A stretch of 64,000 bases of DNA from Cyanodermella asteris (taxonomy: Eukaryota; Ascomycota; Lecanoromycetes; Ostropales; Stictidaceae). Positions 1 to 64,000 of the stretch are shown here, piece by piece. Every line of letters begins with the position of its first letter. The first letter of the stretch is position 1. Below the pieces are notes generated by a model. That model was not told the DNA's origin, did not search any database, and worked only from the letters and a program-made list of their open reading frames with translations. Location of the stretch: assembly GCA_900618795.1 (NCBI GenBank), contig UYJD01000020.1, positions 209,827 through 273,826 of the forward strand, in the 5' to 3' direction. A program made the position numbers and the translations under genes.

Positions 1-1720
1 GTAAAATCGGTTGTCTTTGAGGAAGCCAGATCTAGCAAGGCAACGAGCGGGGCTCGCGAAGCAATCGAGCAGCTCCATTGCGTGTGTCGTCTCATCGAGA
101 GTTTTGAGTGAACTGCGCTCAAGAACCTCAGCCGATAGTGCATCACTCAAAATATCAGACCAGGGAAACAGGCGGTGCATCTGTCGCAGCAACTCGGCCA
201 CCAGATCCAGTTCGTTGAGGAGCCGGATGATCCATGGAGTAATCAATTCCTTTTCGCCTTCGTGCTTTTCGGTTTCGGACTCCACTTGGTCGAGCACGTA
301 GTCAAGTCCACCATACGCACCCAATGCCCACTCAACGAGAACCTCCCTGAGGTTTATCAAGGTTGCCATGCAGCCCTCTGGACGGGGTTTGCGACGTGGC
401 TTTGCCTCGTGCTTGCAATTAGGGTCCTCACATTTGATTACGGCTTGTTCGCGAATCAATCGAGAGCCAGGAAGACCTCTGACAAGCTGTAAACAAATAC
501 ACGTTTGTATGGTGTTCAACAGGTAGAAGATACGGCATGATGTATCAGCGATTGGGCCAGGCACAGCTCCACCCAGCTTGGATTTATCCCAGTGCTGTGC
601 GTAGTGTGCGCGCAGCTCTTGGAAACATTCGAAAATCAATTGCCAATCCATGATGTAAACGTGGCTCGATGCCAGGAGTTCAAAGATCCTTCTCTCCCAG
701 GCCTTTTCGCCATCAGGGTCTTCCACTGCGGACGAACACTTTCCCAGGGGGCCTCTAGCTCGTATACTGTCGTGCTCGCTAAATTCGTTGAGCCAATAAA
801 CAAAGTATCCCGGGTCTTCTTTCAACGAATGCAGGTGATCCTGTGCCTCGAAGATCTTGCCTTGGAGCAAAGACTCGATCAGCTCAAAGTCTATCGGCAA
901 CGGGGTTGTAAAGTGGCGTCGGGTGCGAAGAATTGAAAGTCGTGGCTTCTCGCGAGACTCTTTGAGATCAATTTGTGGCTCTGTCTGAATTGGAGCCGTC
1001 AAGAGCTCCGAACGGGAAGTGTCGTGCAGAATCGCCTCGCAAAGGCTGACAAGGAAGCTCAGAACGCCAGCTTGGATCTCCAGCGTCATCAGGCACGTTC
1101 CGGCTTTATGTCCACGGTTCTCCTTCATCCACTTTGTGGCAGTTTCTTCATCTTCCCATCGCATTATTCGACCATATTCGCTTGGTGAGCCACCCACGAG
1201 AAGCGCAGTACTGTGGAGAACATGAGGAATGTCGAGCACTTTGGCATAAACGCCAACACGCAGGCATTTCAGATCTTCAAGTGCGAAGAACTCTGGGGAA
1301 TTGCGGCCTCGAGATTTGAGTAACAGCAGAACATGTGTAGGTGTTGATAAATCTTCGAGATTGAGGTATGGCCACAAGTAGATGGCTTTGTCTCGTGAAT
1401 ATGCTGTTTTTCTTGCCCTGGAGTCTACATCGCGTTAGTGCATGTCGCTTCTCGGAGCAGGGCCACTTACACAAGAGTCGTTTCCACTGCAAACGAGCCT
1501 CAGGCGGAATGTTTGGCCAGGCAGTCTTCAGGAGGGACTGTCTCTGGAACGTGCTTTTCTTGAGCCATCGTTTCTGGATGGTAAGCTCGTGTCTCTGAAG
1601 GATCGCATTCAGCCGCTCGTAATTTTCAAATATGATTGATGCTCGCGCATGTTGTAGTCGTTTAGCTTCCGCTAATGGCATCAGCGAGCCGCGAGAGACC
1701 GTGGCCGGTTCGGAAGCCAT
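1..1720 (-). CDS. Conserved fungal protein of unknown function, 3' end off the left edge
   Basis: Starts at the ATG at 1720 and runs left off the window. Exon 1 (1720-1471) is followed by a 46 bp intron (1470-1425: GTAAGT donor, CACTAAC branch, TAG acceptor); exon 2 stays open from 1424 to base 1, giving roughly 550 visible residues. The N-terminus has the pattern MPLAEAKRL...IIFENYERL...LQRHELTIQKRWLKK, and after the intron YLWPYLNLEDL and later RIMRWEDEETATKWM. I recognise this as a family common in Dothideomycetes and other moulds, usually annotated only as hypothetical; no biochemical role is known to me. No signal peptide or membrane segment is visible. A CEDPNCKHE stretch (about 400-350) might bind metal, but that is speculative. 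The true length cannot be judged. Confidence 0.8.
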
Positions 1721-2964
1721 GCTACAAGTATGATGGCGACGAGCAGGAGCCAGGGGACTTCACAATGTCGAATCGGGCTTTCGCGAAGTCGATCGGAGAC
1801 GAGAACGAAAGAGGAGGGCGACAGAGTCGGAGTGGGCTTGACAGAGTTAGTTGCGGCAATCAATCATGACCAAACGGACGGGAATCGTGCTTACCACTTG
1901 GTAATCTGTGCTGAAGTAGCTCATCCAGGCAAGCAGCTGGTCGGGAGGTCCTATGGGATCTCGAAAGCCCTCTGCACGTTGTGGAAGATGGTCAAGATGG
2001 TCTTTCAACCTGACAAGTCCGGACGGTGTTCGAAGGACAGTGATCGATCATCGTCGCCTGAGCTGTGTTTGTTTGCACAGATAAGGAGAGGTCGACGGGA
2101 ACTACGATATGAAATCACAGGAGTGGGGCGGGCGGGAAGTATGAAAAGGCTATAGCCTCATTCTCGTTCATAGTGCTGTGCTTTCCCACGCAAGCAAAAC
2201 GGCAGCCATCTGTCTCTAGACGGCGAAGCTGTGGGAGCCAAAACTTTGGCTTTAGGTAGCACGCCTGCGCTCTTTTCCCGGTGTTTATAACGCCAAAATG
2301 CCTGACATACAGGCCAAATGCAGGGTCTGACAGATCTCTCAAGTGAGCTTTGTGTGAGCTCTTACAGAAGCGGAGGAAGGCGGACTCGGGCAGGAAGTAC
2401 CTGATGGCCTGCCTGCCCAAATATACCAGCCGGGACTATTAAATGTACCTTGAACGCTAGTTATATAAGTAGACGAGTGCATAGCTCTATCACTGCCTAC
2501 CTATAGACCCGCGGAAGAACCCACAGAAGCAGCGTTCCAGGTTGGTGGAAAAGTACGCAAAACGACTTCTGCTGGCCCGTTTTGGGAGAAAGGCGCCTTG
2601 AGCGGCAAGAACGGCGCAAACGGCAACAGCGAGGCTGATACGCTCGGACAACGGATGGCTTACGTAAGCACTCATTACCATCGCGTGTCTTCAGCAACAT
2701 TGAATTCAAAACACTATTCAAACCAATTGCTCGAGACTCACTTTCGGAAGGGCTGTCCTCGCTCCTATGCGTGGACGTTAGAAGGAAATTTGGCTACAGG
2801 ACTTTTCATTTTTGCGCATTCCTTGTACATTGCATTCCATGATACCCTTGCTGCGAACTTGGCCTGTCTGAACATCTACGATCGTCTGACGATATACACC
2901 CACTGCTAAAACATAATTCATAATCATCCAACCTGAATCGCTGAAGCCTCAGACAGAGTCCTTC
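1721..2964. other. Intergenic region, no gene recognised
   Basis: Divergent spacer between the left-edge gene and VPS53. Reading frames here are short with no recognisable protein. A TATA-like TATATAAG lies at about 2462-2469, some 500 bp before the VPS53 start, too far to call a promoter element with confidence. Confidence 0.5.
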
Positions 2965-5517
2965 ATGATGACGGTCTCAACATCCCTCGACTCGCTCGAC
3001 TACGACCCCATATCACACCTCAACGCCATCTTCTCCCACCCTAGCACCCTCACCTCCGTAACCCCCGTCTCGAAACGCCTCCAAACCTACCAAACAACCC
3101 TCGACCGCGAAATAGCAGCCAAAGTCTCCGCTCAAGCCGCCTCAGACGCAATCTCCATCTCCCGCATCCACACCGCCCAATCCGACCTCGACACCCTCTT
3201 CACCAAAATCAGCGCCGTACAATCACGCGCCGAAAACACCGAAAGCACCATCTCCGGCATGACAGCCGACATCAAACGGCTAGATCAAACGAAACGGAAC
3301 CTGACGCATTCGATGACGGCACTGAAAAGGCTGCAGATGCTAACGACGGCGTACTCGCAGCTGGACGCGCTGAAGGCTAGCAGGCAGTACAGAGAGTGTG
3401 CGAGTCTGTTGGCGGCGGTACTACAGCTCATGGCGCACTTTCGATCTTTCAGGTCCGTGGATTCGATTGCCGCGTTGGGGAGGGCTGTAGCCGAGACACA
3501 GCGGGAGTTGCTGGAGCAGGTATGCGAAGACTTTGAGCTGGCGTATGCGAGGGGAGAGGTCGATTCGAAACGGCAGGTACTGACTGAAGGGTGTATGGTT
3601 ATGGAAGCGCTGGGAGAGAATCTGGGTGCGAGGGGCCGGCTCATTACGTGGTATTGCAATACGCAGCTGCGGGAGTATAGGGCGCTGTTCAAGGCCAGTG
3701 ACGAGGCTGGGAGCTTGGACAACATCTCGAGGCGATATGCGTGGTTTAAGCGGTTGTTGAAAACGTATGAAGAGAGGGATGCGGCTATTTACCCGCGAGA
3801 CTGGAGGGTGGAGGAAGTGTTGGCCAATGCGTTCTGCGAAGGGACGAGAGACGACTTCAAGAGCATCTTGAGCAAGGCTGTGAGGAAAGACGGAGGTGCA
3901 GCTGCGGCATCATCACAGCAAGCAGGACTCGACCCAGATCTACTTCTTAGTTGTCTACAGGAGACACTCGAATTCGAGCAAGGTCTAGAAACGCGGTTCA
4001 TGAAGCACGAGAGAGCCAGCGTGGACACGACGGCCAGCACAGAGGAGGGTCGACAGCAGCCTTGGGCACATGCAATGAGCGAGGCTTTCGGACCTTACCT
4101 GAGCGTCTGGGTCGAAGCGCAAGACAAGATGCTCGACGGCATGATCGCAAAATACAAGAATCAGCCAGCGCTCGGTGCAGAAGAGACATTCAGTCCACAG
4201 ATGGTCATCACTACGTCGACCGAGCTGTTCAGTGTGTACAGATCGTTACTAGCACAATGTCTGAAGCTGTCGACTGGACAACAGTTAGTTGAACTCTCGA
4301 AAGTCTTTGGCAAGTACCTGGGTCGTTATGCTCAGCAGATATTACTGTTCTACATCAGCGAGCGCCCTTCCGGACAAACGCCGTCGAGAGTACCTTCGAA
4401 GGAGGACATCGTGTTGGTGCTGAACACTGCCGACTACTGCTACAGCACGAGCACGCAGCTTGAGGAACGCATCAAAAGCCGAATCGACGAGAAGTCCAAG
4501 GAACAGGTGGATCTCGAAACGCAGGCAGACGAGTTCATGGGCATCGCAAACGCGGCCGTCCGCAGCTTGGTCCGCAAAGTGGAGGTCGACCTCGAACCAG
4601 CTTGGCGAGCCATGCGCAATGTCGGATGGGGACGAATGGAGACCGTCGGCGATCGAAGCCCTTACATCGCGGACATTATCTCTCGACTGAACGAACAGGT
4701 GTCAGAGATCATGGACATGATTCACAAGCAACAATATGCTCGAGCTTTCTGCGACAACGTAGTTGAACTACTTGCTACTGCCTTCACTGCCAACACAATG
4801 CAGTGCAAGCCAATATCAGAAGTTGGCGCTGAGCAACTCCTTGTGGACTTGATGGCGTTGACCAAGCATGCAGAGCAGATCATTACGGCCAACGCTCCTG
4901 AAGGCACAATCGCACCTGCCGGGTTCGTCAAGCGCGCGAACCAGACCATGTCGAGAGTGACACCCCTACTTAAGACACTCCAAGTTCGTCCATCGCCACC
5001 AGAGTCGTTGGTGGAAGCATATCTGGTTCACGTAGCTGATAAGTCAGATACCAACTTCCGCAAAGTCCTCGATCTCAAGGGCGTGCGAAAGCAAGATCAA
5101 CCACAACTCATGGAGATTTTTGTGGCTCACAAGTCAGGGCCACGACATGAGGATCTACCAGCTCAGTCCGCGTTCCTCACTGCGCTCGTCGTTATGACAG
5201 GAACGCCGGGTGCCATTGGAGGACTCTCAAACCTCCCATCGCTCAACAATGCCCGCGCACCCAGCATGCCCAACATATTCGACGGTGGTGCGCTTGGCAG
5301 CGCATTCCTCAATGCAGCAAAGGATAGTGTGGACAAGCTTGGAACTCCTGCGTTGTCAGCAGTCGGCTCGAGACAAGCTAGTCCACAACCTGGGACGGCT
5401 GCACAAGACGGTGCCGTCAATCAAAACCTACGAAACATCGGCAAGTTCTTCAAGCGAGATCTGAGTAGTTTCGGAGGGAGGTTTGGTGGTCCCAAACCGG
5501 ACGAGTCTGGCAAGTGA
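2965..5517 (+). CDS. VPS53: GARP complex subunit Vps53
   Basis: Single-exon gene of 850 residues, the usual size for Vps53. Vps53 joins Vps51, Vps52 and Vps54 in the GARP complex, which tethers endosome-derived vesicles at the trans-Golgi network. The N-terminal signature is LDYDPISHLNAIFSHP, followed by a heptad-rich region (about residues 45-130) and the highly conserved block TALKRLQMLTTAYSQL ... QYRECASLLAAVLQLMAHF ... ELLEQVCEDFE (about 115-195) typical of the Vps53 N domain. Conserved C-terminal blocks include LVEAYLVHVADKSDTNF and QLMEIFVAHKSG. The last 130 residues are Ser/Ala/Gly-rich and probably disordered. The ORF opens with ATGATG; the second ATG (2968) is equally possible. The gene is undamaged, unlike several accessory genes nearby. 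Confidence 0.95.
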   Translation: MMTVSTSLDSLDYDPISHLNAIFSHPSTLTSVTPVSKRLQTYQTTLDREIAAKVSAQAASDAISISRIHTAQSDLDTLFTKISAVQSRAENTESTISGMTADIKRLDQTKRNLTHSMTALKRLQMLTTAYSQLDALKASRQYRECASLLAAVLQLMAHFRSFRSVDSIAALGRAVAETQRELLEQVCEDFELAYARGEVDSKRQVLTEGCMVMEALGENLGARGRLITWYCNTQLREYRALFKASDEAGSLDNISRRYAWFKRLLKTYEERDAAIYPRDWRVEEVLANAFCEGTRDDFKSILSKAVRKDGGAAAASSQQAGLDPDLLLSCLQETLEFEQGLETRFMKHERASVDTTASTEEGRQQPWAHAMSEAFGPYLSVWVEAQDKMLDGMIAKYKNQPALGAEETFSPQMVITTSTELFSVYRSLLAQCLKLSTGQQLVELSKVFGKYLGRYAQQILLFYISERPSGQTPSRVPSKEDIVLVLNTADYCYSTSTQLEERIKSRIDEKSKEQVDLETQADEFMGIANAAVRSLVRKVEVDLEPAWRAMRNVGWGRMETVGDRSPYIADIISRLNEQVSEIMDMIHKQQYARAFCDNVVELLATAFTANTMQCKPISEVGAEQLLVDLMALTKHAEQIITANAPEGTIAPAGFVKRANQTMSRVTPLLKTLQVRPSPPESLVEAYLVHVADKSDTNFRKVLDLKGVRKQDQPQLMEIFVAHKSGPRHEDLPAQSAFLTALVVMTGTPGAIGGLSNLPSLNNARAPSMPNIFDGGALGSAFLNAAKDSVDKLGTPALSAVGSRQASPQPGTAAQDGAVNQNLRNIGKFFKRDLSSFGGRFGGPKPDESGK

Positions 5518-7285
5518 TAATCTGACTTAAACGCACGTCTTCGCACTGCGCCATGCCGACCCGGTCTAAGGCCAGGCCGCGCGATGCCTCATAATAAACC
5601 ACGTCTCGCAGCGTTATCGCCATCACGATAAGTTCGAATCAGATACTCTGATAGAGATGACAAGTTCGCGCCATGCGGCGTCCGGCGTGCCAGCTTGTGG
5701 CCGCATATATGGCCATTGCAGATTGAAGCGTATCACGGCTAGGAATGAGTCTGATCCCGTCGAGTTCAAGTAAATGCAAGCTTTGAGGACTCCGATAGGC
5801 CGATACCTCCGTTGATATGTGGCAGAAGCCCTAGAGCCAGCACACGCGAGAGAGTACAGGCGCCGAGTGCTGTGCTGTGTACATGGTGAATATTGAACTT
5901 TGGTTGGCCATGCGCGTGAACTTCTTTTTAGCCGCCGTAGCGGGCCGTGGAGTTGGCGTCAAGGCGTGACAGGGTTTGGCGGCTCTTGCCTTCCATCCCA
6001 AAGCATGATTGTGCCTCAGATCGCGAACGAAAGGGATCATTCGATTCAGGAGGCAATCTCCACTATGAGAACCACAGCGGTTGGAGAGACGCCAAATGAG
6101 GATGTTTTGCAGACTGGCCGCGCCATGATTATGCATAACATGCAGCAGTCATTTACGAGACTTCGATGCAATGTCCTAGGCCTCGCGACCGAAAGCAACG
6201 CTTTCTCCGGTATCAGGTCATGTGGCGATGCATTCTGCTGGCCACTGACCGTCGTCTGGATGTATCGGCAAGCTGAAGTCTTGCAGGCCGTGAAGATCGC
6301 TCGAGGGGCCGGCAGCATGTGGAGTCGGAGAGTGCACAGCCTGGCCCGTGCAGGCGTCTACGGTGTTAAGCTTTTGCATGGTTCCGGGCCTTCGAGGACA
6401 GCTCACGGCGTCTAAGCAGATCACGGAGTCGGATGAGATGCCGGCCTTTTCGAGAGACGCTCGCATGGTCTTCTAGTGACGGTCGTCAAGATGTTCCTGA
6501 TTTCAAGCTCTCGTAGCTCGCGTGCAGAGGCCTTGGATGTGACAGTCAGGGAAATGGCTGCTGGCAAGCGCCGCTCGAGGATCGCTGGGGTGCACCTGCC
6601 TCGGTGCTGATAGGCCAGCAGCCAAGCCTGGAAACTGCGACCGCGTGGGTCGAGCACACTCGAGGTCAGCGGCAGGAGCGAATCAGGGCCGCAAGTCGTG
6701 CCTGCCGTTGCCGGGCCACACCCGCAACCAGCACTGAAAGGGTTTGGGGCCGCAGCTCAACCCCACCGATGCAGTCGAGGCCGGCGCTTAGAGCACCGCC
6801 TTTGCTTCTCGTCTGCTCTCGAGCATGAGAGAGCAGCCTCGTGCTGTTGGCCAAACGCTGGCCTGCACTGCTGTGCTGCCGCCCGCGCTAGACCAAGAGG
6901 CAATCCGAGTCTGCCCAGGCTGCTAAAAGACTGCTGCAGCCCGCTGCTGTTCCTGTCTGACTTGTTTCAGCTGCACCAATCCTCGTCCATACAAAATCCC
7001 AACGTCGTTGGACTCTCAGCCTCGTGAACGCTGCCAACGGGGTAGCCAGCATCGCACGCCCATCGAACTTGTGTGAGCTGGCATCGTCTTCACCGACGCT
7101 AGCTTCGTTCTTCCTTATCGCGCAACCGTTATCGACCACCATCCAGTCAGGAACTAGCGACGACTTCTCGATCTCGAACACAGCTGGCCAGGAACGCAGA
7201 CAACCTGTGCCAGGGCATCTGTCAGATTGCGCAACTCTTCATTGAGACCGCCGCATCTTGAACACAGCGCTCACAAACCGCAAAA
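5518..7285. other. Intergenic region, no gene recognised
   Basis: About 1.8 kb between VPS53 and the BIM1-like gene. Frames up to 171 codons exist but are rich in Arg, Cys and Trp, overlap on both strands, and have no family resemblance. The last 100 bases, ending in CAAAA before the ATG at 7286, look like an ordinary leader. Confidence 0.5.
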
Positions 7286-8026
7286 ATGGTTTCGTTCACC
7301 AGCACCATTTCTTTCCTCGCCGCAACGCTCCCTCTTGCCTCCTCACATCTCGTCCTTACATACCCCGGCTGGCGAGGCGACAGCTTGAACACCACCGGCA
7401 ACGTCAACCAGACGAACGGCTTGAACGGTGCACTAGCTGTCAGTGACAACCACACCGAACAGAGACTCTATCCCTTCGGCCAGCAATGGGAGTACCCATG
7501 CGGTGGTACTCCTCTTACTACCAACCGTACATATTGGCCAACGACCGGAGGCGCTGTCGCCTTTGAGCCTGGCTGGTTCACGGGTCATCTGTTCGGCTTG
7601 ATCTACGTCAACTTGGGTGAGGGCACAAATCCGGTCAACATGAGTCTACCTATGGTCCAGCCATTTCAAATCGCTGGGCCAACAAACGACGCCTATCCAG
7701 GTCAGCAGGTCTGTTTGCCGCAGGTGCCCATGCCAGCGGCTCTCAGTCCGAGAAAGCCTGGCGACAACGCAACTATCCAGGTGATCCTGGCCGCTCAGCA
7801 CGGCGCTGCTTTGTACAGCTGCGTCGACATTACCTTCGCTGAGCCCGGCGACCCAAAAATCGCCCCGGTTAACAAGACCAACTGCTTCAACTCGACTGAG
7901 ATTGGCTTCAACATGGTCGTCACGTCGAGGAGTCTGCAGAGCGCTGCTAGCGGTCTGTTCCAGCCAAGCAGAATCCTTACCACACTACCAGTTGTCGCTG
8001 CTGTTGCCGCTGCATTGATGTGGTGA
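7286..8026 (+). CDS. BIM1/X325-type copper-binding secreted protein, GPI-anchored
   Basis: 246 residues, one exon. Residues 1-20 form a signal peptide whose cleavage would leave His21 as the mature N-terminus (HLVLTYPGWRG), the hallmark of the LPMO-like X325 family that includes the Cryptococcus copper-acquisition factor Bim1. A second conserved His lies in WFTGHLFG; four Cys (in EYPCGG, QQVCLP, YSCVD, NKTNCF) could form two disulfides. There are at least eight NxS/T sequons, and the C-terminus has a small-residue segment (SAASG) followed by a hydrophobic tail, fitting a GPI signal. Known of the family: the fold resembles lytic polysaccharide monooxygenases, and Bim1 works in copper uptake at the cell surface rather than polysaccharide cleavage. 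Role here is inferred from family. Its 3' end faces the O-methyltransferase gene 332 bp away. Confidence 0.88.
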   Translation: MVSFTSTISFLAATLPLASSHLVLTYPGWRGDSLNTTGNVNQTNGLNGALAVSDNHTEQRLYPFGQQWEYPCGGTPLTTNRTYWPTTGGAVAFEPGWFTGHLFGLIYVNLGEGTNPVNMSLPMVQPFQIAGPTNDAYPGQQVCLPQVPMPAALSPRKPGDNATIQVILAAQHGAALYSCVDITFAEPGDPKIAPVNKTNCFNSTEIGFNMVVTSRSLQSAASGLFQPSRILTTLPVVAAVAAALMW

Positions 8027-8358
8027 TGACGGAAAGATGGTTCACAGCAGAGATTGAAAGAAAAGATGAACAGACTACGAATCTGACGAACGAGTCTCCT
8101 TTCGTTACATAATGGACGTCGAAAAGGGGGCTGGCATTTTTACCTTGCGTATACCAGGAGTTTTTTGGGTCGAAGACAGCATTAAGTGCGGCTACACGCC
8201 CCACGCGTCTGAAGGGAATTTCTCTGTATATATGACCACCAGCTAGGCCAGAGGCCACTGGTCTATTTCCTCGATATGATTGAAACAAATACAAAAACAT
8301 CATATAATATCACACCTTGATCCACTTGCAATATTCGTGAATATCTGTTTTAACGTAC
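8027..8358. other. Convergent intergenic spacer
   Basis: Shared 3' region between the BIM1-like gene (plus) and the O-methyltransferase (minus). It is AT-rich towards 8280-8350, as expected for polyadenylation regions; nothing else seen. Confidence 0.5.
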
Positions 8359-9746
8359 TCATTTCAACCGCGCTTCAAAAAGTGCAAACGTACCCATTCC
8401 CTGCACCTCCGGCCACCAAGTCTTCACGAGCCTCAGTCCCGCCTCATTCAACAAGCTTTCCCACTCCCCCTCCGTCCGTTCCTTGCTATTCCACAGGTTT
8501 AACATGAAGAAATCCACAGTCGCCATGATCGGCGGGCTTCCCACCTCGGAAATCACATTATCATTCACCAGCAAGATCGAGTCCGGCCCCATCGCGTCTC
8601 TGGTGTGGCAGAGAGCTTGCAACGCTTGTGCATCCGGCCAGTCGTGCAGTACGGTACGGAAGTAGTATGCTTTTGCGCCTTTGACGGGCTGAGGAGAGAA
8701 CATGTCGTGCGCCATTGCGCTGACGCCCGAAGGGAGTGGTGAGGTGATGGAGGAGATTACGCCCGGGAGGTCTTGCACGAGAATCGTTCCGGGGAGGAAG
8801 GGGAAGGCGTGCCGGAGCCGGGAGGCGTCTTGGGCCAGGTTCCCTCCGACATCGACCAGTACGATCTGTTCGCTTCCCCGTTTATCGGACTCGGAGTTGG
8901 CGTTGGCGTTGGAATCCGGGCTGATGTTGGAAATGGTCAGTTTCTCCGTTACGGGGAAGAATTCGAACCATTCTTGGCCCCGGAACTTGCTTTGCGCGCC
9001 CATCATCGCGTCGAAACCGGCTCGGACGCGGCTGTCGGACAGGGAGTCGAGGTAGGACATTAGATGGTGCCGGGTACCCATTGTGGATTGGAAGGCACCG
9101 TCGTAGGCGTCGGTCGGTGAGCGGAAGTGGGCCTTTTCGAGGTAGGACGCGAGCCCGCTGGCGGATTGGAGTTCGAAGTTTGCGAAATTCACAAAGCCCG
9201 CCGCGGGGCCGGGCGAACCCAGGGCTATGCCCAGGGGAAGAGGCTTCCAGGTTTGGAGAGCGAGTTCTTGGACGATGGAGGCGGCGGTGAGCATTCGCAT
9301 GATGCGTCCTGGAGATGGTGAGCGTTTTTGCGACTTTTTCAATGGACACGGGTAGCGTGGGGGGGCCAAAGCTGGACTCTACCTAGGAGCTCCTTTTCTC
9401 CCAGCGTGTTCTGATCGAGCTCATCTAGAGTCATGGGTTGAAAAATTCTTGACTGCGAAGGCTTGGAAAACGCCCATGTCCAACGCGATCTTTGTTGGAA
9501 CAAGGGCATGATGCTGAAATGGGACGTGAGCCTGTGTTACTGGGATATGGGCTTGATGGTGCTCACTCCGTAACAAAGTTTGGCCAGGGCCACTTCTGGT
9601 GGTGCGAGAAGAGTGGCAATCTCGTTCGCTTGGGCAAGCAGACGGAGACGGTCTTGTGTTGTCAGTGCATCACTTGATGATTTATCGGCCAGGAACGCGT
9701 GCGCCGAAGCGAGGGCCTTGGTGATTTCCGCAGCTCGCGCTGACAT
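8359..9746 (-). CDS. SAM-dependent O-methyltransferase, with an apparent frame break in exon 2
   Basis: Plant/fungal O-methyltransferase type (Methyltransf_2) with three inferred exons: 9746-9567 (start MSARAAEITKAL), 9513-9383, and 9308-8359. Introns are 9566-9514 (GTGAGC..TTTCAG) and 9382-9309 (GTAGAG..TCCAG). Exon 3 carries GRIMRMLTAASIV (winged-helix dimerisation part), then the SAM-binding glycine motif VLVDVGGNLAQDA, the catalytic-region HDWPD and a C-terminal MGTFALFEARLK. Such enzymes methylate hydroxyl groups of small molecules, often polyketides or phenolics. In exon 2 the expected frame ALDMGVFQAFA and the expected continuation MTLDELDQNTLGEKELLG are one base out of register, between about 9455 and 9425, next to T and C runs. 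No GT-AG intron repairs this, so the gene is either newly broken or carries a sequencing error. Substrate unknown. Confidence 0.78.
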
Positions 9747-10666
9747 TTTGCACAAAAGTAAATATGATATGTTTGAGGCTGGGCTTCTCAAATTGGGAAT
9801 TCTTGATAGCGAAAAGGGAACGACTGATTGCAAACAAGATGGGGCAGAAATCTTGCGTTGTGAAAGAAGATTCAGCAGTTTTGGTAAGTAGAAGGGGATG
9901 CCCTCGTGCGGCTGAGGGCAGCTACCGCCCTAGGCGACCTACTTCATGACCCTTCGTCTATCAGGCTTGCTGCAGGTCCAACTAGTGTCTAGCACTAGCT
10001 TGTTTGCGAAGGGTTGGTAACCAAGTTTTGCTTCAATACACGACGTTGGTTGAAATTTTCATGGCACACGTGTTGATTGTGGCCATTTTCTTTTTCACGC
10101 CCACAAAGAAATGGGTAGAGCATGCAATGGAGACAGGCGCACTGAAGTTCATTCCTATGCACATGTATAGCCATGAGAACAAATTGAGCCGGCAAGGCAA
10201 TTTGTGATGCTCACTTGGCTAGACTTGGGCGCCAAATACGTTGACGGTCTGTGTTGCAGAGGTGATGTTGTGAATTTGGGTGTCGGCCGAAGTCACGTGC
10301 AGCAGCGGAGGATTTTTGCAGAATAGGGAACCTATCCACCGTGATGCATGCCTCGCTCCACACACACTCATTGCAGTGAAGAACGCATTTGCACGAAGGT
10401 ACGGACGCTATGAGAATGCGCGCGAGAGAAATAACTCGTTTCTTTGAACCCGTGGATACGCAGCGAATAATGCAGTACTGTTTGACCACCCAAGCGAGCA
10501 GAGAAGAAACTTTGACGTATCGGTGAACTTTCCAATAGAGAGTCACGAACTGAGAAACTCGCAAAGGGCCACTGAGTTTTCGTTGTCTGTGTTCCCACCA
10601 TTCATTTGTGACTGGTCAGAGCCCCCTCTTTTAGGGTGTAATAGCCGAGAGCTTTCATTCTACAAG
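9747..10666. other. Intergenic region, no gene recognised
   Basis: Divergent spacer between the O-methyltransferase and the SRR1-like gene. Frames are under 120 codons and unrecognisable. Confidence 0.5.
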
Positions 10667-11623
10667 ATGCCTCGCAGAAGCAAGAAGCAGTACCAACATT
10701 CGAAACATCAACATCTCACAACTGAAGACGGCTGGACACACGTGGTTCGCGGTCCATCAATCAAAACGGCGGCTGCCAACGACAAAGCAGAGGCTGCGGC
10801 AAATGATTCGAAGCTTCTCAGGCAGGACTACGAAAGTCTCGATGAGATGGAGGCAGGCTACAAGAAAAACAGGGAAATACTTCTCGAACATCCTGTCTTG
10901 CAAGAATTTCTCGCGAGACTCGACGCACAACTGACCAGCCATACGAATGTCGAGTGTTCCCATGTGGTCTGCCTGGGTCTGGGACATTTCAGCAAGAGTC
11001 AGCACAACTCAATGAAGCAGCTCGTGTTCCTGGAACAGATCGTCAAGGTACTGCAGCAGAGAAAAAGAATTGCCGAGCCAGTTTTCATGTACTTTCAGGA
11101 TCCGCAGTTCACCAAGCTGGACACACTGTTCCTTACGAACTCTGGCTACCATGTAATCCCATGGCCTCTGAATGGGATGGCCCAAACCATGTACGCGCCA
11201 AAGTGGTGGTACAAACGCGGCGATCTTCTACTCATGGGTCCCAAGGAACTCGCCTGCGCGTCCACCCATTTCAGCGAGTCCATGCTCCTTTTCACGCCCC
11301 ATCTTGAACTTGACACTGAATTTGAGGCTTTCATGTCCGGCCGGCCGGCCATGTATGTCGGAAATGAAATGTCATACATATTCGAATACACCTTTGACGC
11401 GTTGCAGTCACTTATAGGCACTTCTCGCGGCCAAGGATTGACTCAGAGATCTCTTGAAGAAATCACGGCACGAGCCCAGACATTGAAAGATCAATATGAT
11501 TGGCAGCCCGACGTTGAGATCACCGGCAACGATTTTCATTGGTACAACAATCTAGCATTCGGCGTTAGAAAAGTTCCTGTCGGATGGGAAGTTGACGAAG
11601 CCGCCAGAAATGCTGAGCTATAA
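10667..11623 (+). CDS. SRR1-like domain protein, probably C-terminally truncated
   Basis: 318 residues from the ATG at 10667 (MPRRSKKQ); the frame is open further upstream to 10523, but that part looks like leader. The conserved core HVVCLGLGHFS ... PVFMYFQDPQFTKLDTLFL ... SMLLFTPHLELD ... PAMYVGNEMS matches the SRR1-like domain (PF07985), named after Arabidopsis SRR1, which acts in phytochrome signalling and the circadian clock; the yeast homologue Ber1 is linked to microtubules. The fungal role is unclear. The stop comes right after DEAARNAEL. The other frame then continues AIKIREDYEEELKLWG...LGKVVDG to a stop at 11784, in tone a natural continuation, so a one-base loss at about 11613-11620 may have cut off some 55 residues. 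Confidence 0.85.
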   Translation: MPRRSKKQYQHSKHQHLTTEDGWTHVVRGPSIKTAAANDKAEAAANDSKLLRQDYESLDEMEAGYKKNREILLEHPVLQEFLARLDAQLTSHTNVECSHVVCLGLGHFSKSQHNSMKQLVFLEQIVKVLQQRKRIAEPVFMYFQDPQFTKLDTLFLTNSGYHVIPWPLNGMAQTMYAPKWWYKRGDLLLMGPKELACASTHFSESMLLFTPHLELDTEFEAFMSGRPAMYVGNEMSYIFEYTFDALQSLIGTSRGQGLTQRSLEEITARAQTLKDQYDWQPDVEITGNDFHWYNNLAFGVRKVPVGWEVDEAARNAEL

Positions 11624-11784
11624 AGATCCGGGAAGATTACGAGGAAGAACTGAAGCTCTGGGGTAGCCCAAGTGTTATCATCAGGAACCTGGTGGAGACT
11701 CATCCTGACTTGGAGCAATCCAATCCTACGGAAAGAAGCTCCAGAATTCCAGAAGACAGGCTGGGAAAAGTCGTGGATGGATGA

Positions 11785-14534
11785 CGGCGCTTGTTGAAAA
11801 TGCCGTGGGTGCTCGGAGAGGGCGAAGAAGTGCTCGCCCATTCGTCTGCACAGGCGTCACACCACTCGGTATTTGTCTTCCTGATCGGATGCTGTAGGGT
11901 CTTTTGCACAGGCTCATTTGTTGGAAAACTTGCTGAAGACAAAGTCTTTCCTCATTCACAACACAGCGTTCGGCGAGATTGACATGCGATTCTTGCAACA
12001 ACAAGCCAATAATCGACAATCGTGGTCAGCTTTCGACCAACCTTATTCGACCACTCTGAACAACGGAGAGGCATGGATCATGGCCTTGTATGCATGGCGC
12101 ATCGGCCTTCGCTCTCTAGAAGCACTGATATGAGTGTTCCGATCGACGATCGGGTCACGGACGACTTGTGCATTCCACACTGTTGGAAGATAGAGACACG
12201 TGGAAATGAAATTCAAAGCCAGAAAAGCCATGCTGGTCACTGTGAACCTGTAGAGCCACAGCATGGACCTATTCGCGCGAGAGGCATGTTAGTGGGGGGG
12301 AGGGGGTGGGCCTATGTTCCAGGATGCCTGGTACACTTGTTGATAAGATAAAGAGTGAGCACAAGCGGCGACGGACGATGAAATGCAGCGGTGGCAGGTA
12401 GGTTCAACCTTTTCAGCGCCTCAACCGATCCACATAGTACCCCTGCAACACACATGAGACACTGACCCTGCCGCTCATGCACTCGTGAAGCCGGCACGTC
12501 GCGCACAGTCAAACCAGGACCTGGACTCTTTTGCTATGCTTGGGCTGGTGTGAGGCTAGTCATCCTGACAGGGCCGAAAGAGTCGCGTAAACAGACTTGA
12601 GAGCTGATTGATAGCATTTTGAACCGCCCGGATGCAGTGCGGAGCTCCATTGCTCTTTTGTCTAGTGAGGCCATGCAAGCTCGTTCTTGCTGTTGCGGTC
12701 GGATTCGTCGCCAAGTCCGCCAATGAACCTACTTACGAATATACCCAGACGCTTCACCGCTCAAATGCGTGCCATTCGATGCACTAGAGGATCCCTCAAT
12801 GCATGTTCCAAATTTTCACAGCTGCCAGCTCTTCGACACTGTCTTGGATCCATTGAAAATGGGCTGATGCAGGGCAAGATCCAGGCATCAACATACTTCG
12901 ACACGGCGGGCTGATTCCCCGCACCTCGCACTCCGGAGTGTCCGATCGCGTCGAGACCGGCGTTGACGCGGTCGTGTGACGCCCAGTCACGCTCGAGGTG
13001 CGAACAAAAGCTTGAAGCCTTGTGTGCCGTCATATTGCAGACAGAGTTGCGAGTGACTGTATCATCTACGATGCGGTCATTTGGACGTTGTTCTCCCTCA
13101 CGTGAGCTGGACTCCAACGATCTGCTTGATCTTCTCTCAAGACTTCCGTTTGCTTCTATCGTCCGCTACGAAGTTTTTTACTCAGCCTCGCTCTCGCGTC
13201 ATCGGAAACTGCTCTCAAGTTTTAGCCTTTTCGTGTTCTTGCTTTCCGTATCTGGCTCGGGTTTTGTGCAGGTTTCGGCTGATCGACTGCCGTTCCGAAT
13301 TGGCCGGCATGTCTTATTTCTCGATAGTTCGCCCGAGATCTGAATTCCTTCTCAGACAGTTGTTATGCAAAGTAATCCGAAGATGGCCAGACGTTCGAGG
13401 CGGTGTAGACACCGAAAGAACATGCAAAGCTAGCTTCGATGATCTGACTTGGTGGTGAGCCTGACCGTTATCACGCAGCTTGCAGCGAGCACGCACAGTC
13501 GGTTGAGTCCGACCTCGAAATCTTCCGTCGTTCCAGACTGCACTGTTCGAATGGCTGCATAAGCGGCCCTGGTCAAGCTGCAGCTGCCGCCGTGAGGCGT
13601 TGAAGGCACCTGCCGTAAGCTGATTGCGACGTCCGCGAGCGCATTGGAGGAGTTCATTCGCTTGTAAGCGACTCGTTTGGCCGTTCGTGAGGTCCGGCCA
13701 GCCTTGTCTTGGGCTGGAACAGCCTGATCTCAACGCCCGGAGGTGCGGCCACGAGACTGGCCACTTGCTCACTTGGGAAACCACCGCGCCTCGATCCAGC
13801 AGTCTGTTCCAAAACTCACCAGGTCCTGGATGGGTCTTGTCTCGTGGGGTCGAACATCGCAGCGCGCGATGCCGTATACGAGTAGATGCCAGTGAGACTC
13901 TGCGCGCAGACGTGCTCACTGTCTCCATAAGTATGCAGCGATCTGCGAAAACTTCGCATCCGCGTACCCGGTCGGATCCAGCAAAGCCCCGTTCTCTATG
14001 AGGCTATTCAAGGAACGCGCAGTTCGGTCGCAGCCCGAATACCAACTGCGCGTCCTTGGTGATGCGGTTCCAGTGGTGGTTGGGTCAGCTTACAGCCTTG
14101 TTCATGGTCCGATGGATCCCTTGGCAGCGTGGCAGCGTACCATGCGCTTCAGCCCGTCTAGCTGGCAATCGCCATGCGGTGTTTTGCGACATCATTGCTC
14201 GGAGCGGCGCAGGTGGTGCGGTGCGGTGCGGTGCAGCATTCCTTCGTGTTGGTCTGACTGTGAGACTGGGGCCTGGGGCTTGGGATCCAACAGTCCAACT
14301 CAACGATTTCTCTCGTATAAGGCGTGTCAGCATCCTGTTCTTTTCCCTGCTGTTTTGCGATCTGTCTCATCGACTCTTGTGATACCCCATCTGAGCTTCA
14401 CTGCACAACATCTACGACACTTCACATATCAGCCTCGTCTGAATACCACATTATCCACCAGCTTTCTACGACCCATAATACCAGAACACGACATCTATCC
14501 ACTACACAATAATAGTTCTAGCAACACAACAGTC
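11785..14534. other. Long region without a recognised gene; leader of the 14535 gene at its right end
   Basis: Roughly 2.7 kb. Frames up to 204 codons (minus strand, 13314-13928) show no family features. A GGTGC-type short repeat (about 14215-14235) and a G-rich run (about 12290-12310) are the only simple sequence. From about 14380 to 14534 the plus strand becomes C/A/T-rich and G-poor, typical of the leader of a well-expressed fungal gene. Confidence 0.5.
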
Positions 14535-14918
14535 ATGTCTACCTACCAGCACAACTCCTTCGCCGTCGTCGACGCCGTGCCAGACGTCATGATCGACAGA
14601 GTCGACGAAGACGCATGCGGCCTCGCAACCATCGCAACCAAGACCACCACCGCCGACTTCTCAACTCTCTCAACCTTCCAACGCTCTAACCTTTCCCGAA
14701 GATACTCCGACACCGTCTCCACCATCTCCCAGTCCACCGTCTCCTCCATCGAGACACCTGAGCCCGCCAGCTTCGAAGACAACAGCGCTTCTTTCGAAGA
14801 CTACGAAGCCTTCCCTGTCGAGAGGCGGAGCATGGTTTTCGTCGGCGTCCAGGGTTCCGTTCCGCAGAGGAAGACGCGTCGTGGTGCAAAGAAGCTTTTT
14901 TTCCCTGGTCGTTGCTGA
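14535..14918 (+). CDS. Small acidic Ser/Thr-rich protein, unrecognised
   Basis: 127 residues from ATG 14535 (MSTYQHNSFAVVDAVPDVM). I do not recognise the family. The case for a real gene is the sharp change in base use at the ATG: a G-poor, CA/CT-rich leader of about 150 bases, then codons strongly biased to C in the third position through about residue 85, as seen in highly expressed mould genes. The protein is acidic and rich in Ser/Thr in the middle (STLSTFQRSNLSRRYSDTVS, then repeated SFED units) and ends in a basic tail, RKTRRGAKKLFFPGRC. There is no signal peptide or membrane segment, and most of it is probably disordered. Function unknown. Confidence 0.6.
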   Translation: MSTYQHNSFAVVDAVPDVMIDRVDEDACGLATIATKTTTADFSTLSTFQRSNLSRRYSDTVSTISQSTVSSIETPEPASFEDNSASFEDYEAFPVERRSMVFVGVQGSVPQRKTRRGAKKLFFPGRC

Positions 14919-16027
14919 ATGGCGGCGCGAGAGCGGGTCAATCTGGGGTTAATTGATCGATCGACAAGCGGCAGATGGTGACGGAACTGCACTGGCGAGT
15001 TGGTGTATATCAACGGTCTTGTACGAAGTACGAATCAGAGTGACGAGTATGCGGCATTTCACGATAGCGATGACATATACCAATTTATTTTGCGGCGTTG
15101 AAGCCTCCAGTTGGAGTGCTTCACGACTAGCTCTTTCGAACATTCGAAAAAAATTAAAAAAATCCCATTGCGCAAGACATGGACTCGCTGATGAAATGAG
15201 CCTAACGTGTGTCCGCCCGCAGAAACAAGTGGCGGTATTTTGACGGCTATCTTGTTCCCATCGTCGCCTTCTTTTCTAGAGTGCTGGTCACACTAGCTGT
15301 TTACCCCGCCAAACCAAGTCGTCTGGCCCGTGGTTCCACGCCTCCCCTCTCCGCCTATACAGCGTCGAGCCAGCCAAGCATTCGATTAGACCCAACTCAA
15401 TCGACAGTCCGCAACAACATTTGCCGATGTTGATGTATGCCGCGTCACTCGATCGTTGTGCGGAACAAAAACATGTCGTCATTGGTCATCTGCGAACAAC
15501 TCTCATGCTTGGTTCACCATCTTGACTTCAACGCAGAGTCAAATCGTGCGTTTGCACCAATACTTTGGGATACGGGTCACCTGAAAGTATCATATTTTGG
15601 AGAAGAGACTTTACGCAGCATCTTGAGCGAGTACGCTATGGTGGGGATGCACTTTACAGTTATTGGCAAACTTCTTTGTATGACCGCCGAGATCTGTCGA
15701 TTCGACAGCTGACTGTGTGTTGCCGAACTTGTCAGAGTAAGTTGGTGAATGGCTCTGCCCTTTTTGTGGACTGGTGAAATTGGCGAAGTACCTTCCTGTC
15801 TACTCATCCATCTGTATGTGTGCCTGATACCTCATCGGGATACCTGTGACGGTATCACCGCGTGTACTTGCACTATTTCATATCCTAGTCCTGAGCCAGA
15901 TACTCACCCCAGTACATAGAAGAGTACATACAGAGCCATCGATCGAAGTCGGTTGAATGAGACACCATCATCGACTCCTCCCAACCCACCACTCCCCCAT
16001 CTCGTATCCGACCCACGATAACTCTCC
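14919..16027. other. Convergent intergenic region
   Basis: Between the small protein gene and the HET gene 3' end. Short AT-rich patches (about 15145-15165) and only small, unrecognised frames. Confidence 0.5.
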
Positions 16028-18019
16028 TCAGATCCCACTCCAATGCTCCGGCCTCACCGTCCAATCCCTCGGCTCCTCGTATCCCTCCATGTTCTGAATG
16101 TCCGTGATCTGATCCGCGTTCGGCAGCTTCCTCGGACACCTTCGCCAGAAAGCCGACTCGTATCGTTCCGGCAACTCCCCTACGAGGCCGAATGTTGTTG
16201 GCATCGATGTGAACTCGCTGCCGAGCCTCCAATTGTAGTCGTTGCCGTGATGGAGCCCGGGCTGATGTGAAGTGGAGAGGATGCGTGCTATCATGTCGGT
16301 GTTGGTTCTGCTGGTGCTGAGGAGGAGGGCGAAGGTTATGCGTTCGGAAGGGGACGGGTGTGGTTCGAGGATTGTGAAGTCGGTGGCACCGTGGAGGAGG
16401 CACAGCCAGGCCATTCCAGAGGCTGGAGGAGCGGGTTTGGTCTTGGTCTTGGTGGCGAAAGGGATTGTCCAAGAGGACTTGCACGAGCAGCGGTCCGTGT
16501 CGTGTGCGGTCGTCAGTGCGTATAGTTCGTGGACGTCGCACTGCAAATTCAAGCGAGCCTTTTCCGCGTCCTTCTTGTATCTGTCTCTGATACACTGAGG
16601 GAATCCGACAAATTCTGCCCGTCCCTCCCAGAAATGCTCGCCGATCTTCACGGGTTCGACGACGCTGACGCGGCCCAGCACGATGCCTCTCACGGAGAGT
16701 ACGGCGCTGTCGTGATTGAGCTTGATGTGCATTCGAGAGATGCTGTGAAGCCTTGTGAGAGTATCGGAGTGGGTGCAAGTCGTGCCGTAATCGAGCGTCG
16801 TGTACATTTGCCTTGTCTCTTTGATGCTTGTGGCCGTCCATGTCGGGACCCAGGAGACGGCGTTCATGCGAGGTCTGAAGGCGTTGATGACCGGTCCGCC
16901 GGGGCCGTTCTTGCTGCTGTTCGCATCTTTATTTCTTTTCTGTCCTGCTGCCGAGCGGGAGAAGCGAAGCTTGAACTTTTGAAAAGACGCCGATATTGTC
17001 GACCAGTCATCCTTGTGATCCGTAGTTGAGCTATTGGACCCATCATTGCCATCATGAGCGATATCCGCAACGGCGGACGGCACTATGTCGATTTGACGCA
17101 GCCTGAGCTGACGAATGAACTTCAAGTTACCCTGTTCATTGGCTATAACCACCGTTGCCTCAGCAAGGACTTGCACGGCGCGATCTTGATACGTCGAATT
17201 GATCGGCCAGTCCAAGAGATACAAACCGCGCAAGCCAAAGATTCGGTCGTGCAACTGCGTCGCCTGCCTCGAGGCCGATCGCTGCACCACATCGCTCAGC
17301 TTGAGCATGCCGCCTTTTTGACAGTCTTCGCGTATTCGAATGATGTTCTGCATTTCGTCAAAGTCTCCCCACTGAAAAGCTTGCCAGCTCGCCCTGTATG
17401 GCCCGCAGTGGAACTGCGCTCTTTCGGCCAGGGCGATTTCTTGGAGCGTCCAGACGCGTTTGAACCAGTCGGAGCCGTTCATGAAGTCGCGCCCTTTTTT
17501 CCATGCTTCCGTGTCTCCGAGCAAAGCCGTCCGGTCGTTTCTTTGCAGGTAAGTCCAGTACCGCTCGAAAGCTTGACCGGCGACGGCGGCGCCCGTGCCT
17601 AGCCAAACGAGCACCACTGATGCGGATTTGTAAAGGTCGCCCATCAATGCCACCTGAACCGCCTTTTCGGCTTCATCTTGCTGGTTAATGCACACGGCAT
17701 CGACCCACAGGTACTTGGATCTGTCAAGGTACGATGCGAATTTCCACAGCGCATCGTGGAGATTTTGGGTCACGGATACTTCTTGCCCGTTGCAAATCAG
17801 CAGTCGGCGAGACGGAGAGGAGCCCCAAACATAGGACAGAGCAGCAAACTTGGGGCGTTTGCGGCCAGTCAAATTAAGAGAAACTGTATGAAAGGTACAT
17901 CGAATGGCGAAGTCGCGGAACTTGTCTCCCTCTTTCCCAGCTAAACAAGTGCCTTCGATCTCAATCACGCGGATAGACCCATATGAAAGCTTCTCATACA
18001 TCTTAAATTCAACGTGCAA
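16028..18019 (-). CDS. Heterokaryon incompatibility (HET) domain protein
   Basis: 663 residues, apparently one exon. The HET domain (PF06985) lies near residues 57-200: FAALSYVWGS, then the second block LWVDAVCINQQD, then VVLVWLG and DWFKRVWTLQEIALA, in the order and spacing of the family. HET proteins in moulds trigger growth arrest or cell death after fusion of incompatible strains; some HET domains are distantly related to TIR domains. The C-terminal 450 residues hold no NACHT, WD or ankyrin repeat that I can see, so partner and trigger are unknown. HET genes are usually many per genome and fast evolving. Met7 is an alternative start. Confidence 0.9.
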   Translation of the reverse strand: MHVEFKMYEKLSYGSIRVIEIEGTCLAGKEGDKFRDFAIRCTFHTVSLNLTGRKRPKFAALSYVWGSSPSRRLLICNGQEVSVTQNLHDALWKFASYLDRSKYLWVDAVCINQQDEAEKAVQVALMGDLYKSASVVLVWLGTGAAVAGQAFERYWTYLQRNDRTALLGDTEAWKKGRDFMNGSDWFKRVWTLQEIALAERAQFHCGPYRASWQAFQWGDFDEMQNIIRIREDCQKGGMLKLSDVVQRSASRQATQLHDRIFGLRGLYLLDWPINSTYQDRAVQVLAEATVVIANEQGNLKFIRQLRLRQIDIVPSAVADIAHDGNDGSNSSTTDHKDDWSTISASFQKFKLRFSRSAAGQKRNKDANSSKNGPGGPVINAFRPRMNAVSWVPTWTATSIKETRQMYTTLDYGTTCTHSDTLTRLHSISRMHIKLNHDSAVLSVRGIVLGRVSVVEPVKIGEHFWEGRAEFVGFPQCIRDRYKKDAEKARLNLQCDVHELYALTTAHDTDRCSCKSSWTIPFATKTKTKPAPPASGMAWLCLLHGATDFTILEPHPSPSERITFALLLSTSRTNTDMIARILSTSHQPGLHHGNDYNWRLGSEFTSMPTTFGLVGELPERYESAFWRRCPRKLPNADQITDIQNMEGYEEPRDWTVRPEHWSGI

Positions 18020-19071
18020 ACATCTTGGCGGACTGGAAATCAGATATAAATAGACATGTGCGAGCAGCTAGAAATGTGGGGTGGCGGAATCTAGACCTAT
18101 TCTGGCATGATCAATACGCCTTCTCACGGGCCTATTCAGTGGCCAGACCTGGTGTTGCGGGCGTATATAAAGGTTCGATAAATGAACCCCACCCGCCCGC
18201 AAGGGGGATCATCTCCTAGATCGCAACACCGGTTCGACGTTCTCTCAAATGCCACGAAGTAGCGTCATGGTGATCCCGAACTAGACACAAATAGGGCTGA
18301 GTCTGCACGGACTGTCATATGGCGATGTGCATGGAGTCTCTGCGCACCGCCGAGGGTGACCACACCAGCAGCGGAAGCGGTCTCGAGAGTAGTAGACTTG
18401 TGCAATGACTTATACCTTTTTGGGCACCGGGGTTTTTGCGTCTCACTCACAAGCTTCAGTGCTGTCTGAGCAAATGCGCAACGTTCACATATTCTCGGGC
18501 TGACACGTCCTGGTACTGCGAAATGTCGGCCCTGTCGGTCATCCGGGCACGATATGAGCAGACGCTGATTTCCGACTTTCTGACAGCCTATCGGTCGTTC
18601 GTGAGTTAGAGTTTCGAAATTTTGGAGTCATGTAATTACGACGCCATGATTGGGATTCCTGCTGGGAACCATGCTTGGTGAAGGGCACGTAAGCATTGCT
18701 TGCGGGAATCACCTGGACACTCTCGAGCACACTGGTCCACGACGCCGTAACAGAACCTTGCTGGAGGCACATACAGATAACTCATGGATTCATAATTGAG
18801 GTCGCCTCGGCCCACCAAACGCATTGGAGACCTAGCGTTACTGACAGCCTCATTCCTTTGGAACACCCGCATTCTCGGCGAAAGTCCGACAATCACGCAC
18901 ACACGACGCACCACAGCTCAACAAGGCAGGCTATTGTGCTAAGCTAACATTCGAACAATTCTGGTCGCCTGTTTCTGTTGTTTGCCACTTCGGTTTCGCC
19001 ATTTTTCATAATCTGAAGCCCCCCTTCGTGACCGTTGCCACACGAACCTTCTTTGTAAAGCCAATCAAACC
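18020..19071. other. Intergenic region, no gene recognised
   Basis: Divergent spacer between the HET and Dabb genes. A good TATA-like TATATAAAG lies at about 18164-18172 on the plus strand, but no recognisable plus-strand gene starts in the next 800 bases. Confidence 0.5.
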
Positions 19072-19638
19072 ATGACGATTGTGCATATTGGTACTACCCA
19101 TCCTATCGGTAGGATGCGTGAATGTTGCCGACTGCCATCTTCCCCTCAGTCTTCTTCGAATTCCGCGCCGAAGTGACCGATGCCCATCGAGCCCGTTTCG
19201 CGCGCGAACTGAAATCGCTCAAAGCCCTTCCTAGCGTCAAAGAAAACGGACTGATCGTCGGAGGCGCCTCGATCACAGATCCGGTTGAACGAAGCCAGGG
19301 CTTCCAGCATGCGCTACTGAGCTTTCACGAAGATCAGGCGGCCTTGGTGGAGTATCAGGCGTCGCGTGAGCATCACGAGTAAGTCGAATTTTTTTTTTTT
19401 GAGTCGCAGGCTTGCAGATTCTGAGGGTTGTGTCTGGAAGCAATTACTGATTGCCCGCATCGGCAGGGTGATTTCGAATCTGTTTTTGCCGTTCAAGGAG
19501 AATTTGGTCAGATACGATTTGAGATCGCAGATGAGGATGAGCATATGTTGGAATTTTTGTCGAGGGGGTTATCATATCAGGGCTTGCCGAGGAAGGCGTT
19601 ATAGGGCAACAAGTTTCTGTAATAAAGGAGTTCCTTAG
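19072..19638 (+). CDS. Stress-responsive alpha/beta barrel (Dabb) domain protein, C-terminal frame doubtful
   Basis: Three inferred exons: 19072-19090, 19150-19378 and 19467 onward. Introns 19091-19149 (59 bp) and 19379-19466 (88 bp) have GT-AG ends, and the second has a CTGAT branch site. Joining exon 1 gives MTIVHI+VFFEFRAEV, the classic Dabb start (PF07876), then ARELKSLKALPSV, GFQHALLSFHEDQAALVEY and HHEVISNLFLPF. Dabb proteins are small dimeric ferredoxin-like folds; some are stress-induced, others are polyketide cyclases. In exon 3 the frame reads ENLVRYD and then loses family character, ending at 19638; the neighbouring frame gives FEIADEDEHMLEFLSRG and a stop at 19604, which looks right for the fold. 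One base seems missing near 19517 in a T run. Confidence 0.75.
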
Positions 19639-20933
19639 AGCGATGCGCTCGTGGTTCTCGATCTCACATCCATATGGCTCAATCGTCAATCCTGGCATCA
19701 CATTAATTGAGGTCTTTACAATTGCATGTCCGATATACTAGAGTAAGTATCCACGTTATCGGCTAGCCAACCGGGTATCGGGCGTTCGTGGCGTTAGAAA
19801 GCAGGAAGACAGCATTCGGATACAGATTGAACAGTCTCTAAGACCGCAAGAAAGAGATTTACGGAAGATAAGATCAGAAAGACGCCTCGCATTCCATTTC
19901 TATCACATGCTTCCGTTGAATTGGTCATTCAACTGTGACAGCTTGTAGGTCGATCGGAACATATTTTCATTCGCCCGCTACTGCTTCTTCAGGGCAGACT
20001 CATTCATTTCGGTCGCCAAGAGAGCTTGCCATTGCTTCCACGCCCCATGTCAGTCCTTGCCGTCACAACCCAGACACGCAGCTTGGCTGCTCGAAATTGA
20101 TGTACCGCACTTCGGGCACTTGATAATAGTTGACATGATGCAACCTCAGTTGGGAGGCTTTCCAAAACAATTTGACAGATTCGTAGAAGAGTGGTGGGGT
20201 CAAGCACAGGTTTGATCAGAAGTGTAATCGGATATGACACAAGCAAAACAATGTGAGCATGTTCGCCAATTTATGCTCTCAATTGCAGGCACAGCGGGAC
20301 CGAGAGAATCGGAATGAGTTGTAATGTGCGTGTTGTTCTTGCAATATATCGAACCACGCAAGCGATGCGCCTCAAGGGGGACACGTTAGGCGCTCGGTTG
20401 GCTGGTGTTTTCGCGGTCATGGAAACCAATACGTGACTTCGACCTCGTGGAGAATAGTGGTAAAGCCAACAAGTCCACTGCAGCCTTGCTGTCGCCGTAT
20501 ACAGCACGAGCTCGCAAGACGTAGCTGGTGACTGGCGGTTCTGCTCGTCAATGCCCTTGCTGAGCAGGTCGTGGTTTTCACAAAATTGTTCACCCAAAAC
20601 GGCATGTGGCATTCTTTCAGTCTTCTCAACAGGATGCTGCAGTACTCTTGTTGGTCCTATGGCTGTCTGATTATGTGTCCTACATGGTGACCGCAACCTG
20701 ATGCCTGACGTGGATGCCAGCAATCGCTGTCGTGCCGAATCTTCGGCGCGGAAAAATAGCATGCCCGGTTTCTCCAATCTACCGGAAGCTGGTCTCGGAA
20801 CATCGTCTCATCTTTTCAACTTCCGGCCGTTGGATTGAACAGTCACCAACGAATCTGCTTTACAAAGCCGAGCGGTATTGAGCGCCTCGAACGAGTATCG
20901 CTTCTCACGACATATTTAACGTTGATCCAAGAC
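19639..20933. other. Convergent intergenic region
   Basis: 1.3 kb between the Dabb gene and the dehydrogenase 3' end. A 168-codon minus-strand frame (20271-20777) has no recognisable content. Confidence 0.5.
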
Positions 20934-21887
20934 TCACACGACCCGTGATGAGACTTGTTTCCCAGCAATGACATCTAGCAGAATGTGAGCGGCCATGATG
21001 CCACTTTTACTTTGGTTTTCTATAGTAGATGCGCCAACATGCGGTGTCAAAATGACGTTCTCGTTGGTCAAAAGGTCTCTGTATGCTTCAAGCGTGACCG
21101 GTTCTATCTCGGTAGAGTCCAGAGCAGCGCTCCATATGCTTTTACTGGACAGCGCGTGAGCAAGAGCGGCTTCGTCAACGATCCCACCCCTCGAGCAATT
21201 TATCAAGATTGAATTACTCCTCATTTGCTGCAGTTGTGTTTCCGAAATCATGTTGCGCGTCCCAGTGGTCAAAGGAACGTGGAGGGTCACCACGTCTCCT
21301 TTGTCGAGCAGTTCGTCCAGGTCGGAGACCCGAACATGAGGCGTTTCTTTCCAGACATCTGAGGGTGCAAAGGGGTCGTAAGCGATGATGTGACCCGACA
21401 TTGCGCCAAGCCATTTCTGAGCAACACCATGGCCGATGTTACCCATACCAACGACGCCAATGGTCTTTTCGAAAAGCGACTGCCCCAGCAGCTTGGAGCG
21501 GACTACTCTCTCGCCTCTGCGTAATAACCAGTCAAGCTCCGTGACACGGCGCGCGAGACACAGAGCCAGGCTCAAAGTCAGTTCGGCAACAGCCTCGCTG
21601 TTCATGGCCGGAGTGTTGCAAACCGCGACCCCGGCCTTCTTTGCAGCTGCAAGGTCCACATTATCCACCCCGGTACCCTGCTTGACGATCACCTTGAGTT
21701 TGGCAATGTTTGCAAAGTCCTCAGCTGTAATGCGTGATTCTGAGCGGATCAAGATACCGCCCGCTTCCGTGCGCCACTGAGCTCGTCTGGGATCGGTGTT
21801 ACGCACAATTTCAAACGGAGAATCGGTCAAAATCTTGATAGCGTAGGGATGGTATGGATCCAGAACGAAAAGCTTGGGTCCCGTCAT
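20934..21887 (-). CDS. D-isomer-specific 2-hydroxyacid dehydrogenase
   Basis: 317 residues, one exon, normal length for the family. The NAD-binding fingerprint GVVGMGNIGHG is at 144-154, followed after the second strand by YDPF, with Asp171 suggesting NAD rather than NADP preference. The catalytic set is visible: Arg233 in NCSRGGIVDE, Glu262 before Pro263, and His283 in TPHVGAST. The substrate-binding start of the domain, KQGTGVDNVD (69-78), resembles the phosphoglycerate dehydrogenase branch, but the protein lacks the C-terminal ACT/ASB domains of true serine-pathway PGDH, so the substrate is probably another 2-ketoacid. It reduces 2-oxoacids to D-2-hydroxyacids or the reverse in the cytosol. 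The damaged sugar-type transporter lies divergently 1.2 kb away, so a shared substrate is possible but unproven. Confidence 0.92.
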   Translation of the reverse strand: MTGPKLFVLDPYHPYAIKILTDSPFEIVRNTDPRRAQWRTEAGGILIRSESRITAEDFANIAKLKVIVKQGTGVDNVDLAAAKKAGVAVCNTPAMNSEAVAELTLSLALCLARRVTELDWLLRRGERVVRSKLLGQSLFEKTIGVVGMGNIGHGVAQKWLGAMSGHIIAYDPFAPSDVWKETPHVRVSDLDELLDKGDVVTLHVPLTTGTRNMISETQLQQMRSNSILINCSRGGIVDEAALAHALSSKSIWSAALDSTEIEPVTLEAYRDLLTNENVILTPHVGASTIENQSKSGIMAAHILLDVIAGKQVSSRVV

Positions 21888-23050
21888 TTTGAGGAATCGG
21901 TGAGATGATCGATGGAGGTTGACTGATTATTGATGAGAAGTAAGGCTTTTGAAGAACAATAAATCACCACCCTTGATGCAATCGCGCCGGATGCACTGTC
22001 CGGGACTCCTTCAGGGACAAGCTGTGATCTTCTCAGCTGGAGCGTTCGCGCACCCAGAGGTAGAGGATTCTTCGGGCAACTTCCGGGATTCGCCCCGAGC
22101 GGGTTAAGCCGACAAACACGCGTATCCCCAAGACTCAGACGTTGGCCACTGGCGATTAGACTCGTTGATGATCCATCGAAACCTTCTGCTGAATAGTCGC
22201 AACCTTTTGGCGCGCATGCAGCGAGCACAAGTGGGTGGCGTCCTGGTCTCAAGAGCGTGATCGCAGACACCAGCGGGTCTCAAGCGCCTTCATCACACAG
22301 TCCAATGATCGCTGGATGATACCGAGGTGTGTAATACACAGATTATTGAGGCTTCAGACCGCAAAATGATGCCCATCGCCGCGAACTGATGCCCATCAGC
22401 TGTCTAGGAGCTGTCGACGGACTGTCTGCCAATTATGTGTCTTGAGCTGCATCTCAGCAGTAGGCAAGAGACCAAGGGAGGTAGGAGCCCATTTTTTGAT
22501 TCAATGTCTATTGCAAATAGGAAGACTCAAACCCTTTCAAGTCAATTTGACTGACAGACTCAATCGCAAAAACAACATCCGAGGTCGAACTCTGAATGGC
22601 CCAATGGTGGCAGGGCAAACGTCCAGTTTGGACAATCAGGATGTGAAAGCTCGCAACGATCCAACAAGGACTCCCTCAGAGATGGGCTCCATCGAGGAAG
22701 CTGCTAGGCCGCGACGAATAATTAGAGACCAAGGCTAAGCTTTCCCCGCAACCACTACCCGGGACCCGCTTGAAACGTTCGCTGAGTATTGAACCCCACA
22801 GCTGTGTTAGCTTCTTAAGTGGATGGTGATGGCTCTTCCAGGCGGTATATTCTTGCAGGGTCACTGCTTTGGCCAGGGCTGTGCTTATGAGCGCGCGGCG
22901 TGAATTCACCAACTCTCAGTCGGACGTGATGATGGCGTATCCAACGACATGCAACGCTCAACTGTTCTATAAGTTGATGTTGTCTGGCAACGTCGCCCCG
23001 ACTTTCTCTCATTCGACGTAGTTTCTTCGACCGTCTGCCAAGCTTCCAAC
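21888..23050. other. Divergent intergenic region
   Basis: Likely holds the promoters of the dehydrogenase (minus) and the former transporter gene (plus). No recognisable protein; the largest frame (22442-22738) has no features. Confidence 0.5.
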
Positions 23051-24643
23051 ATGGCCACCGACCATACCAGAGACCGAGCTCCTCCTAAGCAGTGGTACTA
23101 CGTCTTGTCCATCTTGGTCATCGCCAGTGGCGGCATACCCAAAGGTAGGAAGTCTAAACAGAATCGGACCACAATCGGACCGTCAACGCTGACGTCCTCA
23201 CAGGCTACGACGAAGGCGGTTATAGCTCGTCTGTGAAACTCCCATCTTTCGAGCAGGGCTTTGGTCTCGTCTCCTCCAAGTAGGTGACATATCCCACCGG
23301 TCTCGCCAGCCGCGTGGGCAACATCACATCATTCGCCACTCTAGGGTGCATCTTTGGCGCGCTTTTCGCCTCCTATCTCAATGATCGCTATGGTCGCTTG
23401 AAGGTCTGGCGTTTTGCATGGCTTCTCTGGGCAAGTGGAGCTTTCATGCAGTGTTTCGCCAGCGGCGACTACGGGTTCCTCCTCTTTGCGAGGATCTGGA
23501 CGGGCATTAATGCTGGCGTGCTTACCGTCGTGTCGTCGGTCTCTCTGGCCGAGATTGCTGGGACCAGAGCGAGAGGCTTGGTGGTCTCCTGTTACATGGC
23601 GACATGCCTCTTCTGGTTTTACCCTTGGTAAGGGCTAGCGGAATTCTATGACAAGATAGATGCTGACGGGAAAAGGCTATTTTATCAACTACGCAGCGTC
23701 GTTAAATCTTCCTCACACGGCCAGACTACAGTAGCGAGTCGTGCAGGCTGTCCCTTTGATACCCACTGGCCTTGCTTGGATAGGCTCTTGTGTAATTCCA
23801 GAATCGCCTTCCTGGCTAGCATCCAAAGACTGCATCGCAGGTTCCCAGAGAGCTCTATCAAAACTGCGGAGTGCCCCATTCGACTCACCAGAAATTGATC
23901 GCGAGGTATTAGTCCTGGCCCACGGACAACACATCAATACCGTCGGCTTCAACGGCGACATGTTCAAAATCATAAGGGAGACGTTCACCGATAGATTTCT
24001 CCGCAAGCGTTTGCTGCTAGTCTGGATAATACAAGCCATCGCCCAGTGGTCGGAAGGACAGGGCATCAGCTACTACATCCCGAAAATCTTCCACTACGCA
24101 GGACGAGACTCGGCGTCGGGCGATCTCGTATCGAGCGGCGTATACGGCATCGTCAAGTTCGTCGTGACCATGATCTACGCCACCGTCTGGTTGGCCGGGC
24201 TCTGCACGAGTGAATTCATCTACACGTCCGAGATCTTCACGATGCGACACCGGAACTTTGCGTATGCGACGGCGAATTGCATGCACTGGGCTTGCCAGTT
24301 TGCTCTCGTCAAGGCCGTGCCGGTCATGTTCGTGACGCTCGATGTTTGGGGAGTGTTTGTCTTTTTTTTTTTTTTTTTTTTTTTTGCGGCCGTCACGGCG
24401 TTCGGGCTCGTCTTCCTCGCTGTCGCAGCCCCGGAGACGAAGAGGGTGCCGAGTGTGTGTATGGAGGTGTTGTTCAGTGGCAAGTAGTATCTTGGCTTCG
24501 AGGCTCGGGTTCCGGCGAGCTTTAGGGAGGAGAGAGAGGTCGCGGAGATTGTAGGGTTCATCAAGGAGGAAGAAGCGGAAGGGGCGGGGTGTTCACAAGT
24601 TGAATATGAATCTGAGCGCAGGGAGCGAAGAAGCTGTGAGTGA
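23051..24643 (+). pseudogene. Decayed MFS sugar-type transporter
   Basis: Clear relic of a 12-TM sugar porter. Exon 1 (23051-23144) ends in SGGIPKG, joined across a 59 bp intron (23145-23203) to YDEGGYSSSVKLPSF; then GNITSFATLGCIFGAL, LNDRYGRL (loop 2-3 signature), WTGINAGVLTVVSSVSLAEI, a second intron (23628-23675), GYFINYAASLNLP, VPLIPTGLAWIGSCVIPESPSWLA and, near the end, PETKRVP. Damage: in-frame TAG at 23281, 23732 and 24485, each where the family has Trp; a frame slip just before intron 2; and loss of the middle segment (TM8-10) around 24190, where IYATVW runs straight into LCTSEFIYTSEI. A run of 24 T lies inside the TM11 region. Intron ends and branch sites (GCTGAC) are still perfect, so decay looks recent. 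It cannot make a working transporter. Confidence 0.85.
24362..24385 (+). repeat. Mononucleotide T run of 24
   Basis: An uninterrupted stretch of 24 T inside the transporter relic, reading as eight Phe codons in frame. Such a run is unstable in replication and sequencing, and its length may be uncertain. Confidence 0.9.
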
Positions 24644-26571
24644 ATTCAAGGAGAAGTAGTCTATGCAAGCCACCAGCGAAAGAGGGCGTCTCTTGGACAA
24701 TGATGTTTTCCCAATTCTGCATCGTACAAGCGCTTCGCAGTCTCAACAAAGAGTTTCATCCTCGGCACATGACTCTCCCCGTACCATTGCAAGCACAAGT
24801 CGTGCCAAGGTCGAAAATGTCGAGACTGATCTGCTCGGAGCTGGGAATCTATTCGTGTCGGTTATGTGCATGTGAGCATCCTAGGCTCCCTCGGGAACGG
24901 CGAATTTGATTGAAGCCGACATGCTTGGAAATTCGATTCTTGTCCCTTTCTTTACAAGTGGCACGAATAATCGATCGCAGGAGATGAAGGCATCTTCGCA
25001 GATCTGGTCAAAAGTATGGATTGTGCGAATGTTGGCATGGTAGTAAACTCCGATTGTCAAGACTATCTTGCCTCCCGGGAAGCCGGACGCTCGCCGGCAA
25101 CTCCTCAGTCTCAGAGATGCCGAAAGATCTCAGCATCCCGACCAAGTTACGTCGCCAGCGAATATCATCAAAGTGTGAATCATGTCGAGCGAACCGCGGG
25201 AGAGGCAGTCAAAAAGTCAAGCCAGGGGGTAACCTTGGCAGGGGTGCAAGTCCAGCGCGGACAACAACAGGTCGACCACCAACCAGGTCACCGGAACGTC
25301 TTCACGGGTAAACCAACAATGTGGGCCTCTTGCAGCGAGCTCCTTGAGCCGACAGAAGAGCGATCATCGACTTGCAGCACTATTAGTCAGGATCATACCC
25401 ATTTGCCAGGACGCAGAGCCGGAGAAGCACAATTTGAGGAATTATTTCGCCGACGAGAAAGTTCGGTCAGGATTGAGAAAGAATCCTTTTACACGTGGTC
25501 CAATGTCCGACGGTTGGCCCGTGTGCAAGAGGGATTCGAACACGGCTGCCTAGACTCACTTATCAGTTGATCGCGCTGAATTGCGACTTTTTCTGAGTGA
25601 GATGAGGCTCATCATTGGGTTGTTTTGCTGACCCTTCGAGCGGGCAGACCCATTCGGGCACGCCAGAATGCCGATCCCTAAAGAGCAGCTCGACGAGTCC
25701 CGACGGAGGCCATGCAGCCCGCAGTCCCGCACGCGAGCAGTTGGGCCACCAAGTTGGGTCGGGAACACATGGCGTGGCATGCAAGGGCGTGCTTGGTGGA
25801 GACAACGTGCATACGCGTTCATGGCCGCGGGAAAGGTTCATGTTCGGTGAGTACGCTCTCATCTCGTCTCGCGCGCCGGGGAACTGAATGAAGGAGGGAT
25901 TCTTGGGGTATGGTAACACGACAGCGAGCAAAATGCACTTTGCATCTGAATGAGTGAGGACGTGAAAGGGGATAACATGGGATGGAATCGCTTGGTGTGG
26001 GTAGCGCATTGAATTTCCAGTATGACGCGGGAAGAGGAAGCATGTGTTTGATTGAGGTGATTTCCCGGACATGCGAGGTAATAATAGGACATGTCCGTCG
26101 CAAAAAAAAACCAAAAAAAACCGGTCAGATGCTATTCAATGCCTTGGAAATGATGAGATGCGAGCAGAAAGGGGAGAGAGTAAGATGAGATGGATGCGTT
26201 GTTCGCCGTGAAAGTGTGCCGCGCCGACTGTGAAACATGGCAGCGGTCGACAAGTACATGTTGGAGGCTTTTTCGCTCTGTTCCTGTCTCGTCTGTCGTA
26301 CGTGTATATCAATCTCCACCGTGTCGCAGACTGTACAGTATTGTACCCATCCAGAGCAAAGTTTCTGCTTGCTGGCAGTGAAAGGTGCACGTGCAGCTGC
26401 TGCCGACAAGCTAAGGTGAACTAAAACGAGACGACTGACTTCAGCCTCGATTCAACCCACCACCCTCGTCATATCGCTTCTCCACTCAGCACCAGGAGAA
26501 CGTCTCCCTGTATTCTCTTCACTACAGCTTCTGCCACCTCTTACTGCAAGTCTTCCTCTCACGCCGGCGCG
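24644..26571. other. Long region without a recognised gene
   Basis: 1.9 kb. A 184-codon plus-strand frame (25016-25570) with mildly plausible composition could be a remnant, but its overlapping frames look equally plausible, so I do not call it. From about 26440 the plus strand becomes CT-rich, consistent with the leader of the epimerase gene at 26572. Confidence 0.45.
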
Positions 26572-28213
26572 ATGGCGTCAGACAAGCCCGCCGTGCTGAT
26601 TATCGGCGGTCTCGGTACGTTGCATTTCTGTCGCCAATCTGCCCCTCCCAAGTTTCCCCTCCAAAGCTCTGCCTGCACGCTCTCTGCCACAACCAGCATG
26701 CGGATTGACAATCTGAGTGAAGACTTGGTCGCAAGACCGTGGACAGTCCATCTATCTCGGCCTGGACAGTCTGGTAGCTCAATTCGCTGACCTCCATTCG
26801 CGCTACAGGCTACGTTGGACGCTTTATTGCCCTTCACATCCACCAGAACAACCTCGCCTCCGAGCTTCGCCTCGTCGACAAAGTCCTCCCCGAACTCGCA
26901 TACCTCGCGCCCGAATTTTCAGAAGCATGTTCGAGAGATAGATTCATGCAAGCCGACGCAAGTCGCGAGCGTACGTTCCCTCTTTCCTGATCCCAGTCCA
27001 CCTGGCACTTGTCCAGACCCGAGGCCAACAACTAGCCGGACCCGCCACGCGATCGGCCCTGCAACGAGCTGCTGGCAATTGCCGTCGGCGGGGAAGAGAT
27101 CCGGTGGCCGTCTTGTGGGCCCCCCCGAGACCTACGCATGCGAGACACACAGACCGATTATGCAAGACATATCTGCATGCATACGACCGATCCACCGTGC
27201 TGACCTGTGCTCGTATAGAATCACTTGAAAAGATCTTCACACCCGTCACAGCCCCTTCCTATACCCATGTCTTCAATTGTGGCGGCGAGACGCGCTATTC
27301 GCAAGAGGACTCTGTCTACCAAGTTCGCTCCACACTTCTCACCACAGTCCTAGCAAAAGAGTGCGCTCGCCGTAACATACCCGCCTACGTCGAATTCAGC
27401 ACTGGCCTCGTCTACAAGCCCCCGACCTCATCACTTCTCAACTCTGGTGGTTGTACCGAGACCTCCCCTTTAAAACCCGGGCCCAAGCTCGCCAAAGCGA
27501 AACTCGATGCCGAGACGGTACTGGCGAAGGTCCGCGCCGAGACGAATGGAGCCTTGAACTACGCGATCCTGCGAATAGCGCACGTGTACGGGGATTATGA
27601 GACGGGGCACTTGTCGCGAGCGCTTTGCATGGCGAGGGTGCACCAGGAGCGGGGGCAGGAGATGAAGTTCTTGTATGGGAAAGAGATGCGCCAAAACACC
27701 GTGCACGTACTGGACGTCGCTACGGCAGCGTGGCGTGCCGCACTTTGGGTGACCGGGCCTCTGAATCCCAAGGGCCTCTTGCCCGCTGGTGTTGCATCAG
27801 CTGCAGACATCACGGAGCCGGATGCGGCGCGAGCTTTCAATATCGTTGACGAGGGGGATACGTCGCAGGGCACGATTGCGGAACTGATGGCGCAGCAATT
27901 CAACATCAAGACGGGTTTCACGAACAGCTTGATCAGCAGTTTTGCCAGATTCAACCTGGATTCGGTTGTGGAGGATGTGAACGAGGAGATGTTGCAGCCT
28001 TGGGCAGACCTCTTGCAGGCCAAGAGTATCACGAGGTGTCCGATCACGCCATTCATGGAGAAAGAATTGCTTCACGATGCAGATCTGTGCATGAGCGGGA
28101 AGAAGGCCAGGGAAGTTTTGGAGTGGAAAGTCGGTGCAGGGAGAGAAAAGCTGAACAAGGGGAGTCTGGAAGCTATCGTGAACAGCTACCAGAAGATGGC
28201 ATGGTGGCCGTAA
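26572..28213 (+). CDS. NAD-dependent epimerase/dehydratase-like protein (extended SDR)
   Basis: Three exons: 26572-26614, 26809-26970 and 27219-28213, giving 399 residues. Introns 26615-26808 (194 bp) and 26971-27218 (248 bp) are both GT-AG with GCTGAC branch points. Exon 1 ends inside the Rossmann motif, completed by exon 2: VLIIGGLG+YVGRFIALHI, a GxxGxxG nucleotide site. VFNCGGETRYSQED and VEFSTGLVYKP follow in the positions of the SDR substrate-proximal strands, then ILRIAHVYGDYE and the C-terminal NTVHVLDVATAAW. At the usual YxxxK position the sequence is KLAKAKLDAE: the Lys is present but the Tyr is not, so classical SDR catalysis may be altered. Family members are widespread in moulds, usually annotated as NAD-dependent epimerase/dehydratase without a known substrate. 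The gene converges on the next one at 28498. Confidence 0.88.
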
Positions 28214-28497
28214 ATTCTGGATTGGATGAGTTGGACCCAGGTCAAGCTCTGAATCTCACCACAAGTCAAGCCCTGTATCATGTGATGAAAAGGCCAGAGA
28301 GCGAAAAGATCGGCTTACTTATATCGTACTTGAGAACCTCTTCAGCGTCGCGATGGCAAGGCATGGAACGGCGGTCCTGCATGGGCGGCGTTTGGATATA
28401 CCTGTTGCCATCTGGAAAGTATGGTCGTGTGATGGAGAAGTAGAGGAGAAACAATATCTTGTCCTAAAAACTTACCCATGATCACCCACCACCACAT

Positions 28498-29631
28498 TCA
28501 CGTTCGCTTCCTCAAAGCCAGTATATCCTTCAATTTCACAACGTTCTTTGCGCCCCAGCCGGTCTTGCCACTGGCTATCTCTGGTCGCACTTGTGCATAC
28601 CAACCCCACGTCTTCCTGTCAAGCCCAGCAGGGCCTATTTCCGGCAACCACGACTTGTAAAGAGAGTCGATACATTTCAGCAGCATGCCCAGGTTCTGTT
28701 CGACCTCCTCCGCCCTCGCAGCCGCACTCTGCTTCCTTGCAGTCTTCCCCACCTCGCTCCGCGGAACCGATCCCGCAGCCCGGAGCAAATACGAACGCGC
28801 CGACTGGGGAGTATAAATCGGCATCACGTTCCCGTTGTTTCCGGCACCCGCGCCAGCAATGTTTGACGATTTCAGAGCTTCGAGGTCGAGACCCCACAGA
28901 GGAGACTCCTTCTCCGCGTCAGCTTCGTCATCGTTCCGACCGTGAAGCGTCCCCTGACTCGCCATGTCCACCTCCGCCGTGCCCCACCGATCCTCTTCGT
29001 CGCCCGAACGGCGCATCACCCGGATGTCCTTGCCCATGATCCGCACGCTCGGCTGCCCGGAACCCCAGCCCTGTTCCTGTGCGCTCGTGCCGGATTCGAT
29101 GCCGAGATCGACGGCTCGCGCGCGGCTCGAGATGCTGACGTATGCCTGCGCCAGACTCAGTCTCAAGGAGAGGGGTTGTCCCGGCAAGGTGTATTTGAGC
29201 AGCGTGACGCAGAACGCGAGGACCAGCGGCGCGCGGTTGGTGAAAAGCTCCACACCCTCTAGTTCTTCGGGTGTTTTGTCGGAGGTTGGTAGGGCGAGCT
29301 TTCGTTCCAGGTCTTCGGCTGATGATGATGACGGTGCATCTGAGATCGAAGAAGAGCTTTTCTTGCCCTTCTTTGAGGGGGATGTGGCGGAGTCGCTGTT
29401 GGGGGCGCTGCGCTTCCTGGTCACTCGCTTTGCGGCGTTGTAGACTTGTTTGGAGAGCTTGTCGTCTTGGAAGATGGATATGACGGTTTTGAGGTCGGAT
29501 TTCGCGATGCTCTCCGGCGTCATGAGCGATTGCTCCTGGAGGCCTTTGACTTTTGCCATGGCGCTGGCGAGCGGGACTTTTGCATCTTGGGACAAGAAGC
29601 GAAGGATATTCTGCAATTCTTTGGAAGCCAT
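28498..29631 (-). CDS. Conserved fungal protein of unknown function, likely nuclear
   Basis: 377 residues from MASKELQNILRFLSQDAKVP (ATG at 29631); the frame extends upstream to 29730, but the family begins at this Met. I recognise the type from other moulds (N-terminal LRFLSQDAKVPLASAMAKVK, central TNRAPLVLAFCVTLLKYT and LSLRLSLAQAYVS, C-terminal PIYTPQSARSYLLRA and LGMLLKCIDSLY), but not an assigned function. A basic stretch near residues 72-93 (KRVTRKRS ... SKKGKKS) could be a nuclear localisation signal, followed by a Ser-rich low-complexity linker. No membrane segment. Convergent with the epimerase gene, 284 bp apart. The conserved N- and C-parts separated by variable linkers suggest a scaffold rather than an enzyme, which is inference. 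Confidence 0.82.
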   Translation of the reverse strand: MASKELQNILRFLSQDAKVPLASAMAKVKGLQEQSLMTPESIAKSDLKTVISIFQDDKLSKQVYNAAKRVTRKRSAPNSDSATSPSKKGKKSSSSISDAPSSSSAEDLERKLALPTSDKTPEELEGVELFTNRAPLVLAFCVTLLKYTLPGQPLSLRLSLAQAYVSISSRARAVDLGIESGTSAQEQGWGSGQPSVRIMGKDIRVMRRSGDEEDRWGTAEVDMASQGTLHGRNDDEADAEKESPLWGLDLEALKSSNIAGAGAGNNGNVMPIYTPQSARSYLLRAAGSVPRSEVGKTARKQSAAARAEEVEQNLGMLLKCIDSLYKSWLPEIGPAGLDRKTWGWYAQVRPEIASGKTGWGAKNVVKLKDILALRKRT

Positions 29632-31508
29632 TATGTCTATACTGCGAATTAAATCTGTGATGGTCGTTCGTTGACGTAAGAGTGCAACTATGTAGCGTCT
29701 GAAAACATGCGTATCGCTAGCGGCGAGCAACTCGACAGTGACGATATAGGAAACTGGTCGGAACTTGAGGACATGTCAAGCCGCATGAGCTCCCGTGTGC
29801 TGGAGCGAGGTCGAGCTTGAGTATCTCATCAGGTCAATCGTCTTCGAGCAGTAGCGGGCAGAGATCGATCGCGTGTGGCGCGTGCTGGCGGCTGGCGTCC
29901 TGTAATTGAGCAGATGCTGATTATGCTTGCGAGCCAAGCCACAAACCCATCTTTGCAACTGATACGGCAGCAAAAGCAGGAAGACACGACGAGATGAGTC
30001 TTTCTGTAACACGAGCAGAAGGTAGAAGCACATCTCAACTCGGCATGAGTTGAGCGGGCGGGTGACGCAGGCCCGCTTGTACCGAAAAGGAAATCGTCGC
30101 GAATCCTTACAAGCACCTCTGCTCGATCAAGACTTTGATACTCATATACTTTACGCTTTCGCTTCGCAGCTCAATTCGCGATCTCAAGCTCGTGTCCGGT
30201 CCGGTAGGCCGGCATCTCGGCAAGTCGTGTATTTAAAGCGACCGCTCCTCAGGATGCCCAGAGGCATCACCGTTGAAAATCGATATCAGTCTCAGCACGT
30301 ACTTACGGGCGAGACTTGACAGCCAGCCCTGCTCGAGGCCCCTCTGTCAGTCTCTCACATGTTACAAGATGAAGCATGCTTGGGGCTCTGATTCACTGAG
30401 AGTGATATCTTGAGTCGTGTTGCATGGATTCATCGGGTACAGACAGGCCCGTGGTCAGATCGGAAAACGACCAAGCCTCATGCCGCGCTGCGTATATAGC
30501 AGCGCAACTGAAGCCAGCCGACCTGACGTCTTGACAGTGTTACTCAGTCAGGAATTATTGAGGTGTAATGAGGAAGTACGCTGCGTCTACACGAGCTCAA
30601 TCGAAAATAGCGCCGTGTCGGTGGCTGTGTCGATTCTTCTGGGCTGTTGGCTCACCTCGGCAGGCTGAGCGTGCACCTCTAGTTGAATCTGTCTCAGGAG
30701 AGGGGCCCGAAGAGTTGTCACAATACGATATTGATGATGCTCTTTTGCTCATCCTTGTAAGCCATTACCCGTGGTTTGAACAGTCTTCAAAGCGATACTG
30801 GTGATTTTGACTTTGCCAATTCTCGTCGGCCAACTTCGGCCATGTTCAAATGGTCACTAGTCATTAGCGCCTCTGTCTGGCTTTGAACCGACATAATTCC
30901 AGATGTGCAGTGCAAGCCTTGTTGAGTCTCGTTGACCGATCCACTGCCGTGTACGTATCTACCTGGTCGCTTGTCCTCCAAAGTACCTCGAGTTTGGTGA
31001 CGGTTCGATGCTTGAGACGGCCCCCGTCACCTGTTTCACCAAAATCAAGGCAAAAATTTTCCCTGCGCGTCAAGAAAGTTTTGCTTCTGGTAGGTGAGGC
31101 GTCAAAGTGGCGACATTCTGGTCGAGGGTTTAAGTCTTGAGCTGCCATATTGTTTCGCCGCTGGAACAAGGTTCGAAACGAACTTTAAGTATCGCGGCTT
31201 CGAGCACCACTGTCGCTTGTGGGTCCTAGGGCCACGACGAATTGCATAGTGCACCATCATGCATCACCTCCATTCCTCCACCTCAGCCATTAGTCGATAG
31301 GAGCAACCTTTTTGGCCGAAAACGGTGGGAAAACACTATGCCCTTCATGTGCAGAGACTTTCGTGTTGGCTGAAGTTTTGCTTGTTCGGGTCGGCTACGT
31401 TCGTGACTCGAAGACTCAACAGGTCGAGAATAAAAGAGAGGCCTTTTCCACTACTGTCAAGTCCAGCACCCCGGAGTCTTCTCGCAATCGGAGTCCGAAG
31501 CTTCCTTC
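29632..31508. other. Long region without a recognised gene
   Basis: 1.9 kb upstream of the conserved protein gene. Short unrelated frames only; no simple repeats of note and no RNA gene seen. Confidence 0.5.
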
Positions 31509-32002
31509 GACCGATTATCAAGATCAATCATTCTCCAAGATATTCAGCAGCAGCTCTTTCGTCGCCATCCTTGGCTACACTTGCACAGGCTGCGCCGGCA
31601 CCGGCTCCTCAAGCCGCCGGCTCCCTCAGTCTCGATGCGCGCGACAATGTCGGTGGTGGCGTCCTCTTTGGCCCATCCGCCGGGTATGCCGGGTATGCCG
31701 GTACTGCTTTCAGAATCGCCACCCCCTCGGGCCAGCAGGCCTTCTGCCAGCAGTTCCGGCCAGTGAAGACCGGGCCCCTCAGCTTCAAAAGTTACATCAG
31801 CGGAGATATCGTCGTCAGTCCCTATATGAACGTCACTCGCGCCGGTAGTGGATTCGCCATCGTAAATTGCCCCTCTGAGAGACATTCAAGGAACGGTGTA
31901 AGTGAATGTGAGTATCAGGCCAAGCGAGATAACAATCAGCCCAACAACAATACCGACCAGAGCGGTTTCCTTTCGTTCCCGGCCGCTTACCTAAGTGATT
32001 GA
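31509..32002 (+). pseudogene. Possible remnant of a small secreted protein gene
   Basis: The frame ending at 32002 contains a segment typical of a secreted mould protein: a hydrophobic Ala/Leu/Ser run ending in LAQAAPAPAPQAAGSLSLDARD, then GGVLFGPSAGYAGYAG, FCQQFRPVKTGPLSFKSY and MNVTRAGSGFAIVNC. There is no credible start codon: the ATG at 31325 precedes an unrelated stretch, and the hydrophobic segment seems to switch frame (KIFSSSSFVAIL, then ATLAQA) just before the AP-rich part. A GTAAGT donor after RHSRNG suggests that a 3' intron once existed. I do not recognise the family and cannot exclude a missed upstream exon supplying the start. Confidence 0.3.
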
Positions 32003-32803
32003 AACAGCTCATTTTGCTGAAACACGAACACGTAGATTGTCCTCGAATTTTTGAGCTTCTTTTGAGTCTGTTCGATCGTTTACCGAGGGCCGAGAGTTCC
32101 TCATCAGTCTAGGAAATGTCACAAGTGCAACTGTTGACGAAACGTTTCTCGCACAATTGTCGCCGCTTGCAGTGCCAGTCCTCACAACCCAGCCAATTAT
32201 GATACATTCAGCGGAGAAGGTTTGTAGTGAAAGACACGGGGTCTGTGATCTCTTTTTTGTGCAGCCGTAATATCTATCGTAGCAGCTTTGGCCCTAAATC
32301 CGACGAGTCTTTGCGGACGTTTGATGGATGGGAAACGACGGGAATCTTGCGCATAAGACGCAGTGTCGCAGAGCCGAAGCAAGGACTAGTATCCGTGCAC
32401 AGTACAATGTGGGAATGCCGCCTACTCCCTGATCTGGGTATGGAACAAACGACAGACGTGATCGACAGCGGCGGCAAAAGTGGTTGTCCATGGTCGGCAA
32501 GGATGAGATTGGAATTTAGTTCAGCTGGTGTCTCAAAGGAGTAATGGAATGCCTGCGGCCGGCAGCATGACGTTGCACTCAGCCGCTGTGAACTTGCCCT
32601 CACCTACATTCTGACCAGGGAGCGACCATTGTTGTTCACCACCTACCTTACATTCACGTCGAGCTCCCTTGCGTTTCTTGCGTTCAACCGTCCACCCAAT
32701 AGTGCCACTTTGAATCCGACCACAGACATCGCCCACGTGTACGCCGCGTCATCGTGGTAACCTTCGATCAAACTCAAGCGGGCCGTTATCGGAAAATCTT
32801 ACA
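32003..32803. other. Intergenic region, no gene recognised
   Basis: Spacer before the small secreted protein gene. No coding signal seen. Confidence 0.5.
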
Positions 32804-33478
32804 ATGCGATCTCTCCTCGCCATGGTTTGGCTGTCAATTCTGGCATTGCCTTCGCAAGCGTTTCACCTTAACGTCACGGCATTGGGGGCCTTCAATGGCT
32901 CTTCCGTACTCGAATGCTGGCAGCTGAATTCAACGCTCGCGACATCATCGGAATCGGGGACCGCTGGCGCGCTGTCGTCCGCCCTCGGCGACGTTGCGAA
33001 TCTCACCTACACGGTCCTGCCTGCTGGGTACGATGGTGGAAGGCATAATGCGCCTGCTGTACAGTATGTTTCTGCTTGAAACCTCTCACGCTTTTGCTCG
33101 ATGTTTCATTCGATTCTCACGAGCGGGGTACCGCTTCTCCTGCCGACCGATCATTAGATTCCTCGCAGAGACGGGATGCTAATTCAATTCGACAGATGGG
33201 TAGTGTTCCTGTCCGGCCTCGCGCACGTTACACTTCCCGATGATCCGACTTATGAAGCCTACGTGACCGGCGGGGAGTTCGGACTGTTGCTCGCGACAGA
33301 TACCGCGGACGTGAGCACCAAGGGTCATATCACGACTTATCCGGGCATCACCGAGACCGTTAGCTTGGAGATCCCGATCAACCATGGCGTTATTCCGGCT
33401 CATAATGTGCTATATAAGGGTCCTTGTAAAGCACCTGAAACGGCTGGAATCAGGAACGCTGCGGTAGGCTCGTCTTAG
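32804..33478 (+). CDS. Small secreted cupin-like protein
   Basis: Two exons, 32804-33063 and 33196-33478, joined across a 132 bp intron (GTATGT donor, TGCTAAT branch, CGACAG acceptor), giving 180 residues. Residues 1-19 (MRSLLAMVWLSILALPSQA) form a signal peptide. The join yields VQWVVFLSGLAHVTLPDD, followed by GGEFGLLLATDTA, GHITTYPG, TVSLEIPI and NVLYKGPC, the repeating short-strand pattern of a small beta-barrel (RmlC-like cupin). Fungal homologues are predicted secreted proteins of unknown function, found in plant-associated species among others; no metal-binding cupin triad is complete here. Two Cys (in LECWQL and KGPCKAP) could pair. Two or three N-glycosylation sites occur in the first half. 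Probably acts outside the cell; a role as an effector or allergen-like protein is speculation. Confidence 0.75.
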
Positions 33479-34197
33479 CGAAGGACTCGCCCGTGTGAGC
33501 AGCTGAGGCAATCGACTGGGCCCATCCTTTGCCAGAAGTTTGAGCCGGCAAAGCTCTATCCGTATCTGACTGTCGACGCATCTTGGTGGCGAATGCGTTG
33601 GATGTCTCGACGCAAGCGGTACTCTATCGGTCTACGCGACTCTCGAGTTTAGCCAACCCGTACCTCGATGGTATGAAGCTTCCGGCACAGGTCTGCGAAC
33701 AAATCATCATCTCGGGGTCGCACATGATCTGTGAAGGGGCCCATACCCGGGCGGAAGCTTCTGAGACTGTCGGAGAGCCTTGGAGCCTAACCTCAACGTG
33801 CCTTCGAAGGTACGACGAGATTTGATATTGAGTGCTCTGACGAGCTCTTGAACAAATTCAATTGCAAAGAACTGTCCTGGAGACAGCTCAACTAAACTTC
33901 AGGTCCGTCAGAGTAGCTTCTGCCGGCATGTTCTCGGCTTGAACCAGCTCTCAAGGTATCCAAAAGCCATCGTTTACCAATGAGGAATCTGATTCGCGTT
34001 TCTGTTTAGACCCACTTGTGCCATGTAGAATGTACTTCTTGCAATTCCGGGTATCTCATCCAGGGTCCAGCACTTCAACATTCTGCGTCATAGAAACCTT
34101 ACCTACCTAGGCTGGAAATGCTGCATCTCAAAATCTAAAATTCACCTATCATCGCAAACAAGTAAGATCTAGATGCACACTCTGGAATCATATCACC
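33479..34197. other. Intergenic region, no gene recognised
   Basis: An 80-codon frame at 33583-33825 has no family features. AT-rich near 34120-34150. Confidence 0.45.
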
Positions 34198-34879
34198 ATG
34201 GCCGCTCCAATCAAAGATGTCCAAGCCACCTACCGACTACGCGTAGCCCTCAAGCTCAAGGGACCTCCCCTACAATGAAACCCCCATCAACCTCAACGCC
34301 GGCGACCAACACTGTGCCTGTTGCCGCAAAATCAACCCTCTCGGCAGCATCCCAGCCCTGATGGTCGACTCCAGAGGTTCCTCACTAGAACCCTTAACGT
34401 AATCAATCCCTCACCATTCTCGAATATCTCCAAGAAACGAAACGCACCCGCAACCCGCCTTACCGCCCTCCGACGCCCTAGGCAGAGCTCGCGTGCGTTC
34501 CGTCACCTCAATCGCCATAACCGACTCTCACCCGCCGATCGTGCCTCGTGCCCGGGGGTATCTGAAGAAACATGCGAGGTACGATGCGGTACAGTGGAAG
34601 GAAGTGGCAGACGCATTGGGGTTTGGAACTGGCGCTGCAGGGTTGGGAGGCGAGGTTTTGGTGGATTGATGGGCGGACGGGGACGTTCTGTCACGGGGAC
34701 GGATCCTACCGGTGCGGATATCTGTCTAGTCGGTCTCGTTCAGGGGATTAGGGCTTTTTGAGATTGAGGTTGAGGGGATACCGGCGGTGCGGCGCATTGT
34801 GGCGATGTGTGGGGAGGTTGAGGCGTTTGAGATGTCGGAGGAGATGTATCAGGTGGATTTTCCGGGGACGTGTAACTGA
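34198..34879 (+). pseudogene. Decayed maleylacetoacetate isomerase (zeta-class GST)
   Basis: Pieces of a zeta glutathione transferase appear in order but in different frames: ATYRLRVALKLKG, then YNETPINLNAGDQH, then KINPLGSIPALMVDSRGSSLEPLT, then TILEYLQETK-like and GRARVRSVTSIAITDSHPP segments, then YLKKHARYDAVQWKEVADALG, and finally EVEGIPAVRRIVAMCGEVEAFEMSEEM near the C-terminus. The family enzyme turns maleylacetoacetate into fumarylacetoacetate in tyrosine/phenylalanine breakdown. Here the catalytic N-terminal loop (SSCSYR in working enzymes) is already abnormal, the first frame stops after about 26 codons, and I count at least four later breaks. Part of the C-terminal domain also looks shortened. 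A functional copy is presumably elsewhere in the genome. Confidence 0.7.
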
Positions 34880-35478
34880 GAATAGGGTTACTTGGTCGAT
34901 GCGGACGAATAAGCATGACTGAAACCAGGTGTCCGTCACTGCAAAGCTTTCAAGTGCCGGGATGCGCGTTTGAGTGAGATTTGCACTTGAGGCTGTTCCG
35001 CTGTCGTCGCTCACGATGTTAGCGATACTAAATGAAACATGGGACGGATGCCAGCGATGATCTTCATTAATCGCTAAAGGCATCACCGGGACCTTCCACC
35101 AGTGCTTGACGATGAGCCACTGAAGGTCGAAGCAACGCTAATAACAAATGCCGAATCATATCTTGTGCTAGCACGTGCACAACTACCGAGCAGGCAGATC
35201 AAAAGCTGTATGGTCACTTATGTGTCCGGCTACACCGAAACGGCCAAAAGACCTTTCGTGAACTGATCGGTACATCAGGTACACATGCAACCTCGTTCGT
35301 ACCTAGGCTAAATGCCATTTCTCGCAGCATCTCTCGTGCATGCCTTTCGTGTCTGCAAACCGAAAAGCTTTGCTTGCGGCAAAGGGGCAAAACCTAACCT
35401 CCTTCTTCCCCTTGACAAACTCGTCGCGAAAAAGGTTCGTTCAAACGCCACGGCGCTGGAGACAGACCTAATATAACT
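34880..35478. other. Intergenic region, no gene recognised
   Basis: Lies between the isomerase relic and the doubtful minus-strand gene. Nothing recognised. Confidence 0.45.
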
Positions 35479-36070
35479 TCATGATCCGAAGCCAATCGCT
35501 CGTGGCCGCACGTGGCTCTCCCCGATTGTGACGCTGCCAGACCAGACCAAGACGAGCTCTCGGGCTGCATCAACAAACTCAGCAAAGTCTGGATGTGACC
35601 AGCCCTCACGCCTTCGACACTCCAGAGGTACCTTGTGAGTCTGTTTGACCACCCCTTGCAGCAGCTCGAAAAGGCTTGAAGCTTGCGCCGTTTCCTCAAA
35701 CTGGGCCGGCCCGCTCTGCCCCGCGGCGTTGCTTTGCGCGTGAAAGCTTATCAGCCCCGGTCGGGCGAATTAGCGGGCTTGCCTTTCCAAAGCTCTCCAG
35801 TTTGAAAGGAGTCCAATGCTGGTTCGTTGAGAGCGCCGAGGACGCAGGAACGCTGGCACGACCCGGTCGATCGTTTGGGCTGGAGGGATGCGGGCTAGTG
35901 TCTTCGAACCGGACGGGGTGGATACTTCTTTGGATCAGGCTGGGATGGCGGATCTCCACTTTTCTTCGTGTCGGGCTGCCCTGCTGTTTCGAATCTTCCT
36001 TCTTTTCTTGCTCTGTCTTGGATTTTTTGACTATGGAAAACTGGAAGAAAACATTCACGTGACGACACAT
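35479..36070 (-). CDS. Doubtful two-exon gene, unrecognised
   Basis: Two minus-strand segments look coding. The first, from about 36070 to 35790, ends in PGRASVPASSALSTNQHWTPFKLESFGK. The second, about 35708 to a stop at 35479, reads FEETAQASSLFELLQGVVKQTHKVP, then HPDFAEFVDAARELVLVWSGSVTIGESHVRPRAIGFGS. They join in phase if a GC-AG intron is allowed (GCAAGC donor after ESFGK, GGCCCAG acceptor), leaving about 170 residues. The start at 36070 (MCRHVNVFFQ) is weak; an upstream exon may exist. The evenly mixed composition and lack of stops in the second segment are the only evidence. No family recognised, no signal peptide. Confidence 0.35.
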
Positions 36071-36265
36071 TGACGAACTTTTATCACCATTTGCAGCGTC
36101 AAATTATCGTGCTTTGCGCCATCGTCGTCTCGTAGCGCTGGAGTATCACGAATATCGACAAGGGGGAAAGATGTTCGACTACTCTTAGCGGATATGCTCT
36201 TCGAGATTCGACATCTTCACGAACTTTGACCCGCCCAGTCTCGCGCAACACAATCAGATGTCAAC

Positions 36266-37247
36266 ATGAATTCGACCATGCTACAGCCAGCCCTGGCGCC
36301 GCCAGAGGGCTCGATATCGAATTTCGACAACCCGCCAAACGAGCATGCGATGGTGATTGGGATCATGTCCATGTACATATTCCTGACTACGGTCTTCACG
36401 CTGGCTCGAATGTGGACGAGATTTCACATTCACCAAGAGATATGGTGGTATGGCAATGGCCTATCGACGAGCTTTGGAATAGGCCCACTGACACCTCGAC
36501 AGGGACGACTGGACCATGTTCATTGGATGGGTAGGCGTCATTGGCCTCTCAGTCGCGCAGCTCGTTCAACTGCAGTACGGTGGAGGCGTCGACATGTGGA
36601 ATGTCACTGAAGCGAACTATCGCCAGTTCGAACGGGTTCGTACTTACAGCAAAGGTCGAGACCCTCCAACTAATTGCATTTAGATATACTCTGATATCGA
36701 GATCGTGGCACGTCTTGCAATCTTCTTTACCAAGTTTTCGATTCTATTACTCTACATCCGCATCTTCTTCCCAAAGCGAACGCAGAGAACGCAAATGTGG
36801 TGGTGGATCTGGGCCGTCATCTGGTTCAACATCCTTTACACATTAGCGTTGATCCTTGTGGTGACGCTACAGTGCACTCCGTACGGACTGCCTTTTGGTG
36901 GCGTCTGCGTGAACGAGTACGCAGTCCTCGTTTCGGCGTCGGTCATCAACGTCGTCTCCGACATTGCGGTGCTGCTCATCCCACTGGAAGCCGTCTGGAA
37001 ATTGCAAATGGAACGAAGCAGGAAAATGGCCCTCTTTCTCGTCTTTGCTTTCGGCGCTTTCGCTCCGCTTTCCAGCATTGCTCGGCTCGGGTATCAAATC
37101 CCGGAAGCCCGCGACGCAAACCGGACGAAGCTGTTGGTGACGGTCAACATACTGGCAATGGCAGAGAACGTGATCGCAATCATCGTCGGGTGTGCTCCGG
37201 TATTGAGCGTGTGGTTCTTTCGCCTGCAATCCAAACGCGAACGATAA
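36266..37247 (+). CDS. Pth11-like/rhodopsin-type fungal integral membrane protein
   Basis: Three exons, 36266-36447, 36503-36635 and 36684-37247, with 55 and 48 bp introns (branches ACTGAC and CTAAT), giving 292 residues. The first join creates RFHIHQEIWWDDWTMFIG; the W-DDW motif after TM1-2 is the hallmark of the large mould family of seven-helix proteins related to Pth11 (Pfam rhodopsin/SatA-like). Hydrophobic segments occur near residues 29-48, 66-82, 115-137, 145-160, 178-200, 212-232 and 248-272. The usual N-terminal CFEM domain is absent. Family members are suspected surface receptors, mostly unproven. The ORF ends at TAA 37245, but the same frame continues open for 120 codons (to 37610) as a hydrophilic tail of the usual type (TTDPYPLSNFDEADDDHH), so the tail has probably been lost to a nonsense change. 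Confidence 0.85.
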
Positions 37248-37610
37248 GTGCCCACAAAAAGTCTGACGGCGCGGTTCTGGCCGAAATTGGGACGTGGTTC
37301 ATCACAATCGACCGGACCGAGGGGGAGACGCTCGAAACGCCATGCTACGACGGATCCGTACCCGTTGTCGAATTTCGACGAAGCCGACGACGACCATCAT
37401 AGTCATAAAAATTTGACTCGTGCGAGGAGCGACAGTGTCGAAGACGAAATGGTGTTCGATAGGAAACCGAAGGTCCATCGCTTCGGTGAAGCGTCTGCTA
37501 TATACGGGGTACATGCTCCGACGACGACGACTACGATCGAAGGAGGAGTGAAAAGCTTCGAGAGGGGACGAGGAAGGAATTCGGCAAAGGGTAGCCCACG
37601 ACTCACGTAA

Positions 37611-38054
37611 TAATGACCTTGCAACGCATTCATGTACATACAGACAGCTTGCTGTCCAATTCCATCAATATCTTGAGATGATCGAACTTTACGAGGCCAT
37701 AGCCATCGTCAAACTAACACTTTCATGATTCGCTTGCGTCTTTAACGTCGAAGTCCAGATTGTGAGCAAGCCTGAAGAACGTGAAACGCAGAAGTTACAG
37801 TTTTTTTCATCCTTCTTATGAGGCGAGACAATACATAGATGATGAAATCTGGGGTACCTGAGCAAGGGTGTAGATCGCCGGCGTTCGATGGCCAGTCGCC
37901 GCAGCACGCGCAGACCACATATATGTGAGCTGGTGCGGGACCCAAAAAAAGTGACCCCACCAGAGCTCATAGTCTTTCGACAGCTTCGACTTTGCTCAAC
38001 CTTACCACTCTCTCGTCCTCCGCCAGCATCAAAGTTCTACAAACACCCGTCGCG
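37611..38054. other. Intergenic region with the MDE1 promoter
   Basis: 444 bases between the membrane protein tail and MDE1. The last 80 bases are CT-rich leader. No separate element recognised. Confidence 0.5.
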
Positions 38055-38858
38055 ATGGCCACGAGCAATTCCATCGAGGGGCCTCCGACAAACGGCTCCG
38101 CCGGCAACGCTGCCGCCGTCACCACCACCAACGACACCACCGCCGCCGACGCGGAATCGCTCGTCCAATCCCCCGACCCCTCCCACCCCGCGAACCAAAT
38201 CTCCACGCTCTGCGCACAATTCTACACGCTGGGCTGGGTGACCGGCACCGGCGGCGGCATGTCCATCCGCTCGGGCCCCCACATCTGGTTCGCGCCGACG
38301 GGCGTGCAGAAGGAGCTCATGAAGCCGTCGGACATGTTCGTCCTCGACTACGCGTCCAACACGTACCTGCGACGGCCAGCCGCGCTGCGGCCGTCGCAGT
38401 GTACGCCGCTGTTCCTCTCGGCGTTCGATCGCGGGGCGGGAGCGTGCATCCACACGCATTCGCAGTGGGCCGTTCTCGTCACGTTGCTTGCGGAGCGGCG
38501 GCATGGGGAGGGGGGTAAGGCGCGGGCGGAGGGGGGGCATGAGGTTTTTGAGATTGAGGAGATTGAGCAGATCAAGGGGATACCGAAGGGGAAGGGGAAG
38601 GGGATGTTGGGGTATTTTGAACGGTTGAGGATACCGATTATCGAGAATACGGCGCACGAGGAGGATCTCAAGGATAGTTTGACGGCGGCGATGGACAGCT
38701 TCCCGGATAGTTATGCGGTGCTGGTCAAGAGGCATGGGGTTTATGTTTGGGGGGATACGACGCAGAAGGCAAAGACGCAGTGTGAGAGTTTGGATTATAT
38801 TTTCCAGTTGGCGGTGAGGATGCATGAGTTGGGGTTGCCTTGGACGAAGGAGGGTTGA
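38055..38858 (+). CDS. MDE1: Methylthioribulose-1-phosphate dehydratase
   Basis: 267 residues from ATG 38055, one exon. Class II aldolase/adducin fold. [11 protein letters not shown] (64-74) is the phosphate-binding glycine loop, [13 protein letters not shown] (77-89) follows, and zinc ligands are His133 and His135 in CIHTHSQW plus His227 in [12 protein letters not shown]1 dehydrates 5-methylthioribulose-1-phosphate to 2,3-diketo-5-methylthiopentyl-1-phosphate in the cytosolic methionine salvage pathway. Length and motif order fit the fungal enzyme. The first 45 residues are Ala/Thr/Asn-rich and probably disordered. Third-position use switches from C-rich in the first half to G-rich after about 38480, with no frame change. 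No other salvage genes are nearby. Confidence 0.93.
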
Positions 38859-40346
38859 AGCGGGCAGTGAGCTGGAGAGGGCTGAGGCATCTACTTTATT
38901 GACGCGATTCGATGGTGTTTGGTGCCGGTGGTGTTTGATGCTTGAGGAGTTGATCGAGGCTGGACTTCGACATCCCACAAAGGAGGACGACGGATTGGTG
39001 ATACCCCGGTGTAATCATAGAATTTCCAACGACAACTACGAGTGTCTTCGTACACGATTCAAATCAATCGGGCGGTGCGATCCGGTGTTTCAGGGCCACT
39101 GTCACGAGGCGGGTTTGCTGGCTTTCCTAGCAGCGTCACGCCTGGGGAAGGCTGAAATGGACCCCACCTGGGACAAGGATCTGGCACATTATCAACTGAT
39201 AGGTTCCATATTACGACCGGTACGACTAGCTTGTGTCAGTGTCGCATTTGACCTGCTGCATGCAGAAGCCCGCTCGTCGCTCACGACTCCCACAAGGCTG
39301 TCGAGAGGAGCGCTCTCACGATGCTGCAAAGCGTGTTAGCCGAGACAGGGGAGTCAAGGCGAAAGTCGGCGCGGTGGGAAAAGAAGCTTTTGCCGGAGTG
39401 GAGGAGGAAAACGTCAGTTAATGGCGCTAGCGTCTCGGCCACGAAGTGACCATGACCAGAAGGGACGATATCCCGGGACTCCTGGAATCGCCAGCCCAAT
39501 GAGAAGACGGGCAAGCATGGAATTGCCATACGCGCGAGCCGCTGCCATGCGGGAGTCGTTGTAGGGAGGTGAGACACGGCAAGACGTACGGAAGCTCCGT
39601 ATAGCTTTGCTGTGCCTTTAGGCAGGAGGTGAACATTGGAAGAATGTATTGTTGAGTCTTCCAGCCCACATATGTTCACCATGTCAAGTTGGAGTACCAG
39701 ATACCAGTAGACGCTCGACTTTGGCGGTCCAGATTGTCGGAGACGCCAGGCTGATTCCGCGGATAAATGGAGCCATCTGACCTGTCTCGCCTTCTAGAAG
39801 TCGTCTATCGTCTATCATCGATCGCAGGGCCCGAAAGGTTGTCGAGTGAATCTTGTCACGGCCGTCACTGCTCAGCCTCCCCTTCGGTATGATGATGATG
39901 ATTCCTGGGACAAGAATGCCTCCGCCGCTCGCCAGACAGTCAGACACGGACAGTCACCAGCTGGTCTCTACCACGGCCCGTGGTTTCTCCATCCCAGTCG
40001 CCATCTGCCAATAATCCTCTCGTCGCCGCGACCCTGCCTGCTGAACGTCGACGACCTGAACATTGCATTCCATGCCGTCCTGTCCTGTCTTGTCGTGTCG
40101 TCCTGCCACCTTTCGACGCACCTCCTCTTTCTACCTGCGTCGCGCTTGAGATGCGACCTGGCGACCGGCGAAAGTAACCCTCGACTTTCCAACTTCGCAA
40201 GCCAGCCCGCTCGACTTGCTTGGCAATCCAGCTCGCCGCAACCACCTTGCCCTCGACTCTCTCCACCACCTCCGCCCCCTTCTGCTTCTGTCTGGCCATT
40301 CTGGGCATCGAGCCCCTTGACTTACACCAGCTCGTGAGCGCCATAC
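38859..40346. other. Intergenic region and creB leader
   Basis: About 1.5 kb. From about 40050 to 40340 the plus strand is strongly C/T-rich, fitting the creB promoter and leader. The frames within it (Pro- and Ser-rich on one strand, Arg-rich on the other) are by-products of that bias. Confidence 0.55.
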
Positions 40347-42812
40347 ATGTCTCATGAGGCTAAGGCGTCCGGCAGCCGCACAATGTCTTGGGCCGCGCGG
40401 GGACTGCGGCGGCTCGGATCTACTTCGGTCAGTAAACTCCCCGAAGCTTCGCACCACTTTACTTGTCCTGGGACACAAGCACAACTGCGCTGGTATTGTG
40501 CTCTGCGCGATGTGATATCATGGCAGACATGGGCAGGACTGACTTTCTCTGCAGGCAGGCTCCAGTCCACTGCTCGGCAACAAGGACAAGAAGAAGGAAG
40601 ACAAGGATGCGCCCCAGCTTGCCGGCCTCGAGAAGCTACTCCAGGACATTGGCAAGGAGGGCGCGCCGATACAACCGGATGGAAACGACAAGTTCTTCGG
40701 CCTGGAAAACGTGAGTACGCTGTTGTTCTGCCAGCCTGGCAAATGAGCTAACGGATTCGCAGTTTGGAAACACCTGGTAAACTTGAGCCGTCCAATCTCA
40801 GCATCACCTACCTGTACTCATGGCTGACAACTTGCAGTTACGCGAACTCCATCCTACAGTCCCTCTACTATTCTGAACCTTTCCGGGAAGAGGTCATTCA
40901 CTACCCGCAGAGGGCTTCCCTCGAATCAATAATAACCGGGCCAGATGGCCAGCCACGACTCAACACCCGCCTACCACAAGCCGCAAACGCCAATACAGTC
41001 TCCCCAAACAAGCAGAAAAATCCAGCCTCGCCGGCCACAGCGAGAAATCCGGGGCTACCTGCGAAGCCCGAGGACAAGAATTCGTCGGAATACAAAAAGA
41101 AGCAAGCCTTGCTCAAGGGACCCATACTGCGCATGGATTATGACAACTCGACGGATTATGGCATGAAGGAGTCGTTGTTCACTTCGCTCAAAGACATCTT
41201 CGAAGGCGTCATCGCAAACCAGGCTCGAATGGGAGTTGTGAGCCCTGCGAAGCTGGTCGAGCTGCTCAGACAGACGAATGAGACGTTTCGCTCGGCTATG
41301 CACCAAGACGCGCACGAGTTTTTGAACCTGTTGCTCAACGCGGTCATCGACACGGTGGAGGATGATGTCAAGACCAGGGGAGACAAGCAGCAGTTGCGCC
41401 CTCAAGCAAACGGCTCCCCCGTGTCACCGACAGATCCAGCAGGCTCGGCTGTTGCGACGCCGAAAGCGCTTCCGAATGGGAAGTGGGTTCACGACCTATT
41501 CCAAGGCACTCTGACTTCCGAGACGAGGTGCCTCACATGCGAAAACACATCACGACGAGACGAGCCTTTCATCGACTTGTCCGTCGATATTGAGCAGCAC
41601 TCCTCTGTAACGGCATGTTTGCGAAAGTTCTCCGAGGAAGAGATGCTTTGTGAGAGGAATAAGTTCCACTGCGATAATTGTGGAGGCTTGCAAGAGGCGG
41701 AGAAGAGGATGAAGATCAAGCGATTACCTCGCATCCTGGCTCTACATTTGAAGCGCTTCAAGTACACGGAGGACTTTTCGAGACTACAAAAGCTCTTTCA
41801 TCGGGTTGTTTACCCCTTCTATCTACGACTCTTCAACACGACGGACGATGCGGAGGACTCGGACAAGCTGTACGAGCTTTACGCCATCGTTGTGCACATC
41901 GGTGCAGGACCGTACCAGGGCCACTACGTGTCAGTGGTCAAAACCAAAGACGCAGGCTGGTTGCTTTTCGACGATGAGTTGGTCGAACCAGTCAAGAAGG
42001 AATTTGTACAGAACTTTTTCGGCGACAGGCCAGGCCAGGCGTGTGCCTATCTTCTCTTCTACCAGGAAACGACAATCGAATCGATGAGGCGGGAACAGGC
42101 TAGGGAGACTATGATGGCGCATCGAATCACGCAGGGTGCTGGTGCTACAAAAGAGCACGGTCTTGGCTTGGACGTCAAGGGGTTAGCAACAAACGGCTTC
42201 AAAACTGCACCCGTTTTGGAGACTCCAGTGGAAAAGGAGGCAGCGAACCGGCTTAGCAGAGTCGTTAGTGATGGCCCTTCGTCTCCGAGCCGGACCCCGC
42301 TCGCAGGATCCCTTCCGGCCACATCGACCTTGGATGCGCAACACGAGGTTTTGTCACACGCCATCACAGCACCAAATGGCGTTCATCATGCTCCGCCCAC
42401 CGAAGCAAGTCCTGCCAGCAGTGGGCTCTTTTCTAGGATGCGTAGGGGCAGTAAGAGCGGTAAAAAGCCGTCGTCTGGATTTTGGGGATCTCTAGACCTG
42501 ACAAAAGAGGGCAAAGGGAAGGATAAAGAAAGGGACAAGGATTTGGCCAAACGCAAGAGCAAGGATCTAATGAGGGATTCTGAGCCCGCAGCTCGGTCAT
42601 CTACGGAGCCTGCAGCTCGTGCTGAGCCAGAAGTGCAGCGAGAAGATGCCGGACCGGCGCCGAAAGAGGAAGAAAGCGAAGCACCTGTAGAACCGCAGAA
42701 GAAGAACAAGAAGTTTGGCAGCCTCCTACGGCGACGAGCGACAGAATTACGAAAGAGCACATCCAGAGGCAACATGCTCGGATCCCGCAAGGAGGAGAAG
42801 GTGGAGACATGA
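40347..42812 (+). CDS. creB: Ubiquitin C-terminal hydrolase CreB (USP12/46 type)
   Basis: Four exons: 40347-40427, 40555-40710, 40763-40776 and 40838-42812, giving 741 residues. Exon 3 is only 14 bases; the intron after it splits the codon of the catalytic Cys in [16 protein letters not shown]. The His box is [11 protein letters not shown] with [11 protein letters not shown] behind it, and the zinc-finger-like CLTC...CDNC pair sits in the fingers region. Aspergillus CreB is a deubiquitinase working with the WD40 partner CreC in carbon catabolite repression; this link is by family. After the USP domain (about residues 60-475) come Ser/Pro-rich stretches and a long charged [18 protein letters not shown] segment, probably coiled, as in CreB. 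Alternative start Met13 is possible. Intron branch sites are AGCTAAC (intron 2) and GGCTGAC (intron 3). Confidence 0.93.
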
Positions 42813-44055
42813 GAAGACGACTTTTCACGGCCGGACCAGAGGCAATACCATTTAGCCATTCCAACATCTGTATCATTACCATAGGGACGAAGGATTTCAT
42901 ATGAGGCGTCGTGGCCAAAAGTTGTCGCCACTGCATATTCAGGCGTTGTGGGACGAGAGATGACAGCTTGGTCACAAATGACGAAGCGGCTGGAGGAGTT
43001 GGTTACATAAATGAAGGCTTCTGAGAGCTTGCACCATGCGTGACTCCAGACTTGAATTTAATGAGATTGGTATTGAGACTGTCTGTTCAATGGGATGGCT
43101 GGTGGGTCCTTCAGCGCTTCGGTGCTCAACATCTCAGTGACAATAATTTGCACGGTCGCATCGATTGAAGTACCTTCAAGCTGCAGATTCAGGGAGCTGC
43201 GCCAGCGTCGGTCTTTAAGCGCCTCGAGTAAGTGCAACGTGATCGCGGCGGCGGCACGACCTCGCAGGGCGCAGCTGCGGTCGTTTCAAATGAGACCAAA
43301 TCTGCGACCAGCGCAAGGACCAAGAAGCGGTGCCACAACAAGTTCCCGTGGAGAATGTAGGAACATGGCAACTCGTTCTGCCATGGAAAGGTGTTCCTGC
43401 TGTCGACGTGAGAGAGCCGCGAAATGGTCATGCTCACTAGACGTTGTCTAATCACGAGGCAAACGATGGCCCTGTGGGTTAAAGATTGAGCCATTCGACT
43501 CGTAGCTGTACTCGTGTCATCGGTCGCCGGGCTTCAGGACTCGACCCATGGGCCGACGAGGAAATGCAAGCGGTTCAGCATACTTTCAGGCAATCCAGGT
43601 CTGGAATTGCAGCGTCGAGGCAGCCGCAGCGGGGCTCAGCCTGATACAGTAAAGTACAGCTTTCAGCTGCTACACTGCCTACAGTACCTACAATAACGAC
43701 GACGTCGAACAAGCTCCCAGCTCCCAGCTCCCACGGTTCCATGCGGTCCGTGTCCGTACTTGCTTGCTGGATCTGAAACGCGGCTGACGACTGACTACCT
43801 GGCTCAGCCTTTTTGTTTCCCGCTTTTACTACCTGCAGTCCTCTACATCACCCAGCTTTTGCCATCCGTCACTTCAGCAGAAAACAATTCCGACTCACCG
43901 CATCCAATTGTGCAGCTCAACCTCTCCATTTCTTGTCCGCCTCGAAGCTGGTCCCGCGACCCTGGCAATCGCCAAACTCAGTCCCGCATCGCCTCCGCCG
44001 GTCCCGATTGACTTACCCACTATTCTTATACCGACACCGAAAGCTCCGCAGCGCC
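42813..44055. other. Intergenic region, leader of the BAR-SH3 gene
   Basis: 1.2 kb. C/T-rich from about 43830 to 44055. A CAGCTCCCAGCTCCCA tandem duplication lies near 43720-43735. No other gene recognised. Confidence 0.5.
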
Positions 44056-45582
44056 ATGCAGAGCCTCCAGCGCCGCATGGGGCGCCTGCACGCCCGCTCC
44101 GCAGACGAGTCCGAGGTCGCCGTCATTCTCAAGACGTTCGACGACGTCGACAAGATGCTGGATGCCCTCATTGCGGCGAGTAGGTCATGGCGCGATGCTT
44201 GGAAGATGATCCTGAGGAAGCAGCAACTCGTGGCCGCCGAATTCGATACCCTATACCAACCAATCGCCGGGACGGGGCCTGACTATTCCGGCCCCCCTCA
44301 CGTCGAAACGCCCGACTATATTGCAAACAGAGCCATGAAGATGGCCAAGGAGTACGGGGAGCTCGAGACGGACATGATCCAGGAAATCAATGAAATGGAC
44401 CTGCGCGTCCTCAAACCGTGCGAGGACGCCAAAGCCAGTATACAGCCCCTCAAGAAGACGATTAAGAAGAGACTGGATCGCAAACTCGACTACGAAGGCG
44501 CTCAGCGTCGATACGACGGTTCCATGAAGAAGATTGGGCGTTCGGACAAGGAAAACATTGCCCTGAAAAAGTACGAGGCCGAACTGGTCAGGTGCAAGGA
44601 GGAATACCAGGCTGCGGATCACAAGATACGACAGTGCACCCCACCGGTGCTGCAGGGCGTCTTTTCGCTTCTTCCGTATGTTCTTGCGTCGCAGATCATC
44701 ATCCAGAACAACTTGCTTGGTCATTGCTATACCCAGATTTCGGAGTTCAGCACACAAGAGGGCTACCCGAATCCTGCGCCTGACTTTGCCGCTATTACTG
44801 AGGTATGGGAGGACGATGTTCGGGTGACTCGAGGACAGATAGAGGGGATGCGGATCTTATGCAAGGGTAAGACTGTAGGGATGCCTCTCAAGCAGCCCGT
44901 GACGCCGGAGGGCTCGGTCGGCCATCCCCGCCGTCCAAGCTACCAGAGTACGCCTTCGTTCCGTAGCGAGGTATCACCAGCGAGGAGCGACATCTCCTCC
45001 GTCACAGCCGTCTCTATACCGCCTTCCCCCAACATCAGCAACAAACCCACACCAAACATGGGCACGAAGCCGAGGTCGTCGGCGTCCATGTCCCCCGACT
45101 ACGAACACGGCCGAGGGAGGATGCTGAACGTTCCCTCACAAACCACACTCGCATTATCACAACCCAACTACGCCAGCCCGAATCAGGCATTAACGCCCGA
45201 CACTCTGTCCGGTCTCTCGCCTGCAGGGCCCAAAGCAGACTACTTCACCCGCGACAGACTCCTCTCAACCGGCTCCCAGCAATCAGCCGCATCCGTTGCC
45301 TCAGCGGTGACATCCCTCTCGACATCCCCCTCCGCACTAGCGATGGCAGCAGCAAAGAAGCAGCGGCCTCCACCTCCCCCGAAACCCAAACGCATTAACA
45401 GTGCGCCAGCAGTCTTTGTCACGGCTCTGTATGACTTTGGAGGACAGGGACATGGTGATTTGTCGTTCAAGGAGGGTGACAAGATCAGGGTGTTGAAACG
45501 GACGGACAGCACGCAGGACTGGTGGGAAGGAGAGTTGCATGGCACGAGGGGGAGCTTTCCAGCGAATTATGTGCAGGCGTAG
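44056..45582 (+). CDS. BAR and SH3 domain protein (Rvs167/Hob1 family)
   Basis: 508 residues from ATG 44056 (MQSLQRRMGRLHARSADES); the frame is open further upstream, but that part is leader. A BAR domain covers about residues 10-255: a helical region with KTFDDVDKMLDALIAASRSWRDAW, PLKKTIKKRLDRKLDYEGAQRRYD and LLPYVLASQIIIQNNLLGHCYTQI. A Ser/Pro-rich linker with KKQRPPPPPKPKR follows, then a C-terminal SH3 domain (about 449-506): ALYDF, DLSFKEGDKIRVL, WWEGEL and GSFPANYV, with all ligand-groove residues in place. Such proteins bind and bend membranes and connect to actin patches in endocytosis. Yeast Rvs167 and fission yeast Hob1 are the named relatives; which one is closer cannot be decided by eye. 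No introns needed. Confidence 0.93.
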   Translation: MQSLQRRMGRLHARSADESEVAVILKTFDDVDKMLDALIAASRSWRDAWKMILRKQQLVAAEFDTLYQPIAGTGPDYSGPPHVETPDYIANRAMKMAKEYGELETDMIQEINEMDLRVLKPCEDAKASIQPLKKTIKKRLDRKLDYEGAQRRYDGSMKKIGRSDKENIALKKYEAELVRCKEEYQAADHKIRQCTPPVLQGVFSLLPYVLASQIIIQNNLLGHCYTQISEFSTQEGYPNPAPDFAAITEVWEDDVRVTRGQIEGMRILCKGKTVGMPLKQPVTPEGSVGHPRRPSYQSTPSFRSEVSPARSDISSVTAVSIPPSPNISNKPTPNMGTKPRSSASMSPDYEHGRGRMLNVPSQTTLALSQPNYASPNQALTPDTLSGLSPAGPKADYFTRDRLLSTGSQQSAASVASAVTSLSTSPSALAMAAAKKQRPPPPPKPKRINSAPAVFVTALYDFGGQGHGDLSFKEGDKIRVLKRTDSTQDWWEGELHGTRGSFPANYVQA

Positions 45583-46858
45583 GAGACCAAAGTTGAGGTT
45601 GGAGGGAGGGAGAGGGAGGTGTGCCGTGTGAGTGGGTTGATGAGGCAGTTGGAAGAGCGTCCGCGATACCCTGGGGCGAACACAATTATACAGTTCGATT
45701 GTGCTTCGGACGTCGATGGTTTGGTGGATATAGACCCGGATCAAGGTGCTTGGGCTTACAAAAGAGTCATCTGTCATGAGTAACGACTGAACGAATTTTA
45801 TCACTAAACTCGCTTACCTCCCGTGCCCAATCGAACCCGAGCATGCTCGCTCGCTTATTGCCAACGTCGGGTGGCGGTCGTAGCATGGATCAGTGATCAT
45901 CGGTGCTAAAGTGCAAGCTTGGACAGCAAGTGTCAGTTCCACCGCGACCAGGGGGCGCTCAGTGTGGGCCGCACGCGAGGCACAAGCGTCTTCACTTCCA
46001 TCCATGTCAGCATCTTCAGAGCTTTGGCATAAAGGGGCAGGTGGAGCAGTTGGGAAGATGGGGTCGGTAAGTCTCTCGTCGGTCGGTTGGTCGACAGGAG
46101 AGGGAGGTTAAGTTGGTTGGTTGGTTGGTTGGTACCTCCTCAGACCATCAAATATCAAGCCCACCATCGAGACCACTTGGAAGCCAGGAAAAAACGGTCA
46201 AAAACTGGACGCTTGTTCGGTTGTCAGAACTACTCTTTCCGTCTTTCCCCCTTCCGAACAACGGCGGGAATTGTTTTTTTATTATCCATATTCGCGAGTA
46301 AGGAGGGCATGTGGGCCTTATCCTTTTCGCTCGAGACAATGCATTTTTTCCTCCCCCCCGTCTCTTTGTTCAAGAGTTCTTGTACAGTGCTGGGTATGAT
46401 ACACCGGTTGGATGCTTTACCAGCCAGGCGATCCAGTGCTTCAGATTGACTCTCCACCGAGTTTGATGCTGGAAGGCCTTCCCGTGATCGTGCAGAGGAA
46501 GGTTGGTCACGGCTGCGGAGGGGAGATATTGATGAACCGTCCCCCACAATAACGGTATCGCCTTCTCGACATCGCGAATGGTAAAATCGGATCGGTTTGG
46601 TAGTCTTTGACCTATTGAGCAGTACAAGAACAATCTCTCTCCATCTTGATACCGAGATACATGCTCATGATGAGTCTGCAGCGCCCGGCGAGTCTACGTT
46701 GTGTGTGTTGAAGTCGTTTTCATGAAGACCACCAGTGAGCAAATAAGAGCCTTCACAGCGATCGGAGGCCGGCAGTGGCGGCAAAATGAATTATAGCATG
46801 AAAACACTACGACAAAGAGGATCAGAATGGAGCGGAAAATACAAGAAAAGAGAGGAGC
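45583..46858. other. Intergenic region
   Basis: 1.3 kb between the BAR-SH3 gene and the tRNA. A (TTGG)n short repeat occupies about 46111-46132. No protein-coding signal recognised. Confidence 0.5.
46111..46132 (+). repeat. TTGG microsatellite
   Basis: Five to six tandem TTGG units. Simple repeat with no visible role. Confidence 0.75.
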
Positions 46859-46862
46859 AAAA
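46859..46862 (-). terminator. Pol III terminator of the tRNA
   Basis: Run of four T on the minus strand two bases after the discriminator base (reads ATCTTTTG). This is the standard RNA polymerase III stop. Confidence 0.7.
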
Positions 46863-46864
46863 GA

Positions 46865-46936
46865 TAGGCCTACTCGGAATCGAACCGAGTACGCAACGTT
46901 ATCAGCGCTGAATGATAACCAGTTCACCATAGGCCT
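46865..46936 (-). tRNA. tRNA-Ile, anticodon GAU
   Basis: 72 bases, no intron. On the minus strand: acceptor AGGCCTA pairs all seven with TAGGCCT; D stem GTGA/TCAT with loop ACTGGTTA; anticodon stem CAGCG/CGTTG with loop CTGATAA, so anticodon GAU; variable loop CGTA; T arm CTCGG-TTCGATT-CCGAG; discriminator A. Internal promoter boxes are good: A box TGGTGAACTGG, B box GGTTCGATTCC. The tRNA would read the codon AUC as isoleucine. Eukaryotic nuclear genomes normally read Ile codons with AAU (inosine) and UAU and avoid GAU, so the decoding identity is unusual. The fold itself leaves little doubt that it is a tRNA gene or a very recent derivative. Confidence 0.9.
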
Positions 46937-48297
46937 TGGAAGCTTGTCTTGTGCTGCTCGTGGTAGAATTGCGTCCTAGGACTGTATATATCGTTTGGGT
47001 CGTGCGGCCGTTGGTAGGGATGCGGACGGGTGACTCATTTTCAACCAGCGGACCACGGGTGGGCCTTGCACCGAGCAAAGAGACAAGAACCCGTTGTCCA
47101 GCACTGTCTTCCTAAGCTTGATATCCGCGTTGGCAGTCTCGTGTGTATTCGGTGGTTACTCGTCTCCGCTTGCAGAGCCGGCCGCTCGAGGCCGCATCAT
47201 TCTAGCCTCAGTCGTCCTGTCTGGCTAGTGAAGACCACGCCAGCACCGTCCGAGACAGAATGCATGCGGCAGGCTCGAGATACATCGAGGTGACTGCTGA
47301 AGCTCCACAAGTGCTCATCGAGAGAAGTTTCGGATTGAACGGAAGGCCGTATCGTGTTCGCAGCGAACGTGAACAACAAACGGGCCGAAGTCCATCTGCT
47401 AACATCGGCCTGAACTTGTCAAGTACAATTTGAAAGCCTGTGTCCATGTCGACGTACATATGAGTGATACGCGAATGACAATGGGCCCATGTCGCACATT
47501 GGGCTAACACCATAGCGTGGGCCGTGTCTGGCTGCTCTTCCATTTATTCAAAGATGCCCGAAAGTCGCCTCGACAGCCCATGTTTCGTTCCACAGTCCCA
47601 CGAAAGCGGCTTTACCTCAGCTGCAACGATCACAGCTGGCTGAATCTCCAGGTATGGCTTCCTACCCGCACCTTTCTATCGCAAGGAGGCGTGCGAAACA
47701 AGATGATCGGTCAGCCTATGTATGGCGACGATCTGGAATTGTTCCGCATTCGCGATGTTCATCAATATTGAAAAGCTGACCGACAAGTGAAGGACGTGAT
47801 CGTGCTGGCCTCTCTGCTAACAGGGGCTGACCCAGGCAAACGAGGCGTAAAAAGGAGAGAGAGAACTGAGTGAACCGTGCTCGGCAGTGGTATATCGTCT
47901 GCGCTAGTGAGGCATGACTAATGATCGCGATGCTTCATGTTGGACAGATTCTCGACTTCAAGCGCACCACACCAGGACTGCTATACGAGAATTCAAATTC
48001 ACGACGAGAGCAGCAGAGATACCACACAAGACAGACCATCGACTACGATCGTCAATGAAGCACACTGGATTGATCCAACTGGGCACGATTGCCGTGCCCG
48101 CATTCAGAAAGCATAAAGTCATGACCACTGCTGTTTGGAGATTCGAATCTACTGACATTGCTCTACGAAAGGTGAAATCTGACTCCTCACGATTCCCCTA
48201 GCTCCGAATTCGGCGATTCTTTCTACTCGAAACCTGCGTCGCACATCATTTGCACTTCTCGGTCCATCAAGCACACGATCATTTTGCCATGAATGCC
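46937..48297. other. Intergenic region, no gene recognised
   Basis: 1.4 kb upstream of the tRNA and downstream of the decayed paralogue. Frames under 115 codons, none recognisable. Confidence 0.5.
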
Positions 48298-49509
48298 TCA
48301 GTGCAATTCTTTAACGGCCTTACGCATAGCTTTGCCATTCTGATTCAACCATTCCCTATCACGATCGATGACATACTCGAATCGCTTCGCAATTTCTTCT
48401 GTCTATCAGGCGTCAGCATGGTCCAGATCTCGGCGCAAATGGAAACACCTTCCGCTTTCTCGGCGGTCTTGCGTGCCTCAATGCATCTTTGAAGCGCATG
48501 ACAGAGCTTCATCGCTATATTTGCATCTGCTGATGGCTAAATTTGTCTCCAAGCCCTCATTTGTAAGTTGTACTCTTCGATGAGCTCTTCATCGTCGTCA
48601 GTATTGGCTTGAGGTTGGAGCATTTTGACGTCTGCAATGCAATAACTTGCCTTGCTGCTGCTTCCCAAATCATAGTGACCCTGCTCTAGGTATCCTACTG
48701 TGTGTCTGAAGCTGGCAGCGTGGCTGCCGGCGCCGAGGTTGCCAAAACTTGCAGCAACGTCCCGGATCGCCCTTCCCTGTCTAGCAGCTGTGCTCACCTG
48801 GTTCTGGATGTCTTGACTTTCGTTGAAACCAATCTCGGGATGGGTTACGGCATACAATGCCATGCAATGCACAAGGAACGATTGTTGGTCCACGAAAATT
48901 TACAAACTTTCCAGGTTTTCTCAACTTTTTGGACCTCTGCTGGAAAACCCAGACTCAGTGCTCTCAACGGGTGTGATACAATTGTTGCCAGCTGCGAGTT
49001 GACAGCTCGTCGGTTGGCAGTCCAGGCCACATGACTGATCGCAATCTCAAGAATGTGCTCGTGACCCGGGTCTGAAGAGCTGAACACGGCTGCAATGATT
49101 ACACCAAGCCAGTCAGCTGCACCCGAGTCAGCCACGCCACCGTACGAAACAACATTCTTCATAAGGTTAGGAAGCTCATTTCTGAATCTTTGCATGCACT
49201 CAGACTTTGCATCGTCGCCTGCCCAGAGCTCTCGTGCTGCAACTGCGAAGAATCCCAACTGACGGCCGCGAGCGAAAGGGGCATCGGTCCTTGCGCTGTA
49301 AATCTAGCGAGTTGGTTCTCAGCATACTCAGTAAGGACCCTGCGCAGCTGGTCATTGCTTTGCATTGAGCTGGGCGGTGGATCTATTTGTCCTTTCGATG
49401 TGGTGTTGATTTGTGAGGAGTTTATTGTCCTGCGAGATGTTGTTGCGTTAAAGTACTGACATTGGGCAATAACAAAGGTGAAAGGTCCATAGAGACGTGA
49501 GACTTGCAA
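48298..49509 (-). pseudogene. Decayed tandem paralogue of the gene at 49809-50969
   Basis: Read in order on the minus strand, three frame segments match the neighbour: DPPPSSMQSNDQLRRVLTE...NQLARF; then GRQLGFFAVAARELWAG and DWLGVIIAAVFSSSDP (neighbour: GYKLGMFAIAARAAE, DWLGVLIAAVLTGSE); then QGRAIRDVAASFGNLG (neighbour: RGLSIRDIAASVNQLK). The C-terminal exon after a matching intron (GTGTTT..GACAG, branch GCTGAC) gives RFEYVIDRDREWLNQNGKAM, like YDYVKELERRQDFLNQ, with a stop at 48298. Breaks: frame slips near 49315 and 48890 and an in-frame TAG near 48537 after MRAWRQI. It was once a full copy of about 370 residues and is now not translatable as one. Family function unknown; divergence from its neighbour is already high, so duplication preceded the decay. 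Confidence 0.7.
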
Positions 49510-49808
49510 GAACTATCACTATCGACATTCATACACTTTTTAAAGTGCCGATAGCTTGACAATCGCAAGAGCCACCACTAGCAAGCTGAGAGGGCATCAA
49601 CCCGAGCAACCATCCTGGTTGAAAGATTGTGGCAATCAGACAGCAGATGCCTTCCTGCGTTCTGTACAACCGTGCCTTGATTTCAGCAATATTTCTAGGT
49701 CCCATCCCAGACACCTGCGCTTGGCGCTAACCGAGCTCACCGGGCTTCACCGACCATAGAAAAGCCTGGTACCGACCTTATTGCCTTGCTTGGCCCCAGG
49801 CGAACCCT

Positions 49809-50969
49809 CTACATCATCGGGTACAGACGATTGAATGCCTTCCATTTTTTGGCTGCGTCTTTCAGCATGTCAATGTTGCACTGGTTCAAAAAATCTTGTC
49901 TGCGTTCGAGCTCCTTGACCTGAATTCGTCAGTCCGGCACGACGAGCATGTGAAATGGCATCTAGCTTACATAATCATAGGCATTTGACCTCTCATTTAT
50001 GCAGTCTTTGAGTCTTACCACTGCATTCTCAACCCATTTCGGAGCGTCCAACTCTTCGGTACCCTCATTCCATTTTCGTTGTTGCGCGTGGCAGTCATCA
50101 AGGAATTTATCATGATTGGTCTCGGACATCTGATCGATAGGACCTGACAGCAGTTCCAGACACGAGTATTTGCTACTACTGGATGAATCCGGCTGAAACT
50201 CGCTTGTCTCCAGGTGACAGCAGACAGGCCCAAACAGGTCCTTAAACCTTGATGGCTTAAGCTGATTAACCGATGCTGCGATATCCCGGATTGATAGTCC
50301 TCGTCGGATTTGGATTTTAACCTCCTTCCAAAGCCATTGGTAGTCTTCAGCAGCGACGCTCCTGTCGATTACGGCGTGCATCGCTATGCGTGGAATGATC
50401 ATCTCCAGAAACTGGCGAAGCAATTCGCAACGGTTCCAGGCATCTTCGACCTTGTCCCTTGCCCCCGGCGCAAGCTCAGCCAGGAATGCCAACGCCATCC
50501 CACCGAAGTCGAGACTGAGGTCAAGGCGATTTGCTCCGAATGTCACAAAATGTACGGCGGTCATCGTGTTGCGCTCGGAACCTGTCAGTACAGCCGCAAT
50601 CAGGACGCCGAGCCAGTCTACAACATGGAAACAGTCCGCTTTTCGCATCTCGTCTTCGTGGTATTTGGTCAGCCAGCTCATCACGGCCGATGGTGCGCTG
50701 GGGTCGGTCTCGGCCGCCCGCGCGGCAATGGCAAACATTCCCAGCTTGTAACCGCGATCGAGGATTGGATATTCGTGTTTCGCAAAGCTGGCGACTTGGT
50801 CGCGGGCGCACTTCAACTGCAACTCGGTCGAGGGCGGCAGTTCGTCGGGCAGCGAACTGCTCACGTCCTCGCCAGAGGAGTTGTGCGCTGGAAATGCTTG
50901 AGCGCGCTTGGGGTCCGGTTGCGTAGGTGTCTCGGGGTCGACATCCAAGCTCCGTTTCAGGGCAGACAT
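49809..50969 (-). CDS. Unrecognised protein, intact member of a tandem pair
   Basis: Two exons, 50969-49971 and 49919-49809, with a 51 bp intron (GTAAGC donor, ACTGAC branch, TTCAG acceptor), giving 369 residues. Start at MSALKRSLDVDPETPTQ; the frame is open upstream to 51176, but that stretch is leader-like. The first 50 residues are polar with a possible basic nuclear signal (PDPKRAQ); the rest is predicted helical with no transmembrane or signal segment. Conserved between this protein and its decayed neighbour: the GYKLGMFAIAARAA block, DWLGVLIAAVL, RGLSIRDIAAS and the C-terminal helix YDYVKELERRQDFLNQ. I do not recognise the family. The pair is oriented head to tail, with the NRPS and RSC4-like genes next to it on the same strand; whether that matters is unknown. 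Confidence 0.72.
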
Positions 50970-51741
50970 TTCGATTTGGGTCAAGAACCGGTATCGGATC
51001 TGGCTGAATAGGAAGACGGCAGGGGTTTTTTTAGTGGACAGACAGTGACTCGAGCTGACACGAGAAGCGTGACGATGTCGACAGCCTGGCAAGAAACCGA
51101 CTTTGCTGGGTGGTGGCAGGTCAGAACAGGGGAGAGAGAGAGAAATCAGCTGGTGGATCTCAATTGAAAGCCCCATCGCCTGTCACGTGCCCAGATATTG
51201 GTAAAGATACGGCGGCAGGAGGTCAATCATAACTGAGCCCGCAAATAGGATAGGTGAGGCCCTGGTGAGTTGGAATATGCTCACGCACGAGTCCTTGCTC
51301 GGGGCGCTTGATACATGGCAGTGGTTGTCAATTGAACGTACCTCGAATACTCCAACACCAGTAGCTAAGTACATGGCTCTACCACTATCCACGAATTCAC
51401 CCGTAGAGCCAGTCACAGAAGTAGCATTCAAAGGAGGAGAAGACCTCGTGCGCAACCACTTCTGTTGGCCCGCCTTGAGCGCCCTGAGTTTGAAGACATT
51501 TATACATCCAAGACCGCGGCCGGTCAAAGCTTGAACCCAGCTGTGCTCATAGCGCGAAAAGACATCCATGCATAAAAATCGTGAAGCCCAATTCCAGTGT
51601 CCTCTATAGCCTCGCAAGGCACGCGACCACCGCCATGGGCCTATGGAATCCTGAAACTCCATCTCCAGCAGTCAGTTGATACCACAAACACGACGGAGCG
51701 CGCATCAGATCGCCCTTCCCAGTCCCAAATAGCGTGTTCCC
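50970..51741. other. Intergenic region, no gene supported
   Basis: A 159-codon minus-strand frame (51183-51662) is open but has no family features and no codon pattern like its neighbours. The leader of the 50969 gene lies at the left end. Confidence 0.5.
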
Positions 51742-54171
51742 CTAAGCCCTCTCTCTGTAAATAAACAAAGTGTACTTTTCGAAATCAACATCAACCGCGT
51801 TCCCAACTTTCGGAGCGCCCCTCGCCGGGCCAGCCAACATCCAGACCTCAACCCGGTTGATCTGGCCTTCCATCAGTGGTAGGTCGTACACTGGTCGTCC
51901 TGGCTCGACTTCGTCCAAGTGACGGCGATACTGCTCCTGGACCGTCGCCATTTTGTGGCCTTGAAGCGTGACGCCGACTTTTGTGGCGCGGTTTTGACTC
52001 GTCAGGTCGGTGGTCTTGATGGTGGGCGCGACGCGGATGAAGTTGTGAGCATGGGGCACGGTGAATGTGAAGGATTGTTGGGTTAGGTGCTCGGATGGGA
52101 GGAAGGTGTAGGCGGGCTTGTCGGGATCTTGGACGGAAGGGTGGGCCACTACATCGAGGGATTGGATTAGGGCGTCGGCTGCGGCTAGGGACTGTTAGAT
52201 TTGCATTACTTCGAAAAGGACGATAGGATCGAGCTTACTCTTGCCTGCTGGTCTGACACGATTGTCGAAGACACCCGTAGGATGTGATGAGTAGTACGGA
52301 GCTGCAGGAGGATAGGGGCTTGCGCTCGTCCGAGCCGCGATAGCTGGAGGCGGCATTCCGACAGCCGGATGGCCATTCGACATCCCGTTCAGCTCTGAGG
52401 CTGGGAGGCTCGGGGTTGATATCTCTGGCTTCACCCCATTTGTGGCGAGAGGTGGGGATAGTGACATACCAACTGGCGTCGGTGTGTGGCCGTCCGGAGC
52501 AGCAGCACTACTAGGCCGACCTGGCACATGGGTGACTGATTTGATCATTTCTTGCTGCCTCTTGAGAGCTTCAGTATCAACAGTAACGCTGGCAGGGGTC
52601 GGTTTCGGGCCGACGGTCAGTGTGATCCTTGGATTCGCCGCTGCTGCTGGCTCCGGGGTACGTGTCGACATGTTCAGCTTGACTTTGGGCCGGTTCGGAT
52701 CGGGTATCACTGCTTTCGCCTCTGCAACTCGCTTGTTGAAATGTCTCTCCAGTTGCCCCGCAAGGACCGAGATCTCACTACCATCTTCGTTGTAGGTTCG
52801 AGCGTTGCGCCAAATGTATCCGACCTGATGCTCAAAGTCCGCCCATGTCTTCATAAGGCTCACACCCGTCGGCTCTGCGTGTCCCTGCTTGCCGACCGCC
52901 TTCTTCTTAAGGCCATTTAAACTTTCGGGGTTCTTAATGGTCTGATAGTAGTCTTTCAGAGCTCGAGAAGGAAGTTGAAGGAAGTTTCCTGCGATCAGCT
53001 CGCCATCGTCGTTCTTGAGTTCACTAAGCTCATTCAATATCTGTTCCTGAGCCTGTTGGAATGTCTTCCCCGAAAAGTCGTTCTTCACTGACTGTGCTGG
53101 CGCTACAGGTGTTTGGCCGTCGCGTGGGTTGGGATCTTTCGGGCTGCGAAGCTTGAGTGCTCGTTTCGGTCTCTCGAGGTTCTGCTGCGGAGCTGAAATA
53201 GGGGTCGGCGTTGGAGGTGGTAACGGCCTTGAGAACACGGCCTGGTTGGGAATGATCTCTCCTGGCAGAGGTGTAGGCAGGGCTGTATAGTTCGGATCTG
53301 CGTATGCTGGGTTGATCTCTTTGAACTGGTTGGAAACTAGCTTGCGGATCTTCTCTGCATCGTTGTGAACCTCTGAGTTCTTTTCATTGAAGGTCTTTGC
53401 ATTCGATATCATGCGCTTGAGGTCCGCCTCGATGGCAGACATGTGTGGGTATTCATAGCGTCTCAGCTTCTCCTGTAGTCACCATATCAGCATCCACTTG
53501 TTCGTACAGTCCGAGCTGTACCCAGAATCGCTCAATCGAGCAGGCACCGTCTCACGTACCTCGATAGTCTCTAAAGCAATAGGTAATTGTATGACTTGGT
53601 AATACTCCGGAATCTCGTTCTGCAAATGGTCAACTCTTCGATCCTGGTATCGAATAGCTCCTCGACAACATACAGGGTCTGGCAGGACGTGGAAATGCGT
53701 CGCGATTAAGTGGTCCCTAGTTCCAGCATCAGCGCCCGTTCATTCTCGCTCGGTATCACGTTTGTCCTCCTCTTGAATCGATCCAATTTGACGTACTGCT
53801 TGTCCCTCGAGCTCTTCAACTTCTCCAGAAACTCCAAGCCCTGCTGGGTCGTGCGCTCAGGCGTCTCCGTTGCATTGGCGATGATTTGCTATACAAACGA
53901 TCAGTTCCAGGAAACCTCAAAAAACAGGAAAAAGGTAAGCATGTCCAAAGGAAGCCGTGAGTGACTTGCGCAGGCATCACGAGCGCATGTGTATAGTCTC
54001 GCACGAGCCGCAACAGCTTTCTGATAATTGTCCGTCGCAGTGTTCCCGCGCAGCTCCTTGAATGCTCCTTTGCGTGGGTAGTCAACTTACGTCGGGCCCT
54101 CTGCGGCGCTTGCTGTCGGGAGTGTCAATGTTGGCGATGGAGCCGTGCACGGCCTTGCGCTTCAAAGACAT
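51742..54171 (-). CDS. RSC4: RSC4-like tandem bromodomain subunit of the RSC remodelling complex
   Basis: Six inferred exons: 54171-54091, 53888-53797, 53716-53674, 53619-53560, 53472-52239 and 52184-51742, about 650 residues. All joins keep frame and use GT-AG. The first bromodomain is built across exons 2-5: GLEFLEKLK..., HLIATHFHVLPDP+NEIPEYYQVIQLPIALETIE+EKLRRYEYP, ending DLKRMISNAKTFNEKNSEVHNDA. The second (FLQLPSRALKDYYQTIKNPESL ... VGYIWRNARTYNEDGSEI) follows after a basic linker. Bromodomains bind acetyl-lysine on histone tails; each here has the Asn of the NA/YN motif. A Pro/Ser-rich region and the fungal C-terminal domain (VEVWMLAGPARGAPKVG...LFIYRERA) complete the protein, as in Rsc4. 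Intron 1 (54090-53889) is long and may hide one more small exon. Confidence 0.85.
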
Positions 54172-54644
54172 GGTCGCTGCTATGAGCGGCGGCGGCGGCG
54201 AGCGCGATTTGGCAGCTGGTCAGTCTTCGGCGCGAAGCTATCTCGTTCCCTTCTGCTCGACTTGCGAGTTGCGGCGCGTCACTGGGAACGAATGGAGGAA
54301 TGCGCTCCGCACGTGGACGGCGGAGCAAAGTTTGTCCGATCCGTCGAGCTGGCACGACAGCTATGACTAGCAGCTTGCTTTACAATGACTGCCTTCATCC
54401 ATCGACGAGCTGCACGCTAAGTCCGCTGGAGGCAACAACTTGTTGAAGCCTAAAAGCCCATAGTTTACATTCCATGTAGCATCACTGAAGAGGTAAAACT
54501 AGTGCTCTGGTGATCTAGACGAGGTTGCGAATTGTACATCTCGAATTAGATCATTTGTTGCTTTTTACGCGGACAGAATGATACAGAGCAAATATTCAAG
54601 TGTTCTATCACATATAGCGTCAACCATGTCAGTTGTCTCTTCAA
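54172..54644. other. Spacer between the NRPS 3' end and the RSC4-like start
   Basis: 473 bases. Holds the RSC4-like promoter and the NRPS 3' end; AT-richer around 54480-54640. Nothing else seen. Confidence 0.5.
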
Positions 54645-57600
54645 TCATTCGTGCAGAGCACCAACAATTTCCTCCGCAAAACCTCCCAACATCTGCAAAA
54701 GTTCATCCGCACCTTCATTCCCAATCTTCGACGGATCCGCGATCAACCACAAGCGCAGAACCTCATTCTCAGGGTAAACCAAGACAGTGGTCCATTCTGG
54801 CGTCGCGACAAGCTCGTACCAGCCGAGTTTCAGCGTGTCCTCTCCAAACCTCAATTCCGGATAAAAAGCCATGTTTCGGAAGTGCACGGCAGACTTGTAC
54901 TTTGCATCTTCAGGCCATTGAGTGCAATTCTTGACCATGTCTGGCCAGTCCAATCCCTCGAAAGAGGTGCGTTCGTCGACCTGTTGAGCAGATGACGACA
55001 CCAGCTTCCGGAGCATGTCTTTTCTGGATAGAGCATTACTATTCGACTCGAGGTTGAACCTCACGGGCAACATGTTCACGCATGGTCCAATGACGGAGTC
55101 GAGTCCAGGCAGAGTGCCGTTCCGGCCAGTAGTGACATTGCCAAAGACAACATCCCCATGACCGGCAAGCTGCTGCAAGACCAGCGACCAGGCGACGTTG
55201 ACCACAACAGTCGGCCTCGTTCGCCTGTTGTCCGTCGCGCTGTGGAAGTTGGGTATGGCGTATGTTCGGAGAGTCCTGACATGAGATCCGCCAGGCCTGA
55301 ATGACAGCGCTGCAGTTGGCTGTGGGACTCCCTCGAGTTGTTTTGACCAGTAGTCGCGAGACTTTTCCGCCGAGTGAGCGCGGTGCGACAAGAGTTCGGT
55401 CCACTTGAGAGTATTGCTGACTGTCTCACCATTGTAAGCTTTGGCAATGGAATGCAAAACGCGGATCTGGGACCAGCCATCGTATTGGCTGTGTGACATG
55501 CGAAGTATAATGCGTCTCTTTCCTCCCTCCGTAGTGACAAGAGTCAACTTGGTGAAGGTGTCACTGACATTCGCCCGACGACAATCTTGGAAGCAGAACC
55601 TGTTGGAATATGTTGTGATTTGTTCGTCGGTATGCACCTCTTCGTGCACCAGTGGTGCGTCGCGGAGGATGATTTGGTAGTATTTGCCATCCTTCTCGAC
55701 GAACCGCGCGCGCAGACATTGGAATCGCTGCACTATAGCACGAGTCGCGGTCACCAGCTTCTCCCAGGAAATTTGAGGGCCAATATCTAAGAAAGCATAC
55801 TGCAGACCCAGTGGTTCCTCTTGGTTGTGCATGTAGTCAATTTGGAAACCATTCGCGGGAAGAATGTCTTCAATCTGGTCCTTGGAGACGTTCAAGGTGG
55901 AGGGAATGAAGTCTCCAGCCAACTCTTCGACGCTGACATGTTTGGATACCAGCTGATAGGGTCGGTAGGTAAGCAGATCACTCTTAGGCTTTGCATTTTC
56001 TGTCATCTTCTCTGCTTGTTGTGAAAGTATAGGCGACTCAAAGACGTCACTGCCTCGCAAAAAGTATGCATTGCGCTGGACTGTCGTGATGAGGCGCATG
56101 ACGGCAATGGAATCTCCGCCGCGCTGGAAAAAGTCATCTTCGCGAGAGATGGTGCTTGCATCAATGCCGAGCACCTGCGCCCAAAAGCTGGCAAGCTTCT
56201 GTTCTCTAGGCGTGCTCAACGGAACGAACGGAGCTTGCGCTACGCTGGAACTGATCCACACAAGCTGATCGAGTCGAAGCTGATTTCCGATATCCCGCAA
56301 ACGACGACGATCGATCTTACCAGAGCTAGTTTTGGGGACTGCAGAGATCGATACGAAAGCTTCGGGTCGTAAGTAAGATGGCAGAGACACTTCCAAAGCT
56401 TTTCTGAGACTGGGAACCAGATCGCGGAGCTTCTTCTCCAAGGTTCTTGTAGTATGCTTGCCTGAACGATCGGCTGCGAAAAGGAGAAGCATTTGTCTCT
56501 TGGCGCCTCCCTGCTTTACATCAATTTCCACAATATCGGCAACAATCATCATGCCAATATTCTCAAGCCCACGGACGAAATCCTCGACTTCGACAAGATT
56601 GACGAGCTGACCTCGGAGCTTGACTTGAGAGCCAAGGCGGCCAAGGAATTCAATGCTGCCATCCGCAAGATAGCGACCTTGATCGTTGGTTCTGAAAAGA
56701 GTGCCCTTGCGTCCCGCCACCAACTTAGACCCTGACAGAAGGAACTGTGGGTCGACCACAATCGGAAAGTGATCTGTTTTCATGAGGTATCCCGCTCCAA
56801 CAATTGGTCCTTCAATGAGGATCTCGCCGACAGAGCCGACAGGTGCAAGTTTGTCTGGATTCCCAACTTGTGTCAGCCAGAGGTTAGATCCTCGCCCGTA
56901 ACCTATGTTCCCAGCTTCACTTGGATGCTCGAGTGCAGCTGACACGGTGGACATGATCGTACACTCTGTGGGACCGTACACATTCACGAGACGCACTCGT
57001 CGACCCCACGTCTCAACATCTCCTCTCGTCATGGGCTCGCCAGTCAAGACCAGCGTTTTCAAGGCTGGCACCGCATCGGGATCGATTACCCTTGACACAG
57101 ATGGAACGAGCTGGGCCCAGTTGACTCTGTACTCGTTGATGAAAGAACTCAAGTCCCCTTGTAATGCGTCGTCGCTGGGCACGCAGAGACAGCCACCATG
57201 AGTGGTTGTGTAGATAAAATTGAAGATGCAGGCATCAAAGGAGTAGGACGAGCTATCAATGCTCCTTGTTTCTGGGCCACAGCGGAGGCCATCATCGCCG
57301 GCTTGGTAGTGCACCGCGCTGGCCAAGTTTGTGTGCGTGATGAGGACTCCTTTGGGGGTTCCAGTACTACCACTGGTGAACACTGCATAGGCAAGGTCGC
57401 TGTTCTGAAGGTGTCGTCGGTCGTTGAGGGGTTCCTTAGCCACGGAGCTCTGATGCTGATTACCGGTGTCCGCATGCAGACGAAACGACTCATCGACTAG
57501 CACCGCTCGTGGCGCAAGGCGAGATGCAAGATCTCTAGTTTCCTGGGAGCAGAGAATCGTTTGAGGGTGCATGTGCTGCATTAGAGATCGGAGGCGGCCT

Positions 57601-60600
57601 TCCGGATGTTTCCAATCGAGCGGCACGAAAGCTGCACCGGCTTTCATGACAGCAAGCATAGAAATGTTCGCAAACTTTGATTTTGGAAACAGCATTGGTA
57701 CAAAAGATCTTGGGCCAATGCCTGAAGCAACAAGATTGTCCGCCAATTGACTTGCCGATGATACAAGCTCAGCGTATGTCAATTTCCCATCACAAGCATC
57801 AATAGCGACGCTATCAGGACGTTTGCTGGCGTGCTGAGAAATGATATCATGGACATACTCAGTGGCTCTGGCAGATGGCACACGCTCGTTCCACCTCCAG
57901 ATAGCGTTTAGATCGACATCTGAAACAACGTTGATTTCGCCCAACGGCCGAGATGGCTGTGATCGAACTGCATCAGTGAACTGTCTGATCAATTGCGCCC
58001 ATTGTTGAAGGACTCGCTGCAGCGATCGCGTGGGAAGGATCCTGTCGTTAAAGCTTGCTTTCACCGTTGTGGTAGCGCCGACGGGGAGTATTTCCATCAT
58101 GAGGGCATATTGATTGAGCACAGCGTGCTGGTTCGGAAAGCCTTCGATCTGAGTCTCATCAAGGAGCTCCAAAATACTCTCTCCTGGAATCGCTTGTGTC
58201 TTTTGCTCGCTCGGTGGTTGAACAACCAGCACAGTCTGAAACTCGCAAGCCGCTGCAGACGATGCATCAATCTTGCGAATCGCTGGCACACCAAAATGCT
58301 CGTGAGGGATTGATCGTACGGTCATGTCGCGTACGTCTTTGAGAATCTGCCCGACTGTTTGAGCTGAGTCGACATCAATGAGGATCGGAATGGTTGTGAT
58401 AGCCGGGGCCATCATAGATTCAATGTGGTCGACAGGTGCATTGCGCCCAGTCAGGATTGCTCCAAACGATTGTGTCGAATTGCCTGTCAAGTGGGACACA
58501 AGCAGAGCCCAGGTTGCGTAGATCACAGACGTCAGAGTAATGCCTGGTGGCAACGATGAAAGGCTGACGTCCAGTGTCTCTTCTATGTATGCTTCCGCGC
58601 TTCGCTTGAAAGTAGCATTAGGTGCCGGATATGTTGTCGCTTTATCCCCATTCTTCAGTTCCTGTTTCCAAAAATTCGAGGAAGCAGTCCCATTAATGCC
58701 AGCAATATATTGCAGGAAGCTTTGCATGTCAGGTGATGGCGAAGGCAGTGTCTCCCCAAGGTAGATTGCGCGGAGCTCTGTCTCAATCATTTGTAGCATC
58801 CACCCGTCGTACATGGTGTGATGGATGGACCACGCTAGTTGCCATTTTTCAGCCTTTTGAATGAGAGCCCACTTCGTGAGAAGCTTGTTGGCGCCCATGT
58901 TTGTGGAACGGACGTCGGAAAGGAAAGCTTCGAGGTCGGAATACCGCTGCCATATGAAGTTGCCTTGCAAGACTATTTGATGGAGTCCCCTTCCGTCGAG
59001 GTCGACGATGCGTGTTCGTAGAATGCGATTCCGTGACACGACGTGTGCCCAAGCTGCCTGCAAGCGCTGGAGATCAACTTGAGTAGGAATTTCGTAGAGG
59101 CGAATACTCATGAAAGCTTGTGGATCCTTGACCGTTGCCGCAAGCATGGCTTCTTGGAGCGGCGAGCATGCATACGCATCCTCAATCAAACTCATGTCTT
59201 CGAGGCCACACTTTTGTGCAACTTCGATGCGAAGATTCAGAATATCTAGCGGCTTGCTCAGTCCACTGAAAGCCTCAAGAAAATCCTGCACAATTGTTTG
59301 GCTTTGAGTATCCGCGATGGGACGTTCCTGCGGGGTCGTTTCACTCGACTGGATCTTGCGTGAAATCTGAGCCAGTGTTGGTGATGAGAAGAGCGTCGCA
59401 ACGCTCAAGTCATGCCCTTCAGCTCGTGCTGCCGCAGCAAAGCTCATAGCAGATATTGAGTCTCCGCCAAGATCGAAGAAATCATCGTCTGTGTCGATGT
59501 CTTCTGCAGACATACCCAAGACCTCTCCCCACAGTCTGGACATTTCCGCTTCTGCGGGCGTTTTCGAGGATCTATTTGCTAACCTGCTTTCCTTATGACC
59601 GTGGTAGGTTTGCGAGCTTGTAGCCGTCTCGGCAACCTGCTCGAGCCTCTTCCTATCTACCTTGCCGTTCTGGGTGTGGGGAATGGAGCTGACGAAGAAG
59701 TATGCCGCAGGGATCATGTACTGTGGCAGAATTGCGCGCAATGTATCATCCAACTGTTGCACTTTCAACAATGCAGGCGCATCAGGGTCCACCAATGCGC
59801 AGTCCTGAGACCTGGCTGCACTGATAACGCTCAAGAACGCCACGAGCTTTCGTTCTGACTTTTCGCCAACGGCAGCGCATACCACAGACCCGATGACATC
59901 GCCCATGGATGCTTTGACATGATGCTGGCATTCCTCAAGCTCGATTCTTTGTCCTCGCAGCTTTATCTGCAGATCTTTGCGCGAGACGAAATGCAGATTG
60001 CCTTGAGCGTCGTATCGTGCGAGGTCACCAGATTTGAAAGCGACATGGTCGTAACGCTCACGGCTGGATCGAAGCCAAGGAAGGCCTGTGACAAAACGGT
60101 CCCGAGTGAGAAGCTCGTTGTTGAGATAGCCTTTACCAACGTTTGGACCTTCGATCAGGATCTCACCGACGGAGCCGATTGGCACGAGCCGTTTGTGATT
60201 TTCTGGATTAACCAACCAGATCGAGCAGCCGCTCCCTCTTCCGATGCCTTCATTCTTGAAATCGCTCGATAGACCTGGGTTCATGGTAGACACCGATGTA
60301 CACTCGGACGGACCGTAGCAGATGACTGTGCGGACTTGGGGTCGCCAGTCGTCAAAGTCTCGGTGATCAACGAACTCGCCGGATAGAATCAAAGTCTTCA
60401 GCGTCAGGAGCTGCTGCGGTTTTATCAAACGAGCTACCGAAGCAGTGAGCTCGGTCAATGTCGCGGCGTAGTGATTGATTGCCCCAACAAGGTTGTTTTT
60501 CCTCTCGTGCTCGCTCGGAACGCACAAAGTGGCGCCTGATGCCAGCGTCTTGAAAATCATATTCCAACTGACATCGAAGGCATATGATGCAAACTCGAAT

Positions 60601-63600
60601 GCTCGAGTGTCCTCTGTGAAGCCTGACTGGACAGTCTGATGGACGACTGCTGAGCACAGAGCTTGATGAGATTGTAGAACTCCTTTTGGTACTCCAGTCG
60701 ACCCCGATGTCATCAGGACACATGCCACATCGTCGGGAGATGGCGTTGAAGTGGTGCTAGTGGCGAAACGAGTCTTCTCGTAGCAATTCTTGACACAGTC
60801 TTCTAAAAGCAGCTTCTTCAGTCCAAGCGAGTCGACTACATCGAGGGATGACTGGTCTACGATGACAACTTCGCTGCGGACCTGGGAAAGGATCGCTTGA
60901 AGACGACCAGCTGGCTGCGTCGCATCAAGGGGAAGGAGTGTCGCGCCAGCTCGAAGTATACCAAGCGCAGCAACAGGAACATAACCGGACTTTTGCGCGA
61001 TGAGCGGAACGATGCAGTCATAGCCAGATACTGCGCCTTGTACGTGACTGGAGATAGTGGCCGACAGTTCGTCGAGTTCTGAATATGAGATCCTGCAGTC
61101 CCAGGCATCTATCGCGACCTTCCCGAAATGCTGGTGACGGATAGATTCAAGGAGGAGTTCGTGAAGGAGTCGCGGGGATGGGCTTGCCACTTCCGAGTTC
61201 CACGCCCAGATATCCTGCATGTCTTCTTTGCCGATGCAATCTATCTCATTGACCCTTGTCCTGGAGTATTCACTGCTTATTGAATTGATGACTGCCGTCA
61301 GGCGGCCGCCGAATCGTTCCATCTCGCGTGTGGTCAGCAGATTGGGGTCAAATATGCTCTCAAGCTCCAGTCCGTCCTTCGTGGGCGTGAAGAACATGAC
61401 GAGACCAAACGTGTGGAACGACTCATCCCTACCATGTGCTTCATAGGAGGAAGTCCTGATGGTCTCTTGACCTTGTGATCCAAAATGAGGTGGATTCACC
61501 ACGATGAGGGTCTGAAACTTGCAAGCAGCTTTCGTGTCGCTATTCATCTTCTCGATCTTGCTTGTGCCCACGTGCTGGTATGGCTCCATCGACGAAGTGT
61601 TCTTTTCAACACTGGCGATCAGCTGCGAGACGGTCTGGCTGTTGTCTTCAAGCCGAACTCTGATCGGCACTGGGGTGATGGTTGGGCCCACCATTTGTTC
61701 GACCTCTGGTATACAAGCGATACGACCAGCAAGCGTGGCAGCAAAGATGATATCGTCACTCTCAGTAAGCTTTGAGACTATCATTGCCCATGCGGTATGA
61801 ATGAGTGTCTGTAAACTTGATCCGTGTGAGTTCGTGATCTTCAAAGTTTGGCGGAGTGTTTGGGTAGGCTGCACTTGGTAAGACCTGGAGGGTAATTTTG
61901 GGAAGATCGCTCGCGGCCCGGGAGATTCTAGGCGGCTTTGCCAGAAGTCTTGCGCTTTAGCTTTGTTCTGTGAGTTGAGGTACTTGACAAAGCCGCTGAA
62001 CTCTGGCGGCTTGTGTATTTGAAGGCCATCGTAGGCTCTGCGGAGTTGGTCCTCGATCAAGACGACAGACCAACCATCGTAGACCGAGTGATGTACAGTC
62101 CAAGCAATCTTCGCCCCAGCTGAGTGGGATTGCGCTTTGATGATAGATAGCCATGAGAGTGGACCTCCTGCCTTGATCTCGGCCTCGTCGTCAACGTAAG
62201 CATCAATATTGTTGTACGTTTTCCAAGTTGTCTCGCGGACTACGACTTGAAGCAGACCCATGGTTCTGGTCTCGACAAATCTCGTCCTCAAGATAGGATT
62301 AATATCAACAACTGATTGCCAGGCTTTCACAAGCCGATCAAGATTTAAAGTGGAGGGCACCTCGAAGATCGACCGTGTGATATACGCTCGGGGTTGTCTC
62401 ATGGTAAGCGCAAACAGCTCGGTCTGTAATGGTGTGCATGGGTACACGTCGAGTATGGATTCCTTCTCCACTCCGCAGACAGCTTTAGCATCCTGTATAA
62501 TCTGTTCCAGTTGATCGGATTGTATCATGGAGAATGTGGTGGGCGATTCCGATGATGAAGAAACGGACCGTGTCATGGCAGCCATTGCTGATAATCTGGT
62601 GTGGTTCATGATATCCTTGAACAAGAGCATAAGGTCATGCTTTCGGGCAAGATTTGAGAGCTTCATGACGGCGATTGAATCTGCGCCTGATTCAAAGAAA
62701 TCACTTTCAGGGCATAGGATGAGTTGTGGTCTGTCCAAGGCTGTGGCCCACAGCTGCTCCAGGACCGATTCCATCTTCGTGAGAGGTCTATGAACTTGGC
62801 CCAGTGAGTCCGAAGTCTCGTCACTGGTCGTGGACTTGAGCATCTCCCCACCGAGCTTCCTAAGCTCCATGCGATTGATCTTTCCTGATGGAGCTTTCGG
62901 GATGCTCGAAAGAATCGAGAAAGACTCGGGAATCATATAAGGGGGGAGCTTGGTCTTCAGATGCATTCGAGCTCGAGGTATGTCTAAGTTTGACCCGGAT
63001 GGATTGGCGCAGAATGCGACAAGCGCAGGTCGACCAGTCGGATGAATAACCACTTCGCAGACTACTGCAGGAGATTCAGGAAGGGCGTGCTTGAGTTGGT
63101 ATTCGATTTCCCCGAACTCAACCCTCTGACCTCGGAGCTTGACCTGCGTATCGCCTCGGCCGAGATACTGAATCGATCCATTTGCTGTATATCTCACCAA
63201 GTCACCGGTCCTATAAAGTCGCCCGTGCCTACCAGGTCGTGACTTGGATCCCCGCAGTAGAAATTCTGGATCTTCGATGAATACTTGTGCTGTCTTCTCG
63301 GGCTGTTGATGATAGCCCTGAGTCACCAATGGTCCCTCAATCACCATCTCTCCGACTGCACCGAGAGCAACGAGCTCATTGTAGTTTGAAGGGTTGCAGA
63401 CCCAAGGCAACACGCCACTTCCCTTGCCAATATTTGATGCGGCCTCCGGCCTTGAGAGCGGGGTGAACATGCAGAGAGGCGTAATCTCTGTGGGACCGTA
63501 GGCGCACCACAGATCGAGGTGGTCTTTCCACATTGACACATCCAATGGCGTAACGGCCTCTCCGCCTAGCCACATTCTCTTGACCGTAGGAACCTCTCTT

Positions 63601-64000
63601 GGATTGATCGTGCGAGCGACTGACGGCGTCAGGAAGAGCTTCGTGGTGTTGAAAGACGTAATGTCCCCGGCCAGATTGTTCATTCGGCTTTCCTGCGATG
63701 GTGTACACACGGTAGCCCCTGCAACCAGACCCAGGTACCAATGCCAGATGCACGCATCGAAGCTATGGGACGAGAAATCATACACTCTGTCTTCGGGAGT
63801 AAAGCCAAGGTCTCGCACCTGCTGAACACTCGCTGACGCCAAGTTTCGATGAGCGACAACAACCCCTTTAGGTACGCCAGTAGATCCGCTCGTGAAGCAA
63901 ATGTACATAGTTCGCTTGGTATCAGTCGAATCGACCACATCTAGACTTGCTGTCCCCAGGGTAGTGCATCTGCTTCGCTCAACCACAAAAACGTTGTTCA
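54645..64000 (-). CDS. Nonribosomal peptide synthetase, C-terminal part (A-T-C-A-T-C-A-T-CT), 5' end off the right edge
   Basis: One uninterrupted frame of over 3100 codons, entering from the right edge inside an A domain. Approximate positions: A1 64000-62830 (FTSGSTGVPKG, AYGPTEIT, YRTGDLVRY); T1 near 62680 (FFESGADSIAV); C1 62540-61260 (HHSVYDGWS); A2 61130-59640 (MTSGSTGVPKG, CYGPSECTS, FKSGDLARY); T2 near 59460 (FFDLGGDSISA); C2 59270-57960 (HHTMYDGWM); A3 57890-56260 (FTSGSTGTPKG, VYGPTECTI, FRTNDQGRY); T3 near 56110 (FFQRGGDSIAV); terminal C domain 55930-54645 (MSHSQYDGWS). Each module loads one amino acid; at least three are added. SHSQYDGWS fits the SHxxxDxxS signature reported for fungal terminal domains that release the peptide by cyclisation, so a cyclic product is likely. 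Oddities: GAD for GGD in T1 and TND for TGD in A3. No thioesterase or reductase. Amino acids and product unknown. Confidence 0.95.
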   Translation of the reverse strand, partial: NNVFVVERSRCTTLGTASLDVVDSTDTKRTMYICFTSGSTGVPKGVVVAHRNLASASVQQVRDLGFTPEDRVYDFSSHSFDACIWHWYLGLVAGATVCTPSQESRMNNLAGDITSFNTTKLFLTPSVARTINPREVPTVKRMWLGGEAVTPLDVSMWKDHLDLWCAYGPTEITPLCMFTPLSRPEAASNIGKGSGVLPWVCNPSNYNELVALGAVGEMVIEGPLVTQGYHQQPEKTAQVFIEDPEFLLRGSKSRPGRHGRLYRTGDLVRYTANGSIQYLGRGDTQVKLRGQRVEFGEIEYQLKHALPESPAVVCEVVIHPTGRPALVAFCANPSGSNLDIPRARMHLKTKLPPYMIPESFSILSSIPKAPSGKINRMELRKLGGEMLKSTTSDETSDSLGQVHRPLTKMESVLEQLWATALDRPQLILCPESDFFESGADSIAVMKLSNLARKHDLMLLFKDIMNHTRLSAMAAMTRSVSSSSESPTTFSMIQSDQLEQIIQDAKAVCGVEKESILDVYPCTPLQTELFALTMRQPRAYITRSIFEVPSTLNLDRLVKAWQSVVDINPILRTRFVETRTMGLLQVVVRETTWKTYNNIDAYVDDEAEIKAGGPLSWLSIIKAQSHSAGAKIAWTVHHSVYDGWSVVLIEDQLRRAYDGLQIHKPPEFSGFVKYLNSQNKAKAQDFWQSRLESPGPRAIFPKLPSRSYQVQPTQTLRQTLKITNSHGSSLQTLIHTAWAMIVSKLTESDDIIFAATLAGRIACIPEVEQMVGPTITPVPIRVRLEDNSQTVSQLIASVEKNTSSMEPYQHVGTSKIEKMNSDTKAACKFQTLIVVNPPHFGSQGQETIRTSSYEAHGRDESFHTFGLVMFFTPTKDGLELESIFDPNLLTTREMERFGGRLTAVINSISSEYSRTRVNEIDCIGKEDMQDIWAWNSEVASPSPRLLHELLLESIRHQHFGKVAIDAWDCRISYSELDELSATISSHVQGAVSGYDCIVPLIAQKSGYVPVAALGILRAGATLLPLDATQPAGRLQAILSQVRSEVVIVDQSSLDVVDSLGLKKLLLEDCVKNCYEKTRFATSTTSTPSPDDVACVLMTSGSTGVPKGVLQSHQALCSAVVHQTVQSGFTEDTRAFEFASYAFDVSWNMIFKTLASGATLCVPSEHERKNNLVGAINHYAATLTELTASVARLIKPQQLLTLKTLILSGEFVDHRDFDDWRPQVRTVICYGPSECTSVSTMNPGLSSDFKNEGIGRGSGCSIWLVNPENHKRLVPIGSVGEILIEGPNVGKGYLNNELLTRDRFVTGLPWLRSSRERYDHVAFKSGDLARYDAQGNLHFVSRKDLQIKLRGQRIELEECQHHVKASMGDVIGSVVCAAVGEKSERKLVAFLSVISAARSQDCALVDPDAPALLKVQQLDDTLRAILPQYMIPAAYFFVSSIPHTQNGKVDRKRLEQVAETATSSQTYHGHKESRLANRSSKTPAEAEMSRLWGEVLGMSAEDIDTDDDFFDLGGDSISAMSFAAAARAEGHDLSVATLFSSPTLAQISRKIQSSETTPQERPIADTQSQTIVQDFLEAFSGLSKPLDILNLRIEVAQKCGLEDMSLIEDAYACSPLQEAMLAATVKDPQAFMSIRLYEIPTQVDLQRLQAAWAHVVSRNRILRTRIVDLDGRGLHQIVLQGNFIWQRYSDLEAFLSDVRSTNMGANKLLTKWALIQKAEKWQLAWSIHHTMYDGWMLQMIETELRAIYLGETLPSPSPDMQSFLQYIAGINGTASSNFWKQELKNGDKATTYPAPNATFKRSAEAYIEETLDVSLSSLPPGITLTSVIYATWALLVSHLTGNSTQSFGAILTGRNAPVDHIESMMAPAITTIPILIDVDSAQTVGQILKDVRDMTVRSIPHEHFGVPAIRKIDASSAAACEFQTVLVVQPPSEQKTQAIPGESILELLDETQIEGFPNQHAVLNQYALMMEILPVGATTTVKASFNDRILPTRSLQRVLQQWAQLIRQFTDAVRSQPSRPLGEINVVSDVDLNAIWRWNERVPSARATEYVHDIISQHASKRPDSVAIDACDGKLTYAELVSSASQLADNLVASGIGPRSFVPMLFPKSKFANISMLAVMKAGAAFVPLDWKHPEGRLRSLMQHMHPQTILCSQETRDLASRLAPRAVLVDESFRLHADTGNQHQSSVAKEPLNDRRHLQNSDLAYAVFTSGSTGTPKGVLITHTNLASAVHYQAGDDGLRCGPETRSIDSSSYSFDACIFNFIYTTTHGGCLCVPSDDALQGDLSSFINEYRVNWAQLVPSVSRVIDPDAVPALKTLVLTGEPMTRGDVETWGRRVRLVNVYGPTECTIMSTVSAALEHPSEAGNIGYGRGSNLWLTQVGNPDKLAPVGSVGEILIEGPIVGAGYLMKTDHFPIVVDPQFLLSGSKLVAGRKGTLFRTNDQGRYLADGSIEFLGRLGSQVKLRGQLVNLVEVEDFVRGLENIGMMIVADIVEIDVKQGGAKRQMLLLFAADRSGKHTTRTLEKKLRDLVPSLRKALEVSLPSYLRPEAFVSISAVPKTSSGKIDRRRLRDIGNQLRLDQLVWISSSVAQAPFVPLSTPREQKLASFWAQVLGIDASTISREDDFFQRGGDSIAVMRLITTVQRNAYFLRGSDVFESPILSQQAEKMTENAKPKSDLLTYRPYQLVSKHVSVEELAGDFIPSTLNVSKDQIEDILPANGFQIDYMHNQEEPLGLQYAFLDIGPQISWEKLVTATRAIVQRFQCLRARFVEKDGKYYQIILRDAPLVHEEVHTDEQITTYSNRFCFQDCRRANVSDTFTKLTLVTTEGGKRRIILRMSHSQYDGWSQIRVLHSIAKAYNGETVSNTLKWTELLSHRAHSAEKSRDYWSKQLEGVPQPTAALSFRPGGSHVRTLRTYAIPNFHSATDNRRTRPTVVVNVAWSLVLQQLAGHGDVVFGNVTTGRNGTLPGLDSVIGPCVNMLPVRFNLESNSNALSRKDMLRKLVSSSAQQVDERTSFEGLDWPDMVKNCTQWPEDAKYKSAVHFRNMAFYPELRFGEDTLKLGWYELVATPEWTTVLVYPENEVLRLWLIADPSKIGNEGADELLQMLGGFAEEIVGALHE

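Follow-up and report, generated by a model that had tools for sequence, protein, structure and literature searches.

The nonribosomal peptide synthetase (NRPS) gene at one end of the stretch of DNA analyzed here (64,000 nucleotides, referred to as the window) very probably encodes the synthetase behind the astins of the plant-dwelling fungus Cyanodermella asteris (Lecanoromycetes, Stictidaceae). The enzyme is a single protein of five modules, and its terminal condensation-like (CT) domain would close the product into a ring. We put the probability of this reading at about 0.92. The anatomy of the gene, the families to which its neighbors belong and the CT-like sequence at its end are all seen directly in the DNA.

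Astins, chlorinated peptides which were first taken for plant products, are of anticancer and immunosuppressive interest (PMC12836360). Astin C, made by C. asteris, is cyclic and consists of five residues, namely two 2-aminobutyrate (Abu), (R)-beta-Phe, Ser and dichloroproline. The fungus also makes astins F and G; when 1% NaCl is added, its cultures yield astins A/B, I and undescribed ones as well, and it has been argued from such cultures that the fungus alone hydroxylates astin C to astins A/B (PMC12836360). The preliminary description had held the product to be not identifiable, a view that is overturned by the host and the neighboring gene families, which together point very probably to astins.

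Architecture of the synthetase

The window corresponds to C17:209827-273826, contig C17 being one of 25 in an assembly of 28.54 Mb; the contig names C5, C8, C11, C15 and C17 are distinct from the names C1-C5 given below to the condensation domains of the NRPS. The 3′ part of the gene occupies window positions 54645..64000 on the minus strand, where an open frame of 3117 aa (54645-63998) is still open at the window edge. Along the contig, this frame covers C17:264471-281510 and reaches window-equivalent position 71,684. It is 17 kb long, with 5680 codons including the stop, 0 N and 0 internal stops, and codes for 5669 aa from the first Met. Pfam matches to 3108 aa of the window frame comprise three AMP-binding, three Condensation and three PP-binding domains, at E values (2.4e-144, 9.5e-105 and 1e-34) from which we conclude that the NRPS call is not chance. 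Adenylation (A), carrier (T) and condensation (C) domains are present in both halves of the protein.

The open frame and its Pfam domains bear out the earlier claim of a large NRPS running off the window. Three A-T-C modules had been described, and three do lie in the window, but the whole gene has five, ordered by motif positions as A-T-C throughout, with five domains of each kind. The window holds only the last three. Within it, all on the minus strand, the third module consists of A3 (62850..64000, cut by the window edge and continuing to window-equivalent 64313), T3 (62565..62771, recognized by its motif FFESGADSI) and C3 (61245..62507, HHSVYDGWS), and the fourth of A4 (59640..61157), T4 (59340..59567, FFDLGGDSI by Pfam and motif) and C4 (57915..59237, HHTMYDGW). 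Tyrocidine synthase 2 is the best relative in the PDB of both C3 (7.8e-27) and C4 (1.1e-22). The fifth module comprises A5 (56295..57827, with FRTND as its A7 motif), T5 (55995..56207, FFQRGGDSI by Pfam and motif) and the terminal domain C5 (54648..55922).

The N-terminal 205 residues contain a weak C-domain remnant. With a profile built from C1-C5 it scores 9.5 bits, but 148/200 shuffles also matched that profile, the best of them at 5.1 bits. An upstream continuation of the gene was considered and dropped, as the next frame (C17:282951-287681) belongs to an ABC transporter. A role for the five-module enzyme as a siderophore synthetase was likewise dropped: every C domain here follows an A and a T domain, unlike the T-C repeats of such enzymes.

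The specificity codes of the A domains, assigned from motif positions under PheA numbering, are DVALAGVCVK (A1), DIHDVSAICK (A2), DAWFWGAPLK (A3), DVNEISCSVK (A4) and DAFQVTVIMK (A5). No two of them agree, and the A domains are 30-40% identical to each other. The motifs reported to differ between the modules in the window do so exactly as claimed, reading FDACIW, FDVSWN and FDACIF. Because no two codes are alike although astin C has two Abu, the codes do not confirm the assignment of residues.

Genes beside the synthetase

The astin link has its basis in the host and in the neighboring genes, which lie beyond the window on C17. Past the ABC transporter come two frames, presumably exons, of an enzyme with the aromatic amino acid lyase fold (PF00221; C17:289159-291070), the first of which carries ASGDL and with it the ASG triad. 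The second piece, which is the one compared with the PDB, has phenylalanine ammonia-lyase (PAL) as its best match (1.9e-69), with phenylalanine aminomutase chains following at 2.3e-60, and sequence alone does not separate lyase from mutase. Next is a class IV aminotransferase (C17:291860-293218) with branched-chain aminotransferases as its best match, which is one of five PF01063 matches in the genome. DUF3328/UstYa (PF11807) sequences follow in five pieces at four loci (C17:295613-304527). One locus (C17:303718-304527) has both HxxHC motifs in one frame, and in another (C17:298917-299297) RINHC takes the expected place of the second HxxHC copper motif. An MFS transporter (C17:296772-298490) and a second ABC transporter (C17:305542-309207) complete the set, after which come Sel1-repeat and SRF-type genes. 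The five modules and ring-closing end of the NRPS, taken with the PAL-fold enzyme, the aminotransferase of branched-chain type and the DUF3328 proteins, fit the astin set.

On the other side, the downstream neighbor of the NRPS is a bromodomain protein (window 52195..53478, minus strand), which we take as lying outside the cluster and marking its left border. Further along the minus strand, the frames at window 48845-49303 and 49962-51182 share, by eye, LGxFAxAAR and DWLGVxIAAV, and the longer is without a Pfam match. The interval C17:263800-333799 contains 25 N, starting at 319919, which presumably mark a scaffold join to the right of the cluster. No Zn2Cys6 regulator was found near the cluster, the two of 103 listed matches that fall on C17, at 6.3 and 61.8 kb along the contig, being far from it.

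It is improbable that the synthetase makes some other, unreported cyclic pentapeptide and that astins come from another locus. Such a reading would account for A-domain codes that do not mirror the two Abu of astin C, and it draws on the fact that the astin link is made through host and neighbors. Against it, the genome has five loci with C domains (counting a weak one on contig C15), and at none of the others are five C domains listed or DUF3328 matches found close by. The nearest DUF3328 match is about 270 kb away on C15, 430 kb on C11 and 895 kb on contig C5, and contig C8 has none among the matches listed. The PAL-fold and branched-chain aminotransferase-like enzymes also suit the building blocks of astins, although one other PF00221 gene exists in the genome, on contig C8.

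The terminal domain and product release

The last C domain had been described as lacking the first His of its active-site motif, and SHSQYDGWS is indeed what is found at window 55470..55496 on the minus strand; TqaA has SHSQWDGVS at the same place. The corresponding motif is HHxxxDG in C1, C3 and C4 and HHxxxDS in C2. C5 shares 18-20% identity with C1-C4, compared with 25-31% among those four. It is directly preceded by T5, with its serine in GGDS, and directly followed by the stop at 54645, and so forms the extreme C terminus of the protein.

Compared with all PDB chains, C5 is matched best by four TqaA CT sequences, at 72.8 to 68.5 bits (best E value 2.7e-19), with the best bacterial domain at 40.8 bits. 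For C1, C2, C3 and C4, the top match is a bacterial condensation domain, with TqaA behind. Two C domains of an NRPS on contig C8 that also carry SH motifs served as controls: the internal third domain matched McyB first (5.7e-23; TqaA at 3.4e-6), and the terminal domain gave two matches only, AmbE and McyB, with no TqaA match at 0.001. TqaA, the sole reference CT domain in these comparisons, was thus the top match for 1/7 C domains, and since it leads for neither SH-bearing domain of contig C8, an SH motif alone does not produce this result. Judged by its best solved relative, C5 is not an ordinary LCL domain.

C5 was also placed in a tree of 16 rows. It includes 12 of the 15 genomic C-domain matches, leaving out the third domain of the contig C5 locus, which has an in-frame stop, and two pieces from contig C15. 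The proposed check by phylogeny, as far as this tree reaches, did not overturn the CT assignment: C5 pairs with the TqaA CT domain (support 89/86) at a point where long branches meet, and C1-C4 lie on a separate branch with a domain from the contig C5 locus (96/97). Support for the pairing, which the program marks as long branches coming together, rises to 99/98 when the three longest rows are removed, and shuffling of labels gives the same clustering in 65/500 cases. Without C5, TqaA joins the SH-bearing terminal domain of the contig C8 NRPS (93/94); without TqaA, C5 falls near the domains of that same enzyme with low support. A single clade of C1-C5 is rejected by the AU test (p 0.0006), for a group that was named after the tree was seen.

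A thioesterase exon hidden behind C5 had been raised as a possibility and was dropped, as the stop directly follows the domain, the next gene downstream is that for the bromodomain protein, and none of the seven PF00975 (thioesterase) matches listed in the genome lies on C17. The same holds for the 22 matches listed for PF07993 (reductase), of which 0 are on C17.

From the SHxxxDxxS pattern, it had been concluded that the domain is of the cyclizing type. The assignment is supported by the TqaA relationship, the AU test and the lack of a thioesterase or reductase among the matches listed on C17, but the motif as sufficient proof is rejected. It proves little alone because the internal third C domain of the contig C8 NRPS carries it too and has McyB as its best relative; published work also reports SH motifs in domains that are not terminal or of the CT type (PMC6518819; PMC10212144). 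This emphasizes that an SHxxxD motif needs a test of position and of profile before it is read as a cyclizing domain.

The weakness of the motif, together with the moderate support and long branches of the C5-TqaA pair, is what would favor C5 being a degenerate or ordinary condensation domain that does not cyclize, with release by hydrolysis or by a trans-acting enzyme. We consider this very improbable in view of the lead of TqaA for C5, the lead of bacterial domains for C1-C4 and the contig C8 third domain, the lack of a cis thioesterase or reductase domain after C5, and the cyclic nature of the known astins of this host (PMC12836360). The comparisons support reading C5 as a macrocyclizing CT domain, closer in sequence to the known CT domain than to LCL or DCL domains. 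A pseudogene or assembly artefact is scarcely credible, since small departures from the usual GGDS, HHxxxDG and TGD (GGES in T1 and HHALYDSW in C2, both beyond the window, GADS in T3 and TND in A5) are set against a 17-kb frame without internal stop or N in which the serine is kept in 5/5 T domains and the A10 lysine in 5/5 A domains.

A predicted pathway

Our reading of the cluster as that for astins suggests a scheme for the product, the order of its residues, its cyclization and each tailoring role. Each A domain would load one residue onto its own T domain, and C1-C4 would form four peptide bonds. C5 would then take the pentapeptidyl thioester from T5, with attack by the N-terminal amine, so that a cyclic pentapeptide might be released without a thioesterase. 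The phenylalanine-lyase-fold enzyme may act as an aminomutase to supply (R)-beta-Phe, and the branched-chain-type aminotransferase may supply 2-aminobutyrate. DUF3328 copper enzymes are candidates for proline dichlorination and Abu hydroxylation on the ring, and the ABC and MFS transporters for export of the product.

More tentatively, and with somewhat less than even confidence, we suggest that the cluster itself supplies every step of astin biosynthesis. Its products would then include a fungal phenylalanine aminomutase descended from eukaryotic PAL and a DUF3328 enzyme that hydroxylates Abu under certain conditions. If this is true, no plant enzyme would be needed for astins A and B. With the gene map beside the synthetase, the debated question of whether the fungus needs no partner to convert astin C into astins A/B can be put to the test.

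Other loci in the genome

A second NRPS (C8:319638-330164), that used above for controls, has four C domains, of which the last three are spaced at 1.7 kb, with the SH motif in one internal domain and the terminal one; from its layout, we take it to resemble a siderophore synthetase. In a third (C5:968502-976436), a stop interrupts the frame of the third C domain, and this domain, which precedes an A domain, has the motif SHALMDAAS; the stop points to an intron or decay. A 3397-aa frame at C11:594501-604376, in which single C and A domains are accompanied by a terminal reductase match, is probably a PKS-NRPS hybrid. A search for 5.8S rRNA as a barcode gave 0 matches, with 39 of 1016 candidates scored. 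PF11807 is found genome-wide, with 68 pieces among the matches listed, spread over many contigs of the 28.5 Mb and possibly belonging to RiPP clusters.

Comparison with known systems

Schafhauser 2019 (PNAS) is said to report astins from C. asteris and to print the astin cluster; that cluster shares with the present one the host and a five-residue cyclic product. Since a five-module NRPS with a CT domain and DUF3328-linked astin clusters have been described, and this cluster is reportedly in print, we regard the find as already known. TqaA is a trimodular alkaloid synthetase, unlike the enzyme here with its five modules. Its CT domain (PDB 5DIJ, 5DLK, 5EGF and 5EJD) is nevertheless the best solved relative of C5. 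DUF3328 genes are a further shared feature, astins being named among products whose clusters hold them (PMC12048977).

The cycloaspeptide synthetase of Penicillium likewise has five modules and a terminal CT domain, which reads SHAQYDGVS, and a methyltransferase gene is adjacent to it (PMC5941284), whereas none was noted beside the astin-candidate NRPS in the frames scanned. The remaining interest lies in the DUF3328 enzymes behind the hydroxylated astins, and in how chlorination and hydroxylation are shared among the four loci. Cyclochlorotine, a pentapeptide, offers a parallel for this. Its cluster in Talaromyces islandicus likewise has DUF3328 genes next to an NRPS (CctN), the product being a chlorinated cyclic peptide that contains 2-aminobutyrate (PMC12435403; PMC9144378). 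Three DUF3328 proteins are named there (CctO, CctP2 and CctR), compared with four loci here, one of them with RINHC; CctP2 dichlorinates (PMC9144378) and CctR hydroxylates 2-aminobutyrate (PMC12435403).
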